Below, piece by piece: positions 1 through 64,000 of a stretch of DNA of 64,000 nt. This DNA comes from Asanoa sp. WMMD1127. Lineage in GTDB: Bacteria; Actinomycetota; Actinomycetes; Mycobacteriales; Micromonosporaceae. The notes beneath the pieces were generated by a model. It was not told where the DNA came from and did no database searches. It worked only from the letters and a program-made list of their open reading frames with translations. The stretch covers positions 5,828,001 to 5,892,000 of the forward strand of contig NZ_JARUBP010000001.1 of NCBI RefSeq assembly GCF_029626225.1, written 5' to 3'. The translations under genes and the position numbers were made by a program. The stretch's first letter is position 1. The number at the start of each line of letters is the position of its first letter.

Positions 1-1
1 G

Positions 2-70
2 TGGGTGGCGCACGCCTATCGCACCGGCGCCGACCCGAGCGCGTTCACCGACTGGCGGTGGACGTCGTGA
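2..70 (+). CDS. C-terminal end of a phosphoketolase-like protein (partial)
   Basis: Only the last 22 codons are inside the window. The frame starting at base 2 reads WVAHAYRTGADPSAFTDWRW, then TS and TGA. D-W-R-W close to the C-terminus resembles the end of phosphoketolases (XFP), which cleave xylulose-5-phosphate or fructose-6-phosphate to acetyl phosphate. The following acetate kinase starts inside its last codons in a GTGA overlap, and acetate kinase would use acetyl phosphate. Calling the fragment phosphoketolase rests mainly on that pairing and on the short tail. Confidence 0.5.
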   Translation, partial: WVAHAYRTGADPSAFTDWRWTS

Positions 71-1164
71 CGGTGCTGACCGTCAACGCCGGCTCGCACA
101 GCCTGCACCTGGTGTTCGTCGAGGGCGAGCGGCCCGGCGCGCGGCTCGACCGGTCGGACCCGCCCGGTTCCGGTGAGGCGGCGGACGCGGTTCGGGCGTT
201 CGTCGCCGCGCACAACCGGCCCCGGGCCGTCGCACACCGGCTCGTGCACGGCGGCGCCGTGGTGACCCGGCCGGTCACCGTCGACGACGACCTGCGACAC
301 CGGCTCGACGCGGTGGCCGACCTCGCCCCGCTGCACGTGCCGCCGGCGTTGGCGCTGCTGGACCTCTTCCGGGACCTGCTGCCCGACGTCCCGCACGTGC
401 TGTGCCCGGACACGGCCTTCCACGCCGACCTGCCTCCGCGGGCCGCGACCTTTCCGCTGCCGGCCGAGTGGCGGCGCCGGTTCGACCTGCGCCGCTACGG
501 GTTCCACGGGCTGTCGTACGCGTACGCCACCCGGCGCGCCGCCGGGCTGCTCGGCCGCCCGGTCGACCAGCTCCACCTCGTGCTGGCCCACCTCGGCGGC
601 GGTGACTCGGTCTGCGCGGTGCGCGCGGGCCGCAGCGTCGACACCTCGATGGGCCTGACGCCCCTGGACGGAGTGCCGATGAGCACCCGCTCCGGCGCGG
701 TCGATCCCGGGATGCTGCTCTGGCTGCTCGACACCGGCCGGCTGACCCGCGACGAGCTCGCCGAGGGCCTCTACCGCTCGTCCGGGCTGCTCGGACTCTC
801 CGACGGCCGCTCCGGCGACACCCGCGTTCTGGTGGCGGCGGCCCGCGACGGCGACGCCGACGCGGCCCTCGCCCTCGACGTCTACACCCATCGCGTGCGC
901 CGGGAGATCGCCGCCGCCGCGACCTCGCTCGGCCGCCTCGACGCGCTGGTCTTCACCGGTGAGATCGGCTGGGACCAGCCGGAGGTACGCGCCGACATCT
1001 GCGCCGGCCTGCAGCTGCTCGGCGTCGCCGCGCCCACGATGGGCAACCGGCCGGACGACGGCCCGGTCAGTGCCCCGGACGCCGCGGTTGCCGTGCTGGT
1101 GATCCGCCCGCAGGAGGAGGTCCAGCTCGCCCGGGACACCGCGACCGCGCTCGCGGTGGACTGA
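67..1164 (+). CDS. ackA: acetate kinase (ASKHA family), atypical C-terminal motif
   Basis: A 365-residue protein that should convert acetyl phosphate plus ADP to acetate plus ATP in the cytoplasm. The GTG at 67 is chosen because it overlaps the preceding stop and places VNAGS at the N-terminus, with Asn7 at the family position. Family motifs follow in order: HRLVHGG (substrate arginine), DTAFH, RRYGFHGLS (catalytic histidine), AHLGGGDS and TSMGLTPLDGVPMSTRSG (phosphate-binding loop with the second arginine). The usual FTAGIGEN motif reads FTGEIGWDQP here, so the glutamate that helps hold magnesium in characterised acetate kinases is a tryptophan. Length is slightly below the usual 390-400. 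Coupling to the upstream phosphoketolase-like gene suggests a pentose or hexose phosphoketolase shunt. Propionate or another short acyl phosphate is possible. Confidence 0.82.
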   Translation: MTVLTVNAGSHSLHLVFVEGERPGARLDRSDPPGSGEAADAVRAFVAAHNRPRAVAHRLVHGGAVVTRPVTVDDDLRHRLDAVADLAPLHVPPALALLDLFRDLLPDVPHVLCPDTAFHADLPPRAATFPLPAEWRRRFDLRRYGFHGLSYAYATRRAAGLLGRPVDQLHLVLAHLGGGDSVCAVRAGRSVDTSMGLTPLDGVPMSTRSGAVDPGMLLWLLDTGRLTRDELAEGLYRSSGLLGLSDGRSGDTRVLVAAARDGDADAALALDVYTHRVRREIAAAATSLGRLDALVFTGEIGWDQPEVRADICAGLQLLGVAAPTMGNRPDDGPVSAPDAAVAVLVIRPQEEVQLARDTATALAVD

Positions 1165-2052
1165 TCAGGTCGTCGAGGCCGCGTAGATGGCGGCGACGGA
1201 CGCGTCGAGATTGCGGTCGAACTCCTCGTCGCTCTGCTTCCGTTCCAGACCCTCCGTGAAGGCCCGGGAGAAGCTGGCGATGAGGTCGTGGTTGCGGGCG
1301 AGCCGTTCGGTGGCCTCCGGCCGGGAGTAGCCGCCGGAGAGGGCCACCACGCGGGCCACCTTCGGATGCCGGACGAGGTCCAGATAGAGATCGTCCTGGG
1401 TCGGGATGGAGAGCTTGAGCATCACCTGCCGACCGTCGGGCACGCCGCCCAGGCGGTCCGCCACGCCCTGCTTGAGCAGGTCTTCGGCGCGCGCCTTGGC
1501 CGGGCTTTCGATGTCGACCTCCGGCTCGAGGATCGGCATCAGGCCGGCGTCGAGGATCTGACCGGCGTACGCGAACTGCTGGTCCAGCACGGCGGCGATG
1601 CCACCCGGGTCGGCCGCGCTGATGAACGACCGCATCTTGGTGCCGAAGACCTGCCGATCGGTCGCCCGTCGCAGGAGGGAGTCCAGCTTCGTGAACGGCT
1701 TCATCAGCCGCACGCCGTCGGCCTCGTCGGCGAGCCCCTCGTCGACCTTGACGAAGGGCACCACGTTCTTCCGCTCCCACAGGTAGTGCGGGGCAGGCAG
1801 GTCGGCGATGTCCCGGTCCATCGTCTGCTCGAACAGGATGGCCCCGATGATCCGGTCTCCGGTGAACGCGGGGGAGGTGATCAACCGGCTGCGGAACTCG
1901 TGCATCAGGTCGAACATCTGCTTCTCGCCCGAGTAGTCCGACTCGGGCACGCCGTAGAGGGCCAGCGCCTTCGGGGTGCTGCCGCCGCTCTGGTCGAGGG
2001 CGGCGATGAAGCCGGTTCCCCGTGCAACCTTGTCCAGCTGAGCCTGATTCAT
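1165..2052 (-). CDS. fda: class I fructose-bisphosphate aldolase, short bacterial (FdaB-like) type
   Basis: A 295-residue cytoplasmic aldolase that should interconvert fructose-1,6-bisphosphate with glyceraldehyde-3-phosphate and dihydroxyacetone phosphate through a Schiff base. The N-terminal FIAALDQSGGSTPKAL, the ILFEQTMDR segment, FGTKMRS, PILEPEVDI and VVALSGGYSR follow the staphylococcal FdaB pattern closely. The Schiff-base lysine is probably Lys213 in VMLKLSIP. The ATG at 2052 has an AGGAGA ribosome binding site a few bases upstream, and an in-frame start 24 bases earlier lacks support. It abuts the acetate kinase stop tail to tail, consistent with central carbon metabolism on both sides. 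Confidence 0.93.
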   Translation of the reverse strand: MNQAQLDKVARGTGFIAALDQSGGSTPKALALYGVPESDYSGEKQMFDLMHEFRSRLITSPAFTGDRIIGAILFEQTMDRDIADLPAPHYLWERKNVVPFVKVDEGLADEADGVRLMKPFTKLDSLLRRATDRQVFGTKMRSFISAADPGGIAAVLDQQFAYAGQILDAGLMPILEPEVDIESPAKARAEDLLKQGVADRLGGVPDGRQVMLKLSIPTQDDLYLDLVRHPKVARVVALSGGYSRPEATERLARNHDLIASFSRAFTEGLERKQSDEEFDRNLDASVAAIYAASTT

Positions 2053-2106
2053 GGTCCCGTCTCCTCTGGGGCCCACCTACCCATCTCTCGGTGACCGAAA
2101 CCTGAG

Positions 2107-2143
2107 GCCGCATGGAGTGCGTCGGGGACGCACTCCATGCGGC
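2107..2143 (-). terminator. intrinsic terminator hairpin downstream of the GH74 gene
   Basis: A perfect 16-bp stem (GCCGCATGGAGTGCGT and its inverted copy) closes a CGGGG loop. It lies 5 bases past the stop of the leftward GH74 gene and before the aldolase start, so it should end the GH74 transcript. There is no long T tract, as is common in high-GC actinomycetes. Confidence 0.85.
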
Positions 2144-2148
2144 TCGGC

Positions 2149-4824
2149 TCAGCCGCGTTGACAGCTCACTGTGGAGGGTGGGGTGGCGTTGCCGTTGGCC
2201 AGCAGGCCGAAGGTGGTGGTGAGGTTCGGTGCCAGGGCGCCGTTCCAGGACGCGTTGCGGACCGTCACGGTGGTGCCCGACTGGGTGTGGGCGCCGCCCC
2301 AGAGCTGGGTGACCTGGGTGCCGGTCGGGTAGGTCCAGGTGACCGTCCAGGCGCTGGTCGGCGTGCTGCCCGTGTTGCGGACCGTCACCTCCGCCTGGAA
2401 GCCGCCCTGCCACGAGCCCGTCACCCGGTAGGCGGCCGAGCAGCCACCCGGGCCCGGCGACGCGGTCGGCGACGCGGTGGGCGTCGCGGTGGGCGTCGCG
2501 GTGGGCGAGGCCGTCGCCGTGGGCGTCGGCTCCGGGCCCGTCCGGTCCGCGACCAGGATGCCGCGGCCGTTCGTGCCCAGGTAGACCCGGCCGAACACCC
2601 GTGGGTCGCCGGTCAGGGCCTCGCCCGCGTTGCCGTACTGGTGCTGGTCGTCGTTGATCCGGACCCACGTCGCGCCGGTGTCGTCGGAACGGAACACGCC
2701 CCGGACGCCGTCGACGGTGCCGACCAGGAAGACCGCCGGGTACGCACGCCCCGGCGCCGCCTTGCCGAAGCCCACGTTGACCGCGCTCGACACCGACGCG
2801 AGACGGCCGAACGTGGCGCCGTTGTCCGTGGACCGGTAGAGGCCGTCCGAGCCGGCGACCCAGACGTCACCGCCGACCGTGCGCAGCTTCCCGTCGGACG
2901 GCAGGCCCGACGCGGCCGCCGCGAAGGTGCGGCCCCCGTCCGCGCTCGCGTAGACCCGGCCCGCCGCCAACCCGAAGAAGCGGGACGCCGCGCTCCGGCT
3001 GGCCTCGACCGTGGCGCCCGCAGGGATGCCCGACGCCGGGCTCCACGAGCTTCCGCGGCTCGTCGAGAAGTGCACGCCGGCGCCCTGCGGGCTCCAGACG
3101 ACCGCGCTGGCGTCGGTCGACAGCGCGACCGTGCCGCCGCCCGTGACACCGCCCGGTTCCTGGCCCTGGTACCACGTGCGGCCGCCGTCCGTGGACACCC
3201 CGATCCGGTTCAGGTTCGGGTTGGCCGCCCGGTCGCCGTTGCCCACCCGGACCATCACCGCCGGGTTCGCCTCGGCGAAGTCCAGGCTCGTGTTGCTGCC
3301 CAGGTTGGGCGTGTCGTGGAACGACGCCGGCACCGCGGTCAGGTCGTCGTGCCGGAAGCCGCCGATGTCGCCCAGCGCGCTGACGAGCGGCGGTCCGGAC
3401 GGCGGGCTGGCCAGGTCCAACACGGCGGTCTCCTCGAGCCCACGGGCCATCGGCCGGACCGTGAACGTGCCCGTCGCGCCGTCCCACGCGGTGAGGTCGG
3501 TGGTCGCGTACACCGTGGCGCCGGTGCCGTAGAGCATCCGGTCGGAGTCGAACGGGTCGATCTCCAGCGACTCCGTCATCCAACCGAGCTTGGGGGTCTG
3601 CTCGGGGGCCGACGGCGCGGTGTTGAAGTCGAGCCACGGGTTGGCGGAGATGTCCATCGTGTAGCGGTTGACCCGGTTGGGATAGCCGTTGTAGTCCCAC
3701 ACCCGGGACCACGTGGCGCCGCCGTCGCGGGTGCGGAAGAAGACGACGTCGGGCCACCACGAGATCTGCGTGGCGACGACCAGGGTGCCGGGGTTCTGTC
3801 GGTCGATCGTCAGTCCACTGTAGCCGAAATAGGCGTCGGCGCTCGTCGACGGAACCGGGCTGATCCGGGTCCACGCACCGGTCGACCGGGACAGCTTCCA
3901 GACGTCACCCTTGCCACCGTCGTACGGGCCGCCGGTGTCGCTGGTCGCGATGTAGAGGAACCCGCCGGCCGGGTCGACCACCGCCTTGTGCGCGAGATAA
4001 CCCGTCGGCTGGTCCGGGATCCGTTGCCACGTCACGCCGGCGTCCGTGCTGCGGTAGACCGGGTTCTGCTTGTCGGCCACCCCGACGTAGATGGTGCGCG
4101 TCGGCGATCCGGTCGACCCCGTCGACGGGTCGAACTCGACCCACGTGACGCCCTGGTTGCCGGTGAGATAACCGTTGGGATCGGCGGGATCCTGCGTGTA
4201 GTTGCCGGCGTTGGGGAACGCGGTCACCCGCGACCAGGACACCCCGTAGTCGGTGCTGCGCCACAGGCCGTTGCCGCCCTCGGCGCCGTAGTAGAGGACC
4301 CGGCCGTCGTTGGGATCCACCGCCAGCCGCTCGCCCTGCCCCCGCCCGGGCATGTTGCCGCCGACCTTGAACGGCAGCTGGTACGCCGACCAGCTGTTGC
4401 CCCGGTCGGTGGAGCGCAGGATCGCCCCGTTGTTGGGGTCCCAGCTGTTGGTGTACATGCCGACGGCGGCGTACACCCGGTTGGTCTGCACCGGGTCGGC
4501 GGCGATGCTGAGCACGCCGTTCCAGCCCCAGCGGTCCCAACCGACCCAGTCGAGCAGAGGGATCCACGAGCCGGTCGACGGATTCCACCGGTACGCCCCG
4601 CCGATGTCCGTGCGGGCGTAGATGAGGTCGCGCTGGCCCGGGTTGAAGACGATGCCGGGCACGAACCCGCCGCCGTCGATCCGGACGTTGCGCCAGTTGT
4701 AGGTCTCGGCCGCGGCCGCGACCGGTTGCAGCGCCGGTCTCGGCGCGACGAAGGTCAGGGCGGCCGCCGCGGCCAGCACGGTCGCGGCGAGGGCGGCCGG
4801 CCCCCAAGAGCGGATCGATCGCAT
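2149..4824 (-). CDS. secreted glycoside hydrolase family 74 (xyloglucanase-like) with C-terminal CBM2
   Basis: An 891-residue exported enzyme expected to cut beta-1,4-glucan backbones of xyloglucan outside the cell. Residues 1-39 form a signal peptide with a hydrophobic core and an AAAAE cleavage region. Two seven-bladed propeller domains follow, with repeated RSTDxGxSW/ASADGGRTF Asp-box-like motifs. Catalytic aspartates are likely Asp73 in ARTDIGGAYRW and about Asp486 in ALGDIGGFRHDD, the two conserved GH74 positions. A Pro-Thr-rich linker precedes a carbohydrate-binding module family 2 of about 95 residues, with CSAAYRV, GSWQGGFQAEVTVRN, AWTVTW and a final Cys that can pair with the first. 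The ATG at 4824 is used because it directly begins the signal peptide; upstream in-frame codons read as arginine-rich non-coding sequence. Confidence 0.93.
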   Translation of the reverse strand: MRSIRSWGPAALAATVLAAAAALTFVAPRPALQPVAAAAETYNWRNVRIDGGGFVPGIVFNPGQRDLIYARTDIGGAYRWNPSTGSWIPLLDWVGWDRWGWNGVLSIAADPVQTNRVYAAVGMYTNSWDPNNGAILRSTDRGNSWSAYQLPFKVGGNMPGRGQGERLAVDPNDGRVLYYGAEGGNGLWRSTDYGVSWSRVTAFPNAGNYTQDPADPNGYLTGNQGVTWVEFDPSTGSTGSPTRTIYVGVADKQNPVYRSTDAGVTWQRIPDQPTGYLAHKAVVDPAGGFLYIATSDTGGPYDGGKGDVWKLSRSTGAWTRISPVPSTSADAYFGYSGLTIDRQNPGTLVVATQISWWPDVVFFRTRDGGATWSRVWDYNGYPNRVNRYTMDISANPWLDFNTAPSAPEQTPKLGWMTESLEIDPFDSDRMLYGTGATVYATTDLTAWDGATGTFTVRPMARGLEETAVLDLASPPSGPPLVSALGDIGGFRHDDLTAVPASFHDTPNLGSNTSLDFAEANPAVMVRVGNGDRAANPNLNRIGVSTDGGRTWYQGQEPGGVTGGGTVALSTDASAVVWSPQGAGVHFSTSRGSSWSPASGIPAGATVEASRSAASRFFGLAAGRVYASADGGRTFAAAASGLPSDGKLRTVGGDVWVAGSDGLYRSTDNGATFGRLASVSSAVNVGFGKAAPGRAYPAVFLVGTVDGVRGVFRSDDTGATWVRINDDQHQYGNAGEALTGDPRVFGRVYLGTNGRGILVADRTGPEPTPTATASPTATPTATPTASPTASPGPGGCSAAYRVTGSWQGGFQAEVTVRNTGSTPTSAWTVTWTYPTGTQVTQLWGGAHTQSGTTVTVRNASWNGALAPNLTTTFGLLANGNATPPSTVSCQRG

Positions 4825-5008
4825 TGTTGCCTCTCGGTGTGCGTGCGCAGCGCACAGCGGAGGCCCACGACCGGCGCTGACGGGGGAACGGCGATCGGGC
4901 GGCGCACCTGCCCTGGCGCCGCACCCGGCCCGGCTCCCGCGCTCGGCCTCGCCGCCGAGGTTCACACGTGCGATCGGACCCTGTCAATGGTGCGGCCGGA
5001 GTGGTGTG

Positions 5009-5305
5009 ATGGTCGGCATGTGCACGACGCAGGAGTGTCCATCACGGACGACCACGACGGCCGCCACCGTCACCCGGCGGGCGGCCCTGTTCGGCGGCGC
5101 GCTCGTCGCCGCCGGCGCGGCGCTGCCGACCGCGCCGGCCAGCGCACACGGCCGGCGCGGGCTGGCCGACCTGACCTATCCGCTGACCACCACGTTCCCG
5201 GCGTTCGCGCCGGGTGAGGAGGCGGCCCGGCGGACCTACGTGACCATCGAGGACAACGGCTACTACATGCAGGAGTGGACGGGGGAGGGCGGGCACGTGC
5301 TCTGA
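5009..5305 (+). pseudogene. N-terminal half of a Tat-exported cyclase-family hydrolase, split by the integrated element
   Basis: This is the first 86 codons of a cyclase/kynurenine formamidase-like gene, followed by the att core and a short read-through into the element that stops at TGA 5303-5305. A twin-arginine signal is visible (TRRAALFGGALVAAGAAL ending in APASA). The mature part LADLTYPLTTTFPAFAP matches the start of cyclase-family proteins. The ATG at 5009 has GGAG 7 bases upstream; the ATG at 5018 is an alternative. The metal-binding His/Asp residues are all in the separated C-terminal half at 12532-13104, so this fragment alone should be inactive. The break falls within the codons for MQEW. 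Confidence 0.88.
5266..5278. repeat. attL core (13-bp direct repeat)
   Basis: CATGCAGGAGTGG, identical to the copy at 12531-12543. Bases on both sides differ between the two copies, so 13 bp is the full shared core. It encodes MQEW in the host gene frame. Confidence 0.9.
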
Positions 5306-5321
5306 CCTGCGTCAAAGGAGA

Positions 5322-6470
5322 TCACGCCTCCTTCGCGGGGCGCACCTGGGGCACATCGCGTCGGAAAGCGTCGTCGATCGCCTGCCGCGACCGGTCCTCG
5401 TCGCTCGGCCACAGGTGGCTGTAGACATTCAGGGTCATCGCCGCGTTGGCGTGACCGAGCAGCTTCGCGACCGCCTTCGGTGACAGACCGGCCGCGATCA
5501 GGAGGCTCGCGTAGAAATGCCGCGTGTCGTGGTAGCCGGCGTCCGGCACCCCGGCGGCCACCCGGGCCGGTGCCCACACCTCGTCGTTGAAGCGGTTCCG
5601 CACCAGCGGGCGCCCCTTGGCGTCGCTGAACACGAACCGCGCCAGCCGATGCACCGGGCGCTTCCCGGTGGTGTCGAGCACCTCAACCTCGACCGGCGGG
5701 TACGCCTTCATGTGCGCGGCGAGCTCGGCCACCGCGACGTCGCCGAGCGGCACCGGCCGGTACGACGCTTTCGACTTCAGCGGGCAGACCACCACGCCGC
5801 CGCCGCGCTGCGGCTGTAGCTGCTGGTCGATCTTCACCGACTTGCGCAGGAAGTCGATTCGGTCGACCTCGACGGCGAACGCCTCGCCCTGCCGCGGGCC
5901 GGCCGCCGCGCCGAGCACGACCAGGCCGCGGTATCGCGGCTCGATCCGGTCGGCGAGCGCGTCGACCTGGTCGATGGTCAGCGGCACGATCTCGGCGTGC
6001 GTCAGCTCGGGCAGCTTCACGCCGAGCGTCGGGTCGACGCCGATCGCGCGGTCGCGCACGGCCGCGGCGAAGACGGCTCGCACCGTGCGCCACACCGACC
6101 GGGCAGTCGACGGCGCCAGCTCGAGGCCCGTCACGAACCCCTGTAGCTCGCTGAACCGCAGAGCCGCGACGGGCCGGCCGCCAAACGCCGGGTACGCATG
6201 GGTGTGCAGCTGCGACTTCACCCGGTCGCGGGTGTTGGGCCGATGCGGCTGGGCCACGCGCCACCGCTCGGCGTACGCCTGGAAGGTCTCCTTGCCGGCC
6301 TGCGGGTCGACGTACGCGCCGGTGTTCAGGCTGTGCTCGATCGACGCCCGGAACCGGTCCGCCTCGACTTTGCGCGCGAAGGCTCGCTTCCGCTGCCGGC
6401 CGGCCTCGTCGCGCCAGCGGACCTCCCACGGCTTCGGCCGGTCGTCGGTGCGTCTCTTGACGGTCGCCAT
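5322..6470 (-). CDS. int: tyrosine recombinase / phage integrase
   Basis: A 382-residue integrase that should join element and chromosome at the CATGCAGGAGTGG core. The N-terminal part (about 1-60) resembles the AP2-like arm-binding region, KRRTDDRPKPWEVRWRDEAGRQRKRAF. A core-binding SAM-like domain follows (about 65-150), then the catalytic domain from about 170. Catalytic residues are recognisable: Arg in AAGPRQGEA, His-x-x-Arg in YHDTRHFYAS, the GHA histidine in LLGHANAAMT, and the nucleophilic Tyr in NVYSHLW. The stop lies 44 bases inside the left core, the usual position next to attL. It follows the 6474-7028 gene by 3 bases, so the two are probably co-transcribed. Its C-terminal codons contain one copy of an arm-like repeat. 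Confidence 0.96.
   Translation of the reverse strand: MATVKRRTDDRPKPWEVRWRDEAGRQRKRAFARKVEADRFRASIEHSLNTGAYVDPQAGKETFQAYAERWRVAQPHRPNTRDRVKSQLHTHAYPAFGGRPVAALRFSELQGFVTGLELAPSTARSVWRTVRAVFAAAVRDRAIGVDPTLGVKLPELTHAEIVPLTIDQVDALADRIEPRYRGLVVLGAAAGPRQGEAFAVEVDRIDFLRKSVKIDQQLQPQRGGGVVVCPLKSKASYRPVPLGDVAVAELAAHMKAYPPVEVEVLDTTGKRPVHRLARFVFSDAKGRPLVRNRFNDEVWAPARVAAGVPDAGYHDTRHFYASLLIAAGLSPKAVAKLLGHANAAMTLNVYSHLWPSDEDRSRQAIDDAFRRDVPQVRPAKEA
5347..5356. repeat. putative integrase arm site, left copy (TGGGGCACAT)
   Basis: TGGGGCACAT occurs once near the left end (inside the integrase C-terminus) and twice near the right end at 12402-12411 and 12413-12422, all in the same orientation. Repeats of this kind flanking an att core are typical arm-type binding sites of tyrosine integrases. 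The role is inferred. Confidence 0.5.
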
Positions 6471-6473
6471 GGC

Positions 6474-7028
6474 TCAGCCCGCCCGACCGCGCCGCGCGGG
6501 CGGCAAGTGGCCGCGTCGCCGAGCCTCAGCGATCCACCGGTGCACGGTCGGCACCGGCACGCCAGCCTCGTCGGCGAGCGCCGGTGCGACTGCCTTCGTG
6601 TTGGCCAGCTCGGCGACGTACCGCTCGGCGACCAACCGGTAGAACGCCTCCGGGTCGCTACCGTCGGGTCGACTCAGCTTCTGCTTCGGCGCCTCGTCGT
6701 CGAGCACCTCGGGCAGCTCACCGAACAGGAACTCAGCTGAGAACTTGTGGATGGCTACCGCGAGCGGGTCCTTCCGCGGGCTGTCGGACTCCATCCCGTT
6801 CAGCGTCGCCAGTGCCGCCGGAGTGTTGATCATCCGTTCTAGCCAGCCGATCGGGAACGACTTCAGGGTCGCCGACGTGACGCCGGGCGGCCACGGGTCG
6901 GTGAGCAACATGAGTCGGCTGATCAGCCGACGCCCGTCCTTTTCGACGGTGTGGGCGTAGGCGGCAGGTAGGCCGTCGATTCCGTCGACCCGGACCCATC
7001 CGTGCTTGCCGTAGGTCACCAAACGCAT
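6474..7028 (-). CDS. element-encoded protein with C-terminal helix-turn-helix
   Basis: A 184-residue cytoplasmic protein of unknown function. The last 45 residues (AVAPALADEAGVPVPTVHRWIAEARRRGHLPPARRG) have the helix-turn-helix form seen in small regulators next to integrases in actinobacterial elements. The first 110 residues contain a beta-rich opening (MRLVTYGKHGWVRVDGIDGLPAAYAH) and no motif I can name. The ATG at 7028 has GGAGG 9 bases upstream; the ATG nine bases earlier would overlap that site. It lies 3 bases upstream of the integrase start and just downstream of a perfect 12-bp palindrome, so it may control integrase expression. Confidence 0.75.
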   Translation of the reverse strand: MRLVTYGKHGWVRVDGIDGLPAAYAHTVEKDGRRLISRLMLLTDPWPPGVTSATLKSFPIGWLERMINTPAALATLNGMESDSPRKDPLAVAIHKFSAEFLFGELPEVLDDEAPKQKLSRPDGSDPEAFYRLVAERYVAELANTKAVAPALADEAGVPVPTVHRWIAEARRRGHLPPARRGRAG

Positions 7029-7048
7029 GGCGCACATCCTCCACCATG

Positions 7049-7100
7049 GCGGTTAACCGCGCAAGTAACGATTCTCTCGCGCTGACGTTGCGCTACTTGC
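7049..7100. promoter_or_regulatory. divergent control region with a 12-bp palindrome and a 7-bp inverted repeat
   Basis: This region separates the leftward integrase operon from the rightward xis/rep operon. GCGGTTAACCGC at 7049-7060 is a perfect palindrome 20 bases upstream of the start at 7028. GCAAGTA (7061-7067) and TACTTGC (7094-7100) form an inverted repeat. The arrangement fits operator sites for one of the element's helix-turn-helix proteins acting as a lysis/lysogeny-type switch. Confidence 0.45.
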
Positions 7101-7192
7101 TCGCTCATGATCGCTCGTGTTAGACCTATCGCATAAGCAGCGCGACTTACTCGGTGACGTCGCGCGGACCACCGCTTTCGGAGGGGAGCACG

Positions 7193-7381
7193 ATGAGCGA
7201 CAGACGACCGCTCGGCACGCCTGCGGAGGTCGCCGAATACCTGCGCAAGCCGGTCCGAACCTTGGAGCAGTGGCGGTACGTGGGCACCGGCCCGAAGTTC
7301 GTCAAGGCAGGTCGTGACGTGCGCTACCGATGGTCCGATGTAGACGCCTGGCTCGACCAGCAGACCGCGGCGGCCGCCTGA
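7193..7381 (+). CDS. excisionase-like helix-turn-helix protein
   Basis: A 62-residue protein of the MerR-like / helix_turn_helix_17 type: TPAEVAEYLRKPVRTLEQWRYVGTGPKF, a basic VKAGRDVRYRWSDVDAWLDQQ wing, and an alanine tail. Proteins of this form act as excisionases or small repressors in actinobacterial integrative elements, binding DNA next to the integrase sites. The ATG at 7193 has GAGGGGAG a few bases upstream. It is the first gene of the rightward operon, one base before the next ATG. It is the best candidate for promoting excision and so for restoring the interrupted cyclase gene. Confidence 0.8.
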   Translation: MSDRRPLGTPAEVAEYLRKPVRTLEQWRYVGTGPKFVKAGRDVRYRWSDVDAWLDQQTAAAA

Positions 7382-7382
7382 G

Positions 7383-7547
7383 ATGACCAAGAACGCCGAA
7401 CGCCGCCCCGGGGGTAACGGGGCGGCGCCAAAGACGGCCGGCGAGGACGTCGCGGTCAAGGTACCGCGACCGATCGAGCGCGTCGAGATTGACCGCTGCC
7501 CCCGCGGCACGTGGGGCGTCTACGCCTGGCGGCCGGCGGCGTCCTGA
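7383..7547 (+). CDS. small element protein, 54 residues
   Basis: A short basic protein (MTKNAERRPGGNGAAPKTAG, then PRPIERVEIDRCPRGTWGVYAWRP) with no recognised domain. The start lies one base after the previous stop and its TGA overlaps the next ATG (TGATG), so it is embedded in a coupled operon. That coupling is the main support that it is translated. Confidence 0.6.
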   Translation: MTKNAERRPGGNGAAPKTAGEDVAVKVPRPIERVEIDRCPRGTWGVYAWRPAAS

Positions 7548-8302
7548 TGGCCAAAGCACCAACCCACCAGGGGCCAACGTGGGCCCAGATCTTCCGTGAC
7601 GCCGTGTGGGAGGCGGACCCGGACCAGCTGTCCTCCACAGAGGCGCTGGTGCTGCTCGCGTACGCCGACCACCTCAAGGGCGGCGACACCGCGTGGGTTG
7701 CTCAGTCGCGGCTGATCCAGCGGTGCAAGTTCGGGTCCAAGGGCACACCCTCCCGCGTCCTGGCCACCCTCGTGGCAAAGGGCTGGATGGAGCTGCTGAG
7801 CCCGGCGCAGTGGGCGAACAAGCAGTCGCCGCGATACCGCCTGCGGATCCCAACCGCCCCGATGAGCGGGGCGGTCGAGGCGGTCGAACCGCCCCGATCG
7901 GAGACGAAAGCGCCCCGATCGGAGACGAAAGCGCCCCGATCGGTGGCCCAAACCGCCCCGCTCATCGGGGCGAAGCTCCCCGCTGATGAGTACCGACCCT
8001 CTATAGAGGGACCCTCTAGACCCTCTATAGGGGAGAGCGCACCGCGCACGGCTACGCCGCGCGGCGCACTCCCCGAAGACGAAGACCCGTCGGACAGCGT
8101 CGAGCCGTTGGCGAACGCAAGGGAAGTGGCGCTCGCTCTCGCCGCGGCGGCGAAGCGCCGCGACGTGGTGATCAGCCGGTGGCCGACGAAACCGCCGGCC
8201 GACCCGAACCCGGACTACGACCGCGGCGTCGCCGCCCTGGCCGCGATCGCGGTAGCGGGGCAGTGGCAGCCCGCCGGAGACGAACCAACGGAGGAGCCAT
8301 GA
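7547..8302 (+). CDS. replication-initiator-like / helix-turn-helix protein
   Basis: A 251-residue protein. The first 110 residues (TWAQIFRDAVWEADPDQLSSTEALVLLAYADHL, then WVAQSRLIQRCKFGSKGTPSRVLATLVAKGWME) form a winged helix-turn-helix of the kind found at the N-terminus of plasmid and phage replication initiators. The middle is low-complexity, with a repeated PRSETKA segment encoded by a 21-bp tandem repeat and by a block of nonanucleotide repeats. The C-terminal part (REVALALAAAAKRRDVVISRWP) is helical and unassigned. The repeats inside the gene look like an origin. It may instead be a transcription factor; a replication role is inference. Confidence 0.6.
   Translation: MAKAPTHQGPTWAQIFRDAVWEADPDQLSSTEALVLLAYADHLKGGDTAWVAQSRLIQRCKFGSKGTPSRVLATLVAKGWMELLSPAQWANKQSPRYRLRIPTAPMSGAVEAVEPPRSETKAPRSETKAPRSVAQTAPLIGAKLPADEYRPSIEGPSRPSIGESAPRTATPRGALPEDEDPSDSVEPLANAREVALALAAAAKRRDVVISRWPTKPPADPNPDYDRGVAALAAIAVAGQWQPAGDEPTEEP
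7856..7971. repeat. 21-bp tandem repeats framed by a 17-bp inverted repeat
   Basis: Two and a half copies of a 21-bp unit beginning GCCCCGATCGGAGACGAAAG start at 7891, 7912 and 7933. A 17-base sequence GCCCCGATGAGCGGGGC at 7856-7872 reappears inverted at 7955-7971, enclosing the tandem units. All of this is inside the coding frame of the rep-like gene and gives a low-complexity protein segment. Confidence 0.8.
7995..8027. repeat. iteron-like GACCCTCTA repeats with a 14-bp palindrome
   Basis: GACCCTCTA occurs three times in direct orientation at 7995-8003, 8010-8018 and 8019-8027. The first copy is part of a perfect palindrome CCCTCTATAGAGGG (7997-8010). The block is AT-richer than its surroundings. 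Iterons inside or beside an initiator gene are typical of small plasmid origins; function is inferred. Confidence 0.65.
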
Positions 8303-8481
8303 GCGACGCCGCCAACTTCGTGCCGACCGAGGACGAGATGCAGCAGCGTCTCCGCGCGGCCGTCGCGAAGACGCTGCGCCACCGGGCGGACCGCCGACGG
8401 CAGCGGGCCGACTTCGCCAGCGCCCGGGCCGTCGGCCTCACGCGGCGCCACGCCGACAAGCTCGCGAGGCGGCAGCCATGA
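8299..8481 (+). CDS. small element protein, basic, 60 residues
   Basis: A short, highly basic protein (DEMQQRLRAAVAKTLRHRAD, RRQRADFASARAVGLTRRHADKLARRQP), probably helical and possibly nucleic-acid-binding. Its ATG overlaps the stop of the rep-like gene (ATGA) and its stop overlaps the next ATG, so translation is likely coupled. No family recognised. Confidence 0.6.
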   Translation: MSDAANFVPTEDEMQQRLRAAVAKTLRHRADRRRQRADFASARAVGLTRRHADKLARRQP

Positions 8482-8741
8482 CCGCCGTCCCGCCCGTCAG
8501 TCGGTCCGAGGCGCCCGATCTCGTCGTGGCCGCCCTTCGGTATGCCGCCGCCGCGATGCGGCAGGACGGGGCGACGCTGGCCGCCATCACGTCGGAGTGG
8601 GGCGACCGGCTCGCGCAGCCGCTCGCGTCGTTGGTCGGCGCGCTGGCCACCACGGTCCACGGCGACGGCGCCGTCGACTACCTCGACCACCTGGCGCTGA
8701 CCGCCGACGTCAACGCCGCCTGCCGGACGGACGAACCGTGA
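8478..8741 (+). CDS. small element protein, 87 residues
   Basis: An alanine-rich, mildly acidic protein (SEAPDLVVAALRYAAAAMRQ, WGDRLAQPLASLVGALATTV) with no recognised domain. It overlaps both neighbours by 4 bases (ATGA at the start, GTGA at the end). The helical pattern and coupling suggest a real but uncharacterised element gene. Confidence 0.6.
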   Translation: MTAVPPVSRSEAPDLVVAALRYAAAAMRQDGATLAAITSEWGDRLAQPLASLVGALATTVHGDGAVDYLDHLALTADVNAACRTDEP

Positions 8742-9223
8742 GCGACCGTACGCCGCCGTGCTGCGTCGACGACCCGCGCGGCCAGTGCCCGCAGCACCGC
8801 CAGGCCGCCAAGGTCGTCGGTCACGTCGGGCTGCGCACCCACGGCCCCGCATGGCGGCCGTCCGGCTACTCCCGCCGCGACGTCGCCGCAGGGGAGCGGG
8901 CCAACCAGGAAGCGGCCCAGCGACGCGCTGAGCGGGCCGACCGAGCGACACCACGCGGCACCCGCGGAACGAACCGCGGCCGCGGACCAACCGAAGGAGA
9001 GGCCATGTCCATCCGCCTGACCGATGCCCAGTACCGCGTGGCGCTCGGCGACGTCGACGGGCGCACGTTCACCGTCGTCGCCGCCCTCGTCAGCCTGCCC
9101 GTCATCGACGACAACGGCGTCGCCGCCTGGCGCGACTTCCACGCCGGTGACACCGCGACCCGGGTGCCCCGGATCTTCGCGGTCGCCGCCGTCAATGAGC
9201 GCGAGATCGAGGTGTCCCTGTGA
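8738..9223 (+). CDS. element protein with a probable internal start at 9005
   Basis: The frame from the GTG at 8738 encodes 161 residues. The first part carries Cys and His residues (PPCCVDDPRGQCPQHRQA) that could bind metal. The second part (MSIRLTDAQYRVALGDVDGR, then FTVVAALVSLPVIDDNGVAAW) is a separate beta-rich unit. An AAGGAG site 6 bases before the ATG at 9005 could start a 72-residue product in the same frame, so the locus may make two proteins. Both ends overlap their neighbours by 4 bases. No family recognised. Confidence 0.55.
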   Translation: MSDRTPPCCVDDPRGQCPQHRQAAKVVGHVGLRTHGPAWRPSGYSRRDVAAGERANQEAAQRRAERADRATPRGTRGTNRGRGPTEGEAMSIRLTDAQYRVALGDVDGRTFTVVAALVSLPVIDDNGVAAWRDFHAGDTATRVPRIFAVAAVNEREIEVSL

Positions 9224-9603
9224 CGCTGCCCAACCCCGCCGAGCGGATCCGCTCCGTCCGCGACTTCATCCGCAACGAGACCGCCAAGCTGCCGCCCGTC
9301 GACCACAACGGGCACACGCTGCCCGTCGACGAGCCGCCGGCCGACGACGACGGCGCGGCGATTCTTGAGCCCGTCGAGCCCGCCGACGGCGCCGCCACGG
9401 TCCCCGCTGCCGAGCCGCAGCGACGCAACCCGGTGGCCGACCCGTCGCAGGGCGGCGCCGTCACGCCCACCGTCACGCCGTCACGCGAGCAGCAGATGGC
9501 CGACGCGAAGGCCCGCGGCGACGTCCGCGAGCAGCTCCGCTTGATCAACTCTGCCGCCGGCCAGCCCCGGCGGTTCCCCGGCATGCCGCCGTACGCCGCC
9601 TGA
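9220..9603 (+). CDS. element protein, acidic/proline-rich, 127 residues
   Basis: Starts with a GTG overlapping the previous stop. The N-terminus (NPAERIRSVRDFIRNETAKL) and the C-terminus (SREQQMADAKARGDVREQLR) are helical. The centre is rich in Pro, Asp and Ala and probably disordered. Proteins of this shape occur in phage early regions, but no family is recognised. Confidence 0.6.
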   Translation: MTLPNPAERIRSVRDFIRNETAKLPPVDHNGHTLPVDEPPADDDGAAILEPVEPADGAATVPAAEPQRRNPVADPSQGGAVTPTVTPSREQQMADAKARGDVREQLRLINSAAGQPRRFPGMPPYAA

Positions 9604-9622
9604 ACCGAGAGGACCAACCACC

Positions 9623-10306
9623 GTGAGCACCACCACCAACTCCGCCAGCTACCTGCCCGCAGCACCGCCGCCCGGCACCCGCGTGCTGCCCGAACCGCCC
9701 AAGCTGCCCCGGACCACCGGCTGGTACACCGATCCGGAGAGCATCGAGGACGAAGGCGTGCGCGCCGCCGTCGCCCACGTCCACCAGCTCGCCGCCAACT
9801 ACCAGGCCGCCAACCAGCACTACTCGCAGATCGGCGACAGCGCCCGCGACCGCGAAGCTGCGATCGCCGACCTCGAGCTGGCCCGCCAGGCCGCCGAAGC
9901 GGGCGGCGAGTTCGTCGACCCGGGCACGCCCACGCTCGACAAGCTGGCCGAGGACCGCGCCGCCGCCCACCGCCAGGCCCTCGCGACCGGCGACGTCTAC
10001 GCCATCGCGCACGTCAAGCTGAGCACAGCCATCCGCAAGGGCGTCGGACTCACGGCCGCCGAGAAGTACCGCCAGCGGCGCGCCGCCGCCGCCAACGAGG
10101 CCGCGGCCATGCTCGAGCGGCTCGCCGAGCTCGGCGCCGAGGTCGACTGGTGCGACGCGTGGACGGCGTGGCTCGCCGCCCCGATCAACCAGCAGGCCGG
10201 CGATGGTCGGCTCTCCCGCGTGCCCGGCAGTCGTCGCACCCCCACCGCGGGCGCGGTGGGCGACGCCGTCGAGGCCATCCGCGCGCACCTCGGGCGCGGG
10301 CAGTAG
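9623..10306 (+). CDS. element protein with central coiled-coil, 227 residues
   Basis: Begins at a GTG with GAGAGGA upstream, 19 bases after the previous gene. After a proline-rich leader (LPAAPPPGTRVLPEPPKLPR) come long helical stretches (VRAAVAHVHQLAANYQAANQ, AAIADLELARQAAEAGGEF) and a C-terminal helical segment around LERLAELGAEVDWCDAWTAW. It could be a phage structural or assembly protein; no family can be named from the sequence. Confidence 0.6.
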   Translation: MSTTTNSASYLPAAPPPGTRVLPEPPKLPRTTGWYTDPESIEDEGVRAAVAHVHQLAANYQAANQHYSQIGDSARDREAAIADLELARQAAEAGGEFVDPGTPTLDKLAEDRAAAHRQALATGDVYAIAHVKLSTAIRKGVGLTAAEKYRQRRAAAANEAAAMLERLAELGAEVDWCDAWTAWLAAPINQQAGDGRLSRVPGSRRTPTAGAVGDAVEAIRAHLGRGQ

Positions 10307-10310
10307 ACCC

Positions 10311-10481
10311 GTGGATGCCGCCGCCCGCGTCAACGTCACCGCTCTCTCGTCGGTACCGCCGAGCGCACACGAGGGCAGGGGAGCGATGGTCGCGAGCGCG
10401 TCCTTTCCGCGCGGAGACCGGCCAGCGCGGGCGGCGGCATCCACACCGCATCCCTTCCCCACCAACGAAAGGCGGCCCTGA
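10311..10481 (+). CDS. possible small element protein, 56 residues
   Basis: A GTG-initiated frame that begins 4 bases after the previous stop and ends overlapping the ATG at 10481 (TGATG). The composition (HEGRGAMVASASFPRGDRPA) is not strongly protein-like, so support is mainly positional. It may instead be an untranslated leader. Confidence 0.3.
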   Translation: MDAAARVNVTALSSVPPSAHEGRGAMVASASFPRGDRPARAAASTPHPFPTNERRP

Positions 10482-10760
10482 TGCCGACGAACACGTTCGT
10501 GCGCCGCGGTGGCGCATGGGTCCCGGTAGGCACGGTCACGCCCCTGCCCGGCCCGGACCCGGCCGACCTGCCGCCGCAGCCGTCGGACATCACCCACGGC
10601 ATCCAGCTTCCCCGCACGTCGCTGGCCGCCCTCGACGTCATCGGCCCGCGCGGGACGCTGACGCCCTGGACGGCGTCGACGACGCTGTCCGGCACGCAGG
10701 TGATCGAGGGCCGCACCTTCAACAGCAACATCACGATCGCCGCCGGCGTCTGGGCCCGCC
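10481..10760 (+). pseudogene. 5' fragment of a phage structural-type gene, fused out of frame to a tape-measure remnant
   Basis: The ATG at 10481 has GAAAGG upstream and encodes about 90 plausible residues (MPTNTFVRRGGAWVPVGTVT, PSDITHGIQLPRTSLAALDV, GTQVIEGRTFNSNITIAAG) similar in style to the N-terminus of phage minor tail or beta-helix proteins. Near 10750-10760 the coding signal moves to another frame, where a tape-measure C-terminus begins. The original frame then runs on as arginine-rich nonsense through a terminator. A deletion joining two tail-module genes explains this. Confidence 0.6.
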
Positions 10761-11048
10761 CGGTACGCGTTCGCCGAGCCGGCTACCGGTGGCGAGGCCT
10801 TCATTCCGCGCAACGGCAACATGTCCCGCTCGCGAGCGATCGCCGAGCGGGTCGTGGAGAACTGGCTCGGCGGCGCCGTTCAGTGGCGCGGCCAGGCCGG
10901 CACCGCGGCGTCTGCCGCGCCGGCAGCGAACGTGACGTACGACAACCGGCTGCAGGTCTACCCGCGCGAGGCGACGTTCAGCACGGCGCAGCTTCAGCGC
11001 GAGCAGCAACGCCAGGAGGTCCGGGCCCGGGTCGGAAGGGACAACTAG
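10704..11048 (+). pseudogene. C-terminal remnant of a phage tail tape-measure protein
   Basis: In the frame opening at 10704 the sequence reads RYAFAEPATGGEAFIPRNGN, then SRSRAIAERVVENWLGG, and ends at TAG 11046-11048. G-G-E-A-F-I-P followed by an R-S-R-A helix is the characteristic end of actinophage tape-measure proteins. Only about 95 residues remain of proteins that usually exceed 1,000. An ATG at 10821 could still start a 75-residue peptide. Confidence 0.7.
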
Positions 11049-11059
11049 CGAGCGCACGA

Positions 11060-11101
11060 CAACGGCCGGGCACCCCAGGGAGGTTGGGTGCCCGGCCGTT
11101 G
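11060..11101 (+). terminator. strong hairpin terminator ending the rightward element operon
   Basis: A perfect 16-bp stem (CAACGGCCGGGCACCC and its inverted copy) with a 10-base loop, 11 bases after the tape-measure remnant stop. Confidence 0.9.
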
Positions 11102-11123
11102 CTGTGCCGAGAGGAAAGTCGGC

Positions 11124-11166
11124 GGCCCGCCGCGCACGGGTGCCAACCCAGGGCGCGCGGCGGGCC
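11124..11166 (-). terminator. hairpin terminator of the leftward small-gene operon
   Basis: GGCCCGCCGCGC (11124-11135) pairs with GCGCGGCGGGCC (11155-11166), a 12-bp stem with a 19-base loop, 3 bases beyond the stop at 11170. With the hairpin at 11060-11101 it insulates two converging transcripts. Confidence 0.75.
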
Positions 11167-11169
11167 TGT

Positions 11170-11379
11170 CTAGATGGCCCGGTACACCGCGCCCAGGCCG
11201 CCGTGGTGGATCAGGCGCCGGATCGCGCAGCGGAAGGCCTGGCACCGCTCTGGGTCGTCGCTCGGGCAGACCAGGCAGGTGCCCTCGACGTGGACCCGCA
11301 CCGTGTACCGGGCGGCCGCGACCTCGAAGGGGATCTCGATCTCGGTCACGGTGCTGAGTTGGAACACGCTCGCTCTCAC
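11170..11379 (-). CDS. small cysteine-containing element protein, 69 residues
   Basis: Reads VFQLSTVTEIEIPFEVAAAR, a VHVEG strand, then CLVCPSDDPERCQAFRC. Four cysteines in a C-x2-C, x7, C-x4-C pattern could bind zinc. The GTG at 11379 overlaps the TGA of the upstream membrane-protein gene (GTGA). Family not recognised. Confidence 0.6.
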   Translation of the reverse strand: MRASVFQLSTVTEIEIPFEVAAARYTVRVHVEGTCLVCPSDDPERCQAFRCAIRRLIHHGGLGAVYRAI

Positions 11380-11495
11380 GACTGACCGTCCAGCCACAGC
11401 GTGTAGATCGTGACGACCGCGGTGATCGCGATGATGACCAGGCCCGGCCAGTCCGCGCGGTGCAGCCGGCGCAGGAACTCGCGCAGCGGGCTCAC
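11376..11495 (-). CDS. single-pass small membrane protein, 39 residues
   Basis: A basic N-terminus (SPLREFLRRLHRADWP) is followed by one hydrophobic segment (GLVIIAITAVVTIYTLWL), so it is a likely small inner-membrane protein. Its GTG start overlaps the previous stop and its stop overlaps the next start, making a coupled three-gene string. Holin-like or regulatory roles are possible but unsupported. Confidence 0.55.
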   Translation of the reverse strand: MSPLREFLRRLHRADWPGLVIIAITAVVTIYTLWLDGQS

Positions 11496-11662
11496 CACCG
11501 GCCGCCGTTGCGTCGCACCTCGTCGAGCAGCCGCTCGCGTGCGGCGATCTGCTGGGCTTCCTCGCGCGCATCCAGCGCCGCGGCCGTGACGCGGGCGCGT
11601 TTGGCCGCGATTCTCGCCGCTCGCCGCCGCCAGGGTGTCAGCCACATCGGTAGCCTGAACAT
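11492..11662 (-). CDS. small basic element protein, 56 residues
   Basis: MFRLPMWLTPWRRRAARIAA continues as a charged helix to EVRRNGGRW. The ATG at 11662 has GGAGG 8 bases upstream, clearly better than the TTG further out. First gene of a leftward coupled string (11662 to 11170). Function unknown. Confidence 0.6.
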   Translation of the reverse strand: MFRLPMWLTPWRRRAARIAAKRARVTAAALDAREEAQQIAARERLLDEVRRNGGRW

Positions 11663-11766
11663 CGGGTCGACCTCCAACCGGTCGATCAAGGCCCCTCGTC
11701 GGCGTTCCTGCGCTGGCGTGGGGCCGTCCTACTTTGAGTAGTCGGACCTCCACAGGCTGGCATAGG

Positions 11767-11806
11767 GTTGAACAGCTATCAACCCCCCGGTTGACCCGTG
11801 TTCAAC
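11767..11806. promoter_or_regulatory. twin operators GTTGA-N7-TCAAC
   Basis: GTTGA-N7-TCAAC occurs at 11767-11783 and again at 11790-11806, 23 bases apart, with an extra GTTGA half-site at 11821. The sites lie between the leftward gene starting at 11662 and the rightward HTH gene starting at 11831. Identical half-sites with identical spacing suggest binding of one dimeric regulator, probably the adjacent HTH protein. Confidence 0.6.
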
Positions 11807-11830
11807 GGGTGCACCGAGAGGTTGACGGCT

Positions 11831-12016
11831 GTGGCTGAGGTGATGGCGCTCGCGGAGATCGCCGACTACCTCGGCGTGTCGAAGCAGCGGGCCGCACTAC
11901 TCGCCAACCGGCCCACCTTCCCCGAGCCCGTCGCGCACCTGAGCGTCGGCCGGATCTGGCGCTCGGCGGACGTCCGCGAGTGGGCCAGCAAGCGCGCCGG
12001 TCGCGACGAGGCCTGA
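11831..12016 (+). CDS. AlpA-like helix-turn-helix regulator
   Basis: A 61-residue DNA-binding protein: MALAEIADYLGVSKQRAALL, ANRPTFPEPVAHLSVGRIWR and SADVREWASKRAGR. This is the AlpA/excisionase-type winged helix. The GTG at 11831 follows the twin GTTGA-N7-TCAAC sites, so autoregulation is likely. Its 3' part overlaps the end of the leftward gene 11897-12328 antiparallel. It may act in control of excision or of the small-gene operon. Confidence 0.75.
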   Translation: MAEVMALAEIADYLGVSKQRAALLANRPTFPEPVAHLSVGRIWRSADVREWASKRAGRDEA

Positions 12017-12328
12017 CGCCCGCAACCCCTCGATCTGGTACGCGGCCTCCTGCAGCGCGACGGAGAAGACCCGCGCCTCGGCAACACTGAGGACACCGTC
12101 TCCCGCGTCCGCCTGCACTGCGAGGTCGCCGATGCTGCCGGCGTCCTGGTCGTCGGTGTCGATCGCGACGTCAGCACGGGAAACCACGACCCGCAGGCCG
12201 CGTCCCCCCTCGAAAATCTTCTTCGTGTGCAGCCGGACGTCGAGCGGCGCGAACTGGTCTTCGTGCTCTTCCTGGCACCAGGCCGGGCAGGGCAGGAACG
12301 TGAACGGGACCGAGGGCAGTACGGTCAT
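11897..12328 (-). CDS. DUF6907-like element protein
   Basis: A 143-residue protein starting MTVLPSVPFTFLPCPAWCQEEH. The C-P-x-W-C-x-x-x-H motif, followed by a beta-rich body (LDVRLHTKKIF, LRVVVSRADVAIDTDD) and a helical segment (SVAEARVFSVALQEAAYQIE), matches DUF6907 proteins common on actinobacterial mobile elements. Function unknown; the Cys/His motif may bind metal. The last 40 residues overlap the opposite-strand HTH gene and look less ordered. Confidence 0.65.
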   Translation of the reverse strand: MTVLPSVPFTFLPCPAWCQEEHEDQFAPLDVRLHTKKIFEGGRGLRVVVSRADVAIDTDDQDAGSIGDLAVQADAGDGVLSVAEARVFSVALQEAAYQIEGLRASGLVATGALAGPLADVRRAPDPADAQVRDGLGEGGPVGE

Positions 12329-12357
12329 GGGGGGTCGCCTCCTGGGGCGATTCAGGG

Positions 12358-12393
12358 GGCCCGGCGCTCAGGTGTTCCAGCACCTGCCGGGCC
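12358..12393. other. bulged hairpin at the right end of the element
   Basis: GGCCCGG, a 4-base bulge and CAGGTG pair with CACCTG and CCGGGCC around a TTCCAG loop. It lies between the DUF6907-like gene start and the arm-like repeats, so it could be an att-region structure or a terminator blocking transcription into the host gene. Confidence 0.5.
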
Positions 12394-12401
12394 CGTCTAG
12401 T

Positions 12402-12422
12402 TGGGGCACATCTGGGGCACAT
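12402..12422. repeat. putative integrase arm sites, right pair
   Basis: Two direct copies of TGGGGCACAT (12402-12411 and 12413-12422), 11 bases apart, match the single copy at 5347-5356. They lie 109-129 bases from the right core. An 8-base inverted pair, GACCTGCG (5304-5311) and CGCAGGTC (12502-12509), also flanks the cores. Confidence 0.5.
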
Positions 12423-12530
12423 GCCGCCGCGAAATGCCGTGAGTGAGTGTGAGTCCGCGTGGGGTCAAATCCCCTGGTCACGGGCCGTTTGCGCGTACCT
12501 CCGCAGGTCAGGGCGCTGCGGGGGTTTCTC

Positions 12531-12543
12531 CATGCAGGAGTGG
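12531..12543. repeat. attR core (13-bp direct repeat)
   Basis: CATGCAGGAGTGG, identical to the left core. The ATG inside it is in frame with the C-terminal cyclase half. Confidence 0.9.
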
Positions 12544-13104
12544 CGGATCCTCGAGCACTACGGCACGCACGTCGACGCGCCCGGCCACTTCGTCGCGGGC
12601 GGCCGGCTGGCCACCGAGATCGGCATCGACGAACTCGTGGCGCCGGTCGTGGTCGTCGACATCGCCCGCCGTGCGGCCCGCGACCCCGACGCCACGGTCA
12701 GCGTCGACGACCTGCTGGCCCACGAACGCCGCTACGACCGCATCCCGCGCGGCGCGGCGGTGTTCATGTTCTCCGGCTGGGGCGCGAAGGTCGGCGACCC
12801 GGACGCCTACCGGGGCACCGACGCGGCCGGCACGCTGCACTTCCCGGGGTTCAGCGTCGACGCGTGCGAGTGGCTGCTGCGCCGGCGCGGCATCCGCTGC
12901 CTCGGCGTCGACACGCTCAGCATCGACCCCGGCGTCTCGGCCACCTTCGACACCCACCTGGCCCTGCTCGGCGCCGACCGCTACGGGGTCGAGAACGTGG
13001 CCAACCTCCACCGCCTGCCGAGGCGCGGCGCGACGGTCATGGTGGGCCTGATCCCCTACGAAGGGGGCTCCGGCGGTCAGGCACGCGTGTTCGCGACCTG
13101 GTAG
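12532..13104 (+). pseudogene. C-terminal half of the split cyclase-family hydrolase
   Basis: 190 residues starting at the att-core ATG, MQEWRILEHYGTHVDAPGHF. The H-x-G-T-H-x-D-x-P-x-H motif is the metal-binding signature of cyclase/kynurenine formamidase-like enzymes. Later conserved blocks (FSGWGAKV, HFPGFSVDACEWLLRRRGIR, GVDTLSIDPG) are intact. The matching N-terminus with its Tat signal is at 5009-5278. The frame is open upstream to an ATG at 12421 in the element, so a cytoplasmic C-terminal fragment might be made, lacking the signal and first 86 residues. Joined to the left half it gives a 276-residue protein of normal length. Confidence 0.88.
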
Positions 13105-13218
13105 GCAGGTTCTCCCTTTCTCCACTACACACCCGCGATCTCCGGTGCGGGGCGCAATTCACGAAATATGTGGGTTTTGCCTGGTCGCGGGTACCGGCGG
13201 GGAGAGAGGAGCTGCACA

Positions 13219-14022
13219 ATGATCAACGCTCAAGATGCCGCCAAGCTGACCGGCCGGGACGTGTACGGCAGCAACGGCGAGAAGATCGGCACAGTCGGGC
13301 ACGTGTGGGGCGACGCCGCGGGCTCGCCGGCATGGGCCAGTTTGAAGACCGGCATGTTCGGTTCCAAGGAGTCGATGGTGCCGCTCGCGGACGCGGACAT
13401 GCGACGGGGCCGGCTCATGGTGCCGTTCGACCGGTCCGCGGTGAAGGACGCGCCACGGATCGACGGGTCGAGCACCGAACCGCTCGCGGCGGACGAGTTC
13501 GCCCGCCTCTACGACTACTACGGGATGTCGGGTGCGGGTGGGAGCGCGGGCATGGCCACCGGAAGCGCCTCGGCCGCGGGAGGCGCGTCGGCCGCCGGCT
13601 ACACGGCCGCCGACGTGGTCGAGGACCGGGCCATGGCCGACAACGTCATGACCCGATCGGAGGAGCGGCTCACGGTCGGCACCGAACGGGAGCGCATCGG
13701 CGTCGCGCATTTGCGCAAGTACGTGGTGACCGAGGAACAGCAGATCACCGTGCCGGTCTCCCACGAGGAGGTCCGCCTGGTGCGCGAGCCGATCACCGAG
13801 GAGAACTGGGCGGCCGCCACGTCCGGCGCGGACCTCACCGAGTCGGAGCTCGACATCGAGCTCTACGGCGAGCACGCGATCGTCAGCAAGGAGACGGTCC
13901 CGATCGAACGGATCCGCATGGTCAAGGAGACCGTGACGGACCAGGAGACCGTCCGTGGCGAGATCCGCAGGGAGCACATCGAGGCCGCCCTGCCCAACGA
14001 ACAGAAGATGGACCTCGACTGA
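13219..14022 (+). CDS. PRC-barrel and DUF2382 (YsnF/AvaK) domain stress protein
   Basis: A 267-residue cytoplasmic protein. Residues 1-110 form a PRC-barrel (AKLTGRDVYGSNGEKIGTVG, WASLKTGMFGSKESMVPL). An Ala/Gly-rich linker (about 112-135) leads to a DUF2382 domain (ERLTVGTERERIGVAHLRKY to IEAALPNEQ). This pair is common in actinobacteria and often linked to stress or membrane association, but the biochemical role is unknown. The ATG at 13219 has GAGAGAGGAG upstream. It is followed convergently by the gene ending at 14030. Confidence 0.85.
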   Translation: MINAQDAAKLTGRDVYGSNGEKIGTVGHVWGDAAGSPAWASLKTGMFGSKESMVPLADADMRRGRLMVPFDRSAVKDAPRIDGSSTEPLAADEFARLYDYYGMSGAGGSAGMATGSASAAGGASAAGYTAADVVEDRAMADNVMTRSEERLTVGTERERIGVAHLRKYVVTEEQQITVPVSHEEVRLVREPITEENWAAATSGADLTESELDIELYGEHAIVSKETVPIERIRMVKETVTDQETVRGEIRREHIEAALPNEQKMDLD

Positions 14023-14029
14023 AGCACCG

Positions 14030-14293
14030 CTACTCGGCCGGGCGGCGCAGCGAGTAGGTGACGCCGTAGAGGCGGTGCGGCTCGTTGGGGAAGTAGGTCG
14101 CGCTGCGGTCGTAGGCCTGCCAGCCCGCCGCGCCCGCCCGGTTGAGGTGGCGCATGTCGTTGAAGCGCTCGTCGGTGCCCCACCGCTGCGCGCCGCCGGC
14201 GTGGTGGAAGGTGGCGTTCCAGTCCATGAACTGGTCCTCACCGTAGGTGCCGGCGGCGCGGTACTCGAGCCGGGCGTACTCCCATTTCGTCAC
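14030..14293 (-). CDS. DUF4177-like small protein
   Basis: 87 residues: TKWEYARLEYRAAGTYGEDQ, WGTDERFNDMRHLNRAGAAG, WQAYDRSATYFPNEPHRLYG. The opening K-W-E-Y and the L-N-R-A-G-A-A-G-W-Q block follow the pattern of DUF4177-type proteins (KWEYK and LNxxGxxGWE). The GTG at 14293 overlaps the transporter stop (ATGTGA), so translation is probably coupled to the EamA gene. Function unknown. Confidence 0.6.
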   Translation of the reverse strand: MTKWEYARLEYRAAGTYGEDQFMDWNATFHHAGGAQRWGTDERFNDMRHLNRAGAAGWQAYDRSATYFPNEPHRLYGVTYSLRRPAE

Positions 14294-15195
14294 ATCGAGG
14301 ATTGTGCCGGGCTGCGGGTCTCGCGGGCCAGAGCGGGCGCCGCCGGGGCGGTCGGGCGGGTGGACAGCCAGCAACCGGCGACGATGAGCGCGAAGCCGAG
14401 CACCGTGCTCAGCCCTATGGGCTCGTCCAGGATGGCCACGCCGAGCAGGACGGCGACCACCGGGTTGGCGTAGGTGACCAGGCCCGCGCGGCCGGGGCCG
14501 GCCTCGCCGATCAGCCGGTAGAAGGCCAGCAGCGCGACCGCGGTGCAGAGCAGGCCCAGCGCGAGCAGTGCCGTCCACGAGCCGGCGCTGACCGGCGCGG
14601 TCGGCAGCGTGAACGCCGCGAACGGCGCGAGCACCACCGTGCTGACCGTGGTGGTGCCGGCCACCAGCGCGGTCGGGGGCAGGTCGGCGGCTTTGCGCTG
14701 CACGTACACCGTGGCGACCGCGTACATCAGGGTGGCCAGCAGGATCATGCCCGCGCCCAGCAGGCCCCAGCGGTCGCCGGAGACGTCGAGGCCGACCAGC
14801 ACACCGACGCCGACCAGGCCGAGCGCCAGGCCGGCGACCCGCACCCGGGTGAGCGGCTCGGCCCGGATCATCAGCAGCGCGATCAGCACCGGCTCGATGG
14901 CGATCAGCAGGCCGGTCAGCGACGAGCTGATGTGCACCTCGCCGTAGGTGATCAGCAGGAACGGGCCGACGATGTGGACGATCCCGAGGAACACCACCGG
15001 CGGCCAGTGGCGGCGCAGCGCGCCCAGCGTGCCCTGCAGGGCGGCGACCGGCACCAGGACCGCGGCGGCCACCGCCACCCGGCCGGCGACCACCATCATG
15101 GGCGAGAGCTCCTCGATGGCGATCTTGATCAGCAGGTACGGGATGCCCCACAGCACGGCGACGATGGCGAAGAGGATCCAGGCTCGACGATTCAC
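14290..15195 (-). CDS. EamA-family (drug/metabolite) transporter
   Basis: A 301-residue inner-membrane protein with about ten transmembrane helices in two EamA repeats. The first repeat begins AWILFAIVAVLWGIPYLLIK and ends near IEPVLIALLMIRAEPL; the second ends ANPVVAVLLGVAILDEPIGL. Such proteins export amino acids, nucleosides or other small metabolites. It is transcribed divergently from a LysR regulator with a palindrome between them, which points to LysR-controlled export of an unknown compound. Confidence 0.92.
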   Translation of the reverse strand: MNRRAWILFAIVAVLWGIPYLLIKIAIEELSPMMVVAGRVAVAAAVLVPVAALQGTLGALRRHWPPVVFLGIVHIVGPFLLITYGEVHISSSLTGLLIAIEPVLIALLMIRAEPLTRVRVAGLALGLVGVGVLVGLDVSGDRWGLLGAGMILLATLMYAVATVYVQRKAADLPPTALVAGTTTVSTVVLAPFAAFTLPTAPVSAGSWTALLALGLLCTAVALLAFYRLIGEAGPGRAGLVTYANPVVAVLLGVAILDEPIGLSTVLGFALIVAGCWLSTRPTAPAAPALARETRSPAQSSM

Positions 15196-15213
15196 AGCAT
15201 GAGCTTCGCGCCG

Positions 15214-15230
15214 TACCGTATGAAGCGGTA
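15214..15230. promoter_or_regulatory. LysR-type operator, TACCG-N7-CGGTA
   Basis: A 17-bp palindrome between the divergent EamA and LysR starts, of the T-N11-A class recognised by LysR-type regulators. It lies 19 bases upstream of the EamA ATG and 36 bases upstream of the LysR ATG. Confidence 0.65.
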
Positions 15231-15265
15231 GTGATGATTTGGGTTGCTCGTGTTAAGGAAAACTG

Positions 15266-16183
15266 ATGATCGATGTGCAGCGCCTGCGCGTGTTCCGTGA
15301 GGTCGCCCGGCACGGCAGCTTCAACCGGGCCGCCGCGGCGCTGCGGTTGACGCCGTCGGCCGTCTCCCAGCAGATCAGCGCGCTGGAGCGGTCGCTGGGC
15401 ACCAGCGTCGTCTGCCGCAGCACCCGGGGTGTCGAGATCACCGAGGCGGGGCGCGTGCTCGTCGACACGGCCGACACGATCGCCGCCGAGCTCGACTGCG
15501 CCGCGCGCGAGATCGCCCGGCTCTCGACCGTCGGCCCGCGGTTGACCGTGGCGACCTTCGCCAGCGGCGGCCAGCGGCTGCTGCCCGGGGCCCTCATCCG
15601 GTTCCGGGCGACGCATCCCGAGGTGTCGCTGACCGTGCTGGAGAGCGAACCCGACGAGAGCCTCCTGCAGGTGCGCTCGGGCGCCGCCGACCTCGCGCTC
15701 ACCTATCACTTCGAGGGCCCGCCACCGGTACGACCGGACGACCGCTCCGGCCTGACCTGGATCCCGCTGCTCGAGGATCCGATGTGGATAGTCCTGCCGG
15801 CCGGTCACCGGCTGGCCGGCCGCGAGTCGCTGACCATGACCGACCTGGCCGGCGAGCGGTGGGTGCAGGGCTGCCTGTCCGCGACCGACATGCTCGACCA
15901 CTACGCGGCGCTGGCCGGCTTCGAGGTCGACGTGGCCTGCCGCGGCACCGACTACGTGTTCGCCCAGTCGCTCGTCCGGGTCGGCGTCGGGATCAGCCTC
16001 GTGCCGCACACCGCGCTGACCGCCGACGCCGACGGGCTCGCGATGGTGCCGCTGGAGGCGCCGCGGCCGGCCCGGCACATCGGCGTGGCCGTCGCCCGCC
16101 GCCGGTCGCAGGACCCGCCGACCCGCGCGCTCGTCGACGCCCTGTCCCAAGAAGTAGGAGTGCCCTCCCGCATCTCAGGATGA
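15266..16183 (+). CDS. LysR-family transcriptional regulator
   Basis: 305 residues. The N-terminal winged HTH (RLRVFREVARHGSFNRAAAA, VSQQISALERSLGTSVVCRS) is followed by a substrate-binding domain from about residue 90 (LTVATFASGGQRLLPGALIR) to the end. It is read divergently from the EamA transporter and probably controls it through the TACCG-N7-CGGTA site. The effector is unknown. Confidence 0.93.
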   Translation: MIDVQRLRVFREVARHGSFNRAAAALRLTPSAVSQQISALERSLGTSVVCRSTRGVEITEAGRVLVDTADTIAAELDCAAREIARLSTVGPRLTVATFASGGQRLLPGALIRFRATHPEVSLTVLESEPDESLLQVRSGAADLALTYHFEGPPPVRPDDRSGLTWIPLLEDPMWIVLPAGHRLAGRESLTMTDLAGERWVQGCLSATDMLDHYAALAGFEVDVACRGTDYVFAQSLVRVGVGISLVPHTALTADADGLAMVPLEAPRPARHIGVAVARRRSQDPPTRALVDALSQEVGVPSRISG

Positions 16184-16202
16184 CCGGCGTACGGTCGGCG
16201 GC

Positions 16203-16997
16203 ATGGCCGTCTACACCCACGGGCACCACGAGTCGGTGCTGCGCTCCCACCGCTGGCGCACCGCCGCGAACTCCGCCGCCTACCTGCTGCCGCACCTGAC
16301 ACCCGGCGCGCGCCTGCTCGACGTCGGCTGCGGACCCGGCACGATCACCGCCGACCTGGCGGAGCGGGTCGCCGCGGTCACCGCCGTGGAGACCGCCCCC
16401 GCCGCGCTCGACGCCGCCCGCGCGGTGGCGGCCGACCGCGGCCTGGCCGTCGACTTCGCCGTCGAGGACGTGCACGCGCTCAGCTTCGCCGACGACACGT
16501 TCGACGTCGTGCACGCGCACCAGGTGCTCCAGCACGTGGCGGATCCGGTCGCGGCGCTGCGGGAGATGGCCCGGGTGTGCCGGCCGGGCGGCGTCGTCGC
16601 CGCCCGGGACAGCGACTACGCGGCCTTCGCCTGGTGGCCCGAGGTGCCCGCGCTCGCCGAGTGGCGCGACCTCTATCGCAGGGTCGCCCGGGCCAACGGC
16701 GGCGAGCCCGACGCCGGCCGCCGGCTGCTCTCCTGGGCCCGGGCCGCCGGCCTGGACGCCACGGCCACGGCGTCGGCCTGGTGCTTCGCCACGCCGGCGG
16801 ACCGCGCCTGGTGGGGCGGCATGTGGGCCGACCGCGTGGTCGGCTCGGCGCTGGGGGAGCGGGCGGTCGCGCTCGGCCTGGCGGACCTGTCCGACCTGCG
16901 CCGGCTGGCCGACGGCTGGCGCGAGTGGGCCGCAGCGGACGACGGCTGGTTCCTCGTGCCGCACGGCGAGATTCTGGTCAGGTCCGTCGCCACCTAG
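16203..16997 (+). CDS. class I SAM-dependent methyltransferase
   Basis: 264 residues. Motif I RLLDVGCGPGTITADLAE (residues about 37-54) binds S-adenosylmethionine. VETAP closes strand 2, and VEDVHALSFADDTFDVVHAH with HQVLQHVADPVAALREMARV is the UbiE/Methyltransf_11 pattern. The C-terminal half (YAAFAWWPEVPALAEWRDLY onward) resembles actinobacterial small-molecule methyltransferases. Substrate unknown. It starts 19 bases after the LysR stop and may share its transcript. Confidence 0.88.
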   Translation: MAVYTHGHHESVLRSHRWRTAANSAAYLLPHLTPGARLLDVGCGPGTITADLAERVAAVTAVETAPAALDAARAVAADRGLAVDFAVEDVHALSFADDTFDVVHAHQVLQHVADPVAALREMARVCRPGGVVAARDSDYAAFAWWPEVPALAEWRDLYRRVARANGGEPDAGRRLLSWARAAGLDATATASAWCFATPADRAWWGGMWADRVVGSALGERAVALGLADLSDLRRLADGWREWAAADDGWFLVPHGEILVRSVAT

Positions 16998-17049
16998 CGC
17001 GCGGGTTCACCCGATCAGAATCGGTCCGCTACGGACAGTGATTCGTGTT

Positions 17050-17066
17050 TTGTGGAGTCTCCACAA
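17050..17066. promoter_or_regulatory. palindrome TTGTGGA-N3-TCCACAA upstream of the acyl-CoA carboxylase
   Basis: A perfect 7-3-7 inverted repeat, 134 bases before the GTG of the carboxylase gene and 53 bases after the methyltransferase stop. Its position fits an operator or promoter element for the carboxylase; no regulator is encoded next to it. Confidence 0.5.
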
Positions 17067-17200
17067 CGTGTCGGCCACGCCGTGCGCGGGTGGTGCGTTG
17101 GTGTACCGGAGGGTAATCGGGCAAGGTGTGGGCTGGTGCAGGCGACAGCCCGAGATCCGGACGCCGCCTCCCGCAGATGCGCCAGTAGGAGGCTCAACCG

Positions 17201-20200
17201 GTGTTCAGTCGTGTCGCCATCGTCAACCGTGGAGAGGCCGCGATGCGGCTCATCCACGCCGTCCGGGACCTGTCGGCGGAAACCGGTACGCGGATCGAGA
17301 CGGTCGCGCTCTACACCGACGCCGACCGCACCGCCACGTTCGTGCGCGCGGCCGACATCGCGTACCCGCTGGGTCCCGCCTCGGCCCGGCCCTACCTCGA
17401 CCACGCCGTGCTGGAGCGCGCCCTGGTCGAGACCCGCGCCGACGCCGCCTGGGTCGGCTGGGGATTCGTCGCCGAGGACCCGGCGTTCGCGGAGCTCTGC
17501 GAGAAGCTGGGTGTGACGTTCGTCGGCCCGAGCGCCGAGGCGATGCGCAAGCTCGGCGACAAGATCGGCGCGAAGCTGATCGCCGAGGAGGTCGGTGTCC
17601 CGGTCGCGCCGTGGAGCCGCGGCGAGGTGGCCACCCTCGACGACGCGTTGGCGGCGGGCGAGCGGATCGGCTACCCGCTGATGCTCAAGGCCACGGCCGG
17701 TGGCGGCGGCCGCGGCATCCGGATGGTCGCGTCGGGTGCGGACCTGGCGGAGGCCTACGAGCGGACCAGCCAGGAGGCCCTGCGCGCCTTCGGCTCCGGC
17801 GTCGTCTTCCTGGAGCGCCTGGTCACCGGCGCCCGGCACGTCGAGGTGCAGGTCATCGCCGACGGCCAGGGCACGGCGTGGGCGCTCGGCGTCCGCGACT
17901 GCTCGGTGCAGCGCCGCAACCAGAAGATCATCGAGGAGTCGGCGTCGCCGGTGCTCGGGCCCGAGCAGACCGCCGAGCTCAAGGCGTCGGCCGAGCGGCT
18001 CGCGGTCGCGGTCGGCTACCGGGGCGCCTGCACGGTCGAGTTCCTCTACCACCCCGGCGAGAAGCTGTTCGCGTTCCTCGAGGTCAACACCCGCCTCCAG
18101 GTCGAGCACCCGATCACCGAGATCACGACCGGCACCGACCTGGTCCGGCTCCAGCTGCACGTGGCCGCCGGCGGTCGCCTGACCGGCCCGCAACCGCCCG
18201 AGTCGGGGCACGCCATCGAGGCCCGGCTCAACGCCGAGGACCCCGACCGCGACTTCGCGCCCGCGCCCGGCCGGATCGCCCGGCTGGTGCTGCCCGCCGG
18301 CCCGGGCATCCGGGTCGACACCGGCGTCAGCGAGGGCGACACGATCCCGGCCGACTTCGACTCCATGATCGCCAAGATCATCGCGTACGGGCACGACCGC
18401 GAGCAGGCGCTCGGCCGCCTCCGCCGGGCGATGGCCGAGACCACCGTGATCATCGAGGGCGGCGCCACCAACAAGAGCTTCGTGCTCGACCTGCTCGACC
18501 AGCCCGAGGTGGTCGACGCGACCGCCGACACCGGCTGGATCGACCGCGTACGCGCGCAGGGCCGCCTGGTCAGCCACCGGCACTCCGCGGTCGCGCTGGC
18601 CGTCGCCGCGATCGAGGCCTACGAGGACGAGGAGGAGATCAGCCTCCGCCGGCTGCTCGCCACCGCCCACGGCGGCCGTCCGCAGGTGCAGCACGACCCC
18701 GGCCGCCCGCTCGACCTCAAGCTCCGCGGCGCCGGCTACCGGGTCAGCGTCGCCCGGGTCGCGCAGCGGCGGTTCCGGGTCGGGATCGGCGACGCGTGGG
18801 CCGACGTCGAGCTCGACCGGTTCGACGCGCACAGCGGCCAGATCGTGGTCAACGGCAACCGCTTCCGGATCGTCTCGGCCACCCACGGGCCCGTGCACCT
18901 CGTCGAGGTCGACGGCGTCACCCACCGGGTCAGCCGGGACGAGGGCGGTGTCGTCCGCTCACCGGCCCCCGCGCTGGTGGTGGCCAAGCCGCTCGCGGTC
19001 GGCGACGAGGTCGAGGCCGGCGCCCCGATCCTCGTGCTCGAGAGCATGAAGATGGAGACGGTGCTGCGCGCGCCGTTCCGCGCCCGGGTCCGCGAGTGCC
19101 CGGTGGCGGTCGGCAGCCAGGTGGAGACCGGCGCCCCGCTGATGCGGCTCGAGCCGCTGGGCGGCGAGGAGGCCGTCGAGGCCGCCACTGCCGCCACGGA
19201 GATCGAGCTTCCCGCTCCGCCGGCCGACGGCTCGGCGGCCGAGCGGGTCGCCCGGGGCCTCGCCGACCTGCGCGGCCTGCTGCTCGGCTTCGACGGTGAC
19301 GCCCGCGACCACAAGCGGGTGCTGTCGGCCTACCTGGCGGCCCGTGCCGAGCGCAACGTGCCGCCGATCGAGGGCGAGCTGGGCCTGCTCACCGTGTTCG
19401 CCGACCTGTCGGAGCTGAGCCGCAACCAACCGGCCGGCGAGATCGACGCCGAACCCGAGGGCCCGGTGCACAGCCCGCGCGAGTTCTTCCACAGCTACCT
19501 GCAGAGCCTCGACGTCGACCGGGCCGGTGTCACCGAGAGCTTCAAGGCCAAGCTGACCACGGTCCTGGCCCACTACGGCGTCGACGGGCTCGACCCGACG
19601 CCGGAGCTCGAGGCCGCGGTCTTCCGGATCTTCCTGGCCCAGCAGCAGATGAGCACCTCGGTCGCGATCGTCTCGGAGCTGCTGCGCCAGTGGCTGGCCG
19701 GCGCCCCGCCGGCCGAGGCGCTCGGCGAGCGCGCCGGCCTGGCGCTCGAGCACCTGGTCGCGGCCACGCAGGTGCGCTTCCCGGCGGTCTCCGACCTGGC
19801 CCGCGGCATCGTGTTCCGCTGGTTCGCGCAGCCGCTGCTGCGCCGCAACCGGGCCAAGGTCTACGCCGCCGTCCGCGCCGACCTGCGTCACCTCGACCAG
19901 CACCCGGACGCACCCGATCGGGCCGAGCGGATCCAGGCCATGGTGGCCAGCAACGAGCCGCTGGTCCGGCTGATCGGCCAGCGGGCCGGCCGGGCCGGCC
20001 GCGACCACGCGCCGCTGCTGGAGGTGCTGACCCGGCGCTACTACGGCAACCGGGCGCTGTCGGCGGTCACCGTGCGCGAGTCGGCCGGCTGTCGGTTCGT
20101 CACCGCCGAGCACACCGGCGCCCGGGGCGCGACCCGGGTCGTCACGACGGCCGTCGACATCGCGGCGCTGCCCGACGCGTTGGGCGCGGTCGCCGGGTTC

Positions 20201-22648
20201 GCCACCGACGCGTCACCGCGGGGACTGGTCGCCGACCTCTACGTGACCTGGGAGGACCAGCCCGACGCCGACGCGGTCGCGGTGCGGCTCCAGGAGCTGA
20301 TCGACGCGTGTCCGCTGCCCGAGGGCGTACGCCGGATCACCACGACGATCGCCGGCACGAGCGGCGCCGTCGTGCACCACCACTTCACGTTCCGGCCCGA
20401 AGGCGCGTCCTTTGTGGAGGACCGGCTGATCCGGGGCCTGCACCCGCAGATCGCCCAGCGGCTGCAGCTCCAGCGGCTCCGCGAGTTCGACCTGACCCGC
20501 CTGCCGTCGGCCGACGAGGAGATCTATCTCTTCAAGGCCGCGGCGCGGAGCAACCCGGCCGACGAGCGCCTGATCGCCATGGGCCAGGTCCGCGACCTGA
20601 CGCCGCTGCGCGAGGCCGACGGACGGCTGGTCGCGCTGCCCGCGCTGGAGGACGCGATCACCGCGGGCCTCGACGCGATCCGCAACATCCAGGCCCAGCG
20701 GCCGCAGAACCGGCGCTACGACACCAACCGCATCATGATGTACGTCTGGCCGTCGACCGAGCTGACCCGCGAGGAGCTGGAGGCGCTGGTCCAGCGCATC
20801 CTGCCGACCACGGCCGGCGCGGGGCTCGAAGAGGTGCAGTTCATCGCGCGGCAGCGCAACGCGGCGGGCGAGCTGGCCGAGGCGGCCGTCCGGATCACGC
20901 TCGACCCGGGGCACGGCGCGACCCTGCACGTCGACAAGCCGTCGACGGAGCCGCTGCGCCCGATCGACGACTACCGGCAGAAGGTGCTGCGGGCGGCCCG
21001 GCGGGGCAACGTCTACCCGTACGAGCTGACCGCCATGCTCGGCGACTTCGTCGAGCACGACCTCGTCGACGGCGCGCTCGTGCCGGTCGACCGGCCCAAG
21101 GGGCGCAACGCGGCGGCGATCGTCGCCGGTGTGGTGACCACCCCGACCGAGCGGCACCCGGAGGGCATCACCCGGGTCGTGCTGCTCGGCGACCCGACCA
21201 AGGCGCTGGGCGCGCTGTCGGAACCGGAGTGCGCGCGGGTGATCGCGGCCCTCGACCTCGCCGAGCGCATGCGGGTTCCGCTGGAGTGGTTCGCGCTGTC
21301 GGCCGGCGCCCGGATCTCGATGAGCTCCGGCACCGAGAACATGGACTGGGTCGCGGCGGCGCTCAAGCGGATCGTCACGTTCACCCAGGCCGGCGGTGAG
21401 ATCAACATCGTCGTCGCGGGAATCAACGTCGGCGCCCAGCCGTATTGGAACGCCGAGGCGACGATGCTCATGCACACCAAGGGCATCCTGGTGATGACGC
21501 CGGACTCCGCGATGGTGCTCACCGGCAAGCAGGCGCTGGACTTCTCCGGCGGCGTGTCGGCCGAGGACAACTACGGCATCGGCGGCTACGACCGGGTGAT
21601 GGGGCCCAACGGCCAGGCGCAATATTGGGCGCCCAACCTGGCGGCCGCGCGCGACGTGCTGATGGCGCACTACGACCACACCTACGTGGTGCCGGGGGAG
21701 CGCACGCCGCGCCGGGCGCGCACCAACGACCCCGTCGACCGCGACGTGTCGGACTTCCCGCACGTCTTCGCCGGCAGCGACTTCACCACGGTCGGCGAGA
21801 TCTTCTCGGCCGCGCACAACCCGGACCGCAAGCGGGCCTTCGACATCCGCACGGTGATGCGGGCGCTGGCCGACCAGGACCACGCGGTGCTGGAACGGTG
21901 GGCCGGGATGGCCGACGCGGAGACCTCGGCGGTGCAGGACGTGCACATCGGCGGCTATCCGGTGTGCCTGATCGGCATCGAGTCCCGCTCCGTGCCGCGG
22001 CGCGGCTTCCCGCCCACCGACGGCCCCGACGCCTACACGGCGGGCACGCTGTTCCCCTGGTCGTCCAAGAAGACCGCCCGGGCGATCAACGCCGCGTCCG
22101 GCAACCGGCCGCTGGTCGTGCTGGCCAACCTGAGCGGCTTCGACGGCTCGCCGGAGTCGATGCGCAAGCTCCAGCTGGAATACGGAGCGGAGATCGGCCG
22201 GGCGATCGTCAACTTCGAGGGCCCGATCGTGTTCTGCGTGATCTCGCGCTACCACGGCGGCGCGTTCGTGGTCTTCTCGAAGGCGCTCAACCCCAACATG
22301 ACGGTGCTGGCGTTGGAGGGCTCGTTCGCCTCCGTGCTCGGCGGCGCGCCGGCCGCGGCGGTGGTCTTCTCCGGCGAGGTCAACAACCGCACCGCCACCG
22401 ACCGGCGGGTCACCGACCTGCAGGCGGCGGTGTCGGCGGCCAGCGGCGCCGAGCGGGCCGCGCTCAACGCGCAGCTCGCCGAGGTGCAGGCGGCGGTCCG
22501 GGCCGAGAAGCTGGGCGAGGTGGCGGCGGAGTTCGACCGGGTACACAGCATCCAGCGCGCGGTCGAGGTCGGCTCGGTCGACGCCATCATCAGCGCGGCC
22601 GAGCTGCGCCCGCGGATCATCGAGGCGATCGAGCGCGGGCTGGCCTGA
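17201..22648 (+). CDS. single-chain biotin-dependent acyl-CoA carboxylase (BC-BCCP-CT), 1815 residues
   Basis: A giant cytoplasmic enzyme expected to carboxylate acetyl-, propionyl- or a longer acyl-CoA, making malonyl-type units for lipid or polyketide synthesis. Biotin carboxylase is at about 1-450: IVNRGEAAMRLIHAVRDLSA, the ATP-grasp loop KATAGGGGRGIRMV near 165, and EVNTRLQVEHPITE near 295. The biotinyl domain has ESMKMET with the biotinylated lysine at about 617. A central region (about 690-1290) of the eukaryotic ACC type follows. The carboxyltransferase domain runs from about 1305 to 1815, including SSGTENMDWVAA, FSGGVSAEDNYGIGGYDRV, NLSGFDGSPESMRKL and LEGSFASVLGGAPAAAVVF. The domain order matches eukaryotic multidomain carboxylases, whereas most actinobacterial carboxylases are separate subunits. 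The GTG at 17201 has AGGAGG upstream. Substrate cannot be fixed by eye. Confidence 0.92.
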   Translation: MFSRVAIVNRGEAAMRLIHAVRDLSAETGTRIETVALYTDADRTATFVRAADIAYPLGPASARPYLDHAVLERALVETRADAAWVGWGFVAEDPAFAELCEKLGVTFVGPSAEAMRKLGDKIGAKLIAEEVGVPVAPWSRGEVATLDDALAAGERIGYPLMLKATAGGGGRGIRMVASGADLAEAYERTSQEALRAFGSGVVFLERLVTGARHVEVQVIADGQGTAWALGVRDCSVQRRNQKIIEESASPVLGPEQTAELKASAERLAVAVGYRGACTVEFLYHPGEKLFAFLEVNTRLQVEHPITEITTGTDLVRLQLHVAAGGRLTGPQPPESGHAIEARLNAEDPDRDFAPAPGRIARLVLPAGPGIRVDTGVSEGDTIPADFDSMIAKIIAYGHDREQALGRLRRAMAETTVIIEGGATNKSFVLDLLDQPEVVDATADTGWIDRVRAQGRLVSHRHSAVALAVAAIEAYEDEEEISLRRLLATAHGGRPQVQHDPGRPLDLKLRGAGYRVSVARVAQRRFRVGIGDAWADVELDRFDAHSGQIVVNGNRFRIVSATHGPVHLVEVDGVTHRVSRDEGGVVRSPAPALVVAKPLAVGDEVEAGAPILVLESMKMETVLRAPFRARVRECPVAVGSQVETGAPLMRLEPLGGEEAVEAATAATEIELPAPPADGSAAERVARGLADLRGLLLGFDGDARDHKRVLSAYLAARAERNVPPIEGELGLLTVFADLSELSRNQPAGEIDAEPEGPVHSPREFFHSYLQSLDVDRAGVTESFKAKLTTVLAHYGVDGLDPTPELEAAVFRIFLAQQQMSTSVAIVSELLRQWLAGAPPAEALGERAGLALEHLVAATQVRFPAVSDLARGIVFRWFAQPLLRRNRAKVYAAVRADLRHLDQHPDAPDRAERIQAMVASNEPLVRLIGQRAGRAGRDHAPLLEVLTRRYYGNRALSAVTVRESAGCRFVTAEHTGARGATRVVTTAVDIAALPDALGAVAGFATDASPRGLVADLYVTWEDQPDADAVAVRLQELIDACPLPEGVRRITTTIAGTSGAVVHHHFTFRPEGASFVEDRLIRGLHPQIAQRLQLQRLREFDLTRLPSADEEIYLFKAAARSNPADERLIAMGQVRDLTPLREADGRLVALPALEDAITAGLDAIRNIQAQRPQNRRYDTNRIMMYVWPSTELTREELEALVQRILPTTAGAGLEEVQFIARQRNAAGELAEAAVRITLDPGHGATLHVDKPSTEPLRPIDDYRQKVLRAARRGNVYPYELTAMLGDFVEHDLVDGALVPVDRPKGRNAAAIVAGVVTTPTERHPEGITRVVLLGDPTKALGALSEPECARVIAALDLAERMRVPLEWFALSAGARISMSSGTENMDWVAAALKRIVTFTQAGGEINIVVAGINVGAQPYWNAEATMLMHTKGILVMTPDSAMVLTGKQALDFSGGVSAEDNYGIGGYDRVMGPNGQAQYWAPNLAAARDVLMAHYDHTYVVPGERTPRRARTNDPVDRDVSDFPHVFAGSDFTTVGEIFSAAHNPDRKRAFDIRTVMRALADQDHAVLERWAGMADAETSAVQDVHIGGYPVCLIGIESRSVPRRGFPPTDGPDAYTAGTLFPWSSKKTARAINAASGNRPLVVLANLSGFDGSPESMRKLQLEYGAEIGRAIVNFEGPIVFCVISRYHGGAFVVFSKALNPNMTVLALEGSFASVLGGAPAAAVVFSGEVNNRTATDRRVTDLQAAVSAASGAERAALNAQLAEVQAAVRAEKLGEVAAEFDRVHSIQRAVEVGSVDAIISAAELRPRIIEAIERGLA

Positions 22649-22656
22649 GCCGCGCT

Positions 22657-22680
22657 GGGCCGGGCCGGGGGGCCCGGCCC
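22657..22680. terminator. convergent terminator hairpin
   Basis: A 10-bp stem (GGGCCGGGCC and its inverted copy) with a GGGG loop between the carboxylase stop and the stop of the opposing metallo-beta-lactamase-fold gene. It can serve both strands. Confidence 0.75.
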
Positions 22681-22686
22681 GGCCGC

Positions 22687-23427
22687 TCAGACCTCCTGCG
22701 CGACGCCCGGCGTCAGCCAGGTCAGGGTGTCGGGCGGGAAGGCCGCGGTGATCTCGGCGCGACCCTCGTGGAAGTGCGACCAGCCCTCGTAGTGCACCGG
22801 CACCACCCGCCGGGGCTTGAGCTGCGCGACCAGCCGGGCCGCGTCCCTACCGGCCATCGTGTACTTCACCGGGCCGGTCAGCCCGAAGCCCACCTTGCCC
22901 AGGTGCAGGACGGCGGTGTCGACGGTGAGCCGCTCGACGACCTCGCGGACGCCGCCGAAGAAGACGGTGTCCCCGGAGATCCAGACGACTGCGTCGGCGC
23001 CCGGTGGCCGCAGCGCGAAGCCGATCGAGTCGCCGACGATCGGGCGGCTCAGCGGTGGCCCGTGCCGGGACGGCGTGGCGGTCACCTCGACCTCGGCGAC
23101 GGTCGCGCTCTGCCACGGCGCGAGGCCGGTGGCGTTGCCGCCGAGCCGGCCCGCGCCGCTGACCGTGGTGAGCACCCGCGGGACGGACGGCAGCAGCGCC
23201 CGGCCCGCGTCGTCGAGGTTGTCGGCGTGGTGGTCGTGGGTGAGCAGCACCGCGTCGATCCGGCCGAGCGCGGACACCGGCACCGCCGGCCCGGTGAGCT
23301 TCACCGACGACGTGCCGAGGCCGAACGCGTACCGCCGGCCCGGCTCGTCGAAGGTCGGGTCGGTGAGCAGCCGTACTCCGGCGATCTCGATCAGCGTGGT
23401 CGGCCCGCCGATGTGGGTGATCCTCAT
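22687..23427 (-). CDS. metallo-beta-lactamase-fold (UlaG-like) hydrolase
   Basis: 246 residues. MRITHIGGPTTLIEIAGVRL, DPTFDEPG, and the metal-binding motif LLTHDHHADNLDDAG identify the UlaG/RomA branch. VVWISGDTVFFGG and VPVHYEGWSHF supply the later metal-binding Asp and His. The reaction is unknown; relatives hydrolyse lactones or phosphodiesters. Its ATG overlaps the stop of the alpha/beta hydrolase gene (ATGA), so the pair is probably one operon. Confidence 0.87.
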   Translation of the reverse strand: MRITHIGGPTTLIEIAGVRLLTDPTFDEPGRRYAFGLGTSSVKLTGPAVPVSALGRIDAVLLTHDHHADNLDDAGRALLPSVPRVLTTVSGAGRLGGNATGLAPWQSATVAEVEVTATPSRHGPPLSRPIVGDSIGFALRPPGADAVVWISGDTVFFGGVREVVERLTVDTAVLHLGKVGFGLTGPVKYTMAGRDAARLVAQLKPRRVVPVHYEGWSHFHEGRAEITAAFPPDTLTWLTPGVAQEV

Positions 23428-24212
23428 TTGGCGTGCGCCAGCGCCCACTCCAGCACCTCGTCGGCGATCCGCTCCCAGCCCGCCTGGGCGGGCAGGAGGT
23501 GCGCGTAACCCTCGTACTCGCGGATCTCGGTGACGGTGTTGGACTTGTAGTGCTTGTGGTTGGAGCGCTGGATCTCCGGCGGCATGATGTGGTCCTCGGA
23601 GCCGGAGACGAACAGCAGCGGCGCGCGGTTGTCGTTGTGGTAGTCGACCCAGGTGTCCTGGTGGCCCGGCTGGAAGTTGGCGAGCACGCTGCCCCAGAGG
23701 ATGCCGCCGTTGGCCGGGATCGCGTAACGCTCGTAGAGGGCGCGCGACTCCTCCGGCGTGAACGTGTTGGTGAACGCGTAGGTCCACTGCTCCAAGGTCA
23801 GCGGGACCGCCTTGTGCCGGTTGGCGGGGCTCTTCAGCACGGGGAAGGTCGACTTCACCTGCGACAGCGGCACGACCCGGACGCCCTCGGTCGGCGCCGA
23901 GTTGAGCGCGACGCCGGCCGCGCCGAAGCCGTGGTCGAGCAGGATCTGGGTGAACGCGCCGCCGGCCGAGTGGCCGATGATGATCGGCGGCTCGGGCAGC
24001 GCGCGGATCTGCTCCTCGATGTGCTCGATGATCTGCGGCACGGTCACGTTGACGATCGGGGTCGGGTCGGCGTTGAGCGCCTCGACCTCCACCTCGAAGC
24101 CCGGGTAGCCCGGCGCGATCACCTGGTGGCCCTTGGCCTCGTAGTGCGTGATCCAGTTTTCCCAGCTGCGCGGGGTGACCCAGAAGCCGTGGACCAGAAC
24201 GATCGGTTTCAT
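23424..24212 (-). CDS. alpha/beta-fold hydrolase
   Basis: 262 residues. The oxyanion loop LVHGFWVTPRSWENWITHYE, the nucleophile elbow IIGHSAGGAF, the acid in FVSGSEDHIMPPEIQ, and His in YEGYAHLLPAQAGWE form a full catalytic triad. No signal peptide, so cytoplasmic. Similar to actinobacterial lipase/esterase-like hydrolases of unknown substrate. It precedes the metallo-beta-lactamase-fold gene with a 4-base overlap. Confidence 0.9.
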   Translation of the reverse strand: MKPIVLVHGFWVTPRSWENWITHYEAKGHQVIAPGYPGFEVEVEALNADPTPIVNVTVPQIIEHIEEQIRALPEPPIIIGHSAGGAFTQILLDHGFGAAGVALNSAPTEGVRVVPLSQVKSTFPVLKSPANRHKAVPLTLEQWTYAFTNTFTPEESRALYERYAIPANGGILWGSVLANFQPGHQDTWVDYHNDNRAPLLFVSGSEDHIMPPEIQRSNHKHYKSNTVTEIREYEGYAHLLPAQAGWERIADEVLEWALAHAK

Positions 24213-24293
24213 GCGTCGTGCTCCTTCAGAAACGGCGGCATGGCGCGATCGTCGTGGGAACGCGCCCAGCGCCGCATCCCGTGCGGCACGTAG

Positions 24294-27011
24294 TCAGTCG
24301 TGTAACACGTCGCGCAGCTCGCGCCGCGAGGCCACGCCGAGCTTCCGGTAGACCTTGCGCAGGTGGTAGTCGACGGTGTTGGCGCTGAGGAACAGGTGGG
24401 CGGCGATCTCGGCGTTGGTGCCGCCGGCGCGGGCGAGGCGGGCGACGGCGGCCTCCTGCGGGGTCAGGGCGGTCTGGTCGTCCATGGGCGCCGGTCGGTC
24501 GAGAGTGTGGCCGAGGGCGGCCAGCTCCCGGCGGGCCCGGTCGACGAACGCGGTCGCCCGGACCCCCTCGAACATCTCCAGCGCGGTCGTGAGCTGTTGG
24601 CGGGCGTCGCGCCGGCGGCGGCGCCGGCGGAGCCACTCGCCGTGCACCAGGTGCGCGCGGGCCAGGTCGCCGTGGGCGAGCGTGCCGGTCAGCGTCTCGG
24701 TCGCCTGCCGGTAGTGCTCCTCGGCCTGGTCGGCGCCGGCCAGCAGCGCCCGGGACCGGTGCAGCAGGCCGCGCGCCCACGGGGTGCCGGCCCGGCGGGC
24801 CGCCTCGGCGAGGTCCGCGCAGGCGCTCTCGGCGGTCCGGCGGTCGCCGGCCCGCAGGGCGGCCTCGACCAGATCGGGCAGGACGCGGGCGTAGCGGCCC
24901 GGCCGGCCCGGCTCGACCAGCGGGCGCAGGCGGTCACGGGCCGACGCGTAGTCGCCGTGGCCGAGGTCGCTGATCGCCAGGCTGTGCTGGGTCAGCGTCA
25001 CCATCGAGCCGAGGCCGACCTGGTGGAAGAGGTCAAGGGCCGGGCGCAGCGTGTCGCGTTCGGCCCGCCCGAGGCGCCAGGCGACCAGTTCGGGATGGCG
25101 CCAGACCAGCTCGCGCTCGGCGGTGATCCCGATCGCCCGGCGCAGCCGGATCCCGGCCATGTCGTGCCGGTCGGCCTCCGTGAGCCGGCCGAGCGCGGTG
25201 TCGCTCATCGTCGCCATGAAGTGGATGACGCCCAACGCCTGCAACGCGCCGGTCCGCCGGGAGGCCGCCTCGCCACGGTCCAAGATGGACTGTCGTGCCC
25301 GGTCGTCCCAGAGCACCGTGCACAGGTGGACCGCCACGACGAGATGCGGGAGCAGCTCGGCGGCGGGCAGCCGCGGGTCGTTGACGGCCGCGACCGCGCG
25401 CCGCAGGGCCTGCGCGCCGGGCCCGATGCCGTCCTCGATCAGGGCCGCGTAGCCGGCGAGGAGCAGCGCGGCCGTCCCGGTCGGCCGGTCGCCGGCGAGC
25501 CGGCGGGCCGCGGCGGCGAGGTCGGCCTCGGTGGTGTCCTCGATGAGGTGCTCGACGGTGATGGCGTGCTCGACGGCGTGCAGCACGGCCGCCCTGGCCT
25601 GCTCGGGCCGGGTCGCGCCGAAGGCCTCGGCGGCGGCGAGGCAGATCGCGGAGGCGCGCCGGTTGGCCTGCGGCACCCCGGCGGTGACGGAGGCGTTCGC
25701 CTGGATCAGCAGCGCGGTGCCCCGCTCGGGTTCGACGGCGCGCGCCCCTTCCTTCAGCAGGTGCAGGGCCCGGGTGGCGGCGCCGGCCTTGTGCGCGGCC
25801 TCGGCCGCCCGGACCAGGCGGACGGCCCGTCGCTCCGGGTCGACGGTCAGCTCGGCGGCCTTGGTCAGGAACGCGGCCCGCGCGGTGTGGCCGCCCCGGG
25901 CGCCGGCCCGGTCGGCGCCGCGTTCGAGCTCGGCGGCGACCGCCTCGTCCGGACCGGTGCTGGCCGCGGCGAGGTGCCAGGCGCGCCGGTCGGCGTCGGT
26001 GCCCGGGTCGGTGACGGCGGCGAGGGCGGCGTGCACGGCGCGGCGCTGGGCGGGCGCGGCGCTGCCGTAGACCGCCGAGCGGACCAGCGGATGCCGGAAC
26101 TCGACCGGCGGCGACCCGGTGACCAAGCGGTCCGCTTCGGCGGGGCCGGCGGCCGAGGCGTCGATGCCGAGCCGGTCGGCGGCGGCCAGCGTGCTCGTGC
26201 TGCGGCCCGCGTTCGCCGCGACGAGCAACAGCCACGTGCGTGTCTCGGCCGGGTAGCCCCACACCTGCGCCGAGTAGTGCGCCTCCAGGCGGCTGCCGAT
26301 GGGCGCCGGGTCGGGGAGCGGGGCGGAACCGCGCAGCTGGGCCGTGGTCAGCTCGCGGGCCAGGTCGGTCAGGGCGAGCGGGTTGCCGCCGGTGGCGTCC
26401 GCGATCCGCCGCGCGAGGTCCGGGTCGACGGGCGCGCCGACCACCTCGGCGAGCAGGCGCGTCGCCTCGTCCGGCGGCAGGCCGCCGATCTCCAGGACGG
26501 GCAGGCCGGCGAGCAGGTCCGCGTCGCCGGCCTCGGGTCGCACGCCGAAGAGCAGCACCACGCCCTCCGCGTGCAGGCGGCGGCCGACGAAGGCCAACGC
26601 CCGCAGGGACTCCCGGTCGAGCCACTGGGCGTCGTCGACGACGAACAGCCGCGGCGTTCTCGCCAGCAGGGTCAGCGCGGCCAGGCTCACCAGGAACAGG
26701 TCAGCCGGTGGGCCGTCGGCGAGGCCGCAGGCGACCTCGATGGCCGCCCGCTGGCTGTCGGGCAGCCGGTCCCGCTGCGGGAGCAACGGGAGGAGAAGCC
26801 GGTGCAGGGCGGCGTACGGGAAATCGGCCTCGGACTCGACGCCGCTGATCGTGTGGGCCGCGGCCGCCGACCGCTCCGCGTGCCGCAGGAGGGCGGTCTT
26901 GCCGACGCCGGCCTCGCCGCGCAGCACGAGGGCCGCGCTGTGCCCCGACCGCGCCTGCGCGAGCAGGGCGTCCAGGGTCGCGCACTCGGAGTCGCGCCCG
27001 ACGAGCCGCAC
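24294..27011 (-). CDS. large LuxR-family (LAL-type) ATP-binding regulator
   Basis: 905 residues. An N-terminal AAA/STAND ATPase has MRLVGRDSECATLDALLAQA, a Walker A RGEAGVGKTALLRHA near residue 35 and Walker B RLFVVDDAQWLDRESLR. A long helical-repeat sensor region follows. The C-terminal LuxR HTH (LTPQEAAVARLARAGGTNAE, FLSANTVDYHLRKVYRKLGV) binds DNA. Such proteins activate catabolic or secondary-metabolite genes on effector binding. It lies just upstream of the alpha/beta hydrolase gene in the same direction with about 80 bases between, so that operon is a likely target. Confidence 0.93.
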   Translation of the reverse strand: MRLVGRDSECATLDALLAQARSGHSAALVLRGEAGVGKTALLRHAERSAAAAHTISGVESEADFPYAALHRLLLPLLPQRDRLPDSQRAAIEVACGLADGPPADLFLVSLAALTLLARTPRLFVVDDAQWLDRESLRALAFVGRRLHAEGVVLLFGVRPEAGDADLLAGLPVLEIGGLPPDEATRLLAEVVGAPVDPDLARRIADATGGNPLALTDLARELTTAQLRGSAPLPDPAPIGSRLEAHYSAQVWGYPAETRTWLLLVAANAGRSTSTLAAADRLGIDASAAGPAEADRLVTGSPPVEFRHPLVRSAVYGSAAPAQRRAVHAALAAVTDPGTDADRRAWHLAAASTGPDEAVAAELERGADRAGARGGHTARAAFLTKAAELTVDPERRAVRLVRAAEAAHKAGAATRALHLLKEGARAVEPERGTALLIQANASVTAGVPQANRRASAICLAAAEAFGATRPEQARAAVLHAVEHAITVEHLIEDTTEADLAAAARRLAGDRPTGTAALLLAGYAALIEDGIGPGAQALRRAVAAVNDPRLPAAELLPHLVVAVHLCTVLWDDRARQSILDRGEAASRRTGALQALGVIHFMATMSDTALGRLTEADRHDMAGIRLRRAIGITAERELVWRHPELVAWRLGRAERDTLRPALDLFHQVGLGSMVTLTQHSLAISDLGHGDYASARDRLRPLVEPGRPGRYARVLPDLVEAALRAGDRRTAESACADLAEAARRAGTPWARGLLHRSRALLAGADQAEEHYRQATETLTGTLAHGDLARAHLVHGEWLRRRRRRRDARQQLTTALEMFEGVRATAFVDRARRELAALGHTLDRPAPMDDQTALTPQEAAVARLARAGGTNAEIAAHLFLSANTVDYHLRKVYRKLGVASRRELRDVLHD

Positions 27012-27124
27012 GCCGGCAGCTTATCCAGCCACTGTTGCGCGGCCGCGTCGGAACTTCGGGTCAACTGCGGCCCCACTGCGTGGTCTGCGTCCCGCCAATG
27101 GGACACCGTGAGCGCATGGTGCTC

Positions 27125-28054
27125 ATGCGGATCGCCCTCCTCGGACCCGTGCGGGTGTACGCCGCCGACGCCCCGGTCGCCGTCCGCGGCCTGCGCGCCC
27201 GGCGGGCGATCGCGTTGCTGGCGTTGAACGCGGGCCGCCCGGTCGCCGTCGACCACCTCGTCGACACGCTGTGGCCTGAGGACCCGCCGGCGACCTGCCG
27301 GGAACAGGTCTACAACTGCGTGGCCGGCCTGCGCCGCGCGCTGGGCGCGACCGTGATCCGCGGCGACGGCGGCTACACGCTCATGGTCGCCGCCGACCGC
27401 GTCGACGCGCTGGCGTTCGAGGCGTCGGTCCGGTCGGCCGCGGCGCCCGACCGGGCCGCGGCGGTCGCGGCCCTCCGCGCCGGCCTGCGCCTCTGGCACG
27501 GCGACGCGCTCGAAGGAGTGGCCGGCGGGCCGCTGGGCCGGGTCGCCACCCGCCTGGACACGCTGCGCGGGGACGCCTGGGAGCGGCTGTTCGACCTGGA
27601 GCTGGCGGCCCGCCGGGACACGGACCTGCTGGCGGAGCTGGCGGCGGTGGCCGAGCGGTATCCGCTCCGGGAGCGCCTGACCTGCCAGCTGGCGACGGCG
27701 CTGTGGGAATGCGGTTGGGCGGCGCGGGCGCTCGAGGTGTGCCAGGAGCACCGCCGCCAGGTCCGTGCGGAGTTCGCGGTCGAGCCCGGGGCCGCCGTGC
27801 GAGAGCTGGAGGCCCGCATCAGATCGGGCCAGACCGCACCCGCCCGACCCGCTGCGTCGCCCGCCGCCGGCACGGCTGCGAGCCGGAGCCCGGGCCGCCG
27901 GCCCAGGCCGGCGCCGCATGCCGGTGCGGCGCCGGTCGAGCGGGCTCGGGTCGATCGGTTGCTGGCCGAGGTGCGGGTGCTGCTGGCGGAGGTGCGCGGC
28001 CTCGTGGCCGATGCCGGCGGCTTCAGCTGCCCGACGTGCCCGCCGGGGACGTGA
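27125..28054 (+). CDS. BTAD-domain (SARP-like) transcriptional regulator
   Basis: 309 residues. The first 95 residues form an OmpR-type winged helix (RIALLGPVRVYAADAPVAVR, LNAGRPVAVDHLVDTLWPED). A bacterial transcriptional activation domain follows to about 240 (AFEASVRSA, LRAGLRLWHGDALEGVAGG, ERYPLRERLTCQLATALWEC). The C-terminal 70 residues are Pro/Ala-rich then helical, with no NB-ARC domain, so it is a short SARP. ATG 27125 gives the usual MRIALLGP opening; ATG 27116 is also possible. Divergent from the LuxR-type gene. Targets unknown; SARPs usually activate secondary metabolism. Confidence 0.87.
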   Translation: MRIALLGPVRVYAADAPVAVRGLRARRAIALLALNAGRPVAVDHLVDTLWPEDPPATCREQVYNCVAGLRRALGATVIRGDGGYTLMVAADRVDALAFEASVRSAAAPDRAAAVAALRAGLRLWHGDALEGVAGGPLGRVATRLDTLRGDAWERLFDLELAARRDTDLLAELAAVAERYPLRERLTCQLATALWECGWAARALEVCQEHRRQVRAEFAVEPGAAVRELEARIRSGQTAPARPAASPAAGTAASRSPGRRPRPAPHAGAAPVERARVDRLLAEVRVLLAEVRGLVADAGGFSCPTCPPGT

Positions 28055-28065
28055 CGGCGCCGCCG

Positions 28066-30408
28066 CTATCCCGGGTCGGCCGCGCTCGTCGGGTCGGCCG
28101 CGCCTGTCGGGTCGGCCGCGCCTGTCGGGTCGGCCGCGCCCGCTGGTTCGGCCAGGCTCGCTGGGTCCGCCGCGCTCGCCGGGTCGGGGAGTTTGATCGA
28201 GTCGCGCCAGAGCTGTTGGGCTGTGGGCAGGTCGCCGAGGGCGCGGTGGGCCAGGCCCAGGACCACGCGGTAGGTGTCGGCCGCGTTGCGGTCGCCGAGG
28301 CGCTCGAAGTCGTGCACCGCCTCCGTCAGGTCGTCGCGGGCCGCGGTGGGCTGGCCGGCGGCGAGGTGGGTGAGGCCGCGCTCGCTCAGCACATAAGCCG
28401 CGCCCTCGCGCATTCCGTGGCGCCGGGTCGCCTCGAGGCAGGTCTCGTGCTCGGCGAGCGCCTCGGCGTGGCGGCCCAGCGCGTGCAGGCAGCGCGCCGT
28501 CTGGTGGCGGAGCATCACGCCGGCCACCTCGGCGCCGGGTGGGACCTGGCGGCGGGCTTCGGTCAGTACGGCCAGGCCCTCGGCGCCGCGGCCCTGGGTG
28601 GCGAGGCATTTCGCGAGGTTGATGCGGGCGTTGACCGCTCCGGCCACGTTGCCCAGCGTCTCGAAGAGGTCCAGCGCCGACCGGTGGGCCTCGATCGCCG
28701 CCCGCGGGTTGGCCTCGCAGAACCGCAGCAGCCCGATCAGGTTGAGGGTGCGGGCCTGCGCCGCGCGGTCGCCGAGCGTGCGGGCCAGCGCCGCGGCGGC
28801 CGACAGGTGCCCGCCGGCCAGTGTGTAGTCGGTGCGCAGGATCGCCAGGTGGCCCAGGTTCATGGTGGCCAGCAGCGCCGCGGGGCCGTTGCCGTCGCGG
28901 AGGGCGATCTCGCGTACGGCGTCGGCGAGCCGTTGCCACCCGTCCCACTCGCCCGCGGCCCGCAGCTGGGGACCGAGGGCGCGGACCAGGTCGGCGCAGG
29001 CCTCCGGGTCGACGTCGGCCCGCACCTCGGCCGCGAGCGCGACCGCGGCCACGATCAGCGGGGCCTCGGCCGCCAGCCACCCGGTCGCCGCGGCGGCGTC
29101 GGCGAACGGTGGCGTGGGCAGCTCGTCGATCGTCTGCAGCGCGGCGACGGCCGTCTTGCGGTAGCCGTCGACCAGCCGGCGGACGAGCCGGGCCGTGGTG
29201 TCCGGCGGGTCGACGGCGTGCGAGACCTCGCGGGCGAACAGCCGCGCCAGGTCGTGGTAGCGGTAGCGGCCGGGGCCCGGCGAGAGCAGCAGCCGGGCGT
29301 CGACCAGCTCCTCGGCGATCTCGGCGGCGGTGCCCGCGTCGAGGTCGAGCGTGGCGGCGGCCGAGTCGACGGAGATGTCGCCGAGCCGCGGCCGGGCGAG
29401 CAACCGGAAGGCGTCGGCGAGCCGGGGTGAGAGCGCCTGGTAGCTGAGCGCGAAGCTGGCCCGCACCGCCTCCTCGGCGCTGGGGCCGAGCTCCCGCAGG
29501 CGGCGGTCGCCGATGAGCCGGTCGGCCAGGTCCCGCATGGACCAGGCCGGCCGCGCGGCCAGGCGGGCCGCGGCCAGCCGGACGGCGAGCGGCAGCCGGC
29601 CGCAGGCGTCGACCACCGCGGCCACCGCCGCCGGGTCGGCCGCCGTCCGGTCGGCGCCGGTGACCGTCGACAGCAGGCGCGCGCCCTCGTCGACCGAGAA
29701 CAGGTCGAGGTCGACCGCCACCGTCACCGGCAGGCCGGCCAACGGCGCTCGGCTGGTCAGCAGCAGCGCCGCGGGCCCGGCGCCGGGCAGGAGCGGCAGC
29801 ACGCCGCGGGCGCCGGGGACGTCGTCGACCACCATGAGCACCGACCGGTCGGCCAGCACCGACCGCAGCAGCGCGGCCCGCTCGGCGGCGTCGGTCGGCA
29901 CGGCCCCGGCCGGGGTGCCGAGGGCGCGCAGGAAGCGGCCGGCGGCCTGGTGCGCCTCGGCCGGCCCGGCGTGCCGCAGGTCGACGAAGAGCTGCCCGTC
30001 GGGATAGCGGCCGCGGACCCGGTGCGCCACGTGCAGCGCAAGGCTGGTCTTGCCGACGCCGCCGAGCCCGGAGATCGCGACCACCACCGGCTGGCCGCCC
30101 GGCCGGAGGGCCTCGACCAGCCGCTCGACGACCGGCTCCCGCCCGGTGAAGTCGGGCAGGTCGGCCGGGAGCTGGGCGGGGGACGGCACAAGGTCGTCGC
30201 CCGTCAGCGCCCGCACGAAACGGTCACGCTCGGCGTCGCGGAGGCCGAGGGCGTCGGCGAGCAGCCGGATCGTGGTCGACCGGGGCGAGCGGACCCGCCC
30301 GGACTCGAGCGCCTGGATGCTCCGCACGCTCAACCCGGTGGCCGCCGCCAGCTCCTCCTGCGACAGCCCCAGCCGCCGCCGCAGGACCCGCAGTGGGTGT
30401 GCCGCCAT
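28066..30408 (-). CDS. XRE HTH - NB-ARC - TPR regulator
   Basis: 780 residues. An XRE-type HTH (LRVLRRRLGLSQEELAAATG) is at 1-60, then an NB-ARC ATPase with Walker A ISGLGGVGKTSLALHVAHRV near 120 and LMVVDDVPGA as Walker B. Repeated TPR-like helices occupy about 480-760. The extreme C-terminus is a run of six-residue repeats of the (T/A)-(G/S)-A-A-D-P type, encoded by an 18-bp tandem repeat. ATG 30408 is preferred; a GTG at 30423 is possible. It lies convergently 12 bases from the SARP-like gene. Such proteins are often regulators of secondary metabolism or signalling ATPases. Confidence 0.9.
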   Translation of the reverse strand: MAAHPLRVLRRRLGLSQEELAAATGLSVRSIQALESGRVRSPRSTTIRLLADALGLRDAERDRFVRALTGDDLVPSPAQLPADLPDFTGREPVVERLVEALRPGGQPVVVAISGLGGVGKTSLALHVAHRVRGRYPDGQLFVDLRHAGPAEAHQAAGRFLRALGTPAGAVPTDAAERAALLRSVLADRSVLMVVDDVPGARGVLPLLPGAGPAALLLTSRAPLAGLPVTVAVDLDLFSVDEGARLLSTVTGADRTAADPAAVAAVVDACGRLPLAVRLAAARLAARPAWSMRDLADRLIGDRRLRELGPSAEEAVRASFALSYQALSPRLADAFRLLARPRLGDISVDSAAATLDLDAGTAAEIAEELVDARLLLSPGPGRYRYHDLARLFAREVSHAVDPPDTTARLVRRLVDGYRKTAVAALQTIDELPTPPFADAAAATGWLAAEAPLIVAAVALAAEVRADVDPEACADLVRALGPQLRAAGEWDGWQRLADAVREIALRDGNGPAALLATMNLGHLAILRTDYTLAGGHLSAAAALARTLGDRAAQARTLNLIGLLRFCEANPRAAIEAHRSALDLFETLGNVAGAVNARINLAKCLATQGRGAEGLAVLTEARRQVPPGAEVAGVMLRHQTARCLHALGRHAEALAEHETCLEATRRHGMREGAAYVLSERGLTHLAAGQPTAARDDLTEAVHDFERLGDRNAADTYRVVLGLAHRALGDLPTAQQLWRDSIKLPDPASAADPASLAEPAGAADPTGAADPTGAADPTSAADPG
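28073..28180. repeat. 18-bp tandem repeat, six units, at the 3' end of the XRE-NB-ARC gene
   Basis: Six contiguous 18-base units of the form GGGTCGGCCGCGCCTGTC start at 28073, 28091, 28109, 28127, 28145 and 28163. The second and third are identical; the last two are diverged. The frame is kept, giving hexapeptide repeats. Confidence 0.85.
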
Positions 30409-30450
30409 GTCCACATCGAACACCTTCTGTGTGTGCCGGCCCAGCGGATA

Positions 30451-31344
30451 TCACCCAGTGGCGAGCGACCCGGCGAAGGTGGTCACGAACCGGCGCAGAT
30501 CGGCCGGCTCGGGGGCGTGGTCGGGGTTGATCTCGGTCAGCACCAGCCCCGCGAAGCGCGGGCTCGCGGTGAACACGGCCAGGCTCGCGGCCAGCTCGCC
30601 GAGGCGCAGGCCGGTGGGTTCGTCGCCCGAGTCGGGGACGTCGGCCAGCGGGGTGTCGTTGAACGACAGCACGTCGACGTCGCAGTGCAGCACGAACCGT
30701 GGCCCCGCCGCCTCGATCGCCGCCAGGGCGCGAGCGGCCGCGCCCGCCGGATCGGCATGGACCTCGTCGGCGTGCACGTGGAAGATGCCGAGCTTGTCGA
30801 GCAACGCCAGCTCCACGTCGCCCTCGGGCAGCGAATGGCCGTAGGAGACGACCTCGCCCGCGGTGAGCAGCGGCGCCCGCGGCCCGGCCACCTCGGGGAC
30901 GTGCCCCGGGATCGCCAGCAGATGGGCCACCCCCATCGCGTCGAGGTTGCCGTTGGCCCGCGTGTCGGGCGTGTAGAGGTCGGGCCCGCCGTCGACGTAG
31001 AGGAGCGCCGGCGGCGATCCGTGCGCGACGAAGCCCGCCACCACCCCGACGGTGATCGAGCAGTCGCCGCCGACGACGAGCGGCGTCTGCCCGGCGGCCA
31101 GGATCCGCGCGGTCGCGGCGGCGGTGTCGGCGGCCACGCGGGCCACCGCCGCGGCGTTCTTCGCCGTGGGCCGCCCGGGATCGGGCCGCCAGCGGAACCC
31201 CGGCACGTCACCGTGGTCGGCCACCCCGCCGGGCAGCAGCTCGGCCAGACCGGCGGCCCGCACCGCGGACGGCCCCTGCTCGAGCCCGGGCGTGTGCGCG
31301 CCGGCGCTGGACGGCACCCCGAGCAATCCCCACCGAACATCCAT
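30451..31344 (-). CDS. arginase-family protein with substituted metal ligands
   Basis: 297 residues. The ureohydrolase fold is recognised by GVPSSAGAHTPGLEQGPSAV, PLVVGGDCSITVGVVAGF, LYVDGGPDL and FVLHCDVDVLSFND. In manganese-dependent arginases and agmatinases these motifs are GGDHS, DAHxD and SxDxDxxDP. Here the first His is Cys and the His of DAHxD is replaced by Gly, so manganese binding should be altered. Related actinobacterial proteins also carry GGDCS, so this may be a subfamily with a different reaction. ATG 31344 begins at MDVRWGLLGVP. Neighbours give no substrate clue. Confidence 0.75.
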   Translation of the reverse strand: MDVRWGLLGVPSSAGAHTPGLEQGPSAVRAAGLAELLPGGVADHGDVPGFRWRPDPGRPTAKNAAAVARVAADTAAATARILAAGQTPLVVGGDCSITVGVVAGFVAHGSPPALLYVDGGPDLYTPDTRANGNLDAMGVAHLLAIPGHVPEVAGPRAPLLTAGEVVSYGHSLPEGDVELALLDKLGIFHVHADEVHADPAGAAARALAAIEAAGPRFVLHCDVDVLSFNDTPLADVPDSGDEPTGLRLGELAASLAVFTASPRFAGLVLTEINPDHAPEPADLRRFVTTFAGSLATG

Positions 31345-31427
31345 GCCCGTCATGCTCACACGCACCACCGACAAGAATCCGATCGGCCGATGCCAGCCGC
31401 GGCGAACCGGTGGAGGATCTCGCGACG

Positions 31428-32681
31428 ATGAGCGCCGAGACCTGCCCCCGCTGCCTGACGACCACCGTCACCCTGGACCGCGCCGCGCCCTGGTGCCCCC
31501 GCTGCGAGTGGAACCTGGACGCCTTCGACCAGGACCGCCGCGCCCCCGAGCTGGGCTGGCGCTGGGTCGACCGGCGGCTGCACCGGCTGGCCTTCCGCCT
31601 GGCCCACGGCCAGTACGCCGACCTGGTCAAAGCCGACCTCGCCCAGCGGGCCACCCTGCCGCGCGTCGTGATCGGCACCGTCTCGGTGATCCTGCTGGCC
31701 GTCTTCCTGGCCCTCGTGGTGGGCGGCGTGCTGCTGATCGCCCGCGGCTTCCCGAGCTGGTGGCTCGTGCCCGGCGCCGTCCTGCTCGCGGTGGCCTGGA
31801 TCCTCCGCCCCCGGCTGGGCCGCCTGACCGACCTGGACGGCGACGAGATCACGAGGGACGACGCGCCGCACCTGTTCGCCCTTCTCGACGAGGTGGCCAC
31901 GGCGGTCGGGACGACCACGCCGCCGACCGTGCTGGTCGATCACGAGGTCAACGCGTACACCACGACCGTCGGTTTCCGCCGCAGGCGGGTGCTCTGCCTG
32001 GGCCTGCCGCTCTGGGCCGTGCTCGAACCGCAGGAGCGGGTCGCCCTGCTCGGCCACGAGTTCGGCCACTTCGTCAACGGCGACGGCCGCCGGTCGATGC
32101 TGGCGCAGCCGGCCCTGCGGATGCTCGGCGAGGCCGCGATGCTGATCCGCCCGGGGTACGAGTCTCCGGGCGGCAACGTGCTGGTGATCCTGGCGGAGCT
32201 GGCCGCCCGGGGCGTGCTGCACGTGCTGAGCAACCTGCTGCTCCTCGGCCAGGTCGTGCTGCTCTGGATCGGGCTGCGCGACGGGCAGCGGGCCGAGTAC
32301 CAGGCCGACGGCATCGCGGCGCGGGTCGGCGGGAGCACGGCCACGAGCACGCTGATGGAGATCATGGCGGCCGGCGACGTAGTGCACATGCTGATCCGCC
32401 GCGACGCGCGGGTCGGACTCGGCCCGGCGGACTGGCGGTCGTCGGTCGCCGGGAGCGGCCTGCGCGGGGGCCCGCGTACCGCCGCAAGGCTCCAGCTCTC
32501 CGTCCGGGACGACGCGTCGCTGTTCGCCACCCACCCGCCGGCCGGGCTGCGGTCCCGGATGCTCCGCGAGCGGACCCACCTCACCCCGGCCGTCACCCTG
32601 ACCCCCGCCCGGGCCGAGAAGATCGACGCCGAGCTGTCCGCGCTCCAGGAGGCGTTCCGCCGGGAAGCCACCTACGCGTAG
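31428..32681 (+). CDS. M48-family membrane metallopeptidase with N-terminal zinc ribbon
   Basis: 417 residues. Residues 1-30 form a zinc ribbon (CPRCLTT and CPRCEWN). Two hydrophobic segments lie near 80-130. The catalytic motif is ALLGHEFGHFVNGD (HExxH), with the third zinc ligand in AEYQADGIAARVG. The C-terminal domain includes FATHPPAGLRSRMLRER. It resembles HtpX/Ste24-like peptidases that cut membrane proteins or peptides. ATG 31428 has GGAGG 11 bases upstream. It precedes the ECF sigma gene by about 120 bases. Confidence 0.87.
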   Translation: MSAETCPRCLTTTVTLDRAAPWCPRCEWNLDAFDQDRRAPELGWRWVDRRLHRLAFRLAHGQYADLVKADLAQRATLPRVVIGTVSVILLAVFLALVVGGVLLIARGFPSWWLVPGAVLLAVAWILRPRLGRLTDLDGDEITRDDAPHLFALLDEVATAVGTTTPPTVLVDHEVNAYTTTVGFRRRRVLCLGLPLWAVLEPQERVALLGHEFGHFVNGDGRRSMLAQPALRMLGEAAMLIRPGYESPGGNVLVILAELAARGVLHVLSNLLLLGQVVLLWIGLRDGQRAEYQADGIAARVGGSTATSTLMEIMAAGDVVHMLIRRDARVGLGPADWRSSVAGSGLRGGPRTAARLQLSVRDDASLFATHPPAGLRSRMLRERTHLTPAVTLTPARAEKIDAELSALQEAFRREATYA

Positions 32682-32801
32682 GGGGTGTCACATACTCGGT
32701 GGCGGCGGTGCTCTCCAGATGTGGACGTCGAAGGGCAGGGGAGCGCACTGCCGATCACGCTGGCCGGAGGCGCCCGGCGCACCGGTCGGAAGGGCGGTTC
32801 G

Positions 32802-33320
32802 GTGTCGAGTCCGTCGAGCCGGGAGGCCGTCCGGGGCGATCTCGAACAGGTGTTCCGCTCCGCGTACCCGCGGGTGGTGGCCGTCGCGGCCCGGGTGCTG
32901 GGCTCCCGCAGCGAGGCCGAGGACGTGGCCCAGGAGGTGTTCCTGACCTTCGGCCGGTCGGCGGTGCCGGCAGCCGAGGCGATGGGCTGGCTCTCCGTGG
33001 CCGCGGCCCACACGGCCCTCAACCACCTGCGCACCCACCGGCGCCGCGCGGCCCGCGAGGTCGCCGTCAGCAACGGGCACGGCGCCGAGCCCGACGTCGC
33101 CGACGCGGTGGTGACCCTCGACGAGCGCCGGCGGGTACGCGCGGCGCTGTCCCGCCTGCCCCGCCGGCAGGCCACCGCCCTCATCCTGCGGCACAGCGGC
33201 CTGAGCTACGCCGAGGTCGCCGCCGCCCTCGACCTTTCACCCGGCAGCGTGGGCACCACCGTCCGGCGCGCCGAGTCCGCCCTTCGCGAGGAGTTGAAGC
33301 GCCATGCGTCATCCGAATGA
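32802..33320 (+). CDS. ECF-family RNA polymerase sigma factor
   Basis: 172 residues. Sigma region 2 (LEQVFRSAYPRVVAVAARVL, EAEDVAQEVFLTFGRS) binds the -10 element. Region 4 (RLPRRQATALILRHSGLSYA, EVAAALDLSPGSVGTTVRRA) binds the -35. The GTG at 32802 is chosen because the upstream frame is not protein-like and GGAAGGG precedes it. The stop overlaps the start of the anti-sigma gene by 17 bases, a typical coupled pair. Target promoters unknown. Confidence 0.9.
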   Translation: MSSPSSREAVRGDLEQVFRSAYPRVVAVAARVLGSRSEAEDVAQEVFLTFGRSAVPAAEAMGWLSVAAAHTALNHLRTHRRRAAREVAVSNGHGAEPDVADAVVTLDERRRVRAALSRLPRRQATALILRHSGLSYAEVAAALDLSPGSVGTTVRRAESALREELKRHASSE

Positions 33321-34379
33321 CGGCACGCTGCGCCGGCTGCTGGACGAGCCGGCCGGGGTCGCCGACGCCGACCGCGCCCACGTGACCGACTGCCCGTCGT
33401 GCCGGACCACCCTCGCCGCGATCCAGCGGGACGCCGCGGCGGTCGCGACCGCCCTCGGCGCCGACGTCACCGCCGACGTCGACGCCGGCTGGCAGCGCTT
33501 GAGCGCCGCGGCCACCGCCGAGCGCCCCCGGGCCACGGCCCGCCCCGCCCGCCGCTGGCGGACCCTGCTGCGCAGCCCGGTCGCGGCCGGCGTCGGCGTC
33601 GCGGTCGTGCTGGTCGGGGCCGGCGCCGCGGCCGCCGGCGACTGGCTGCAGGTCTTCCGCACCGAGGCGATCGCGCCGGTCACCGCGCCCGAGGCCGACC
33701 TGATCCAGATCCCCGAGCTCGACGAGTTCGGCGACCTCGTGGTCACCGAGCCGGTCCGCATCCGGCCGGCGACCGGCGCCGACGAGGCGGCCAAGGTCAG
33801 CGGGCTGGCCGTGCCCACGGTGGCGAGCCTGCCACGTGGGGTCTCGGGCGAGCCCAGCTACCACGTCGGTGCGCGGGCCAGCGCGCTGTTCACCTACCGG
33901 GCCGCCAAGGCGGAGCAGACCGCCCGGGCCAAGGGGCACACGCTGCCGCCTCCGCCGCCCGGTCTCGACGGCAGCCAGTTCCGGCTCACCGCCGGCCCCG
34001 GCCTCGCCGCGGTCTGGTCGGCCGACCGCCCGACGCCCGGCCTCGTGGTGGCGCGTGCGGTGGCGCCGACGGCGTACTCCACCGGTGTGCCGTTCGGGAC
34101 CGCCCGCGACTATCTGCTGTCGCTGCCGATCCTGCCGGCGAACGTCGCGGCGCAGCTGCGGAACTTCTCGGCCGACGGCACGACGCTGCCGCTGTTCACC
34201 TCGGTCGAGCACATGAAGACGTCGACGGCCGAGGTCGGCGGCCTGCCGGCCACGGTGCTCAGCTCGCGTGACGAGACGCTGTCGGCCGTGGTCTGGCTCG
34301 ACGGTCCGGTCGCCACGGTGGTCGCCGGCCCGCTGCGGACCGACGAGGTGCTGGCCGTAGCGCGTGCGCTGGGGTCCCG

Positions 34380-34383
<4 letters not shown>
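33304..34383 (+). CDS. membrane-anchored zinc-binding anti-sigma factor
   Basis: 359 residues. The N-terminus has a ZAS motif H-x3-C-x2-C (DRAHVTDCPSCR) that should hold the partner ECF sigma factor. One transmembrane helix is at about 95-120 (PVAAGVGVAVVLVGAGAAAA). The rest is extracytoplasmic, with sensor-like repeats (VPTVASLPRGVSGEPSYHVG, SVEHMKTSTAEVGGLPATVL). The gene overlaps the sigma gene upstream and the ABC ATPase gene downstream, so an envelope signal may be linked to the exporter. Confidence 0.87.
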
Positions 34384-35344
<961 letters not shown>

Positions 35345-35348
<4 letters not shown>

Positions 35349-36184
35349 CCGTCCTCACCGTCGCCGCCCTGACGCTGCGGGAGGCCGCCCGCCGCAAGGT
35401 GCTGCGCGCCCTCGCCGTGATGACCGTTCTGCTGCTCGGGTTGAGCGCGTGGGGCTTCTACCGGCTGGACGCCGAGTTCGGCGGGCTCACCAGCGGCGAG
35501 GCCCGGATCGCCTCGTCGATCGTGCTCAACCTGGTGATGTTCGGCCTGAGCCTGATCGCCGCGCTCGGCACCGCGTTCCTCGCCGGCCCGACGATGGCGG
35601 GCGAGATGGAGTCCGGCACGGCGCTGGCGATGCTGGCCCGGCCGGTACGCCGGTCGGCGGTGCTCGTCGGCAAGTGGCTGGGCCTCGCCGTGTTCGGCAG
35701 TGGGTTCGTCGCGGTCGCCGGGCTCGCCCAGTTCCTCATCGTCTGGATCACGATGGACTACTGGCCGCCCCGACCGGTGCTCGGCCTGCTGCTCCTGGCC
35801 GCCCAGACCACCGCGCTGCTCACCCTCGGCCTCCTGCTGTCCACCGTCATCTCGCCGATGGCCTCGGGCATCGTCGCGGTCGGACTGTTCGGCGCGACCT
35901 GGATCGCCGGCGTCGTCGGCGGGGTCGGGCAGGCGCTCGGCAACGCGAGCGTCGAGCGCATCGGCACGGTCTCCCGCGTCATCCTGCCCACCGACGGCCT
36001 GTGGCGCGGCGCGATGAACGCGATCCAGGACCCGTCGGCGCTGCTGGGCCTCGGCCCGGGCATGCGGGGCCACCCGTTCATGAGCGACGCTTCGCTGACC
36101 CCGGTGTACGGCGCGTGGGCGATCCTCTGGGTGGCCCTGATCCTCGGCCTGGCCGCCCTCTCGTTCCGCCGCCGCGATCTCTAG
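35345..36184 (+). CDS. ABC transporter permease, ABC-2 type
   Basis: 279 residues with six predicted membrane helices (VLRALAVMTVLLLGLSAWGF, SIVLNLVMFGLSLIAALGTA, LAGLAQ-type helices and a C-terminal AWAILWVALILGLAALSF). The conserved EMESGTALAMLARPVRRSAV loop is typical of ABC-2 export permeases. It is the partner of the upstream ATPase (ATGA overlap). Substrate unknown. Its stop overlaps the end of the opposing RTX-like gene by 4 bases. Confidence 0.9.
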
Positions 36185-37104
36185 TAGAGGTCCTCGCAGC
36201 CGGTGACGGTGTCGACGCCGTCGAAGTCGCAGCGGTCGCCGGCGCCGGCGCCGCCGTTGAGGGTGTCGGTGCCGGCGTCGCCGACGAGCCAGTCGGCGCC
36301 GCCGTAGCCGAACAGCAGGTCGTCGCCGCCGTAACCGAACAGGGTGTCGTCGGCCGGGCCGCCGATCAGCACGTCGGCGCCGGCGTTGCCGGTCAGGCTC
36401 ACCTGGCCGGCCCCGGCCACGAGCCCGTCGTCGTGCGCGCTACCGGTCAGTCCCGCGATCCCGCCGCAGACGGTGTCGCCCTCGCCCGGCATCCCGTCGT
36501 CCCCGGCCGGCCCGCCGCCGACGGATACGAACACCCCTGCCGGATGGTCGGCGTAGCTGACGTAGCCGCCCACCGCGCACAGATCGTCGGCACCGGCGCC
36601 GCCGTCGATGCGGACGAAACTGTCGCCGGCCGTACGCGTGATCACGTCGTCGCCGTCCCCGCCGTACGCCTCGACGTAGGGGTCGGCGTCGTCGGCGATG
36701 GTGATGGTGTCGTCGCCGGGACCACCGCGGATCCGGGTGTACGTGTCGAAGAAGGCGTCGAAGACGATCGTGTCGTCGCCGGCGCCGAGGTAGACGCCGA
36801 ACCAGGAGATGGTGTCGTCCTGCTCGGTGCAGACGACCTTCGTGTTGTCACCGGTGACGGTGGCGCAGCCGGCGCCGGCCACGATCGGGCTGCTGTCGTC
36901 GATCAGCCACTGCGTGACACCCGGCAGCCGGCCGTAGTTGGTCACCGTGACGGCGTTGGTCTTGCCGATCCCGCCCTCGTAGCGCAGAACGTTGTCGTCG
37001 AGCCAGTAGGCCTGGTTGGGCGTCGGCTGCGGCGCGGCGGTCGCGGCGGTCGGCACGACGATGGCGAGCAACGCGCCGAGCGCGGCGGCGCAGACCCTTC
37101 TCAT
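36181..37104 (-). CDS. secreted RTX-like calcium-binding repeat protein
   Basis: 307 residues. A signal peptide is at 1-23 (VCAAALGALLAIVVPTAATA). The body has many glycine/aspartate-rich nonapeptide-like repeats (LGAGDDTIVFDAF, GGPGDDTITIADD, GGDGDDVIT, GGPADDTLFGYGGDDLLFGY, GGADWLVGDAGTDTLNGGAG). These are the GGxGxDxL repeats that bind calcium in hemolysin-type proteins. A C-terminal pair of cysteines (DRCDFDGVD, GCEDLY) may form a disulfide. Function outside the cell unknown; it is not a toxin by itself from these features. Confidence 0.87.
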   Translation of the reverse strand: MRRVCAAALGALLAIVVPTAATAAPQPTPNQAYWLDDNVLRYEGGIGKTNAVTVTNYGRLPGVTQWLIDDSSPIVAGAGCATVTGDNTKVVCTEQDDTISWFGVYLGAGDDTIVFDAFFDTYTRIRGGPGDDTITIADDADPYVEAYGGDGDDVITRTAGDSFVRIDGGAGADDLCAVGGYVSYADHPAGVFVSVGGGPAGDDGMPGEGDTVCGGIAGLTGSAHDDGLVAGAGQVSLTGNAGADVLIGGPADDTLFGYGGDDLLFGYGGADWLVGDAGTDTLNGGAGAGDRCDFDGVDTVTGCEDLY

Positions 37105-37173
37105 GTGCGACAGCGTGGGGGACGGGCGGACTGTCCACAGTCACCCTTCCGACGCTGCGACCGGCAGAAGTGC

Positions 37174-37860
37174 TCAGCCGGTGACCGCGGCCGACCGTGC
37201 CTCGGCGACGACCCGGCCGCGGTCGGAGTTCGGGAAGTCGTCGAGCATCGCCCGGATGTCGGCCGCGTCGGTGTTGGCGCCGAACACGCTCGTGCCGGGC
37301 TCCATCCGCATGCCCTCGGCGAGGCCGCCGGCGTTGACGGGGTCGAAGCCGAGCGCGTCGACGATCTCCGCCACGGCGGCCACCGCGGCCGGGTCGTCGC
37401 CGGCGACCGCGATCGCCTTGCGGTCGGGCGCACCGGTGGGGCGGGCGCCGTCCTCGAGGTCGTGGTAGCCCATGTGGTTGAACGCCTTGACCACCCGCGA
37501 CTCCGGCAGGAACGCCTGCACGATCTCGCTGGACGAGGTGAGCGGATCGGTGAGGTCGGCGCGGATCCCGTCGACCTCCCACCAGTAGTTCATCGCGTCG
37601 ATGACCAGCTTGCCGCGCAGCGCTTCGGTCGGGAGCGCGCGGTGCTTGCCGAGCGGCAGGGCGAGGATGACGACGTCGGCCCGTTCCGCCGCCTCGGCTG
37701 AGGTCACCGCGACCGCGCCCGGCGCCAGGATCTCGACGACCAGCGCGATCCTGCCCGGGTCGCCCGAGCCGGCGATGACGACGTCATAGCCGGCGGCGAC
37801 CGCCAGCCGCGCGAGAACCGTGCCGACCTTGCCGGCGCCGATGATGCCGATGGTGGTCAT
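37174..37860 (-). CDS. NADPH/F420-dependent oxidoreductase-like NAD(P)-binding protein
   Basis: 228 residues. The Rossmann start [20 protein letters not shown] and IAGSGDPGR after strand 2 resemble F420-dependent NADPH reductases and related pyrroline-reductase folds. [31 protein letters not shown] and [17 protein letters not shown] follow. It should move hydride between NADP(H) and a cofactor or substrate. It lies one base after the upstream LLM oxidoreductase stop, so the two probably act together. Confidence 0.85.
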
Positions 37861-37861
37861 C

Positions 37862-38893
37862 TCAACCCGCCACCATGTCGCGGACCATGGGCGCCACCTT
37901 GCCGCCGAACAGCTCGACCGCGCGCATCCGGGCGCTGGCCGACGCGGGCCCGGCGCCGTAGATCATGTCGAACCGGCCGACGCCGAGCGCCTTGACCGCC
38001 CGCGCGATCTTGCGCGCCACCGTCTCCGGCGAGCCGACGTAGAGGGAGCCGTGCGCCACCTCGGACTCGAACTCCTCGCGGCGCAGCCGTGGCCAGCCGC
38101 GCTGGGCGCCGATCCGGTCGCGCATCACCTTGTAGGGCGCGTAGTAGCGCTCGACGGCCTCCTCGTCGGTGTCGGCGACGAACCCGGGCGAGTGCATGCC
38201 GACCGGGTGCGCGACGGTCCCGAGCTGGTCGGCGGCGCGGCGGTAGAGGTCGATGTAGGGCCCGAACCGCTCAGGCGCGCCGCCGATGATGGCCAGCATG
38301 AGCGGCAGCCCGTAGCGGGCCGTGCGCACCACGGACTGCGGCGAGCCGCCGACGCCGACCCAGGCGGCCAGCCGACCGGAGTCGGTCTTGGGAAACACGT
38401 CGGCGTTCTGCAGCGGCGCGCGGGTGGTGCCGCTCCAGGTGACCGGCTTCTCGTCGAGAAGCTTCACGAACAGCTCGAGCTTCTCCTCGAAAAGCTTGTC
38501 GTAGTCGGCCAGGTCGTAGCCGAACAGCGGGAAGGACTCGGTGAACGAGCCGCGTCCGAGGATCACCTCGGCCCGGCCGTCCGAGAGCCCGTCGAGGGTC
38601 GCGAAGCGCTGGAACACGCGTACGGGGTCGTCGGAGCTGAGCACCGTGACGCCGGAGCCGAGCTTGATGCGCCTGGTGCGACCGGCGATGCCGGCGAGGA
38701 CGGTCTCCGGCGTGGAGATCGAGTATTCCGGGCGGTGGTGCTCGCCGAGCGCGATCGCGTCGACGCCGAGCTCGTCGGCCAGCACGGCCTCGTCGACCAC
38801 TTGCCGAATGGCGGCGCCGTAGGACACCAGCTGGCCGGCGTCGTCCACCGGCACGTCGCCGAACGTGTCGAGGCCGAGAATCAGGTCGGTCAT
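37862..38893 (-). CDS. LLM-class flavin-dependent oxidoreductase
   Basis: 343 residues. The luciferase-like TIM barrel shows [80 protein letters not shown] and [20 protein letters not shown]. The cofactor may be FMN or F420; the adjacent F420-type NADP reductase favours F420. Substrate unknown. Two TTGAC-type palindromes lie 21-62 bases upstream of its ATG and probably control this two-gene operon. Confidence 0.9.
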
Positions 38894-38913
38894 CGCGCGC
38901 CACCCCTAAGTAC

Positions 38914-38955
38914 TTGACTCGTCAATCAGTCTAGCTCCGATACTTGACGCGTCAA
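38914..38955. promoter_or_regulatory. twin operators TTGACTCGTCAA and TTGACGCGTCAA
   Basis: Two 12-bp palindromes at 38914-38925 and 38944-38955, 30 bases apart, each preceded by TAC so that 15 bases are repeated with one change. They lie upstream of the LLM oxidoreductase ATG. The second is a perfect palindrome. Spacing of about three helical turns suggests two dimers on one DNA face. No MarR/HxlR/TetR gene is adjacent, so the regulator is elsewhere. Confidence 0.65.
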
Positions 38956-39038
38956 CGAAGAGGGGTGGGCCGTTATTCCGGTGGCGTCAGGCGGGCCACG
39001 GGGATCACCGCCGATGGTGACCCCCGTGACAGCTGGTG

Positions 39039-39878
39039 CTAATGCTGTGCGGCCAGGAGGTCGGTGTCCCGCAGGGACAGGAGGGTGGCGCCGGTGGTGT
39101 CGTCGACGAGCGCCACCCGGACCGCTTCCGGGGTGTACGCGGACAGGGGCACCGCGAACACCGCCGTCGCCGCCCGACCCTGGTAGCGGGCCGCGTAGCA
39201 GATCATCCGCCAGTCGTCCTCGTCCCAGTGCTCGCGCACGTCCGAGTTGACCAGCGCGCCCACCCGGCGGAACACCGCGCTCTGCTGCAGTTGCTGCATC
39301 GACCGCAGCAGCGGCACGCCCGACCCGCCACGCAGCGGATGGGTCACGTCCGCCCACGCCTGCCGCAGGGGCAGCAGCCACAGGTGGTCCAGCTCCGGCG
39401 ACAGCGAGACGACGACCGCCAGCGACGCCGCCACCACGGCGGTTCCGCGGAGCGGGTGTGCCGCGAGGACGTCGTACCAACCGGTGGTCGACGAAGCGGC
39501 GACGGCGCTCGCCAGCACCAGAACACCGGCCCGGGCGATGCTGCGGCCCGACACCGGGGCCGACGCCGCGCTCAGGCAGCCGCACGAAGCGTCCGGGGCC
39601 GCGCGTCGCGCGTACACCAGATAGCCCAGGAAGCCCACCGACAGCGCCGTCGCCGCGTATCCCTCCAGCGCGACCAGCGGAGGCAGCAGAAGCGACGCGC
39701 CGACGACGAGCTCGACGCCGCCCAACAAGCGGTACGCCGGCAGGGCGCGGGACGGGCCGACCAGCCGGGTCAGCGCCGACCGTCGGGCGCTGGCCTCCGC
39801 GTGCCGGCTGAACAGTTTGACGCGCGCCGCCCACAGCAGCACCGCGCCGACGACCAGGGTTTGCAAGGCCGCGATCAT
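39039..39878 (-). CDS. MauE/DoxX-like redox-associated membrane protein
   Basis: 279 residues. Four to five membrane helices (LQTLVVGAVLLWAARVKLF, LLGGVELVVGASLLLPPLVA, ALSVGFLGYLVYA and others) carry the MauE-type loop ARRAAPDASCGCLSAA, whose C-x-C is the likely redox pair. The C-terminal 110 residues are soluble (LWLLPLRQAWADVTHPLRGG onward). MauE proteins help form disulfides in the cysteine-rich small subunit of methylamine dehydrogenase. Here the gene ends a three-gene string after a cysteine-rich protein and a Tat protein, so it probably oxidises that partner. Confidence 0.8.
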   Translation of the reverse strand: MIAALQTLVVGAVLLWAARVKLFSRHAEASARRSALTRLVGPSRALPAYRLLGGVELVVGASLLLPPLVALEGYAATALSVGFLGYLVYARRAAPDASCGCLSAASAPVSGRSIARAGVLVLASAVAASSTTGWYDVLAAHPLRGTAVVAASLAVVVSLSPELDHLWLLPLRQAWADVTHPLRGGSGVPLLRSMQQLQQSAVFRRVGALVNSDVREHWDEDDWRMICYAARYQGRAATAVFAVPLSAYTPEAVRVALVDDTTGATLLSLRDTDLLAAQH

Positions 39879-39881
39879 CGG

Positions 39882-40484
39882 TCAGGCCGCCGCGTAGACG
39901 GTCGCGATGGAGATCTCGTTGGTGTCGGGGTGCCAGGCGCCCAGCACCTGCACGTGCCGGCCGACCTTGAGCAGCGACAGGTCCGAGACCGCGGGGGTGC
40001 TGTTGTAGACGGCCGCCGACAGGCCGGGTACGACGTGCGCGACGATCCGCTGTCCTTTGTGGTCAAGGTGCAGCAGGTTGCGGCCCACCGCGGCGATGTG
40101 GGCATGCAGGTTGACGATGTTGACCCAGATCGAGTCCGCGGCCAGGGTGCCGTCGGCGAGCCGGACGCCGCGCGCGTAGAGGCCGTCGCCGACAGCAACC
40201 TGGTCGAAGGTGGTGGGATAGAGCTTCCAGATGCTGGTGCCGTTGGTGACGTGGATCGAGTGCAGCACGCCGTCGGAACCGTTGGCCAGCAACGTGTTGC
40301 CGCTTATCTTGCTGATCCGGCCCTCGGCGAAGTTGGGGTCCGGAGCGCCGGGCTCGATCTGTTGCGCCTCGGCCGCGAAGGCCGCCTCGGGGGCGAGCGA
40401 GCCGAGTGTGGTCGCGCCGACCAGGCCGGCGCCGCCGAGCACGGCGGTGCTGAGCAGCCGCCGCCGGTCAATCCTGTTGGACAT
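39882..40484 (-). CDS. Tat-signal exported protein of the cysteine-rich/MauE module
   Basis: 200 residues. A twin-arginine signal (SNRIDRRRLLSTAVLGGAGL, ending near AFAAEAQ) directs folded export. The body has two or three beta-barrel-like repeats (GRISKISGNTLLANGSDGVL, YARGVRLADGTLAADSIWVN, VGRHVQVLGAWHPDTNEISI) of the DUF5666/OB type. It has no cysteine in the mature part. It lies 12 bases after the cysteine-rich gene and 3 bases before the MauE-like gene. It may serve as a Tat carrier or extracellular partner of the cysteine-rich protein. Function unknown. Confidence 0.75.
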   Translation of the reverse strand: MSNRIDRRRLLSTAVLGGAGLVGATTLGSLAPEAAFAAEAQQIEPGAPDPNFAEGRISKISGNTLLANGSDGVLHSIHVTNGTSIWKLYPTTFDQVAVGDGLYARGVRLADGTLAADSIWVNIVNLHAHIAAVGRNLLHLDHKGQRIVAHVVPGLSAAVYNSTPAVSDLSLLKVGRHVQVLGAWHPDTNEISIATVYAAA

Positions 40485-40496
40485 CGGGACCTCCTG

Positions 40497-40907
40497 TCAC
40501 ACCACGTCGACCGAGCAGGGGCGCAGACCCGACGAGAGGCTGGCGATCACGCTGTACGCCGCCGGAGTCAGGTCGATGATCCGGTTGGAGCCGCAGGCCG
40601 ATCCGCAGCAGCTGCGCTCGCCGCAGAAGAGGTCGGTCTGCGGGCCGCAGTCGGCGATCGTGGTGCCGACCCGCGCCCCGTTGCACCGGTTGGTCGTGTA
40701 GTGCCGGAAACCGCAGCCACGCCGGGCCATGCTTACGCCGCAGCTGTCCGGCCGGGTGATGGTGAAGCAGGCGGCCGAGGCGTTCGGCCAGGCGTGCTGG
40801 TAGTTGCCCGAGCTGCAGGTGCCGCAGGCCCCGCGGCCGACCGAGCCGCACGGGCCCCAGGCGTTGCCGCAGCAGAACCAGGACATCTCTCCGATGATTG
40901 CCGCCAT
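40497..40907 (-). CDS. cysteine-rich double-psi beta-barrel (RlpA-like) protein, 15 Cys
   Basis: 136 residues with 15 cysteines (WFCCGNAWGPCGS, GACGTCSSG, GCGFRHYTTNRCNGARV, TIADCGPQTDLFCGERSCC, SACGS, RPCSV). The second half, VGTTIADCGPQ then NRIIDLTPAAYSVIASLSSG, fits the double-psi beta-barrel of RlpA/expansin-like proteins (DxGP then IDLSxxAF). No signal peptide is present. ATG 40907 has GGAGG 5 bases upstream and is the better start. Extensive disulfide formation is expected only outside the cytoplasm, so export may depend on the co-encoded Tat protein. Confidence 0.7.
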   Translation of the reverse strand: MAAIIGEMSWFCCGNAWGPCGSVGRGACGTCSSGNYQHAWPNASAACFTITRPDSCGVSMARRGCGFRHYTTNRCNGARVGTTIADCGPQTDLFCGERSCCGSACGSNRIIDLTPAAYSVIASLSSGLRPCSVDVV

Positions 40908-40943
40908 GGTGCCTCCTTCCACGCTCAACTAGAGCGACGGTCA

Positions 40944-40953
40944 TCAATATTGA
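40944..40953. promoter_or_regulatory. AT-rich palindrome TCAATATTGA upstream of the cysteine-rich operon
   Basis: A perfect 10-bp palindrome in a stretch much AT-richer than the surroundings, 37 bases upstream of the ATG at 40907, in the gap to the gene ending at 41022. Probable promoter or operator. Confidence 0.4.
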
Positions 40954-41021
40954 CAACCATCCTTGAAAGGAAGCGACGAAGTCAACGACTTCGATGAAGT
41001 TTTCCTACCGCAGCGTCAGGA

Positions 41022-41951
41022 TCAGGAGCCGACCCAGGCCGGGAAGCCGTCCCGCCAGCTGGGGAAGCGGGGCCGCCAGTCCAGCTCCCGCTTGGCCTTC
41101 GCGTTGGAGACCCCGCGGGCCTCCGTCATCTGCGTGACCACGAACTCGCCGGCGAGCGGCCGGGCGAGCCAGGCCGGCAGGTGCCGGGGCGGTTTGGCGC
41201 CGGCGACCTCGGCGAGGTAGGGCAGCCACTCCTTGACCGGGGCCGGGTCGTCGTCGGCGATGTTGTAGACGCCGGGCTCGCCGCGCTCGATGGCGGCGAG
41301 GGTCGCGGCGGCGCCGTCGCCGGTCTCGATGAACGACCAGACCCCGGTGCCGCCGCCGACCACGGGCATCTGCCGCTTCCGCACGGCGCTCACCATCGGA
41401 TCCGCGTCGGGGTTCCCGCCGTAGAACGTGCCGTACCGCAGCACGATTCCTTCCGGCACCGTGTTGGGCACGACGTCGTCCACGTACCGGATCGCCGCCA
41501 TCGCCTGCGCCGCGGACCGCACCGGTCGCTGGTCGAGCGGGTCCTCCTCGGTCTTCACCGGGCCGCCCGAGCGCTCGTAGATGAAGTTGTGGCCCTGTGC
41601 CACGACCCGGCGGGTGCCGGCCTCGGCCGCGGCCGCCAGCAGGTTGTCGGTGCCGCGGGTACGCAGCTCGCTGGTCGCCGCGAACTCCTCGTCGAGCTTG
41701 CGGAGGCTCTGCATGTCGGACAGGGCGGTCATCTGGTGCACGATCACCTCCGGCTCGGCCTCGAGCACGGCGCTGATCACCGCCTCCCGGTCGAGCGCGT
41801 CGACGACCACCGGCTCCGCGCCCGCCGCGCGCAGCCCCTCGACCTTGTCCGGGGACCGCGTCGTCGCGGTGACCTCATGGCCCGCACCGACCAGGGCCGG
41901 CACAAGATGCCGGCCGAGCGCTCCAGTCCCACCGGTAACGAAGACTCGCAT
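41022..41951 (-). CDS. NAD-dependent epimerase/dehydratase family protein
   Basis: 309 residues. The extended SDR Rossmann motif RVFVTGGTGALGRHLVPALV and strand-2 ATTRSPDKVEGLRAAG bind NAD(P). VLRYGTFYGGNPD and VWSFIETGDGAAATLAAIER follow the sugar-epimerase/reductase pattern. The usual YxxxK motif is not obvious (no tyrosine in RSAAQAMAAIRYVDDVV at the expected spacing), so it may be a reductase-like or inactive member. Substrate unknown. The next leftward gene, 42002-42775, is a similar NAD(P)-binding protein. Confidence 0.82.
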   Translation of the reverse strand: MRVFVTGGTGALGRHLVPALVGAGHEVTATTRSPDKVEGLRAAGAEPVVVDALDREAVISAVLEAEPEVIVHQMTALSDMQSLRKLDEEFAATSELRTRGTDNLLAAAAEAGTRRVVAQGHNFIYERSGGPVKTEEDPLDQRPVRSAAQAMAAIRYVDDVVPNTVPEGIVLRYGTFYGGNPDADPMVSAVRKRQMPVVGGGTGVWSFIETGDGAAATLAAIERGEPGVYNIADDDPAPVKEWLPYLAEVAGAKPPRHLPAWLARPLAGEFVVTQMTEARGVSNAKAKRELDWRPRFPSWRDGFPAWVGS

Positions 41952-42001
41952 GTCCGCACCTCCACGAGCCGCATTCCCAGTGGAGGCGGGTACTCAACAC
42001 G

Positions 42002-42775
42002 TCAGGCCAGGGCGATCGGCGGGCGACCGGTCAACTTCTCGACCGCGTCGCCGGTCGCCGCCCAGCGACCCTGGCGAACCGACGCGAACATCGAGGCGTA
42101 CGCGTAGATCCACCACTGTTCCTCCCCGAGCCGGCCCAGCGCGGCGGCGAACTCGGCCGGGCTGGTCTCGGCGTACGCGTACCCGGCCGCCGTGGCGACC
42201 TCGGCCATCGTCAGGCTGGCCGGCCCCGTCACGTCGTGGTGCGAGTCGGTGGGCTCGCCGAGCGCGAGCGCGGCGAGGCAGGCGGCCACGTCGTCGCGGG
42301 CGACCAGGCTGACGCGGTCGTCAGCGGCGGCCGGCAGCGCGACCGACCCGGTGCCGGCGGCGACCTGCCGCATGAGGTCCAGGACGAACTCGGTGTAGAG
42401 CCCGGCCCGGACGACGGAGTGCGGCTGCCCGCCGGCGCGCAGCAGGCGTTCGGTGTCGCCGTTGGTGAACGCGTAACAGAACGGGGACTCCAGCGCGACG
42501 TCGAGCCCGCTGAGCTGCACGACGTGCCTGACGCCCCGGTCGGCGGCGGCCGCGAGCACGTTGCGGTGGTGGACGACCACCCGGGCCGCCTCGCCGTCGC
42601 TGGACACGAACACGAGCGTGTCGACCCCGTCGAGCGCGGCCCGCAGGGCGCCGGGATCGTCGTACGGCGCCGTCCGGCTCGACAGCGCGACCACCTCGTG
42701 CCCGCCCGTCGCCGTCAACAGCTCGACGACCCGCCCGCCGACGCGCCCCGTGCCTCCGGTGACCGCGATCCTCAT
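42002..42775 (-). CDS. NmrA-like NAD(P)-binding protein
   Basis: 257 residues. RIAVTGGTGRVGGRVVELLT binds the nucleotide. VDTLVFVSSDGEAARVVVHH, HVVQLSGLDVALESPFCYAF and SVVRAGLYTEFVLDLMRQVA are the NmrA/QorB pattern, with no YxxxK active site. It may be a redox sensor or a quinone reductase-like enzyme. ATG 42775 directly begins the Rossmann strand. Separate transcription unit from the gene at 41951 (50 bases between). Confidence 0.82.
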   Translation of the reverse strand: MRIAVTGGTGRVGGRVVELLTATGGHEVVALSSRTAPYDDPGALRAALDGVDTLVFVSSDGEAARVVVHHRNVLAAAADRGVRHVVQLSGLDVALESPFCYAFTNGDTERLLRAGGQPHSVVRAGLYTEFVLDLMRQVAAGTGSVALPAAADDRVSLVARDDVAACLAALALGEPTDSHHDVTGPASLTMAEVATAAGYAYAETSPAEFAAALGRLGEEQWWIYAYASMFASVRQGRWAATGDAVEKLTGRPPIALA

Positions 42776-42863
42776 CCACGCCTCCCCATACTCGGCGCCT
42801 ACAGCCTGCCCTCCACCGCCGACCGCCGCGTCGGCAGCGGCGCGGGCGCCGGCAACGGTCACA

Positions 42864-43421
42864 CTAGGGCCCGGTCAGCACGAGCTCGGCCGTCTCCAGC
42901 AGCGTCCGGCGGACCAGGGCGTCCGGCACGTCGCCGAGGGTCGCGCCGGCGGTCAGGGCCGCGCGCAGCAGTTCCATGACCGCTACCGCGCGGATCCGGG
43001 CCACCGGTGTGGGCGCCGGGCCCGCGAGCCAGTCGCGCAGCCGGCTGTTGGTCTCGACGATGTCGCCGATCAACGGCGCCAACGCGGGGAGGATGCCGGC
43101 GGTGTCGCGCAGGAAAAGGTTGGCGACCGCGCGGTGGGCCAGCATCGTGTCGACACAGCGGCGGAGCACCCGGCGTACGTCCTCGGGGGTGTGCGGGCTG
43201 GCCTCGGCCGCCGTGACGACGTCGTGCCACTGCGTGAGCAGCGGCCGGACCACCGCGACCAAGAGGTCCTGTTTGGACGGGTAATGGTAGTAGAGCGACG
43301 CCTTCGTGATGCCCACCCGGTCGGCGATCTCGCGCAGGCTCGCAGTGGCGTACCCGCGGTCCAGGAACAGCGCGAGCGCCTGCTCGCGGATTCGGTCGCT
43401 CGTCGCGCCGCTGACGTCCAT
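42864..43421 (-). CDS. TetR-family transcriptional repressor
   Basis: 185 residues. The N-terminal TetR HTH (RIREQALALFLDRGYATASL, REIADRVGITKASLYYHYPS) binds DNA, and the helical C-terminal domain senses a ligand. Divergent from the MMPL transporter at 43542, with 120 bases between, so it very likely represses that gene. ATG 43421 has AGGTGG upstream. Confidence 0.92.
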   Translation of the reverse strand: MDVSGATSDRIREQALALFLDRGYATASLREIADRVGITKASLYYHYPSKQDLLVAVVRPLLTQWHDVVTAAEASPHTPEDVRRVLRRCVDTMLAHRAVANLFLRDTAGILPALAPLIGDIVETNSRLRDWLAGPAPTPVARIRAVAVMELLRAALTAGATLGDVPDALVRRTLLETAELVLTGP

Positions 43422-43541
43422 GGGCCACCTCGTCACGCCAACTCAGCCGGCTCTCAGCCGCGCCCCGCGAGGATATGGGGCGGCGCGGGGCGGCGCCAGC
43501 GGCGTACGATCTCATCTACCGTGCGGCAGGTTGGGGGAGCG

Positions 43542-45713
43542 ATGTTCGAACGGTTGGGGCGGTTCGTCGTCTACAAGCGATGGTGGGTCATCGGGGCGTG
43601 GCTGATAGCCGCGGCCGCGACGGTCGCCTTCGCGCCGTCGCTCGGCGACGTGACGACGTCTGATCAGGCAGAGTTCCTGCCGAGCCGCTACGAGTCGATC
43701 CAGGCGACCGAGATCGCCCAGAGCGCGTTCGGGCGCACAGACGGCGCCACCGCGACGATCGTGGTCAAGCGGGCCGACGGCGGGCCGCTGACCGAGGCCG
43801 ACCAGGCCACCGTGGGCAAGCTGGCCGAGACGATCTCGGCGGCCGGCATCCCCAAGGTGACCGGCGCCGTCACCGCGCCGCAGGCGGTCTCGCCCAACCG
43901 GCTCGTCCAGCTCGTCACCGTCGGCCTCGGCGACAACCCGCAGGACCCGACGTTGACCGCGGCGATCGCCGACATCCGCACCGCCAGCGATCCGGTGCTC
44001 GCCGACACCGGGCTGCAACGCCTGGTCACCGGCGACATCGCGATGTACGCCGACAACGAGGACGCGTTCAACGACGCGTTGGTCATCGTCGGCGCCGCGA
44101 CCTTCATCCTGATCATCGCGCTGCTGCTGATCATCTATCGGAGCCCGCTGGCGGCCCTGCTGCCGATCGTCACGGTCGGCGTCGTGACCACGGTCTCGAC
44201 CGGCCTGATCGCGACGATGGCCAAGCTGTTCGGCATGGACGCCGATCCGTCGATCGAGATCATTTTGACCATCGTGCTGTACGGCGTCGGCACCGACTAC
44301 ATCCTGTTCCTGCTCTTCCGTTTCCGTGAGCGCCTGCGCGCCGGCGACCAGGTGAAGCCCGCGCTGGTCACCTCGGTGCACCGGGTCGGTGAGGTGATCG
44401 CCTCCGCGGCCGGCGCCATCGTCATCGCGTTCCTCGCGCTGCTGCTCGCGGTGTTCGGCGCGTTCCGCAGCCTCGGCCCGGCGCTGGCGATCGCCGTCGT
44501 CATCATGGGCCTCGCGGCGGTCACGCTCGTCCCGGCCGTGGTCTCGCTGACCGGCACGGCGGTGTTCTGGCCGTCCAAGAGCTGGAAGCGCACCCCGAAG
44601 GGCACGACCTTCCAGCGGCTGGGCCGGTTCACCGGTCGCCGGCCGGTGGTGGTCGCCGTGCTCTCCGGCGGCCTGATGATCGGCCTGGCGGTCGGCTCGC
44701 TGTTCATGAAGACCGACTACGACCAGAACGCGCAGCTGCCCAGCGGCACCGAGTCGGCCGAGGGCTACGAGGCGCTGCAGGCGGGCTTCCCGGCCGGCGC
44801 GCTGGCGCCGACCCAGATCGTGTTCAAGGCCGACAACGGTGGGCGGATCGACCCTGCCTCGTTGACCGCGGCCGCCGACAAGCTGCGCGGCGTGCCAGGC
44901 GTCGGCAGCATCATGCCCGGCCCCGACGGGAGCCCGGCCACGGTCAGCCCGGACGGCACGGTCGCGCGCGTCGACCTGTTGCTGGCCGGCAGCCCCTATT
45001 CCAACGAGGCGCTCGACCTCGCGGGCGGTGAGCTGCGCGACGTGGCGCACGCGGCGGCACCGCCGGGCACGCAGGCCTACGTGGGTGGCCTCAGCTCGGT
45101 GTTCGCCGACATCAAGGACGCCAACGACCGCGACCTGCGGGTCATCTTCCCGGTCGCCGGCCTGCTGATCGCCGTGATCCTCGCGCTGCTGCTGCGCAGC
45201 CTGGTCGCGCCGCTCTACCTGATCGTCGCTGTCGTGCTCGGCTTCTTCGCGACGCTCGGCGCGACGGTCATCGCGTTCCAGGGCATCGGCGGCCGACCGG
45301 GCCTGTCGTTCACGCTGCCGATCATCCTCTACCTGTTCGTGGTCGCGATCGGCACCGACTACAACATCCTGATGATCGCCCGACTACGCGAGGAGGCGCG
45401 GCTCGGCCACGATCCCCGCACCGCCGCGGATCTGGCGGTCGAACACGGCGGCCCCTCCGTGGCCGCGGCCGGGCTGATCCTCGCCGGCACGTTCGCCTCG
45501 ATGTTGTTGGCCGGCATCGCGTTCCTGATGGAGATGGGCTTCTCGGTCTCGGTCGGCATCCTCATCGCGGCGTTCGTGATGGCCATGTTCCTCGTGCCGA
45601 GCGTCACGGCGCTGGTCGGCCGCCGCGCCTGGTGGCCCGGCCACACCGACACCGGGCCACCGGCGCCGGCCGAACCGGACCTCGCGTTGGCGGGCCGGCC
45701 CGCCAACGAATGA
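43542..45713 (+). CDS. MMPL-family (RND) membrane transporter
   Basis: 723 residues with about 12 membrane helices in two halves. FVVYKRWWVIGAWLIAAAAT opens helix 1; an extracytoplasmic loop follows; then ADPSIEIILTIVLYGVGTDY and FLLFRFRERLRAG form the conserved inner region, repeated near FTLPIILYLFVVAIGTDYNI and LMIARLREEARLG. The G-T-D-Y motifs carry the proton-relay acids. MMPL proteins export lipids or hydrophobic drugs. Controlled by the divergent TetR. ATG 43542 has GGGGGAG upstream. Confidence 0.93.
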   Translation: MFERLGRFVVYKRWWVIGAWLIAAAATVAFAPSLGDVTTSDQAEFLPSRYESIQATEIAQSAFGRTDGATATIVVKRADGGPLTEADQATVGKLAETISAAGIPKVTGAVTAPQAVSPNRLVQLVTVGLGDNPQDPTLTAAIADIRTASDPVLADTGLQRLVTGDIAMYADNEDAFNDALVIVGAATFILIIALLLIIYRSPLAALLPIVTVGVVTTVSTGLIATMAKLFGMDADPSIEIILTIVLYGVGTDYILFLLFRFRERLRAGDQVKPALVTSVHRVGEVIASAAGAIVIAFLALLLAVFGAFRSLGPALAIAVVIMGLAAVTLVPAVVSLTGTAVFWPSKSWKRTPKGTTFQRLGRFTGRRPVVVAVLSGGLMIGLAVGSLFMKTDYDQNAQLPSGTESAEGYEALQAGFPAGALAPTQIVFKADNGGRIDPASLTAAADKLRGVPGVGSIMPGPDGSPATVSPDGTVARVDLLLAGSPYSNEALDLAGGELRDVAHAAAPPGTQAYVGGLSSVFADIKDANDRDLRVIFPVAGLLIAVILALLLRSLVAPLYLIVAVVLGFFATLGATVIAFQGIGGRPGLSFTLPIILYLFVVAIGTDYNILMIARLREEARLGHDPRTAADLAVEHGGPSVAAAGLILAGTFASMLLAGIAFLMEMGFSVSVGILIAAFVMAMFLVPSVTALVGRRAWWPGHTDTGPPAPAEPDLALAGRPANE

Positions 45714-45869
45714 CGGTGTCCACTGTCGATTGACGACGGACCGAACAGGAAAGGATGCGGAGCGCAGCCGGCCGATGATTTCTCGATCGCATGCATTGAC
45801 AGCGGTCGAGAAACCTGGGACACCTATCAGGTCATCGGCTCCTCGAGAAAGAGAAAGGCTGTATCCGAC

Positions 45870-46148
45870 ATGAATTTCCTCTTCGCCGTCATCATCGGCG
45901 TGGTCATTGGTCTGGTTGGTGGGCTGGCTCTGCGGGGCCGGCAGCCCAACGCCATCTGGCTCGCCCCCGCGCTCGCCGTGGCCGGCGCCCTCGTCGCCGC
46001 GGTGCTCGCGCTGATCTTCGGCGACGACCGGCAATACGGATGGAAGGAAATCACGCTGCAGATCGTCCTGGCGATCGCCGGCGTGGCCGTCACCTATTTC
46101 CTCGGCGCCCGCAAGCCGGCCGACACCGCGGCCACGCCCGCGCCGTGA
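45870..46148 (+). CDS. small membrane protein, GlsB/YeaQ-like
   Basis: 92 residues with three hydrophobic segments (FLFAVIIGVVIGLVGGLAL, IWLAPALAVAGALVAAVLAL, ITLQIVLAIAGVAVTYFLGA) and a polar tail. The size and topology match GlsB/YeaQ/YmgE transglycosylase-associated proteins, whose function is poorly known. Preceded by an 8-bp inverted repeat (45779-45786 and 45806-45813) that may terminate the MMPL transcript. Followed by a strong terminator. Confidence 0.65.
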   Translation: MNFLFAVIIGVVIGLVGGLALRGRQPNAIWLAPALAVAGALVAAVLALIFGDDRQYGWKEITLQIVLAIAGVAVTYFLGARKPADTAATPAP

Positions 46149-46154
46149 GATAGC

Positions 46155-46184
46155 TGTGGCGGTCCGGGAAACCGGACCGCCACA
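46155..46184. terminator. perfect bidirectional terminator hairpin
   Basis: A 13-bp stem (TGTGGCGGTCCGG and its inverted copy) closed by a GAAA loop, between the small membrane protein gene and the convergent gene ending at 46199. Confidence 0.88.
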
Positions 46185-46198
46185 TCGGCACTCCCGCC

Positions 46199-46552
46199 TC
46201 AGAGCGCGGCATCCGCCGCCTGGATCTCCTTGCGGAACTTGGCGTGCGACCACGTCTTCTCGTCGCCGACGTTGATTCGCGCCCAGATGCCCTTCGCAGG
46301 GCCGATCCGCGTCTGCCGGGGCAGGCGGCGCACCACGTCCTGCGGCTTGGTCCCGTTCCAGTCGGTCGCGAAGACCACAATGGACCGATCCGTCACGGCG
46401 ACGATCCGCCGCCGCACCATTGCCTGACCGAACAGGCCGGCGAACCCGCTGAGCCAGGGCGACGCCCCGGACTGCGCCAGGAAGACCTGTTGCACCTGCT
46501 CGCCCGGCAGCAACGGCTGCGTCCGAGCGACCAGCTTGTCGCGCATACTCAT
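46199..46552 (-). CDS. conserved hypothetical protein, possible PH-like domain
   Basis: 117 residues: LVARTQPLLPGEQVQQVFLA, FGQAMVRRRIVAVTDRSIVV, DVVRRLPRQTRIGPAKGIWA. The VAVTDRSIVVF core and the alternating strands resemble bacterial PH-like domains that follow a lipid- or membrane-proximal opening. No catalytic motif. Function unknown. Confidence 0.6.
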   Translation of the reverse strand: MSMRDKLVARTQPLLPGEQVQQVFLAQSGASPWLSGFAGLFGQAMVRRRIVAVTDRSIVVFATDWNGTKPQDVVRRLPRQTRIGPAKGIWARINVGDEKTWSHAKFRKEIQAADAAL

Positions 46553-46604
46553 CCCCGTGCGTTCCTCTCCACTGCGTTGATCAATCGCCGCAGTGTAGAG
46601 CCTG

Positions 46605-47930
46605 TCACCACGGCACGACGTCCGGATGGGGCGGCGGATCCACGGAGACCTTTCCGGTGCCTACCACCGCTCCGGCGGTGTCGAGGGCTTCGAAGGTGAG
46701 ACGGGGCGCGTCCGGAGCGAGCAGCGTGGCCGCCCGGCCGCGTACGTCGGCGCTGTCGATGACCGTCCCGTCGCGGACGGCGCGCACCGTGCGGACGCCG
46801 TCGGGCACGAGGACCAGCACGTCGGCGCCGCCGCCGAACTGCACGGGCAGCACGATGTCCGGATCGGCCGGGTCCTGGGCGACCCAGGTGCCTGTGACCT
46901 CGTCGCCGACCCCGACCCTGAGGTGCCAACCCCCGCCGGCCCCTGGGGTGGTGACGACCGCCGCTTTCGCGCCGTCGAGCACGCCACCCCAGAGCACCCG
47001 GGCGGGGCCGGTGGTCTGGTTGGCGTTGGTCCGCATGGCGTCGAGGGTCTCTCGCGCCTGTTCCCGGTCGACCTGACCACGGGCACCGACCACCGCCGCT
47101 TCGAGCTCGGCGTCGGTGACCGGCTCGGTGCCCCGCACGGTCGGCGCGGGCCGCTCCTCCTTGACCACGCCGTCGCACACGACGCGCCACCACTCCGCGC
47201 GTTCGGTCGCGGCGTCACGCACCACATAGGACCCCGTCGGCTCGGCCGTCCACGTGTCGACGGCGGGCAGTGGCGCGGACTCCACGACGCATCCGGCCGG
47301 GGCCAGCCCGACCGCGACGGCGGACGCCTCCGCACCCGGGCTCGAGGGCTGGAAGCGCACCTCGAACGGCTCGAGCCCGTCCCCGATGCCGGCCGTAGCG
47401 GCGGGATCGGCCAGCTCCGCCGCCGACGCGCCCGGTCGGGCCACCAGCCACGCGTTGGCGTTCTCCCACGCCGTCACCGGGTCCGGCACGGCGAGGTGGA
47501 ACGCGACGAACGCCACCCGGGCCGCGCCGACGTCGTCGACGTAGAGGACGTTGACCTCGCTGACCGCGTCGGTCACCCCCTGGTACGCCCCGGCCCGCTG
47601 CCGCTCGCCCACCAGCCGGGTCAGGTCGGCGACGAAGCGCGGATCGGATGCGCCGACCGCGCCACGCGCCGGACTCAGCCGCAGCCGCTCGGCCCAGCCG
47701 TGGATGTCCTGCGGCTGCTCGGTCCGCCCGATCGTCGGGTCGCCCTCGGGCAGCTGGGGCACCGCGACGGTCACGGCCGCGACCACCGCCAGCGCCGCAC
47801 CCGCCACCGCGATCCGGCGCCGCCGCACCCGGGTCCGCCGGATCCGCAGGCGCCCGTAGGGATCCGGCGCGGACCGCACGTCCGTCGCGACCTCTTGCAG
47901 CGCCGCACGGACGCGTTCGTCCACGGTCAT
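46605..47930 (-). CDS. putative membrane anti-sigma/sensor protein
   Basis: 441 residues. A short cytoplasmic N-terminus (MTVDERVRAALQEVATDVRS) that could bind the sigma factor is followed by a basic segment and one membrane helix (RIAVAGAALAVVAAVTVAV, about 38-57). The remaining 380 residues are extracytoplasmic and beta-rich (WHLRVGVGDEVTGTWVAQD, LVLVPDGVRTVRAVRDGTVI). The ATG overlaps the stop of the upstream ECF sigma gene by 4 bases, so it is the partner of that sigma. No zinc motif seen. Terminal signal unknown. Confidence 0.7.
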   Translation of the reverse strand: MTVDERVRAALQEVATDVRSAPDPYGRLRIRRTRVRRRRIAVAGAALAVVAAVTVAVPQLPEGDPTIGRTEQPQDIHGWAERLRLSPARGAVGASDPRFVADLTRLVGERQRAGAYQGVTDAVSEVNVLYVDDVGAARVAFVAFHLAVPDPVTAWENANAWLVARPGASAAELADPAATAGIGDGLEPFEVRFQPSSPGAEASAVAVGLAPAGCVVESAPLPAVDTWTAEPTGSYVVRDAATERAEWWRVVCDGVVKEERPAPTVRGTEPVTDAELEAAVVGARGQVDREQARETLDAMRTNANQTTGPARVLWGGVLDGAKAAVVTTPGAGGGWHLRVGVGDEVTGTWVAQDPADPDIVLPVQFGGGADVLVLVPDGVRTVRAVRDGTVIDSADVRGRAATLLAPDAPRLTFEALDTAGAVVGTGKVSVDPPPHPDVVPW

Positions 47931-48427
47931 CGCTGTGTTCCCTTCGTGAGTTCGCGGTCGCCGAGCGCGGCCCGCAGCCGGGCCAGCCCGCGCGACGCAT
48001 GGCTCTTGACCGTGCCGACCGGCCACCCGAGCAGCGCCGCGACCTCGGCCTCGGGCAGGTCGTCGAGATAACGCAGGACGACCACCACACGGGTACGCGG
48101 CGGCAGGTCGCGCAAGGCGGCCAGCACCGCGTGCCGGCGCACGACCCGCTCGGCCGTATCGTCGCCGCCGTGCTCGGGCGGTTCGGCGCCGACCACCTCG
48201 CGGGAGCGCACCCGATGCCACACGCTGATGTGCTGGTTGGCCATGGCCCGCCGCAGGTAGGCGAACGGATCGTCGATCCTCCGCCAGCGCCGCATGACCT
48301 TCAGCAGCGCGGTCTGCACCAGGTCCTCGGCGTCGTGGGCGGAGCCGGTGAGCAGGTACGCGATCCGCAACAGCTCGCCGTACCGCAGGTCCACGAACTC
48401 CCGGAACCCGCCGTCGTCATCCGCCAC
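47927..48427 (-). CDS. SigE-type ECF sigma factor
   Basis: 166 residues: region 2 FREFVDLRYGELLRIAYLLT and DAEDLVQTALLKVMRRWRRI, region 4 LRDLPPRTRVVVVLRYLDDL and AEVAALLGWPVGTVKSHASR. This is the small SigE70-like class common in Streptomyces and relatives. GTG 48427 is preferred over 48433 because GGAGGG sits 7 bases upstream of it. Coupled (ATGA) to the membrane protein gene downstream. Confidence 0.92.
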   Translation of the reverse strand: MADDDGGFREFVDLRYGELLRIAYLLTGSAHDAEDLVQTALLKVMRRWRRIDDPFAYLRRAMANQHISVWHRVRSREVVGAEPPEHGGDDTAERVVRRHAVLAALRDLPPRTRVVVVLRYLDDLPEAEVAALLGWPVGTVKSHASRGLARLRAALGDRELTKGTQR

Positions 48428-48575
48428 CCGCACCCCTCCGAAGGCCGTCGCTACCTACACGACCCGAGCGGCGGCAGAAACGTTGCGACGCCCGCGCGGA
48501 TTGTCCGGGCGGCGCCGGCCGGTGCCCAGCGGCCACTCGGAGGGTGCCGTCGTCCTGCCTGCGCGCCTGACCCGG

Positions 48576-49178
48576 TCAGCCGGCGTGACCGGGCGGCGTG
48601 GCGTGATCCGGCTTCTTGGACTGCCCGGGCGGTTCCGGCTTCTTGGGTGACTTCGACGGTTTGGGTGACTTCGATGGTTTCGCCGGCTTCGATGGCTTGC
48701 CGATGCCGTGCCCGCGGCCCCAGCCGTTCCCGTTGCCCTCGCCGGCCGGTCCGCCGGACGTGGCGGGCGCCGACGGTGGCACCGCGGTGGGCGGCGGCAG
48801 GACCGGCGGTGGTGGCGCGTCGCTCGTGCGGTCGTTCACCACGCCGCCGGGGCGGCCCGGTGTGCCCGGGTCGACGCCGGCCGGCCGGTCCGGGAGCGGG
48901 CCGGGCAGCGTGCCGGTCGCCGCGGCGACCGCGAGCCCGCCGCCGGCCAGCACGACACCGGCAGCGGTGATCTTGATCGCGAGCGCCCGACCGACCAGCC
49001 GCGCCCGCCGGCCGGCTGTCGGCGTGGGCCACGACTCGCGGGCCGCGCGGAACGCCGCCGTCGCGGCCTCCTCGCCGCGCAGCTCCGCGGGCTGGGCCGG
49101 GCCCCGCAGCGCCGCGGCCAGCGCGGGCGGCAGCATCCGCTCGAGCTCCGCGTCGTCGGGCGGCAGGCGGTCAGCCAT
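48576..49178 (-). CDS. membrane-anchored partner of the upstream ECF sigma factor
   Basis: 200 residues. A helical cytoplasmic N-terminus (PDDAELERMLPPALAAAL) is followed by a membrane helix (IKITAAGVVLAGGGLAVAA). The outer part is Pro/Ser/Lys/Gly-rich (PSKPAKPSKSPKPSKSPKKP, GGPAGEGNGNGWGRGHG), probably unstructured and wall-spanning. Its ATG overlaps the sigma gene stop by 8 bases, fitting an anti-sigma. No zinc motif. The low-complexity tail is encoded by imperfect DNA repeats. Confidence 0.65.
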   Translation of the reverse strand: MADRLPPDDAELERMLPPALAAALRGPAQPAELRGEEAATAAFRAARESWPTPTAGRRARLVGRALAIKITAAGVVLAGGGLAVAAATGTLPGPLPDRPAGVDPGTPGRPGGVVNDRTSDAPPPPVLPPPTAVPPSAPATSGGPAGEGNGNGWGRGHGIGKPSKPAKPSKSPKPSKSPKKPEPPGQSKKPDHATPPGHAG

Positions 49179-49767
49179 GGTGTTGCTCCAGTGTCTCGGC
49201 GAGCTTGCGCAGCCCGCGGTAGGCCGCCGTGCGTACCGCGCCCGCGCGCTTGCCCAGCACCCGGCCGGCGCTTTCGGCGTCGAGCCCGACCACCACGCGC
49301 AGCAGCACCGCCTCCGCCTGGTCGCGGGGGAGGGTCGCGACCAGCGCCAGCGCCCGCTCGGTGGCGATCGCGTCGCTCGCCGCGAGCGCGGTGTCGGCCG
49401 GGCCGGCGAGCGTGGCCAGGTGGTCCTCGCCGGCCACCGTCTCCGGGCGGCGGCGCACGCGGCGCAGGTGGTCCAGGGCCCGGTGCCGGCCGACGGTGGC
49501 ACACCAGGCCCGGAAGCCCGCCGGGTCGCCGGTGAACGACGGCAGGTCGCGGCAGACCTGCAACCAGGTCTCCGACGCGACGTCCTCGGCCTCGGCGCCG
49601 ACCAGGACCCGCAGGTAGCGCAGCAGGCCCGGGTGCACGGCCCGGTAGACCAGGCGGAACGCGGTCTCGTCGCCGGCGCGCGCGGCGGCCAGCGCCGCGG
49701 CCAGCGGGTCGATCGCGGGGCGATCGCCGGGCTCGGGCGGCGACGGACGGCGGGACGCTAGAACCAC
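49171..49767 (-). CDS. ECF-family sigma factor
   Basis: 198 residues: region 2 FRLVYRAVHPGLLRYLRVLV and EDVASETWLQVCRDLPSFTG, region 4 LATLPRDQAEAVLLRVVVGL and AGRVLGKRAGAVRTAAYRGL. The start is uncertain; GTG 49767 is the nearest plausible start before region 2. It overlaps the downstream membrane protein gene by 8 bases. It is the third ECF sigma factor in the window, each with its own membrane partner. Confidence 0.85.
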   Translation of the reverse strand: MVLASRRPSPPEPGDRPAIDPLAAALAAARAGDETAFRLVYRAVHPGLLRYLRVLVGAEAEDVASETWLQVCRDLPSFTGDPAGFRAWCATVGRHRALDHLRRVRRRPETVAGEDHLATLAGPADTALAASDAIATERALALVATLPRDQAEAVLLRVVVGLDAESAGRVLGKRAGAVRTAAYRGLRKLAETLEQHHG

Positions 49768-49972
49768 GGCATGGCGGGGCAGCGGTCGGACGGCACGGAA
49801 CGCTCCTCCCCGAGTGGAAGCCGGACGCGTGGTGACGATTCCACCACTGCGCCCGGCGCACAACCCGGGGCGCCCGCCAGTGCCCCGCCGGCGGGCTGTC
49901 GCGGGCCCGCTCATCCCGACCCCGGGCCGTGCAGCTCCCACGACATCAAGAGCGCCGGCCGGCGGACGGATG

Positions 49973-50593
49973 TCACATCGGTCGGCCGGGATCGGGCAGC
50001 CGGTCACGCGCGGTGGGGTCGCGGTAGACGGCGAGTGCCCAGAACAGCAGCGCCATCCCCATCGCGCCGGCGTCAGGGGTGCCCACGGCGCGCTCGCCGA
50101 CGTACGACGCGCGGCCCATCCGCGGTGACAGCTCGGCGGTCGCGCGGGCGTGGTCGAACGCCTGGTTGGCGATCATCGTCCAGTCGACCGGCGGCCGGGC
50201 GGTGTGCAGGTCGTCGAGGGTGGGGCCGAGACAGTCGAGCATGGTCCGGTCGCCGACCTTGGCCTCACCGACGCGCGAGATCGCGGCCGTGCCGGCGTCG
50301 AGGCCGGCGACCAGGGCGGCGTCGTCGTCGCCGCCCCGCTCGAGGCTGGCGCCGACGTCGGTGAAGAGCAGCCCCACCAGCGGCCCGCTGGTGCCGCCGA
50401 CCTGGTCCAGGAAGTACGTGCCGGCGGTCTCGAACTCGGCCGCCAGGTCCGCGTCGTCCGGGATGCGGCCCACCGCGCCGCGCAGCCCTTCGCGCAGGTT
50501 GTCGCCGTAGTCGCCGTCACCCGCCGCCTGGTCGAGCCGGGTCAGCTCGCCGTACGCGTCCTGCGCCGCCGACAGGTAGAGCCGCATCAGCAT
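49973..50593 (-). CDS. dhaL: dihydroxyacetone kinase subunit DhaL
   Basis: 206 residues. The ADP-binding L-subunit motifs TRLDQAAGDGDYGDNLREGL, QVGGTSGPLVGLLFTDVGAS, TMLDCLGPTLDDL and MGRASYVGERAVGTPDAGAM are conserved. GDGDxGxN holds magnesium and nucleotide. It starts 7 bases after DhaK. In PTS-type systems DhaL is rephosphorylated by DhaM; no DhaM, EI or HPr gene is adjacent, so the phosphate donor is unknown. Confidence 0.92.
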   Translation of the reverse strand: MLMRLYLSAAQDAYGELTRLDQAAGDGDYGDNLREGLRGAVGRIPDDADLAAEFETAGTYFLDQVGGTSGPLVGLLFTDVGASLERGGDDDAALVAGLDAGTAAISRVGEAKVGDRTMLDCLGPTLDDLHTARPPVDWTMIANQAFDHARATAELSPRMGRASYVGERAVGTPDAGAMGMALLFWALAVYRDPTARDRLPDPGRPM

Positions 50594-50600
50594 GGCGACC

Positions 50601-51617
50601 TCACTTCCGGTAGCCCGCGGTCCAGGCCGGCGCGTCGAACAGCGCCGTCCACCCGCCGGAGGGGTGCGCCTCCATCGTCGGCTCCAGCATGGTGAGCGTG
50701 ATCGAGAAGCCCTTCATGTCGAGCGCCGGCGTGTACGGCCCGACGAGGCTGCGCTCCACCGCGATGTCCCGGGCGGCGAGCGCGTCGACGGCCTCGGCGA
50801 ACACGTTGTAGAGCTCGATGTACGTGGTGCCGCCGAGCCCGTTGACGAACAGGAACACCGATCGGCCGCCGGGCAGGTGGCTCACCACGTCGTCGACCAT
50901 CCGCTCGACCAGCTCCTCCAGCGGCGGCCGCGGGATGGTGTGCTGCGCCCGTTCGCCGTGGATGCCGACGCCGTACTCGAGCTGGCCGGGCTCGAGGTCG
51001 AACCCCGGCCGGCCGGTGACGGGCGACGTCTGGGCCAGCGAGGCGACCGCGATGCTGCGCGACCGGCCGACGACCGTCTCGCCGAGCGCCACCAGCTCGT
51101 CGAGTCCGGCGCCCCGGTCGGCGGCGGCGCCGAGCAGCTTCTCGGTGAGCACGGTGGCCCCGGTGCCCCGGCGTCCGGTCGCGGTCCGCTGGCTCTCGGT
51201 CGCGACGTCGTCGTCGACCAGCACCCGGGCGACCGGGATGCCGTCGTGCCGCAGCCGCTCCGCCGCGATGCCGAAGTTGATCCGGTCGCCCGTGTAGTTC
51301 TTCACGATGTGCAGCACGCCGGCCGGTCCGGCAGCGGCGCGGCTCCCCTCGTACACCTGGCGGTTGTGGGGTGAGGCGAAGACCCGGCCGGGCGCCGCGG
51401 CGTCGAGCATGCCCCGCCCGACGAGGCCGACGTGCATCGGCTCGTGGCCGGAGCCGCCGCCGGAGAGCAGGCCCACCTGCCGGCGCGGGTGCCGGTCGAC
51501 CGACCGCACGAAGACCGGGTCGGTGGACAGCTCCACGATGTCCGCGTGGTCGCGGGCGAAGCCGAGCAGGGCGCGGTCGACGTACTCGGACTTGGAGGCA
51601 TAGAAGGGTTCCGCCAT
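50601..51617 (-). CDS. dhaK: dihydroxyacetone kinase subunit DhaK
   Basis: 338 residues. VGLLSGGGSGHEPMHVGLVG binds the substrate region. The catalytic histidine that forms a covalent hemiaminal with dihydroxyacetone is in YGVGIHGERAQHTIP. LFVNGLGGTTYIELYNVFAE and LDMKGFSITLTMLEPTMEAH are standard. It works with DhaL next door. A sugar analogue such as erythrulose is possible because the DhaM partner is absent here. Confidence 0.93.
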   Translation of the reverse strand: MAEPFYASKSEYVDRALLGFARDHADIVELSTDPVFVRSVDRHPRRQVGLLSGGGSGHEPMHVGLVGRGMLDAAAPGRVFASPHNRQVYEGSRAAAGPAGVLHIVKNYTGDRINFGIAAERLRHDGIPVARVLVDDDVATESQRTATGRRGTGATVLTEKLLGAAADRGAGLDELVALGETVVGRSRSIAVASLAQTSPVTGRPGFDLEPGQLEYGVGIHGERAQHTIPRPPLEELVERMVDDVVSHLPGGRSVFLFVNGLGGTTYIELYNVFAEAVDALAARDIAVERSLVGPYTPALDMKGFSITLTMLEPTMEAHPSGGWTALFDAPAWTAGYRK

Positions 51618-51735
51618 CGGCCTCTCGATTCCTGGTCGGTGAGTCCATCATGCGACGGGCCCCGGGCCGCCGTCCGGGCCTCGGCGAGGCGTCACGTTCC
51701 CCCCACGACGGGCGGAATGTGGCTAGATTGCCGGC

Positions 51736-53319
51736 ATGGGACAGCCGGGCCGCCGGGCGGTGGCGCTCTGGATCGTCTTCGGCGCGGTGGCGGTGATCTC
51801 CTGCGCGCTCGTCCTGCGCCGCCCGGACCGCCTCTCCGACCTGCACATCTACTACGGCGCTGTCGAGCACCTGCGCTCCGGCCAACCGCTCTACGGCTAC
51901 GTCGCGGAGAACGGCGGCCCGTTCACCTACCCTCCGTTCGCCGCGCTGGCCCTCGGGCCGATCGCGTTGGTGCCGGAGGGTCTGCTCCAGCCACTGTGGA
52001 TGGTCGCGACGATCGCCGCGCTGGCCGCGATCGCGGCCGCGGTCGGCCGGGGTCGGCCCGACGTGGTCGCCGCGGTCGCCTGCGGCCTGCTGCTGTCCGC
52101 GCCCGCGCAGAGCAACCTGCGGTTCGGTCAGGTGAGCGTGTTCGTCGTGCTGCTGGCCCTGGTCGACGCGCTCGGGCTGACCCCGGCCCGCTACCGAGGT
52201 TGCCTGGTCGGCCTGGCCGCCGCGGTCAAGCTCACGCCGCTGCTGTTCGTGGTCTACTTCCTGGCCGCCGGCCGCCGTCGGGACGCCGCTCGCGCGTTCG
52301 GCGCCTTCGTGGGCGCGGCGGCCGTCGCTGCCCTGGTGCTGCCGGGGGAGAGCTGGACCTACTGGACCGGCACGATGCTGGAGACCGCACGCATCGGCGA
52401 CCTCGCGTCGCTGGGCAACCAGTCGGTGCAGGGCATGCTCCTGCGCCTAGGGCTGCCACCCGCGGCGCTGCCGCTCGTCTGGGCCGCGCTCGTCGGCGCC
52501 GTCTGCCTCGCCGCGTTGCTGCGGGCCCGCCGGCTGTTCCATGATGGACATTCGACGAAGGCCGCCGTGCTGGTGGGTTGCGCCACCGTCGCCGCGTCGC
52601 CGGTCTCCTGGACGCACCACCAGCTCTGGCCGGTGCTCGCCGCGATGCTGCTGATCGGCACGCGCGGCGCGGTGCACCGGGCGGCCGGCGGCGCGCTGCT
52701 CGCCGCCATGGTGCTCTCCCTCGGCGTCGTGCTGGCCGGCGTCTCCCTGACCCCGGGCGTCCAGTTCGTGCTGGAGAACGCCCGCGCCCTCGGCACCGTC
52801 GGCATCTGCGTGCTCGGCTTCGGTGCGGCTGCGGCCGCGGCCGCGCGCCGCACGGCCCGCCGGTGGACGCTCGCGGGCGCGGCCGCCGTGGCGATCGCCG
52901 TGGTCGCCGTCCAGCCGCTGCCGGCCTCGGCCGACCCGACCTTCAAGGCCTACCGGCTCGCCGACACCGCGAACCCGCGCTACTTCTACGTCTGCCGCGA
53001 CGACACGAGCTGCGCGGCGTTCATCGGTGACCTGTCGATCCGCTTCGGCGTGGTCGCCGAGAAGACGAAGGTACGCGTCAACGGCGTGGTCGGCCCGGCC
53101 GTGGCCCGGCTGGAATACCGGTCGGCGCCGGGCGGACGGCCGCGCGAGATCCCGTTGCTCCCGCTCTGGGACGCTGGTCGGGTGTTCTCGTTCCGTTCGG
53201 CCAGCCTCGCCCACGGGCGCCTGGTCGCCTACGACTCCGCCGGCAACGAGATCGCCAGTTACCGCCGCGAGCTGACGCCCGCGGCCGCCCTGGCCGGCGA
53301 GCCGCGCGGCGGGCGGTAG
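51736..53319 (+). CDS. GT87/DUF2029-type membrane glycosyltransferase with C-terminal extra domain
   Basis: 527 residues. About 400 residues of multi-span membrane protein (VALWIVFGAVAVISCALVLR, GLLLSAPAQSNLRFGQVSVF, LVGLAAAVKLTPLLFVVYFL, TVAASPVSWTHHQLWPVLAA) match the polyprenol-phosphate-mannose-dependent mannosyltransferase family, with N-terminal DLHIYYGA and the FGQVS and SWTHH motifs. Residues about 410-520 form a soluble beta-rich domain with two cysteines (YFYVCRDDTSCAAF), not typical of the family. Probable role in cell-wall lipomannan or other envelope glycan. The start is the ATG at 51736. Confidence 0.82.
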   Translation: MGQPGRRAVALWIVFGAVAVISCALVLRRPDRLSDLHIYYGAVEHLRSGQPLYGYVAENGGPFTYPPFAALALGPIALVPEGLLQPLWMVATIAALAAIAAAVGRGRPDVVAAVACGLLLSAPAQSNLRFGQVSVFVVLLALVDALGLTPARYRGCLVGLAAAVKLTPLLFVVYFLAAGRRRDAARAFGAFVGAAAVAALVLPGESWTYWTGTMLETARIGDLASLGNQSVQGMLLRLGLPPAALPLVWAALVGAVCLAALLRARRLFHDGHSTKAAVLVGCATVAASPVSWTHHQLWPVLAAMLLIGTRGAVHRAAGGALLAAMVLSLGVVLAGVSLTPGVQFVLENARALGTVGICVLGFGAAAAAAARRTARRWTLAGAAAVAIAVVAVQPLPASADPTFKAYRLADTANPRYFYVCRDDTSCAAFIGDLSIRFGVVAEKTKVRVNGVVGPAVARLEYRSAPGGRPREIPLLPLWDAGRVFSFRSASLAHGRLVAYDSAGNEIASYRRELTPAAALAGEPRGGR

Positions 53320-53341
53320 GGAGGACGAACCCGCCCGCCGC
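53306..53341 (+). terminator. hairpin at the end of the glycosyltransferase gene
   Basis: GCGGCGGGCGG (53306-53316) pairs with CCGCCCGCCGC (53331-53341), 11 bp with a 14-base loop that contains the end of the stop codon. The rest of the gap to 53571 is GC-rich with small inverted repeats and no gene. Confidence 0.6.
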
Positions 53342-53571
53342 ACAGCCCGCCGGCGACGCGTCCGGGCCGGCGCGCCGGCCGAACCGGCGCCAGGCGGATG
53401 CCGGGCAGCTTCCGCCTCCCCCGCTCGGCCCACGCCGAACCTAGGGAACAACGCCGTCGTCCGACAGAGCCGCCGGCGCGCGGCCGCCGCCTCAGATCGG
53501 GGCAGAACCCCGGTGACCTCGGGGTTAGGGCCGTCTTCAAGATCGCAGACGGATGGCGGCCGGATGGCGGT

Positions 53572-56500
53572 TCAGTGCGGGAGGTCGGCCAGGGCGGTCC
53601 CGGCCCGCTCGTCGAGCCGGGGAAAGCCGTGCTCCCGGGCCAGGGCGCGGCCTTCGTCGATCCGTTGGCGGGCCGCGTCGGCCCGGCCCAGCCGGCCGAG
53701 CGCCACGCCCTGGGCGATCGCCACCTCGGCCCGCTGGTAGGCCAGGTCGCACTCCCGGCTGCGCCGCTCCGTGGCGGCCAGCACGGTGAGCGCCCGCTCC
53801 AGTCGCCCTTCGGCGATCGCCAACTCCGCCTCGGCCAGCTCGATCAGCCCGATCACGACCGGGTCGAAGGAACCGGGCGACCGGTCCCGGATCTCCGCTG
53901 CCAACCGTCCGCTGCGCCGTGCCTCGTCCAGGTCGGAGCGTTCGACGGCGAGCAGGCTCAGCTCGGCGTACGCGTGCGCCACGGTGTCCTGGCGGCCCAG
54001 CTCGTCGAGGAGGGCGGCGGCGCTCTCCAGCCGGGTGCGCGCCAGCTCGAGTTGCCCCGCGTCCCGGGCGGAGAGGCCGGCGTTGAAGGTCACCATCGCC
54101 AGCAGCCGGCTCGACCCGGTCTCGCGGGCGATGTCGCCGGCCCGCTCGAAATGCGCCAGGGCCTCGACCGGCCGGCCCGCGTTGTGCTCGAGGTTGCCCA
54201 GGTTGCCGAGGGCGACGCCTTCCGCGTTGCGCCAGCCGAGCTCGCCGCTGAGCCGCAGGTCCTCCTGGAAGCACTGGGCTGCCGCCGGCACGTCACCCAT
54301 CCGCGAGTGCACGAGACCGAGGTGGCCCACGGCGACGGCCTGGCCCTCCCGCCAGCCCACCGAACGGGCCAACCGCACCGCTTCCTCGTACGAGCCGGTC
54401 GCGTCGGAGTGCCGTCCGCGCCGGCGCTGGGCGTCGCCCAGGCCGAGGTGGTGCAGCGCCCGGCCGTGCGTGGCGTCGTCGGCCTCGGCCGCGGCGAGGC
54501 CGGCGGCGGACACCGCCCCGAGGTCGAGCCAGGCGGCCGTGCCCGCCAGGTACCCCCGCAACCGGGCCGCCAGCCGCCAGGCGAGACCGTCCAGGCCGGA
54601 CTCGCGTGCGACGTCGACCGCCCGCAGCAGGTTGCCGCGCTCCGTCGCGAGCCAGGACCGCGGGTCGCCCGGGTCGACTCGGGGCGGTCGGGCCGCGACG
54701 GCGCTCGCGAGCAGCGGCTCGGCCTCGGGATAGAGCCGGCGGCCGGCCGCGTCGAGGCCGTCCAGGAACCAGTCGAGCGTCGCGGCCGCCGCCGCCCGCC
54801 GGGCGTCCGGCGCATCGTCGGCGAGCAGCTCGACGCCGAACGCCCGGGGCAGGTCGTGCAGCACCAGCCGCCCGGGCGCTGGCTCCTCGACGAGGTGGAC
54901 GGCGCGCAGCCGCTCGATGTCGGCGCTCGACGCGAACTCGGCGACGGCCGCCACCGGCAGGGCGTCGAACGGCAGGCCGGCGAGCAACCGGAAGGCCCGC
55001 TGGGCCTGCTCCGGCAGCCCGGCATAGGTCGAGCCCAGCACCGACCGCACTCCGGCTGCCATGTCACCCGGGTTGTCCAGGGCCGTCAGCCGCTGGGCGC
55101 GCAGCGCCCCGACCTGGGCGTCGAGCCGCTGGGCGGGGGCGTCGGCGAGGTTGGCGGCGACGATCCGGATCGCCAGCGGCAGCCCGCCGCACAGCTCGAC
55201 CAGGTCCGCCGCCGCGGCCGGCTCGGCCGCGACGCGCGCGGCGCCGACCACGCGGGTGAGCACGTCGAGCCCGTCGCGCGGCCGGAGCGTCCGCAGGCGC
55301 ACGCGGTCGGTCGCGTGGCTGGCCCGCAGGCCCGGCAGGGTGTCGCGGCTCGTCACCAACACGAAGCTCGCGCCGCCGCCCGGCAGCAGGTCGCGCACCT
55401 GGGCCGCGGATCGGGCGTTGTCGAGCACGACCAGGCAGCCCTTGGCGGCGGTGCGGGCCCGGAACGAGGCGGCTGCCTCGTCCACATCGGACGGCAGCTC
55501 CGCGCGCGGCACGCCGAGGGCGACCAGCAGGCGGTGCAGCGCGGCCAATGGCGCCAACGGCTGCTCGTGGGCGTCGTAGCCCCGCAGGTCGACGAACAGC
55601 GTGCCACCGGGGAAGCGGGCGGCGTGCCGGTGCCCGAACCGCACGGCGAGCGCGGTCTTCCCGACCCCGGCGATGCCGGTGACCAGGGCGATCCGCGGCC
55701 CGGCGAGGTCGTCGGCGAGCGCGGCGAGGGCGGCCAGCTCGCTGTCGCGCCCGCTCAGCAGGGGCACGTCGAGGGGGAGCTGGTTGACCGGCGTCGCGGG
55801 CGGGGCGGGCGGTGGCGAGGGTGGTGGCGCGGCCGGCAGCCCGCCCTCGTGCAGCACCGGATCGTCGCGCAGGATCCGCCGCTCGAGCTCCGCCACCAAC
55901 CAGGCCGGGTCCAGCCCGTGCCGGTCGCGCAGCAGCCGCCGCACGTCCCGGACCACCGCGAGAGCGTCCATCCGCCGGCCGGCGCGGAACAACGCCAGCA
56001 TCAGCAGCGCCACTGCCCGGTCCCGTTCGGGGTCGGTGTCGACGAGCTCGCGCAGCATCGCGATCGGCTCGTCGTGAGCGCCCAGCCGGATCCGCGCCTC
56101 GGCCAGCACCTCGATCGCATCAGCCCGTTGGGCGGCGAGCCGGTCCCGCACCGGCCCGGCGTACGGCGCCTCGACGTCGGCCAGGGCCGGACCGGTCCAG
56201 AGGCCCAAAGCCGTGCGGGCGGGGCGGACCACGGCCGTCCAGGCGCCCCGGCCGGCCGCGGCGGTCGCCCGGGCCAGGTGGCGCTGGAACACGCGCTCGT
56301 CGACGTCGGTCGGGTCGGTGGACAGCTCGTACCCGCCGCCGCGGGTCCCGATCGTGACCTGCGCGCCGGCCAGCTCCTTGCGCAGGGCGGCGACGTCGTT
56401 CTGCAGCTGGGTGCGGGCCGTGGCCGGCGGTGCGGCGCCCCAGATCGCGGCGCCGAGCTCCTTCGTGGACACCGCCCGGCTCCCGGCCTGCAGCAGGTAG

Positions 56501-56601
56501 GCGAAGACGGCCCGCCGCCGAGGCCGCTCCAGCCGCATCCAGCCGGCGCCGTCGCGCACCTGCACCGGCCCGAGCAGGCGGAACCGAACTTGATCACCCA
56601 T
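53572..56601 (-). CDS. AfsR-like regulator (winged helix - BTAD - NB-ARC - TPR)
   Basis: 1009 residues. An OmpR-type winged helix is at 1-95 (RFRLLGPVQVRDGAGWMRLE, QLQNDVAALRKELAGAQVTI), BTAD at about 96-250 (RTALGLWTGPALADVEAPYA, LDPAWLVAELERRILRDDPV). A Pro-rich linker leads to NB-ARC with Walker A VTGIAGVGKTALAVRFGHRH near 314 and LFVDLRGYDAHEQPLAPLAA. TPR repeats fill about 700-960. AfsR-like proteins activate secondary metabolism after effector or kinase input. Divergent from the PadR-ABC operon; the 21-bp palindrome lies between them. Confidence 0.93.
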   Translation of the reverse strand: MGDQVRFRLLGPVQVRDGAGWMRLERPRRRAVFAYLLQAGSRAVSTKELGAAIWGAAPPATARTQLQNDVAALRKELAGAQVTIGTRGGGYELSTDPTDVDERVFQRHLARATAAAGRGAWTAVVRPARTALGLWTGPALADVEAPYAGPVRDRLAAQRADAIEVLAEARIRLGAHDEPIAMLRELVDTDPERDRAVALLMLALFRAGRRMDALAVVRDVRRLLRDRHGLDPAWLVAELERRILRDDPVLHEGGLPAAPPPSPPPAPPATPVNQLPLDVPLLSGRDSELAALAALADDLAGPRIALVTGIAGVGKTALAVRFGHRHAARFPGGTLFVDLRGYDAHEQPLAPLAALHRLLVALGVPRAELPSDVDEAAASFRARTAAKGCLVVLDNARSAAQVRDLLPGGGASFVLVTSRDTLPGLRASHATDRVRLRTLRPRDGLDVLTRVVGAARVAAEPAAAADLVELCGGLPLAIRIVAANLADAPAQRLDAQVGALRAQRLTALDNPGDMAAGVRSVLGSTYAGLPEQAQRAFRLLAGLPFDALPVAAVAEFASSADIERLRAVHLVEEPAPGRLVLHDLPRAFGVELLADDAPDARRAAAAATLDWFLDGLDAAGRRLYPEAEPLLASAVAARPPRVDPGDPRSWLATERGNLLRAVDVARESGLDGLAWRLAARLRGYLAGTAAWLDLGAVSAAGLAAAEADDATHGRALHHLGLGDAQRRRGRHSDATGSYEEAVRLARSVGWREGQAVAVGHLGLVHSRMGDVPAAAQCFQEDLRLSGELGWRNAEGVALGNLGNLEHNAGRPVEALAHFERAGDIARETGSSRLLAMVTFNAGLSARDAGQLELARTRLESAAALLDELGRQDTVAHAYAELSLLAVERSDLDEARRSGRLAAEIRDRSPGSFDPVVIGLIELAEAELAIAEGRLERALTVLAATERRSRECDLAYQRAEVAIAQGVALGRLGRADAARQRIDEGRALAREHGFPRLDERAGTALADLPH

Positions 56602-56628
56602 GGCGCGACATCATACGGCTCCACTCGG

Positions 56629-56649
56629 TGTATACGCTCAGCGTATACA
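56629..56649. promoter_or_regulatory. perfect 21-bp palindrome, likely PadR operator
   Basis: TGTATACGCT, a central C, and the exact inverted copy of the first ten bases. It lies 20 bases before the PadR ATG at 56670 and 28 bases before the AfsR-like ATG. ATGTAT/ATACAT half-sites are typical of PadR regulators. Both divergent genes could be repressed. Confidence 0.8.
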
Positions 56650-56669
56650 TGTGGTGTATGGTCCTCGTC

Positions 56670-57191
56670 ATGAGCGTCCCCCTGACCCTGCTCGGCCTGC
56701 TCGAGCGCGAGCCCAGCCACGGCTACGACCTCAAGCGCGACTACGACACGTTCTTCGGCCGGGGCAAGCCGCTCCCGTTCGGCCAGGTCTACGCGACCCT
56801 GGCCCGGCTGGCCCGCGACGGCAAGGTGGTGATCGCGGTCGAGCCCGGCGACGGTCCGGAGCGCAAGCGCTACGTCATCACCGAGACCGGCGCCTCCGAG
56901 GTCGACGCCTGGCTGGTCGAGCCGCTCGAGCCCGAGCCGCACCTGCAGACCGTGCTGTTCGCCAAGGTGGTGCTCGCGCTCATGCTCGGCCGCCCGGCGG
57001 AGGAATATCTCGACACGCAGCGCCGGGCACACCTGGCCCGGATGCGCGAGCTGACCGAGGTCAAGCGCTCCGGCAACCTGGTCGACGGGCTGCTGGCCGA
57101 CCACGGCCTGTTCCACCTGGAGGCCGACCTGCGGTGGATCGACACGACGGTCGCCCGGCTCGGCGCCCTGGCGAAGGCGGTGGCCCGATGA
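56670..57191 (+). CDS. PadR-family transcriptional regulator
   Basis: 173 residues. The winged HTH MSVPLTLLGLLEREPSHGYD, LPFGQVYATLARLARDGKVV and RKRYVITETGASEVDAWLVE is followed by a helical dimerisation domain (AHLARMRELTEVKRSGNLVD). ATG 56670 is taken; ATG 56658 would also work. Its stop overlaps the ABC ATPase ATG, so it controls an efflux operon, probably through the 21-bp palindrome upstream. The ligand is unknown and could be the exported compound. Confidence 0.9.
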   Translation: MSVPLTLLGLLEREPSHGYDLKRDYDTFFGRGKPLPFGQVYATLARLARDGKVVIAVEPGDGPERKRYVITETGASEVDAWLVEPLEPEPHLQTVLFAKVVLALMLGRPAEEYLDTQRRAHLARMRELTEVKRSGNLVDGLLADHGLFHLEADLRWIDTTVARLGALAKAVAR

Positions 57192-57859
57192 TCGAGGCGC
57201 GCGACGTCACGCTCTCCTTCGGGGAGACGCCGGCGCTGCGGGGCGCGAGCCTGGCGGTGGCCGAGGGCGAGATCCTCGCCGTCATGGGCCCGAGCGGCTC
57301 GGGCAAGTCGACACTGCTGCACTGCCTGGCCGGCATCCTGGTGCCCGACTCGGGCGAGATCCACTTCGCGGGCCGGCGGATCGACCGCCTCGACGAGGGC
57401 GCCCGCAGCGCCCTGCGCCGCGACCGGTTCGGCTTCGTCTTCCAGTTCGGCCAGCTCGTCCCCGAGCTGACCGCGGTCGAGAACGTGGCGTTGCCGCTGC
57501 TGCTGGCCGGCACGCGGCGGCGGGCGGCGGTGGCTGAGGCGAGCGCCTGGTTCGGCCGCCTCGACCTCGACGGCCTGCAGCAGCGCCGCTCCGGCGAGCT
57601 GTCCGGCGGCCAGGCGCAGCGGGTCGCGCTGGCCCGGGGGCTGGTGGCCCGGCCGCGGGTGCTGTTCGCCGACGAGCCGACCGGCTCCCTCGACTCGCTG
57701 ACCGGCGAGCAGGTGATGGACCTGCTGGTCGGCTCGGCCCGCGAGCAGGGCACCACCGTCGTCGTGGTCACCCACGAGGCCCGGGTCGCCGCGTACGCCG
57801 ATCGGGAGGTCATCGTCCGCGACGGTCGCGTGGCCGTGGGCCAGGCGGCGCTGTCGTGA
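57188..57859 (+). CDS. ABC transporter ATP-binding protein, LolD/MacB-like
   Basis: 223 residues. Walker A VMGPSGSGKSTLLHCLAGIL, Q-loop FVFQFGQLVPELTAVENVAL, signature RSGELSGGQAQRVALARGLV, Walker B RVLFADEPTGSLDSLTGEQV and the His of VVVVTHEARVAAYAD are intact. It should power the FtsX-like permease that starts 4 bases before its end. Start ATG 57188 overlaps the PadR stop. Confidence 0.93.
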   Translation: MIEARDVTLSFGETPALRGASLAVAEGEILAVMGPSGSGKSTLLHCLAGILVPDSGEIHFAGRRIDRLDEGARSALRRDRFGFVFQFGQLVPELTAVENVALPLLLAGTRRRAAVAEASAWFGRLDLDGLQQRRSGELSGGQAQRVALARGLVARPRVLFADEPTGSLDSLTGEQVMDLLVGSAREQGTTVVVVTHEARVAAYADREVIVRDGRVAVGQAALS

Positions 57860-60090
57860 TCGGTCTCGGACTCCGGCTCGCGGTGGCCGGCGGGCGGGAG
57901 GCGGCCGTCCGGCTGGTCGTGCTGGCCGCCGCGGTCGCCCTCGGCACGGGCCTGCTGCTCGCCACCCTCGCCGGCATCAACGCGACCAAGACGCAGAACC
58001 TGCGCTACGCCTGGCTCAACACCGGCAGCGCCGAATCCACCACTGTGCAGCGTCCCGGGGTCGACCCGGTTTGGTGGCTCATCCGGGGCGACCAGTTCCG
58101 GGGTCGGGAGCTGGGCCGGATCGACGTCGCCCGGACCGGGCCGGCCGCCCCGGTGGCGCCTGGCCTCCCCACGCTGCCCGGGCCAGGGGAGTACTACGTC
58201 TCGCCGGCGCTGCACGACCTGCTCCGCACGACGCCGGCGGACGAGCTGGGCGACCGGTTCCCCGGCCGCGAGGTCGGAGTGCTCGGCGACGCGGCCCTGC
58301 CCTCGCCCGACAGCCTGCTGGCCGTCGTCGGGCACGCGCCGGAGACGTTGGCCACGCAGCCCTTCGCCAACCGCGTCAGCGCCGTGCTGACCACCGATCC
58401 GGCCGGCTGCAGCCGGTGCATCGTCGGGCTCGACAACACGATGTTCACCGTCTCGCTGTCGGTGATCGCGGCGGCGCTCATCTTCCCGGTGCTCATCTTC
58501 ATCGGCACCGCGACCCGGCTGTCGGCCGCCCGGCGCGAGCAGCGGTTCGCCGCCATGCGGCTGATCGGCGCCACCCCGCGGCAGGTCTCGCTGCTGGCCA
58601 CCATCGAGTCGACAGCCGCGGCCGCGGTCGGCGCGCTGCTCGGCTTCGGCGTCTTCTTCGCGGTCCGGCGCGGGCTGGCCGAGATCCCGTTCACCGGCGC
58701 GACCTTCTTCCCGAGCGACCTGGTGCTGCGCACCGTCGACGTGCTCGCGGTGGCGCTCGGCATCCCGCTGGGCGCCGCGGTCGCGGCCCGGCTCGCGCTG
58801 CGCCGGGTGCGGATCTCGCCGCTCGGCGTCACGCGCCGGGTGACGCCGAGGCCACCGCGCGCGTGGCGGCTGATCCCGCTCGTCGCCGGTGTCGCCGAGC
58901 TGGCGTACTTCGTCGGGCGCAAGCCGGAGACGACCGACGGGCAGACGTTGGCCTACCTGGTCGGCGCCGTGCTGATGGTGATCGGCCTGGTGCTCGCCGG
59001 GCCGTGGCTGACCATGCGCGCGGCCCGGTTGGTCGCCCGCCGGGCGCAGCGGCCCGCCGCGCTGATCGCCGGGCGGCGCCTGGCCGACGACCCGATGGCC
59101 GCGTTCCGTGCCGTGAGCGGCCTGGTGGTCGCCCTGTTCGTGATGACGGCCGCCAGCGGGGCGATCACCTCCTACGTCGCCGAGCGGGTCACCCCCGCGG
59201 GCGAGTCCGTGGCGGCCACCGCGCTGACGCAGGCGTTCTGGCCGGAGCGGCTGCCGCCGGGCGTACCGTCACCGACCACATCGGACATTCCCGCCGGGCT
59301 CTCGGCGATCCCGGGCGTCGAGGCGGTGCTCGTGGTGCGCGAGAACGACCCGGAGATCGTGCGGAACCTGCCCGGTCCGACCGGCTCGGGGCTGGTCTCC
59401 TGCGCCGACCTGGCCCGTGCGCCGGGCTTCGGCGTGTGCCCGCCGGGCGCGAGCGTGGTGTCCGTCTGGCACGACCTGATCGGCGTCCGCGAGCCCGGCG
59501 TGTCGCCGGAGCAGCGGGTCTGGCCGGCGGCCGAGGTGACCGACCTCGAGTCCAAGCGGATGCTCTCCGTGGTGGTGCAGACCGACGGGTCCGACGCCGC
59601 CAAGGAACGCGCCCGCACGATGCTCGCGACGATGGCCCCGTTCGCGGAGCCGGCCGCCACCGACGCGGAACACGAGACGGACTCGACGCGGACCCTGGTG
59701 CAGTTCCAGCGCCTGGCCGACGTGGTGATCCTGGCCAGCCTGCCGATCGCGGGCTGCAGCCTCGCGGTCAGCGTGATCGCCGGCCTGACCGACCGCAAGC
59801 GCCCGTTCAGCGTGCTGCGGCTGACCGGGGTCCGGATGCGGATGCTCCGCGCCGTGGTCGGTCTGGAGACGGTCGTGCCGATGCTGCTGGTGGCCGCCGT
59901 GGCGATCGGCGCCGGCTTCCTCGCCGCCGCGCTGTTCCTGCGGGCCCAGCTCGACTATCCGCTGCACGCCCCCGGCGCGGGCTACTACGCGCTGGTGGGC
60001 GGCGGTCTGGTCGCCTCGCTGGCCATCATCGCGGCCACCCTGCCGCTGCTGCGCCGCATCACCGGCCCGGAGACCGCCCGCAACGAGTAA
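57856..60090 (+). CDS. FtsX-like ABC transporter permease
   Basis: 744 residues. Two FtsX-type halves with about eight to ten helices (VRLVVLAAAVALGTGLLLAT, LSVIAAALIFPVLIFIGTAT, VDVLAVALGIPLGAAVAARL, AVVGLETVVPMLLVAAVAIG, YALVGGGLVASLAIIAATLP) and large extracytoplasmic loops. LSAARREQRFAAMRLIGATP and ITDR-like KRPFSVLRLTGVRMRMLRAV are the conserved FtsX coupling segments. GTG 57856 overlaps the ATPase stop. The likely job is export of a hydrophobic compound or peptide under PadR control. Confidence 0.9.
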   Translation: MIGLGLRLAVAGGREAAVRLVVLAAAVALGTGLLLATLAGINATKTQNLRYAWLNTGSAESTTVQRPGVDPVWWLIRGDQFRGRELGRIDVARTGPAAPVAPGLPTLPGPGEYYVSPALHDLLRTTPADELGDRFPGREVGVLGDAALPSPDSLLAVVGHAPETLATQPFANRVSAVLTTDPAGCSRCIVGLDNTMFTVSLSVIAAALIFPVLIFIGTATRLSAARREQRFAAMRLIGATPRQVSLLATIESTAAAAVGALLGFGVFFAVRRGLAEIPFTGATFFPSDLVLRTVDVLAVALGIPLGAAVAARLALRRVRISPLGVTRRVTPRPPRAWRLIPLVAGVAELAYFVGRKPETTDGQTLAYLVGAVLMVIGLVLAGPWLTMRAARLVARRAQRPAALIAGRRLADDPMAAFRAVSGLVVALFVMTAASGAITSYVAERVTPAGESVAATALTQAFWPERLPPGVPSPTTSDIPAGLSAIPGVEAVLVVRENDPEIVRNLPGPTGSGLVSCADLARAPGFGVCPPGASVVSVWHDLIGVREPGVSPEQRVWPAAEVTDLESKRMLSVVVQTDGSDAAKERARTMLATMAPFAEPAATDAEHETDSTRTLVQFQRLADVVILASLPIAGCSLAVSVIAGLTDRKRPFSVLRLTGVRMRMLRAVVGLETVVPMLLVAAVAIGAGFLAAALFLRAQLDYPLHAPGAGYYALVGGGLVASLAIIAATLPLLRRITGPETARNE

Positions 60091-60111
60091 CCCCAGGCCC
60101 GGGCGGGCAGA

Positions 60112-60885
60112 ATGGGCACCGTGATCATCCTGATGCACAGCTCGAAGACGATGCGCCGGCCGAGCACGGGCCACCGCCCGACCGGCGCACCGGCGCTGCT
60201 GGACCGGGCGCAGGAGCTCGTCGACGAGCTGCGGGCGCTGCCGGTGGCCCGGCTGGCGAAGATCATGGCCGTCTCGCCGGACCTCGCGGAGAAGACCCGC
60301 CAGCAGTACGCGGACTGGTCGACCGACCCTGACGCGCAGGCGCCGGCCGCGGAGTCGTTCGTGGGCGACATCTACAGCGGGCTCCAGGTCGACACGTTCA
60401 CCGCCGCCCAGCGCCGCTACGCCGACACTCACCTGCGGATCCTGTCGGGCCTCTACGGGATCCTGCGCCCGTTCGACGGCATCGCGCCGTACCGCCTGGA
60501 GATGGGTTACAAGCTGCCGAGCGGCAACCTCTACGCGTTCTGGGGACAGGCGATCGCCGACCAGCTCCCGGCCCGCGGCCCGATCGTCAACCTGGCGGCG
60601 GTCGAATACAGCAGAACGGTGACGAAGTACGTCGACGCGGCGCGGGTGGTCACGCCGAAGTTCCTCACGGCCGACCCGAAGACCGGCAAGCCGAAGTTCG
60701 TCACCGTGCACGCGAAGATCGCCCGGGGCGCGTTCGCCCGGTGGCTGGTCACCTCCGGCGCCAAGGACCTGACCGCCTTCACCGACATCGGCTACCGCCA
60801 CGAGCCGGAGCACGGCACCGACCGCGAGCCGGCCTTCGTCTGCACGGAGTTCGGTGGCAAAGGCCTGTCCATCCGGCTGACCTGA
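60112..60885 (+). CDS. yaaA: YaaA-family (DUF328) peroxide-stress protein
   Basis: 257 residues. VIILMHSSKTMR, LAKIMAVSPDLAEKTRQQYA, TFTAAQRRYADTHLRILSGL, YGILRPFDGIAPYRLEMGYK, GPIVNLAAVEYSRTV and PKFVTVHAKIARGAFARWLV match the UPF0246/YaaA pattern. In Escherichia coli YaaA limits iron-driven oxidative damage. Start is ATG 60112 or GTG 60121. It begins 21 bases after the FtsX-like permease, possibly on the same transcript. Confidence 0.88.
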   Translation: MGTVIILMHSSKTMRRPSTGHRPTGAPALLDRAQELVDELRALPVARLAKIMAVSPDLAEKTRQQYADWSTDPDAQAPAAESFVGDIYSGLQVDTFTAAQRRYADTHLRILSGLYGILRPFDGIAPYRLEMGYKLPSGNLYAFWGQAIADQLPARGPIVNLAAVEYSRTVTKYVDAARVVTPKFLTADPKTGKPKFVTVHAKIARGAFARWLVTSGAKDLTAFTDIGYRHEPEHGTDREPAFVCTEFGGKGLSIRLT

Positions 60886-60911
60886 CCATCGCCGCCGCGC
60901 ACAGCGAAGGT

Positions 60912-62042
60912 TCAGAGGCCGACCTGGGTGCGCAGGTCGGCCACCTCGACCGAGGCGCCGCCCGCGCGGGCCGAGCGACGGACCGCCTCCATCAGGCAGA
61001 ACGTCTCGATTCCCTCGACGAGATCGGGAGAGTGCGGCGTACCCGAGGTGAGGGCGTCGGCGAAGTGTTGGAGGTAGTTGGCGAACTCGCCGTAGTGCAT
61101 CCCGTGCACCTCGTTGTTGAAGTGGAAGTGCCGGTACTCGTAGAGCATGTCCTCCACCACCTCCGTTCCGTCCGGGGCGGTGTGCAGGTAGCGCATGTCG
61201 TGGTACTGCGCCATCGACGTGCCGGCCGAGCCGTAGAGCAGGCATTCGATCGAGTTGCGGGCCCGCGGGAGCTCGTGCGTGCCGTAGTGGCCGAACACTC
61301 GACCCAACCGTCCGTCGGCCGTGGTCGCGTTGACCGAATAGATGTCGTACGACGCGCAGCCGTGCTCCCGTGCCAGCGCCGACCGGCTGCCCACCGCGGA
61401 CACCGTGGCGACCGGACCGAGGTACCAGCGCAGCAGGTCCAGCGGGTGGCTGAGTCCGAGGTACACCCAGTCGGTGCCGTCGACGATCCACGGCGCGCGG
61501 TCGTAGTACCAGTCCATCCGGTGCGTGTAGTGGGCTTCCACCACTTCGACGTCTCCCACCTCGCCGCGTTCGAAGGCGGCCCGCTGCCGGCGGAACGACT
61601 CGAAGAAGCGGGTCGACTGCCCGACCAGCAGCCGCCGGCCGGTGCGCCGGGCCGCGGCCAGCACCGCGCGCGCGGCCGCGGCGTCGTTGACGATGGGCTT
61701 GGTGCAGACGACGTCCTTGCCGGCCTCGAAGGCCGCGACGATGTGCTCGGCGTGCAGGTGGTCCGGGGTGTAGACGCCGACGATCGCGACGTCGTCACGG
61801 GCCAGCAGGTCCGCGTACGACGCCGTCATCGCCACCTCCGGCGCCTCCGCCGCCACCGCGGCGCGGGTCGCGGCGTCGAGGTCGCAACCGGCCACCGGGC
61901 GGACGCCGCGGGTGCGGTACGCCGCCAGCAGCGCCGTTCGCCCCTCGTGCAGGCCCACCACGCCCAGGCCGAGCGGCGCCGGGTCCGAGTCGTCCCGCGG
62001 GTAGGAGTGCACTCCGCGGGCCACCCGGGGGAAGTAGCTCAT
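60912..62042 (-). CDS. Gfo/Idh/MocA-family oxidoreductase
   Basis: 376 residues. An NAD(P)-binding Rossmann domain (APLGLGVVGLHEGRTALLAA, VAIVGVYTPDHLHAEHIVAA) precedes VVCTKPIVNDAAAARAVLAA, which holds the family lysine (EKP motif as TKP). The C-terminal domain includes the substrate-side VEAHYTHRMDWYYDRAPWIV and GLSHPLDLLRWYLGPVATVS. It should oxidise or reduce a sugar or cyclitol with NAD(P). ATG 62042 overlaps the stop of the upstream GH38-like gene. Confidence 0.9.
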   Translation of the reverse strand: MSYFPRVARGVHSYPRDDSDPAPLGLGVVGLHEGRTALLAAYRTRGVRPVAGCDLDAATRAAVAAEAPEVAMTASYADLLARDDVAIVGVYTPDHLHAEHIVAAFEAGKDVVCTKPIVNDAAAARAVLAAARRTGRRLLVGQSTRFFESFRRQRAAFERGEVGDVEVVEAHYTHRMDWYYDRAPWIVDGTDWVYLGLSHPLDLLRWYLGPVATVSAVGSRSALAREHGCASYDIYSVNATTADGRLGRVFGHYGTHELPRARNSIECLLYGSAGTSMAQYHDMRYLHTAPDGTEVVEDMLYEYRHFHFNNEVHGMHYGEFANYLQHFADALTSGTPHSPDLVEGIETFCLMEAVRRSARAGGASVEVADLRTQVGL

Positions 62043-64000
62043 GACGCCTCCTCGGTGCGGTGGACGGTGGCCCAGACCTCGCGGTGCGCGTCGAGGTCGC
62101 GGTCCTGCTTGCGGGCCTCGACCAGGTCGAGCACCACGGTGGTGATCTCGAACGGCCGCAGCGGCACGGACACCACGCCGTCCTCGACGGCGAGCGGCTC
62201 GCGCAGCTCGCCGAGCGTGCTGGCCCGCCACGCGGCCGCCACCGTGCCGGCCACCACGAGCGACGCCGCACCGCCCGTGCCGGCGAACTCGACCAGCCGC
62301 ATCAGCACCGGCCGGTCGAGCGTCGCCGCGGCGTGCCCCGGCAGCCCTGTCCCGGCGTACGACGTCTCGCGGTAGACGGCGGTGATGGCCGCGCCGGGCA
62401 CGCCGTCGAGCCGGGCCAGCGAGAAGGCCGTGGGTCCGTGGCCGGCCTCCGTCGGGCGGGCGACCAGCACCGGCCGGGTGAACTCCTGCGCGAGCCGCCA
62501 CCGGGTGGCCGGATCGAGATCCCCGCCGTGCGGCACGACGCGCATCCGGGCGTGCAGCGCCGCCGAGAAATGCGACTCGTCCCAGGGGTCCCGCATGGAC
62601 AGCACGTTCCAGAAGCCGGACTCGGCCCGCAGGAAACCCTGGCTGCCGTCGTGCAGCCAGAGCAGCCCGCTGCCGTCGGCGGTCACCAGGTCGACCAGTT
62701 GCAGGCCGGTGAACGGGTCGACGATCTCCTCGAACTCCTGCGGCGAGGTCATCCAGTCGCCGGTGGGGTACTTGCGTGGATAGCGGCCGCGACCGGTCAC
62801 CGATGTCACCGCGTACGGGGTGTCGTGCAACACCGTCCGCACGTCGACGGCCGGCTCGACCAGGGTCATCAGGCTGGCGTGGTGTCGCCCGTCGGGTGGC
62901 GCCAAGGCGTCGGTGTCGAACGACAGGTCGACCGCGTCGAGCTCCGGCGCGAGCGCCACCGTCAGCCGCAGCTCGTCACCGGCCGGAGACGCCAGGCGCA
63001 CGACCACCTGGTCGCCGGCGACGTCGACGGCGGCCGGCGTGTAGAGCTGCTTCATTCCGCCGCGCTCGCACCGCAGCCCGCCGAGGCCGGAGGGTCCACA
63101 GTCGACCCCACCGACCCGCGTCACCACCCCGCGCCGCCGGTCGACCGTCACGGCGAAGCCTCCCCGGCGCAGCGTGACCTCGACGCCGCTGACGTCGACC
63201 GCCACCGGCGGCACCGCCGGACCGGCGTCCGGACACACGGTCCAGCCCAGCGCAGGCACCTCGACCCGCCACCCGTCGACCACAGTGGACCGGCCCCAGC
63301 CGAGCGGGTTGAGCACCACGGTCCGGCCGGCCGGGCCGCCCACCCGGTCGGCCAGCGTCGCCACGGTCCGGTCCAGCACCGCCCGGCCCAGTGCGTGGCC
63401 GCGCTCGAGTCCCGCGTACCCGACGTGCCCGCACAGCCCTTCGCACTCGTCGTTGTCGTGGTGCTGGAAGGCCAGCAGCTCGCGCCAGCCTTCCTCCAGC
63501 TCCCAGACCGGATAGACGTCCCAGTGCGGATACGGTCGCCCCAACCGCCCGGCCAGCACGCTGAGCGCCTCGGCGGAGAGCAGCACCTGCTCGGTCTCGC
63601 GGCTGCGCCGGTGGCCGCGGTCGCCGTTCTTGCCGAGGCTCATGCCGTGGAAGACGTCGTCCATGGTGTAGCGCCGCACCGGAGCGTCCGACCCGACCGC
63701 GTCGAGCACCTCCGACAACGTGCCGAACCGGATGTCGACGCCCGGCATGGCCAGCAGCTCCGTCATCCCGTCGACCAGCAGCTCGGACCGGCACATCCAG
63801 TCCGGCGAGGGCAGCAGCTCCAGCCACTGCTGGACGACGGGAGCGGGCGAGTCGGTGAGCAACGGGTGGGAGCGCAGCGCGGCGAAGTCCTCCGGCCACT
63901 GGTGCAGGTTGAGTGGACCCCGGGGCGTGCTGAGGATCCGGGTGCCGTCGAGGCCCTCCCACCGGATGGCCGGCGCGTCCTCGACCGGGACGTGCGGCGT
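62039..64000 (-). CDS. GH38-like alpha-mannosidase-type glycosidase (partial; 5' end beyond window)
   Basis: The visible 653 residues lack the N-terminal catalytic barrel, which lies past base 64000. The frame is open to the window edge, with WEGLDGTRILSTPRGPLNLH near its start. The middle helical domain (MDDVFHGMSLGKNGDRGHRR, ETEQVLLSAEALSVLAGRLG, LEEGWRELLAFQHHDNDECE) and the C-terminal beta-sandwich (LNPLGWGRSTVVDGWRVEVP to LRPFEITTVVLDLVEARKQ) follow glycoside hydrolase family 38. F-Q-H-H-D-N-D aligns with the conserved QFHD/HHD segment of GH38. Coupled by ATGA to the Gfo/Idh/MocA gene, suggesting a shared sugar-degradation pathway. Confidence 0.65.
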   Translation of the reverse strand, partial: TPHVPVEDAPAIRWEGLDGTRILSTPRGPLNLHQWPEDFAALRSHPLLTDSPAPVVQQWLELLPSPDWMCRSELLVDGMTELLAMPGVDIRFGTLSEVLDAVGSDAPVRRYTMDDVFHGMSLGKNGDRGHRRSRETEQVLLSAEALSVLAGRLGRPYPHWDVYPVWELEEGWRELLAFQHHDNDECEGLCGHVGYAGLERGHALGRAVLDRTVATLADRVGGPAGRTVVLNPLGWGRSTVVDGWRVEVPALGWTVCPDAGPAVPPVAVDVSGVEVTLRRGGFAVTVDRRRGVVTRVGGVDCGPSGLGGLRCERGGMKQLYTPAAVDVAGDQVVVRLASPAGDELRLTVALAPELDAVDLSFDTDALAPPDGRHHASLMTLVEPAVDVRTVLHDTPYAVTSVTGRGRYPRKYPTGDWMTSPQEFEEIVDPFTGLQLVDLVTADGSGLLWLHDGSQGFLRAESGFWNVLSMRDPWDESHFSAALHARMRVVPHGGDLDPATRWRLAQEFTRPVLVARPTEAGHGPTAFSLARLDGVPGAAITAVYRETSYAGTGLPGHAAATLDRPVLMRLVEFAGTGGAASLVVAGTVAAAWRASTLGELREPLAVEDGVVSVPLRPFEITTVVLDLVEARKQDRDLDAHREVWATVHRTEEAS

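What the first reader, a model, noticed from the sequence alone, without database searches (positions are those of the whole stretch)
5266..12543. Integrated element splits a Tat-exported cyclase gene in frame; excision restores the enzyme
The 13-bp repeat CATGCAGGAGTGG bounds the element. Left of it the frame reads ...NGYYMQEW, right of it MQEWRILEHYGTHVDAPGHF. Recombination of the repeats yields a continuous 276-residue protein with a Tat signal and the complete H-x-G-T-H-x-D-x-P-x-H metal motif. The core is inside a protein gene, not a tRNA gene. The element keeps a full integrase and an excisionase-like HTH gene. This matches the logic of excision-regulated genes (comK, sigK, nifD), but for an exported hydrolase in an actinomycete. 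Loss of packaging genes with retention of int and xis-like genes would fit domestication as a switch.
Basis: partly seen in the sequence, partly recalled or inferred. Interest (0 to 1): 0.87.

Follow-up and report, generated by a model that had tools for sequence, protein, structure and literature searches.

The report
Small defective prophage interrupting a cyclase
A 7.3-kb leftover of a bacterial virus has inserted itself into the middle of an exported enzyme's gene and looks able to leave precisely, but nothing shows that the bacterium uses this as a switch; it looks like an ordinary insertion at an unusual address.

Summary
CATGCAGGAGTGG lies at 5266 and 12531 and nowhere else in the 7.97-Mb genome. 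Joining the flanks gives one continuous frame of 277 codons. All five congeners held carry the gene uninterrupted, 85-90% identical, with the same upstream DNA. The insert is a defective prophage. It keeps a full-length tyrosine integrase, an excisionase-like gene, a replication-initiator-like gene and the last ~100 residues of a tape-measure protein. No packaging or transfer family was hit among the ORFs scanned. Most of its att arms recur at similar spacing in five related elements, so excision is plausible.

The domesticated-switch reading is not supported. None of the five congeners has the element, and one of its proteins is in 1 of 354 family genomes. The split gene shows no decay, which fits a recent insertion as well as selection. 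Related integrases whose sites could be read join at 3' ends of genes; this one breaks its target at codons 88-91. Gene-splitting prophages are known (sigK/skin, spsM/SPbeta, yabG/yin), so I file it as a new member of a known kind. No reads were available: excision itself is untested.

The parts
5006..5278 (+). 5' part of the exported cyclase gene (signal and start of the fold), up to and including the attL core
   Evidence: congeners continue here without a break
5266..5278 (+). attL core CATGCAGGAGTGG
5302..5311 (+). arm-type site CTGACCTGCG, inverted copy of 12502-12511
   Evidence: the 10-mer in either orientation occurs only twice in 64 kb
5322..6470 (-). tyrosine integrase, 382 aa, full length
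5347..5357 (+). arm-type site TGGGGCACATC, direct copy of 12402 and (10 of 11 bases) 12413
6474..7037 (-). 187-aa protein with a weak C-terminal HTH; relatives in 19 other genomes of 354
7193..7381 (+). excisionase-like HTH_17 protein, 62 aa
   Evidence: a homologue 53-63% identical lies near seven of the eight closest integrases and one 36% identical near the eighth
7547..8302 (+). replication-initiator (O-like) protein
   Evidence: PHROG 391, 6.3e-6; Pfam HTH_36 below cut-off
8298..10306 (+). run of small ORFs of unknown function (8298, 8478, 8738, 9005, 9220, 9623)
   Evidence: no confident family hit; 9623-10306 found in 1 of 354 family genomes
10481..10745 (+). start of an ORF that runs out of frame into the tape-measure remnant
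   Evidence: no family hit; frame change read
10740..11048 (+). C-terminal ~100 residues of a tape-measure protein, remnant
   Evidence: relatives in 21 viral contigs; in 11 of 11 of these examined it is the end of a 701-963 aa ORF; one of those ORFs is tape measure by PHROG. The fragment itself has no PHROG or Pfam hit
11798..12016 (+). second excisionase/HTH-like protein
   Evidence: PHROG 597 2.1e-7, 66 1.9e-6
11897..12328 (-). DUF6907-like ORF (its true 3' limit is uncertain; overlaps 11798-12016)
   Evidence: PF21848 1.2e-5, 26.3 bits against cut-off 26
12402..12422 (+). two neighbouring arm-type copies of TGGGGCACAT
12502..12511 (+). arm-type site CGCAGGTCAG
12531..12543 (+). attR core CATGCAGGAGTGG
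12544..13104 (+). 3' part of the cyclase gene with the whole H-x-G-T-H-x-D-x-P-x-H motif
   Evidence: PF04199 1.4e-35 for ORF 12421-13104; 8f9x 1.9e-54 with the joined protein

Best explanation
A small defective prophage-derived integrative element, 7,265 bp from core to core, integrated (probably recently) by site-specific recombination. It entered a conserved attB inside a Tat-type exported cyclase/isatin-hydrolase-like gene and interrupts it at codons 88-91. Its integrase, excisionase-like protein and att arms look usable. It most likely excises now and then for its own maintenance or spread, which restores the enzyme gene in those cells as a side effect. Shown: anatomy, empty sites in congeners, prophage remnant, arm sites. 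Inferred: recency, loss of enzyme function while integrated, and any excision.
For: Core twice in the genome; in-frame join; 5 of 5 congeners uninterrupted with matching upstream DNA. Integrase 54-64% identical to those of eight loci in seven genomes (at most five candidates scored per genome). One of these (L073) lies beside phage genes: terminase, portal/head, tape measure. In five related elements whose end repeats I used (of 12 regions fetched), arm motifs GCAGGTC and GGGCACA recur at similar distances from the core; the left-side GACCTGC recurs in one of the five. Tape-measure end remnant. In the 186-codon 3' part, own-versus-congener dN/dS of 0.094-0.153 lies within the 0.086-0.189 between intact congeners, with 2 nonsynonymous and 3 synonymous private codons.
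Against: Excision was not observed; no reads. One residue inside the integrase HxxR motif differs from all eight aligned relatives, so activity may be reduced. Recency rests on few substitutions. Other strains of this species could not be looked at (one genome per species).
Confidence: 0.72

Rival explanations
1. Domesticated regulatory switch (active lysogeny): the host times excision and so the appearance of the exported cyclase.
For: Precise in-frame restoration, loss of structural genes with one remnant, full-length int and xis-like genes, split gene undecayed.
Against: Not conserved: 0 of 5 congeners have it. No sign of host control was found, though none was specifically sought. The same features are expected of any recently inserted defective prophage. 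Absence elsewhere is not decisive: the comparable yin element was also found in a single strain (PMC10747680, passages).
Confidence: 0.1
2. Phage satellite: a small parasite with its own int, Xis-like regulators and replication initiator that is packaged by a helper phage.
For: Size, int at one end, divergent regulators, replication-initiator-like gene, no packaging gene recognised.
Against: No satellite-type packaging gene recognised. A truncated tape-measure fragment fits a decayed prophage better. No helper was sought.
Confidence: 0.15
3. Stranded, inert remnant: integrated but no longer able to excise.
For: Residue within the integrase HxxR motif that differs from all eight relatives aligned; loss of most phage genes.
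Against: Integrase full length with the catalytic residues by inspection, excisionase-like ORF open, arm sites present.
Confidence: 0.2
4. Insertion converts the exported enzyme into a cytoplasmic one through the new ORF 12421-13104, which keeps the metal motif but drops the signal.
For: ORF 12421-13104 is open and contains the motif.
Against: It lacks about 35 residues at the start of the fold that align in 8f9x, and the Pfam match begins at profile position 19 of 142; no clear ribosome-binding site seen by eye.
Confidence: 0.05

Closest known systems
skin / sigK, SPbeta / spsM, vfbin / spoVFB, yin / yabG intervening elements of spore-formers
   Same: Prophage-like element splits a protein gene; yin has a 14-bp repeat, excision restores yabG, and it is known from one strain with attB conserved in others (PMC10747680, passages read).
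   Different: Tyrosine integrase here; the passages describe a resolvase/recombinase-type enzyme for yin, compared there with those of skin. Target here is a putative exported hydrolase, not a sporulation gene. No excision or timing shown here.
Actinomycete integrative and conjugative elements (AICEs)
   Same: Tyrosine integrase near an excisionase-type gene; two elements with related integrases (L075, L079) carry what I read as an FtsK/TraB-like ORF (name from recall).
   Different: No FtsK-like gene found here; the vast majority of AICEs with tyrosine recombinases sit at 3' ends of tRNA genes (PMC3218068, passages).
Phage-like and other elements of the same bacterial family with related integrases (L073-L082)
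   Same: Related integrase with an Xis-like gene nearby, shared arm motifs.
   Different: Where the site could be read (L079 by its ORF; L075, L076, L078, L081 by eye) the core covers the 3' end of a gene, which stays whole.

Membership tests
Site-specific integrative element (prophage-type, tyrosine recombinase) | Integrase gene adjacent to one att site, direct repeats at both ends, empty site in relatives | tested here: met
Defective prophage | Phage-derived genes present, structural set incomplete | tested here: met
   tape-measure end fragment; no head, portal or terminase family hit among the ORFs scanned, apart from a 0.029 small-terminase hit of the excisionase-like HTH protein
Gene-interrupting regulatory element (active lysogeny / phage regulatory switch) | Element interrupts a gene in frame so that excision restores it | tested here: met
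Gene-interrupting regulatory element (active lysogeny / phage regulatory switch) | Excision occurs and is regulated by growth or development | not testable with these tools
   no reads held
Gene-interrupting regulatory element (active lysogeny / phage regulatory switch) | Conservation of the insertion across strains or species (usual, not required: yin is in one strain) | tested here: not met
   0 of 5 congeners; strains of the same species not held
AICE | FtsK/TraB transfer gene and AICE-type Rep | tested here: not met
   no FtsK hit; only an O-like replication protein
Phage satellite | Packaging-diversion genes and a helper | tested here: inconclusive
   no such gene recognised; helper not sought
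PF04199 cyclase / isatin hydrolase-like enzyme | HxGTHxDxPxH motif and family profile | tested here: met
   catalytic activity not tested

The most novel reading that the evidence does not exclude
A stripped-down prophage acts as a reversible switch for a Tat-exported metal-dependent hydrolase in an actinomycete, using a tyrosine integrase and its own Xis, outside the known sporulation and competence cases.
Probability: 0.09. Interest if true: 0.7.

Novelty: new member of a known kind. Interest (0 to 1): 0.33.

Why it matters
It is a cleanly bounded case from an actinomycete integrase family whose readable relatives join at gene 3' ends but which here sits in the first third of a gene. It gives an exact attB, attP and arm map that PCR or reads could test. 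If excision were regulated, it would extend gene-interrupting elements to exported enzymes of actinomycetes.

Tried and rejected
Close kin of the element in phage and virus collections: DNA of the insert against 50,697 phage records gave no match. The integrase gave only records under 60% identity in phages and plasmids and one distant viral contig at 24%. The o9623 and replication proteins gave no relatives in viral contigs; the tape-measure fragment and the replication protein gave none in phages. The genome-contig scan with the integrase gave 16 loci at 22-33% identity, too distant to use.

Phages with the same attP: gapped patterns of arm plus core gave 50 and 64 stretches in viral contigs. 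I take these as chance, but made no chance count. Only one contig (L170) matched both; inspection shows the match inside a long coding frame with no related integrase nearby. The other 112 stretches were not inspected.

A second insertion at the same site: in G103 the gene is also split there, but by an IS200/IS605-type element, so it is not kin. G278, whose match starts at residue 57, is not interrupted at the site.

RNA families: none at gathering score in the window nor around the G103 insertion. Defence models: two HTH-region hits, mad1 5.6e-5 for the 187-aa protein and PDC-M06B 4.6e-8 for the second HTH protein, among 9 proteins scanned; not taken as a defence system. dN/dS of the 5' part: own-versus-congener 0.226-0.385; congener pairs 0.211-0.830, but those rows include untrimmed sequence before the start codon, so I did not use them.

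Literature: 0 held papers with cyclase family protein + prophage + attB and 0 with the six-term developmental search; 1 listed for active lysogeny + excision + Streptomyces (listing only), 4 for phage regulatory switch terms (listing), 2 each. Only PMC10747680 and PMC3218068 were opened, as passages. One search failed on its wording and was not repeated in that form.
Full report
Observation. The repeat CATGCAGGAGTGG is at 5266-5278 and 12531-12543. With one mismatch allowed the window has 2 matches, against a mean of 0.11 in shuffles. In the whole genome (7,967,499 bp) it occurs exactly twice. Joining left flank, one core and right flank gives 277 codons and a stop with no frame break. No tRNA gene is in the window. 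The joined protein is a PF04199 cyclase-type enzyme (Pfam run on the right-hand ORF); its best solved relative by sequence is 8f9x (E 1.9e-54), followed by isatin hydrolases. The core ends four residues before the first H of H-x-G-T-H-x-D-x-P-x-H, so the whole motif lies in the right half. The leader is of twin-arginine type by eye; no predictor was run.

Empty sites. All five congeners held (G001-G005) have the gene in one piece, 85-90% identical. Their DNA runs straight through the core, exact in four and with one mismatch in one. The upstream flank aligns in all five (in two pieces in one, and stopping 23 bp short of the core in another) and so does the 3' half of the gene; beyond the gene the downstream DNA agrees only in part and differs between congeners. 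Across the family, my count of the listing gives 62 of 354 genomes with a match at E <= 7.6e-96; 60 read through the site and 2 are split there, G000 and G103 (at most 7 first-look candidates per genome were scored). Of 30 uninterrupted orthologues whose DNA was compared, 17 have the exact 13-bp core and 13 differ by one base. One more, G278, was seen and differs; the other 29 were not checked at DNA level.

What the element is. Gene order from the left: integrase and a 187-aa protein on the minus strand; then on the plus strand an excisionase-like HTH protein, an O-like replication protein and small unknown ORFs; then a tape-measure remnant; then small ORFs, a second HTH protein and a DUF6907-like ORF. 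The remnant at about 10745-11048 has no PHROG or Pfam hit of its own but matches 21 viral contigs. In 11 of 11 that I examined it is the end of an ORF of 701-963 aa, one of which is a tape-measure protein by PHROG at 6.2e-94, on its N-terminal half. In the window it follows another ORF out of frame, so I read a deletion or rearrangement scar. No portal, head, large-terminase or FtsK-type family was hit among the ORFs scanned. The element is therefore best read as a defective prophage remnant, not a complete phage, and it is not an AICE by content.

Att anatomy. In the circle the core would be flanked by inverted CGCAGGTCAG / CTGACCTGCG at -29 and +36 (counted from the first base of the core) and by direct TGGGGCACAT copies. 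I compared five related elements with usable end repeats (L075, L076, L079, L081, L082, out of 12 regions fetched; L081 and L082 have integrases only about 40% identical). In that comparison (left distances counted from the end of the core) GCAGGTC lies at -22 to -28 in four (own -28) and at -54 in the fifth. GGGCACA lies at +53 to +74 in all five (own +70), and at -111 to -122 in four (own -116 and -127). The left-side GACCTGC (own +25) was found in one of the five. So the recombination sites look intact. The integrase aligns end to end with eight relatives and has the catalytic R, K, HxxR, H and Y by inspection (motif recalled), but one residue within HxxR differs from all eight. An excisionase-like homologue lies near all eight, 53-63% identical in seven and 36% in one.

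Relatives' targets. None of the 12 regions fetched around related integrases (up to 20 kb each, one cut at 14 kb) contains the cyclase at E <= 1e-3. Where repeats and gene context could be read, the core covers the end of a gene: L079 ...HFRWK (ORF listed), and by eye L076 ...YNRK*, L078 ...YFNAK* (an 11-12 bp match, no longer repeat), L081 ...NNYR* and L075 ...YFTLD*. For L073, L077, L080, L083 and L084 no convincing repeat was found; L074 lies on a short contig with no convincing repeat; L082 has an 18-bp repeat whose gene context I did not settle. So the insertions that could be read spare the gene; the one in the window does not.

Age and selection. Own-versus-congener dN/dS is 0.094-0.153 for the 186-codon 3' part, against 0.086-0.189 between intact congeners. 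Private codon changes in that part are 2 nonsynonymous and 3 synonymous, against 0-5 and 2-9 in the five others. The gene is not visibly decaying, which fits a recent insertion or continued use after excision and cannot choose between them.

Interpretation. The claim of a domesticated switch has no positive evidence beyond anatomy that any such insertion would share, and the lack of conservation speaks against it. It is not excluded: the yin element of one C. botulinum strain was also unique to its strain and still showed growth-phase-dependent excision (PMC10747680, passages). Most AICEs with tyrosine recombinases use tRNA genes (PMC3218068, passages), so a mid-gene target is unusual for that class but ordinary for phages in general (recalled).

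Noticed in passing
L106 (G103:C1:7766500-7786400), insertion about 1.77 kb: In another genus the same cyclase gene is split at nearly the same base (GGCTAC^TACATGCAGG) by an IS200/IS605-type element with TnpA- and TnpB-like ORFs (names from recall). Two unrelated mobile elements hit the same spot; coincidence or a local hot spot.
   Followed up: partly
window 12461-12474: GGGGTCAAATCCCC near the right end of the element resembles a tRNA T-arm; ARAGORN finds no tRNA. Possibly a trace of an older tRNA-type att region.
   Followed up: no
L140 and L141 (G232:C2): Two copies, 99.86% identical over 9,939 bp (the second cut by the contig end), of a region carrying a homologue of the 187-aa protein.
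   Followed up: no
window 7193-7381 and 11798-12016: Two different excisionase/HTH_17-like genes in one small element, one near int and one near attR.
   Followed up: no
L075: A relative that seems to mix a capsid-like ORF with an FtsK-like ORF between one pair of 19-bp repeats (names from reading the sequences, not from a family search).
   Followed up: no
L020 (G031:C92): A 53-64% identical cyclase in another genus is found as two overlapping pieces (residues 15-191 and 182-273), suggesting a frame break elsewhere in the gene.
   Followed up: no
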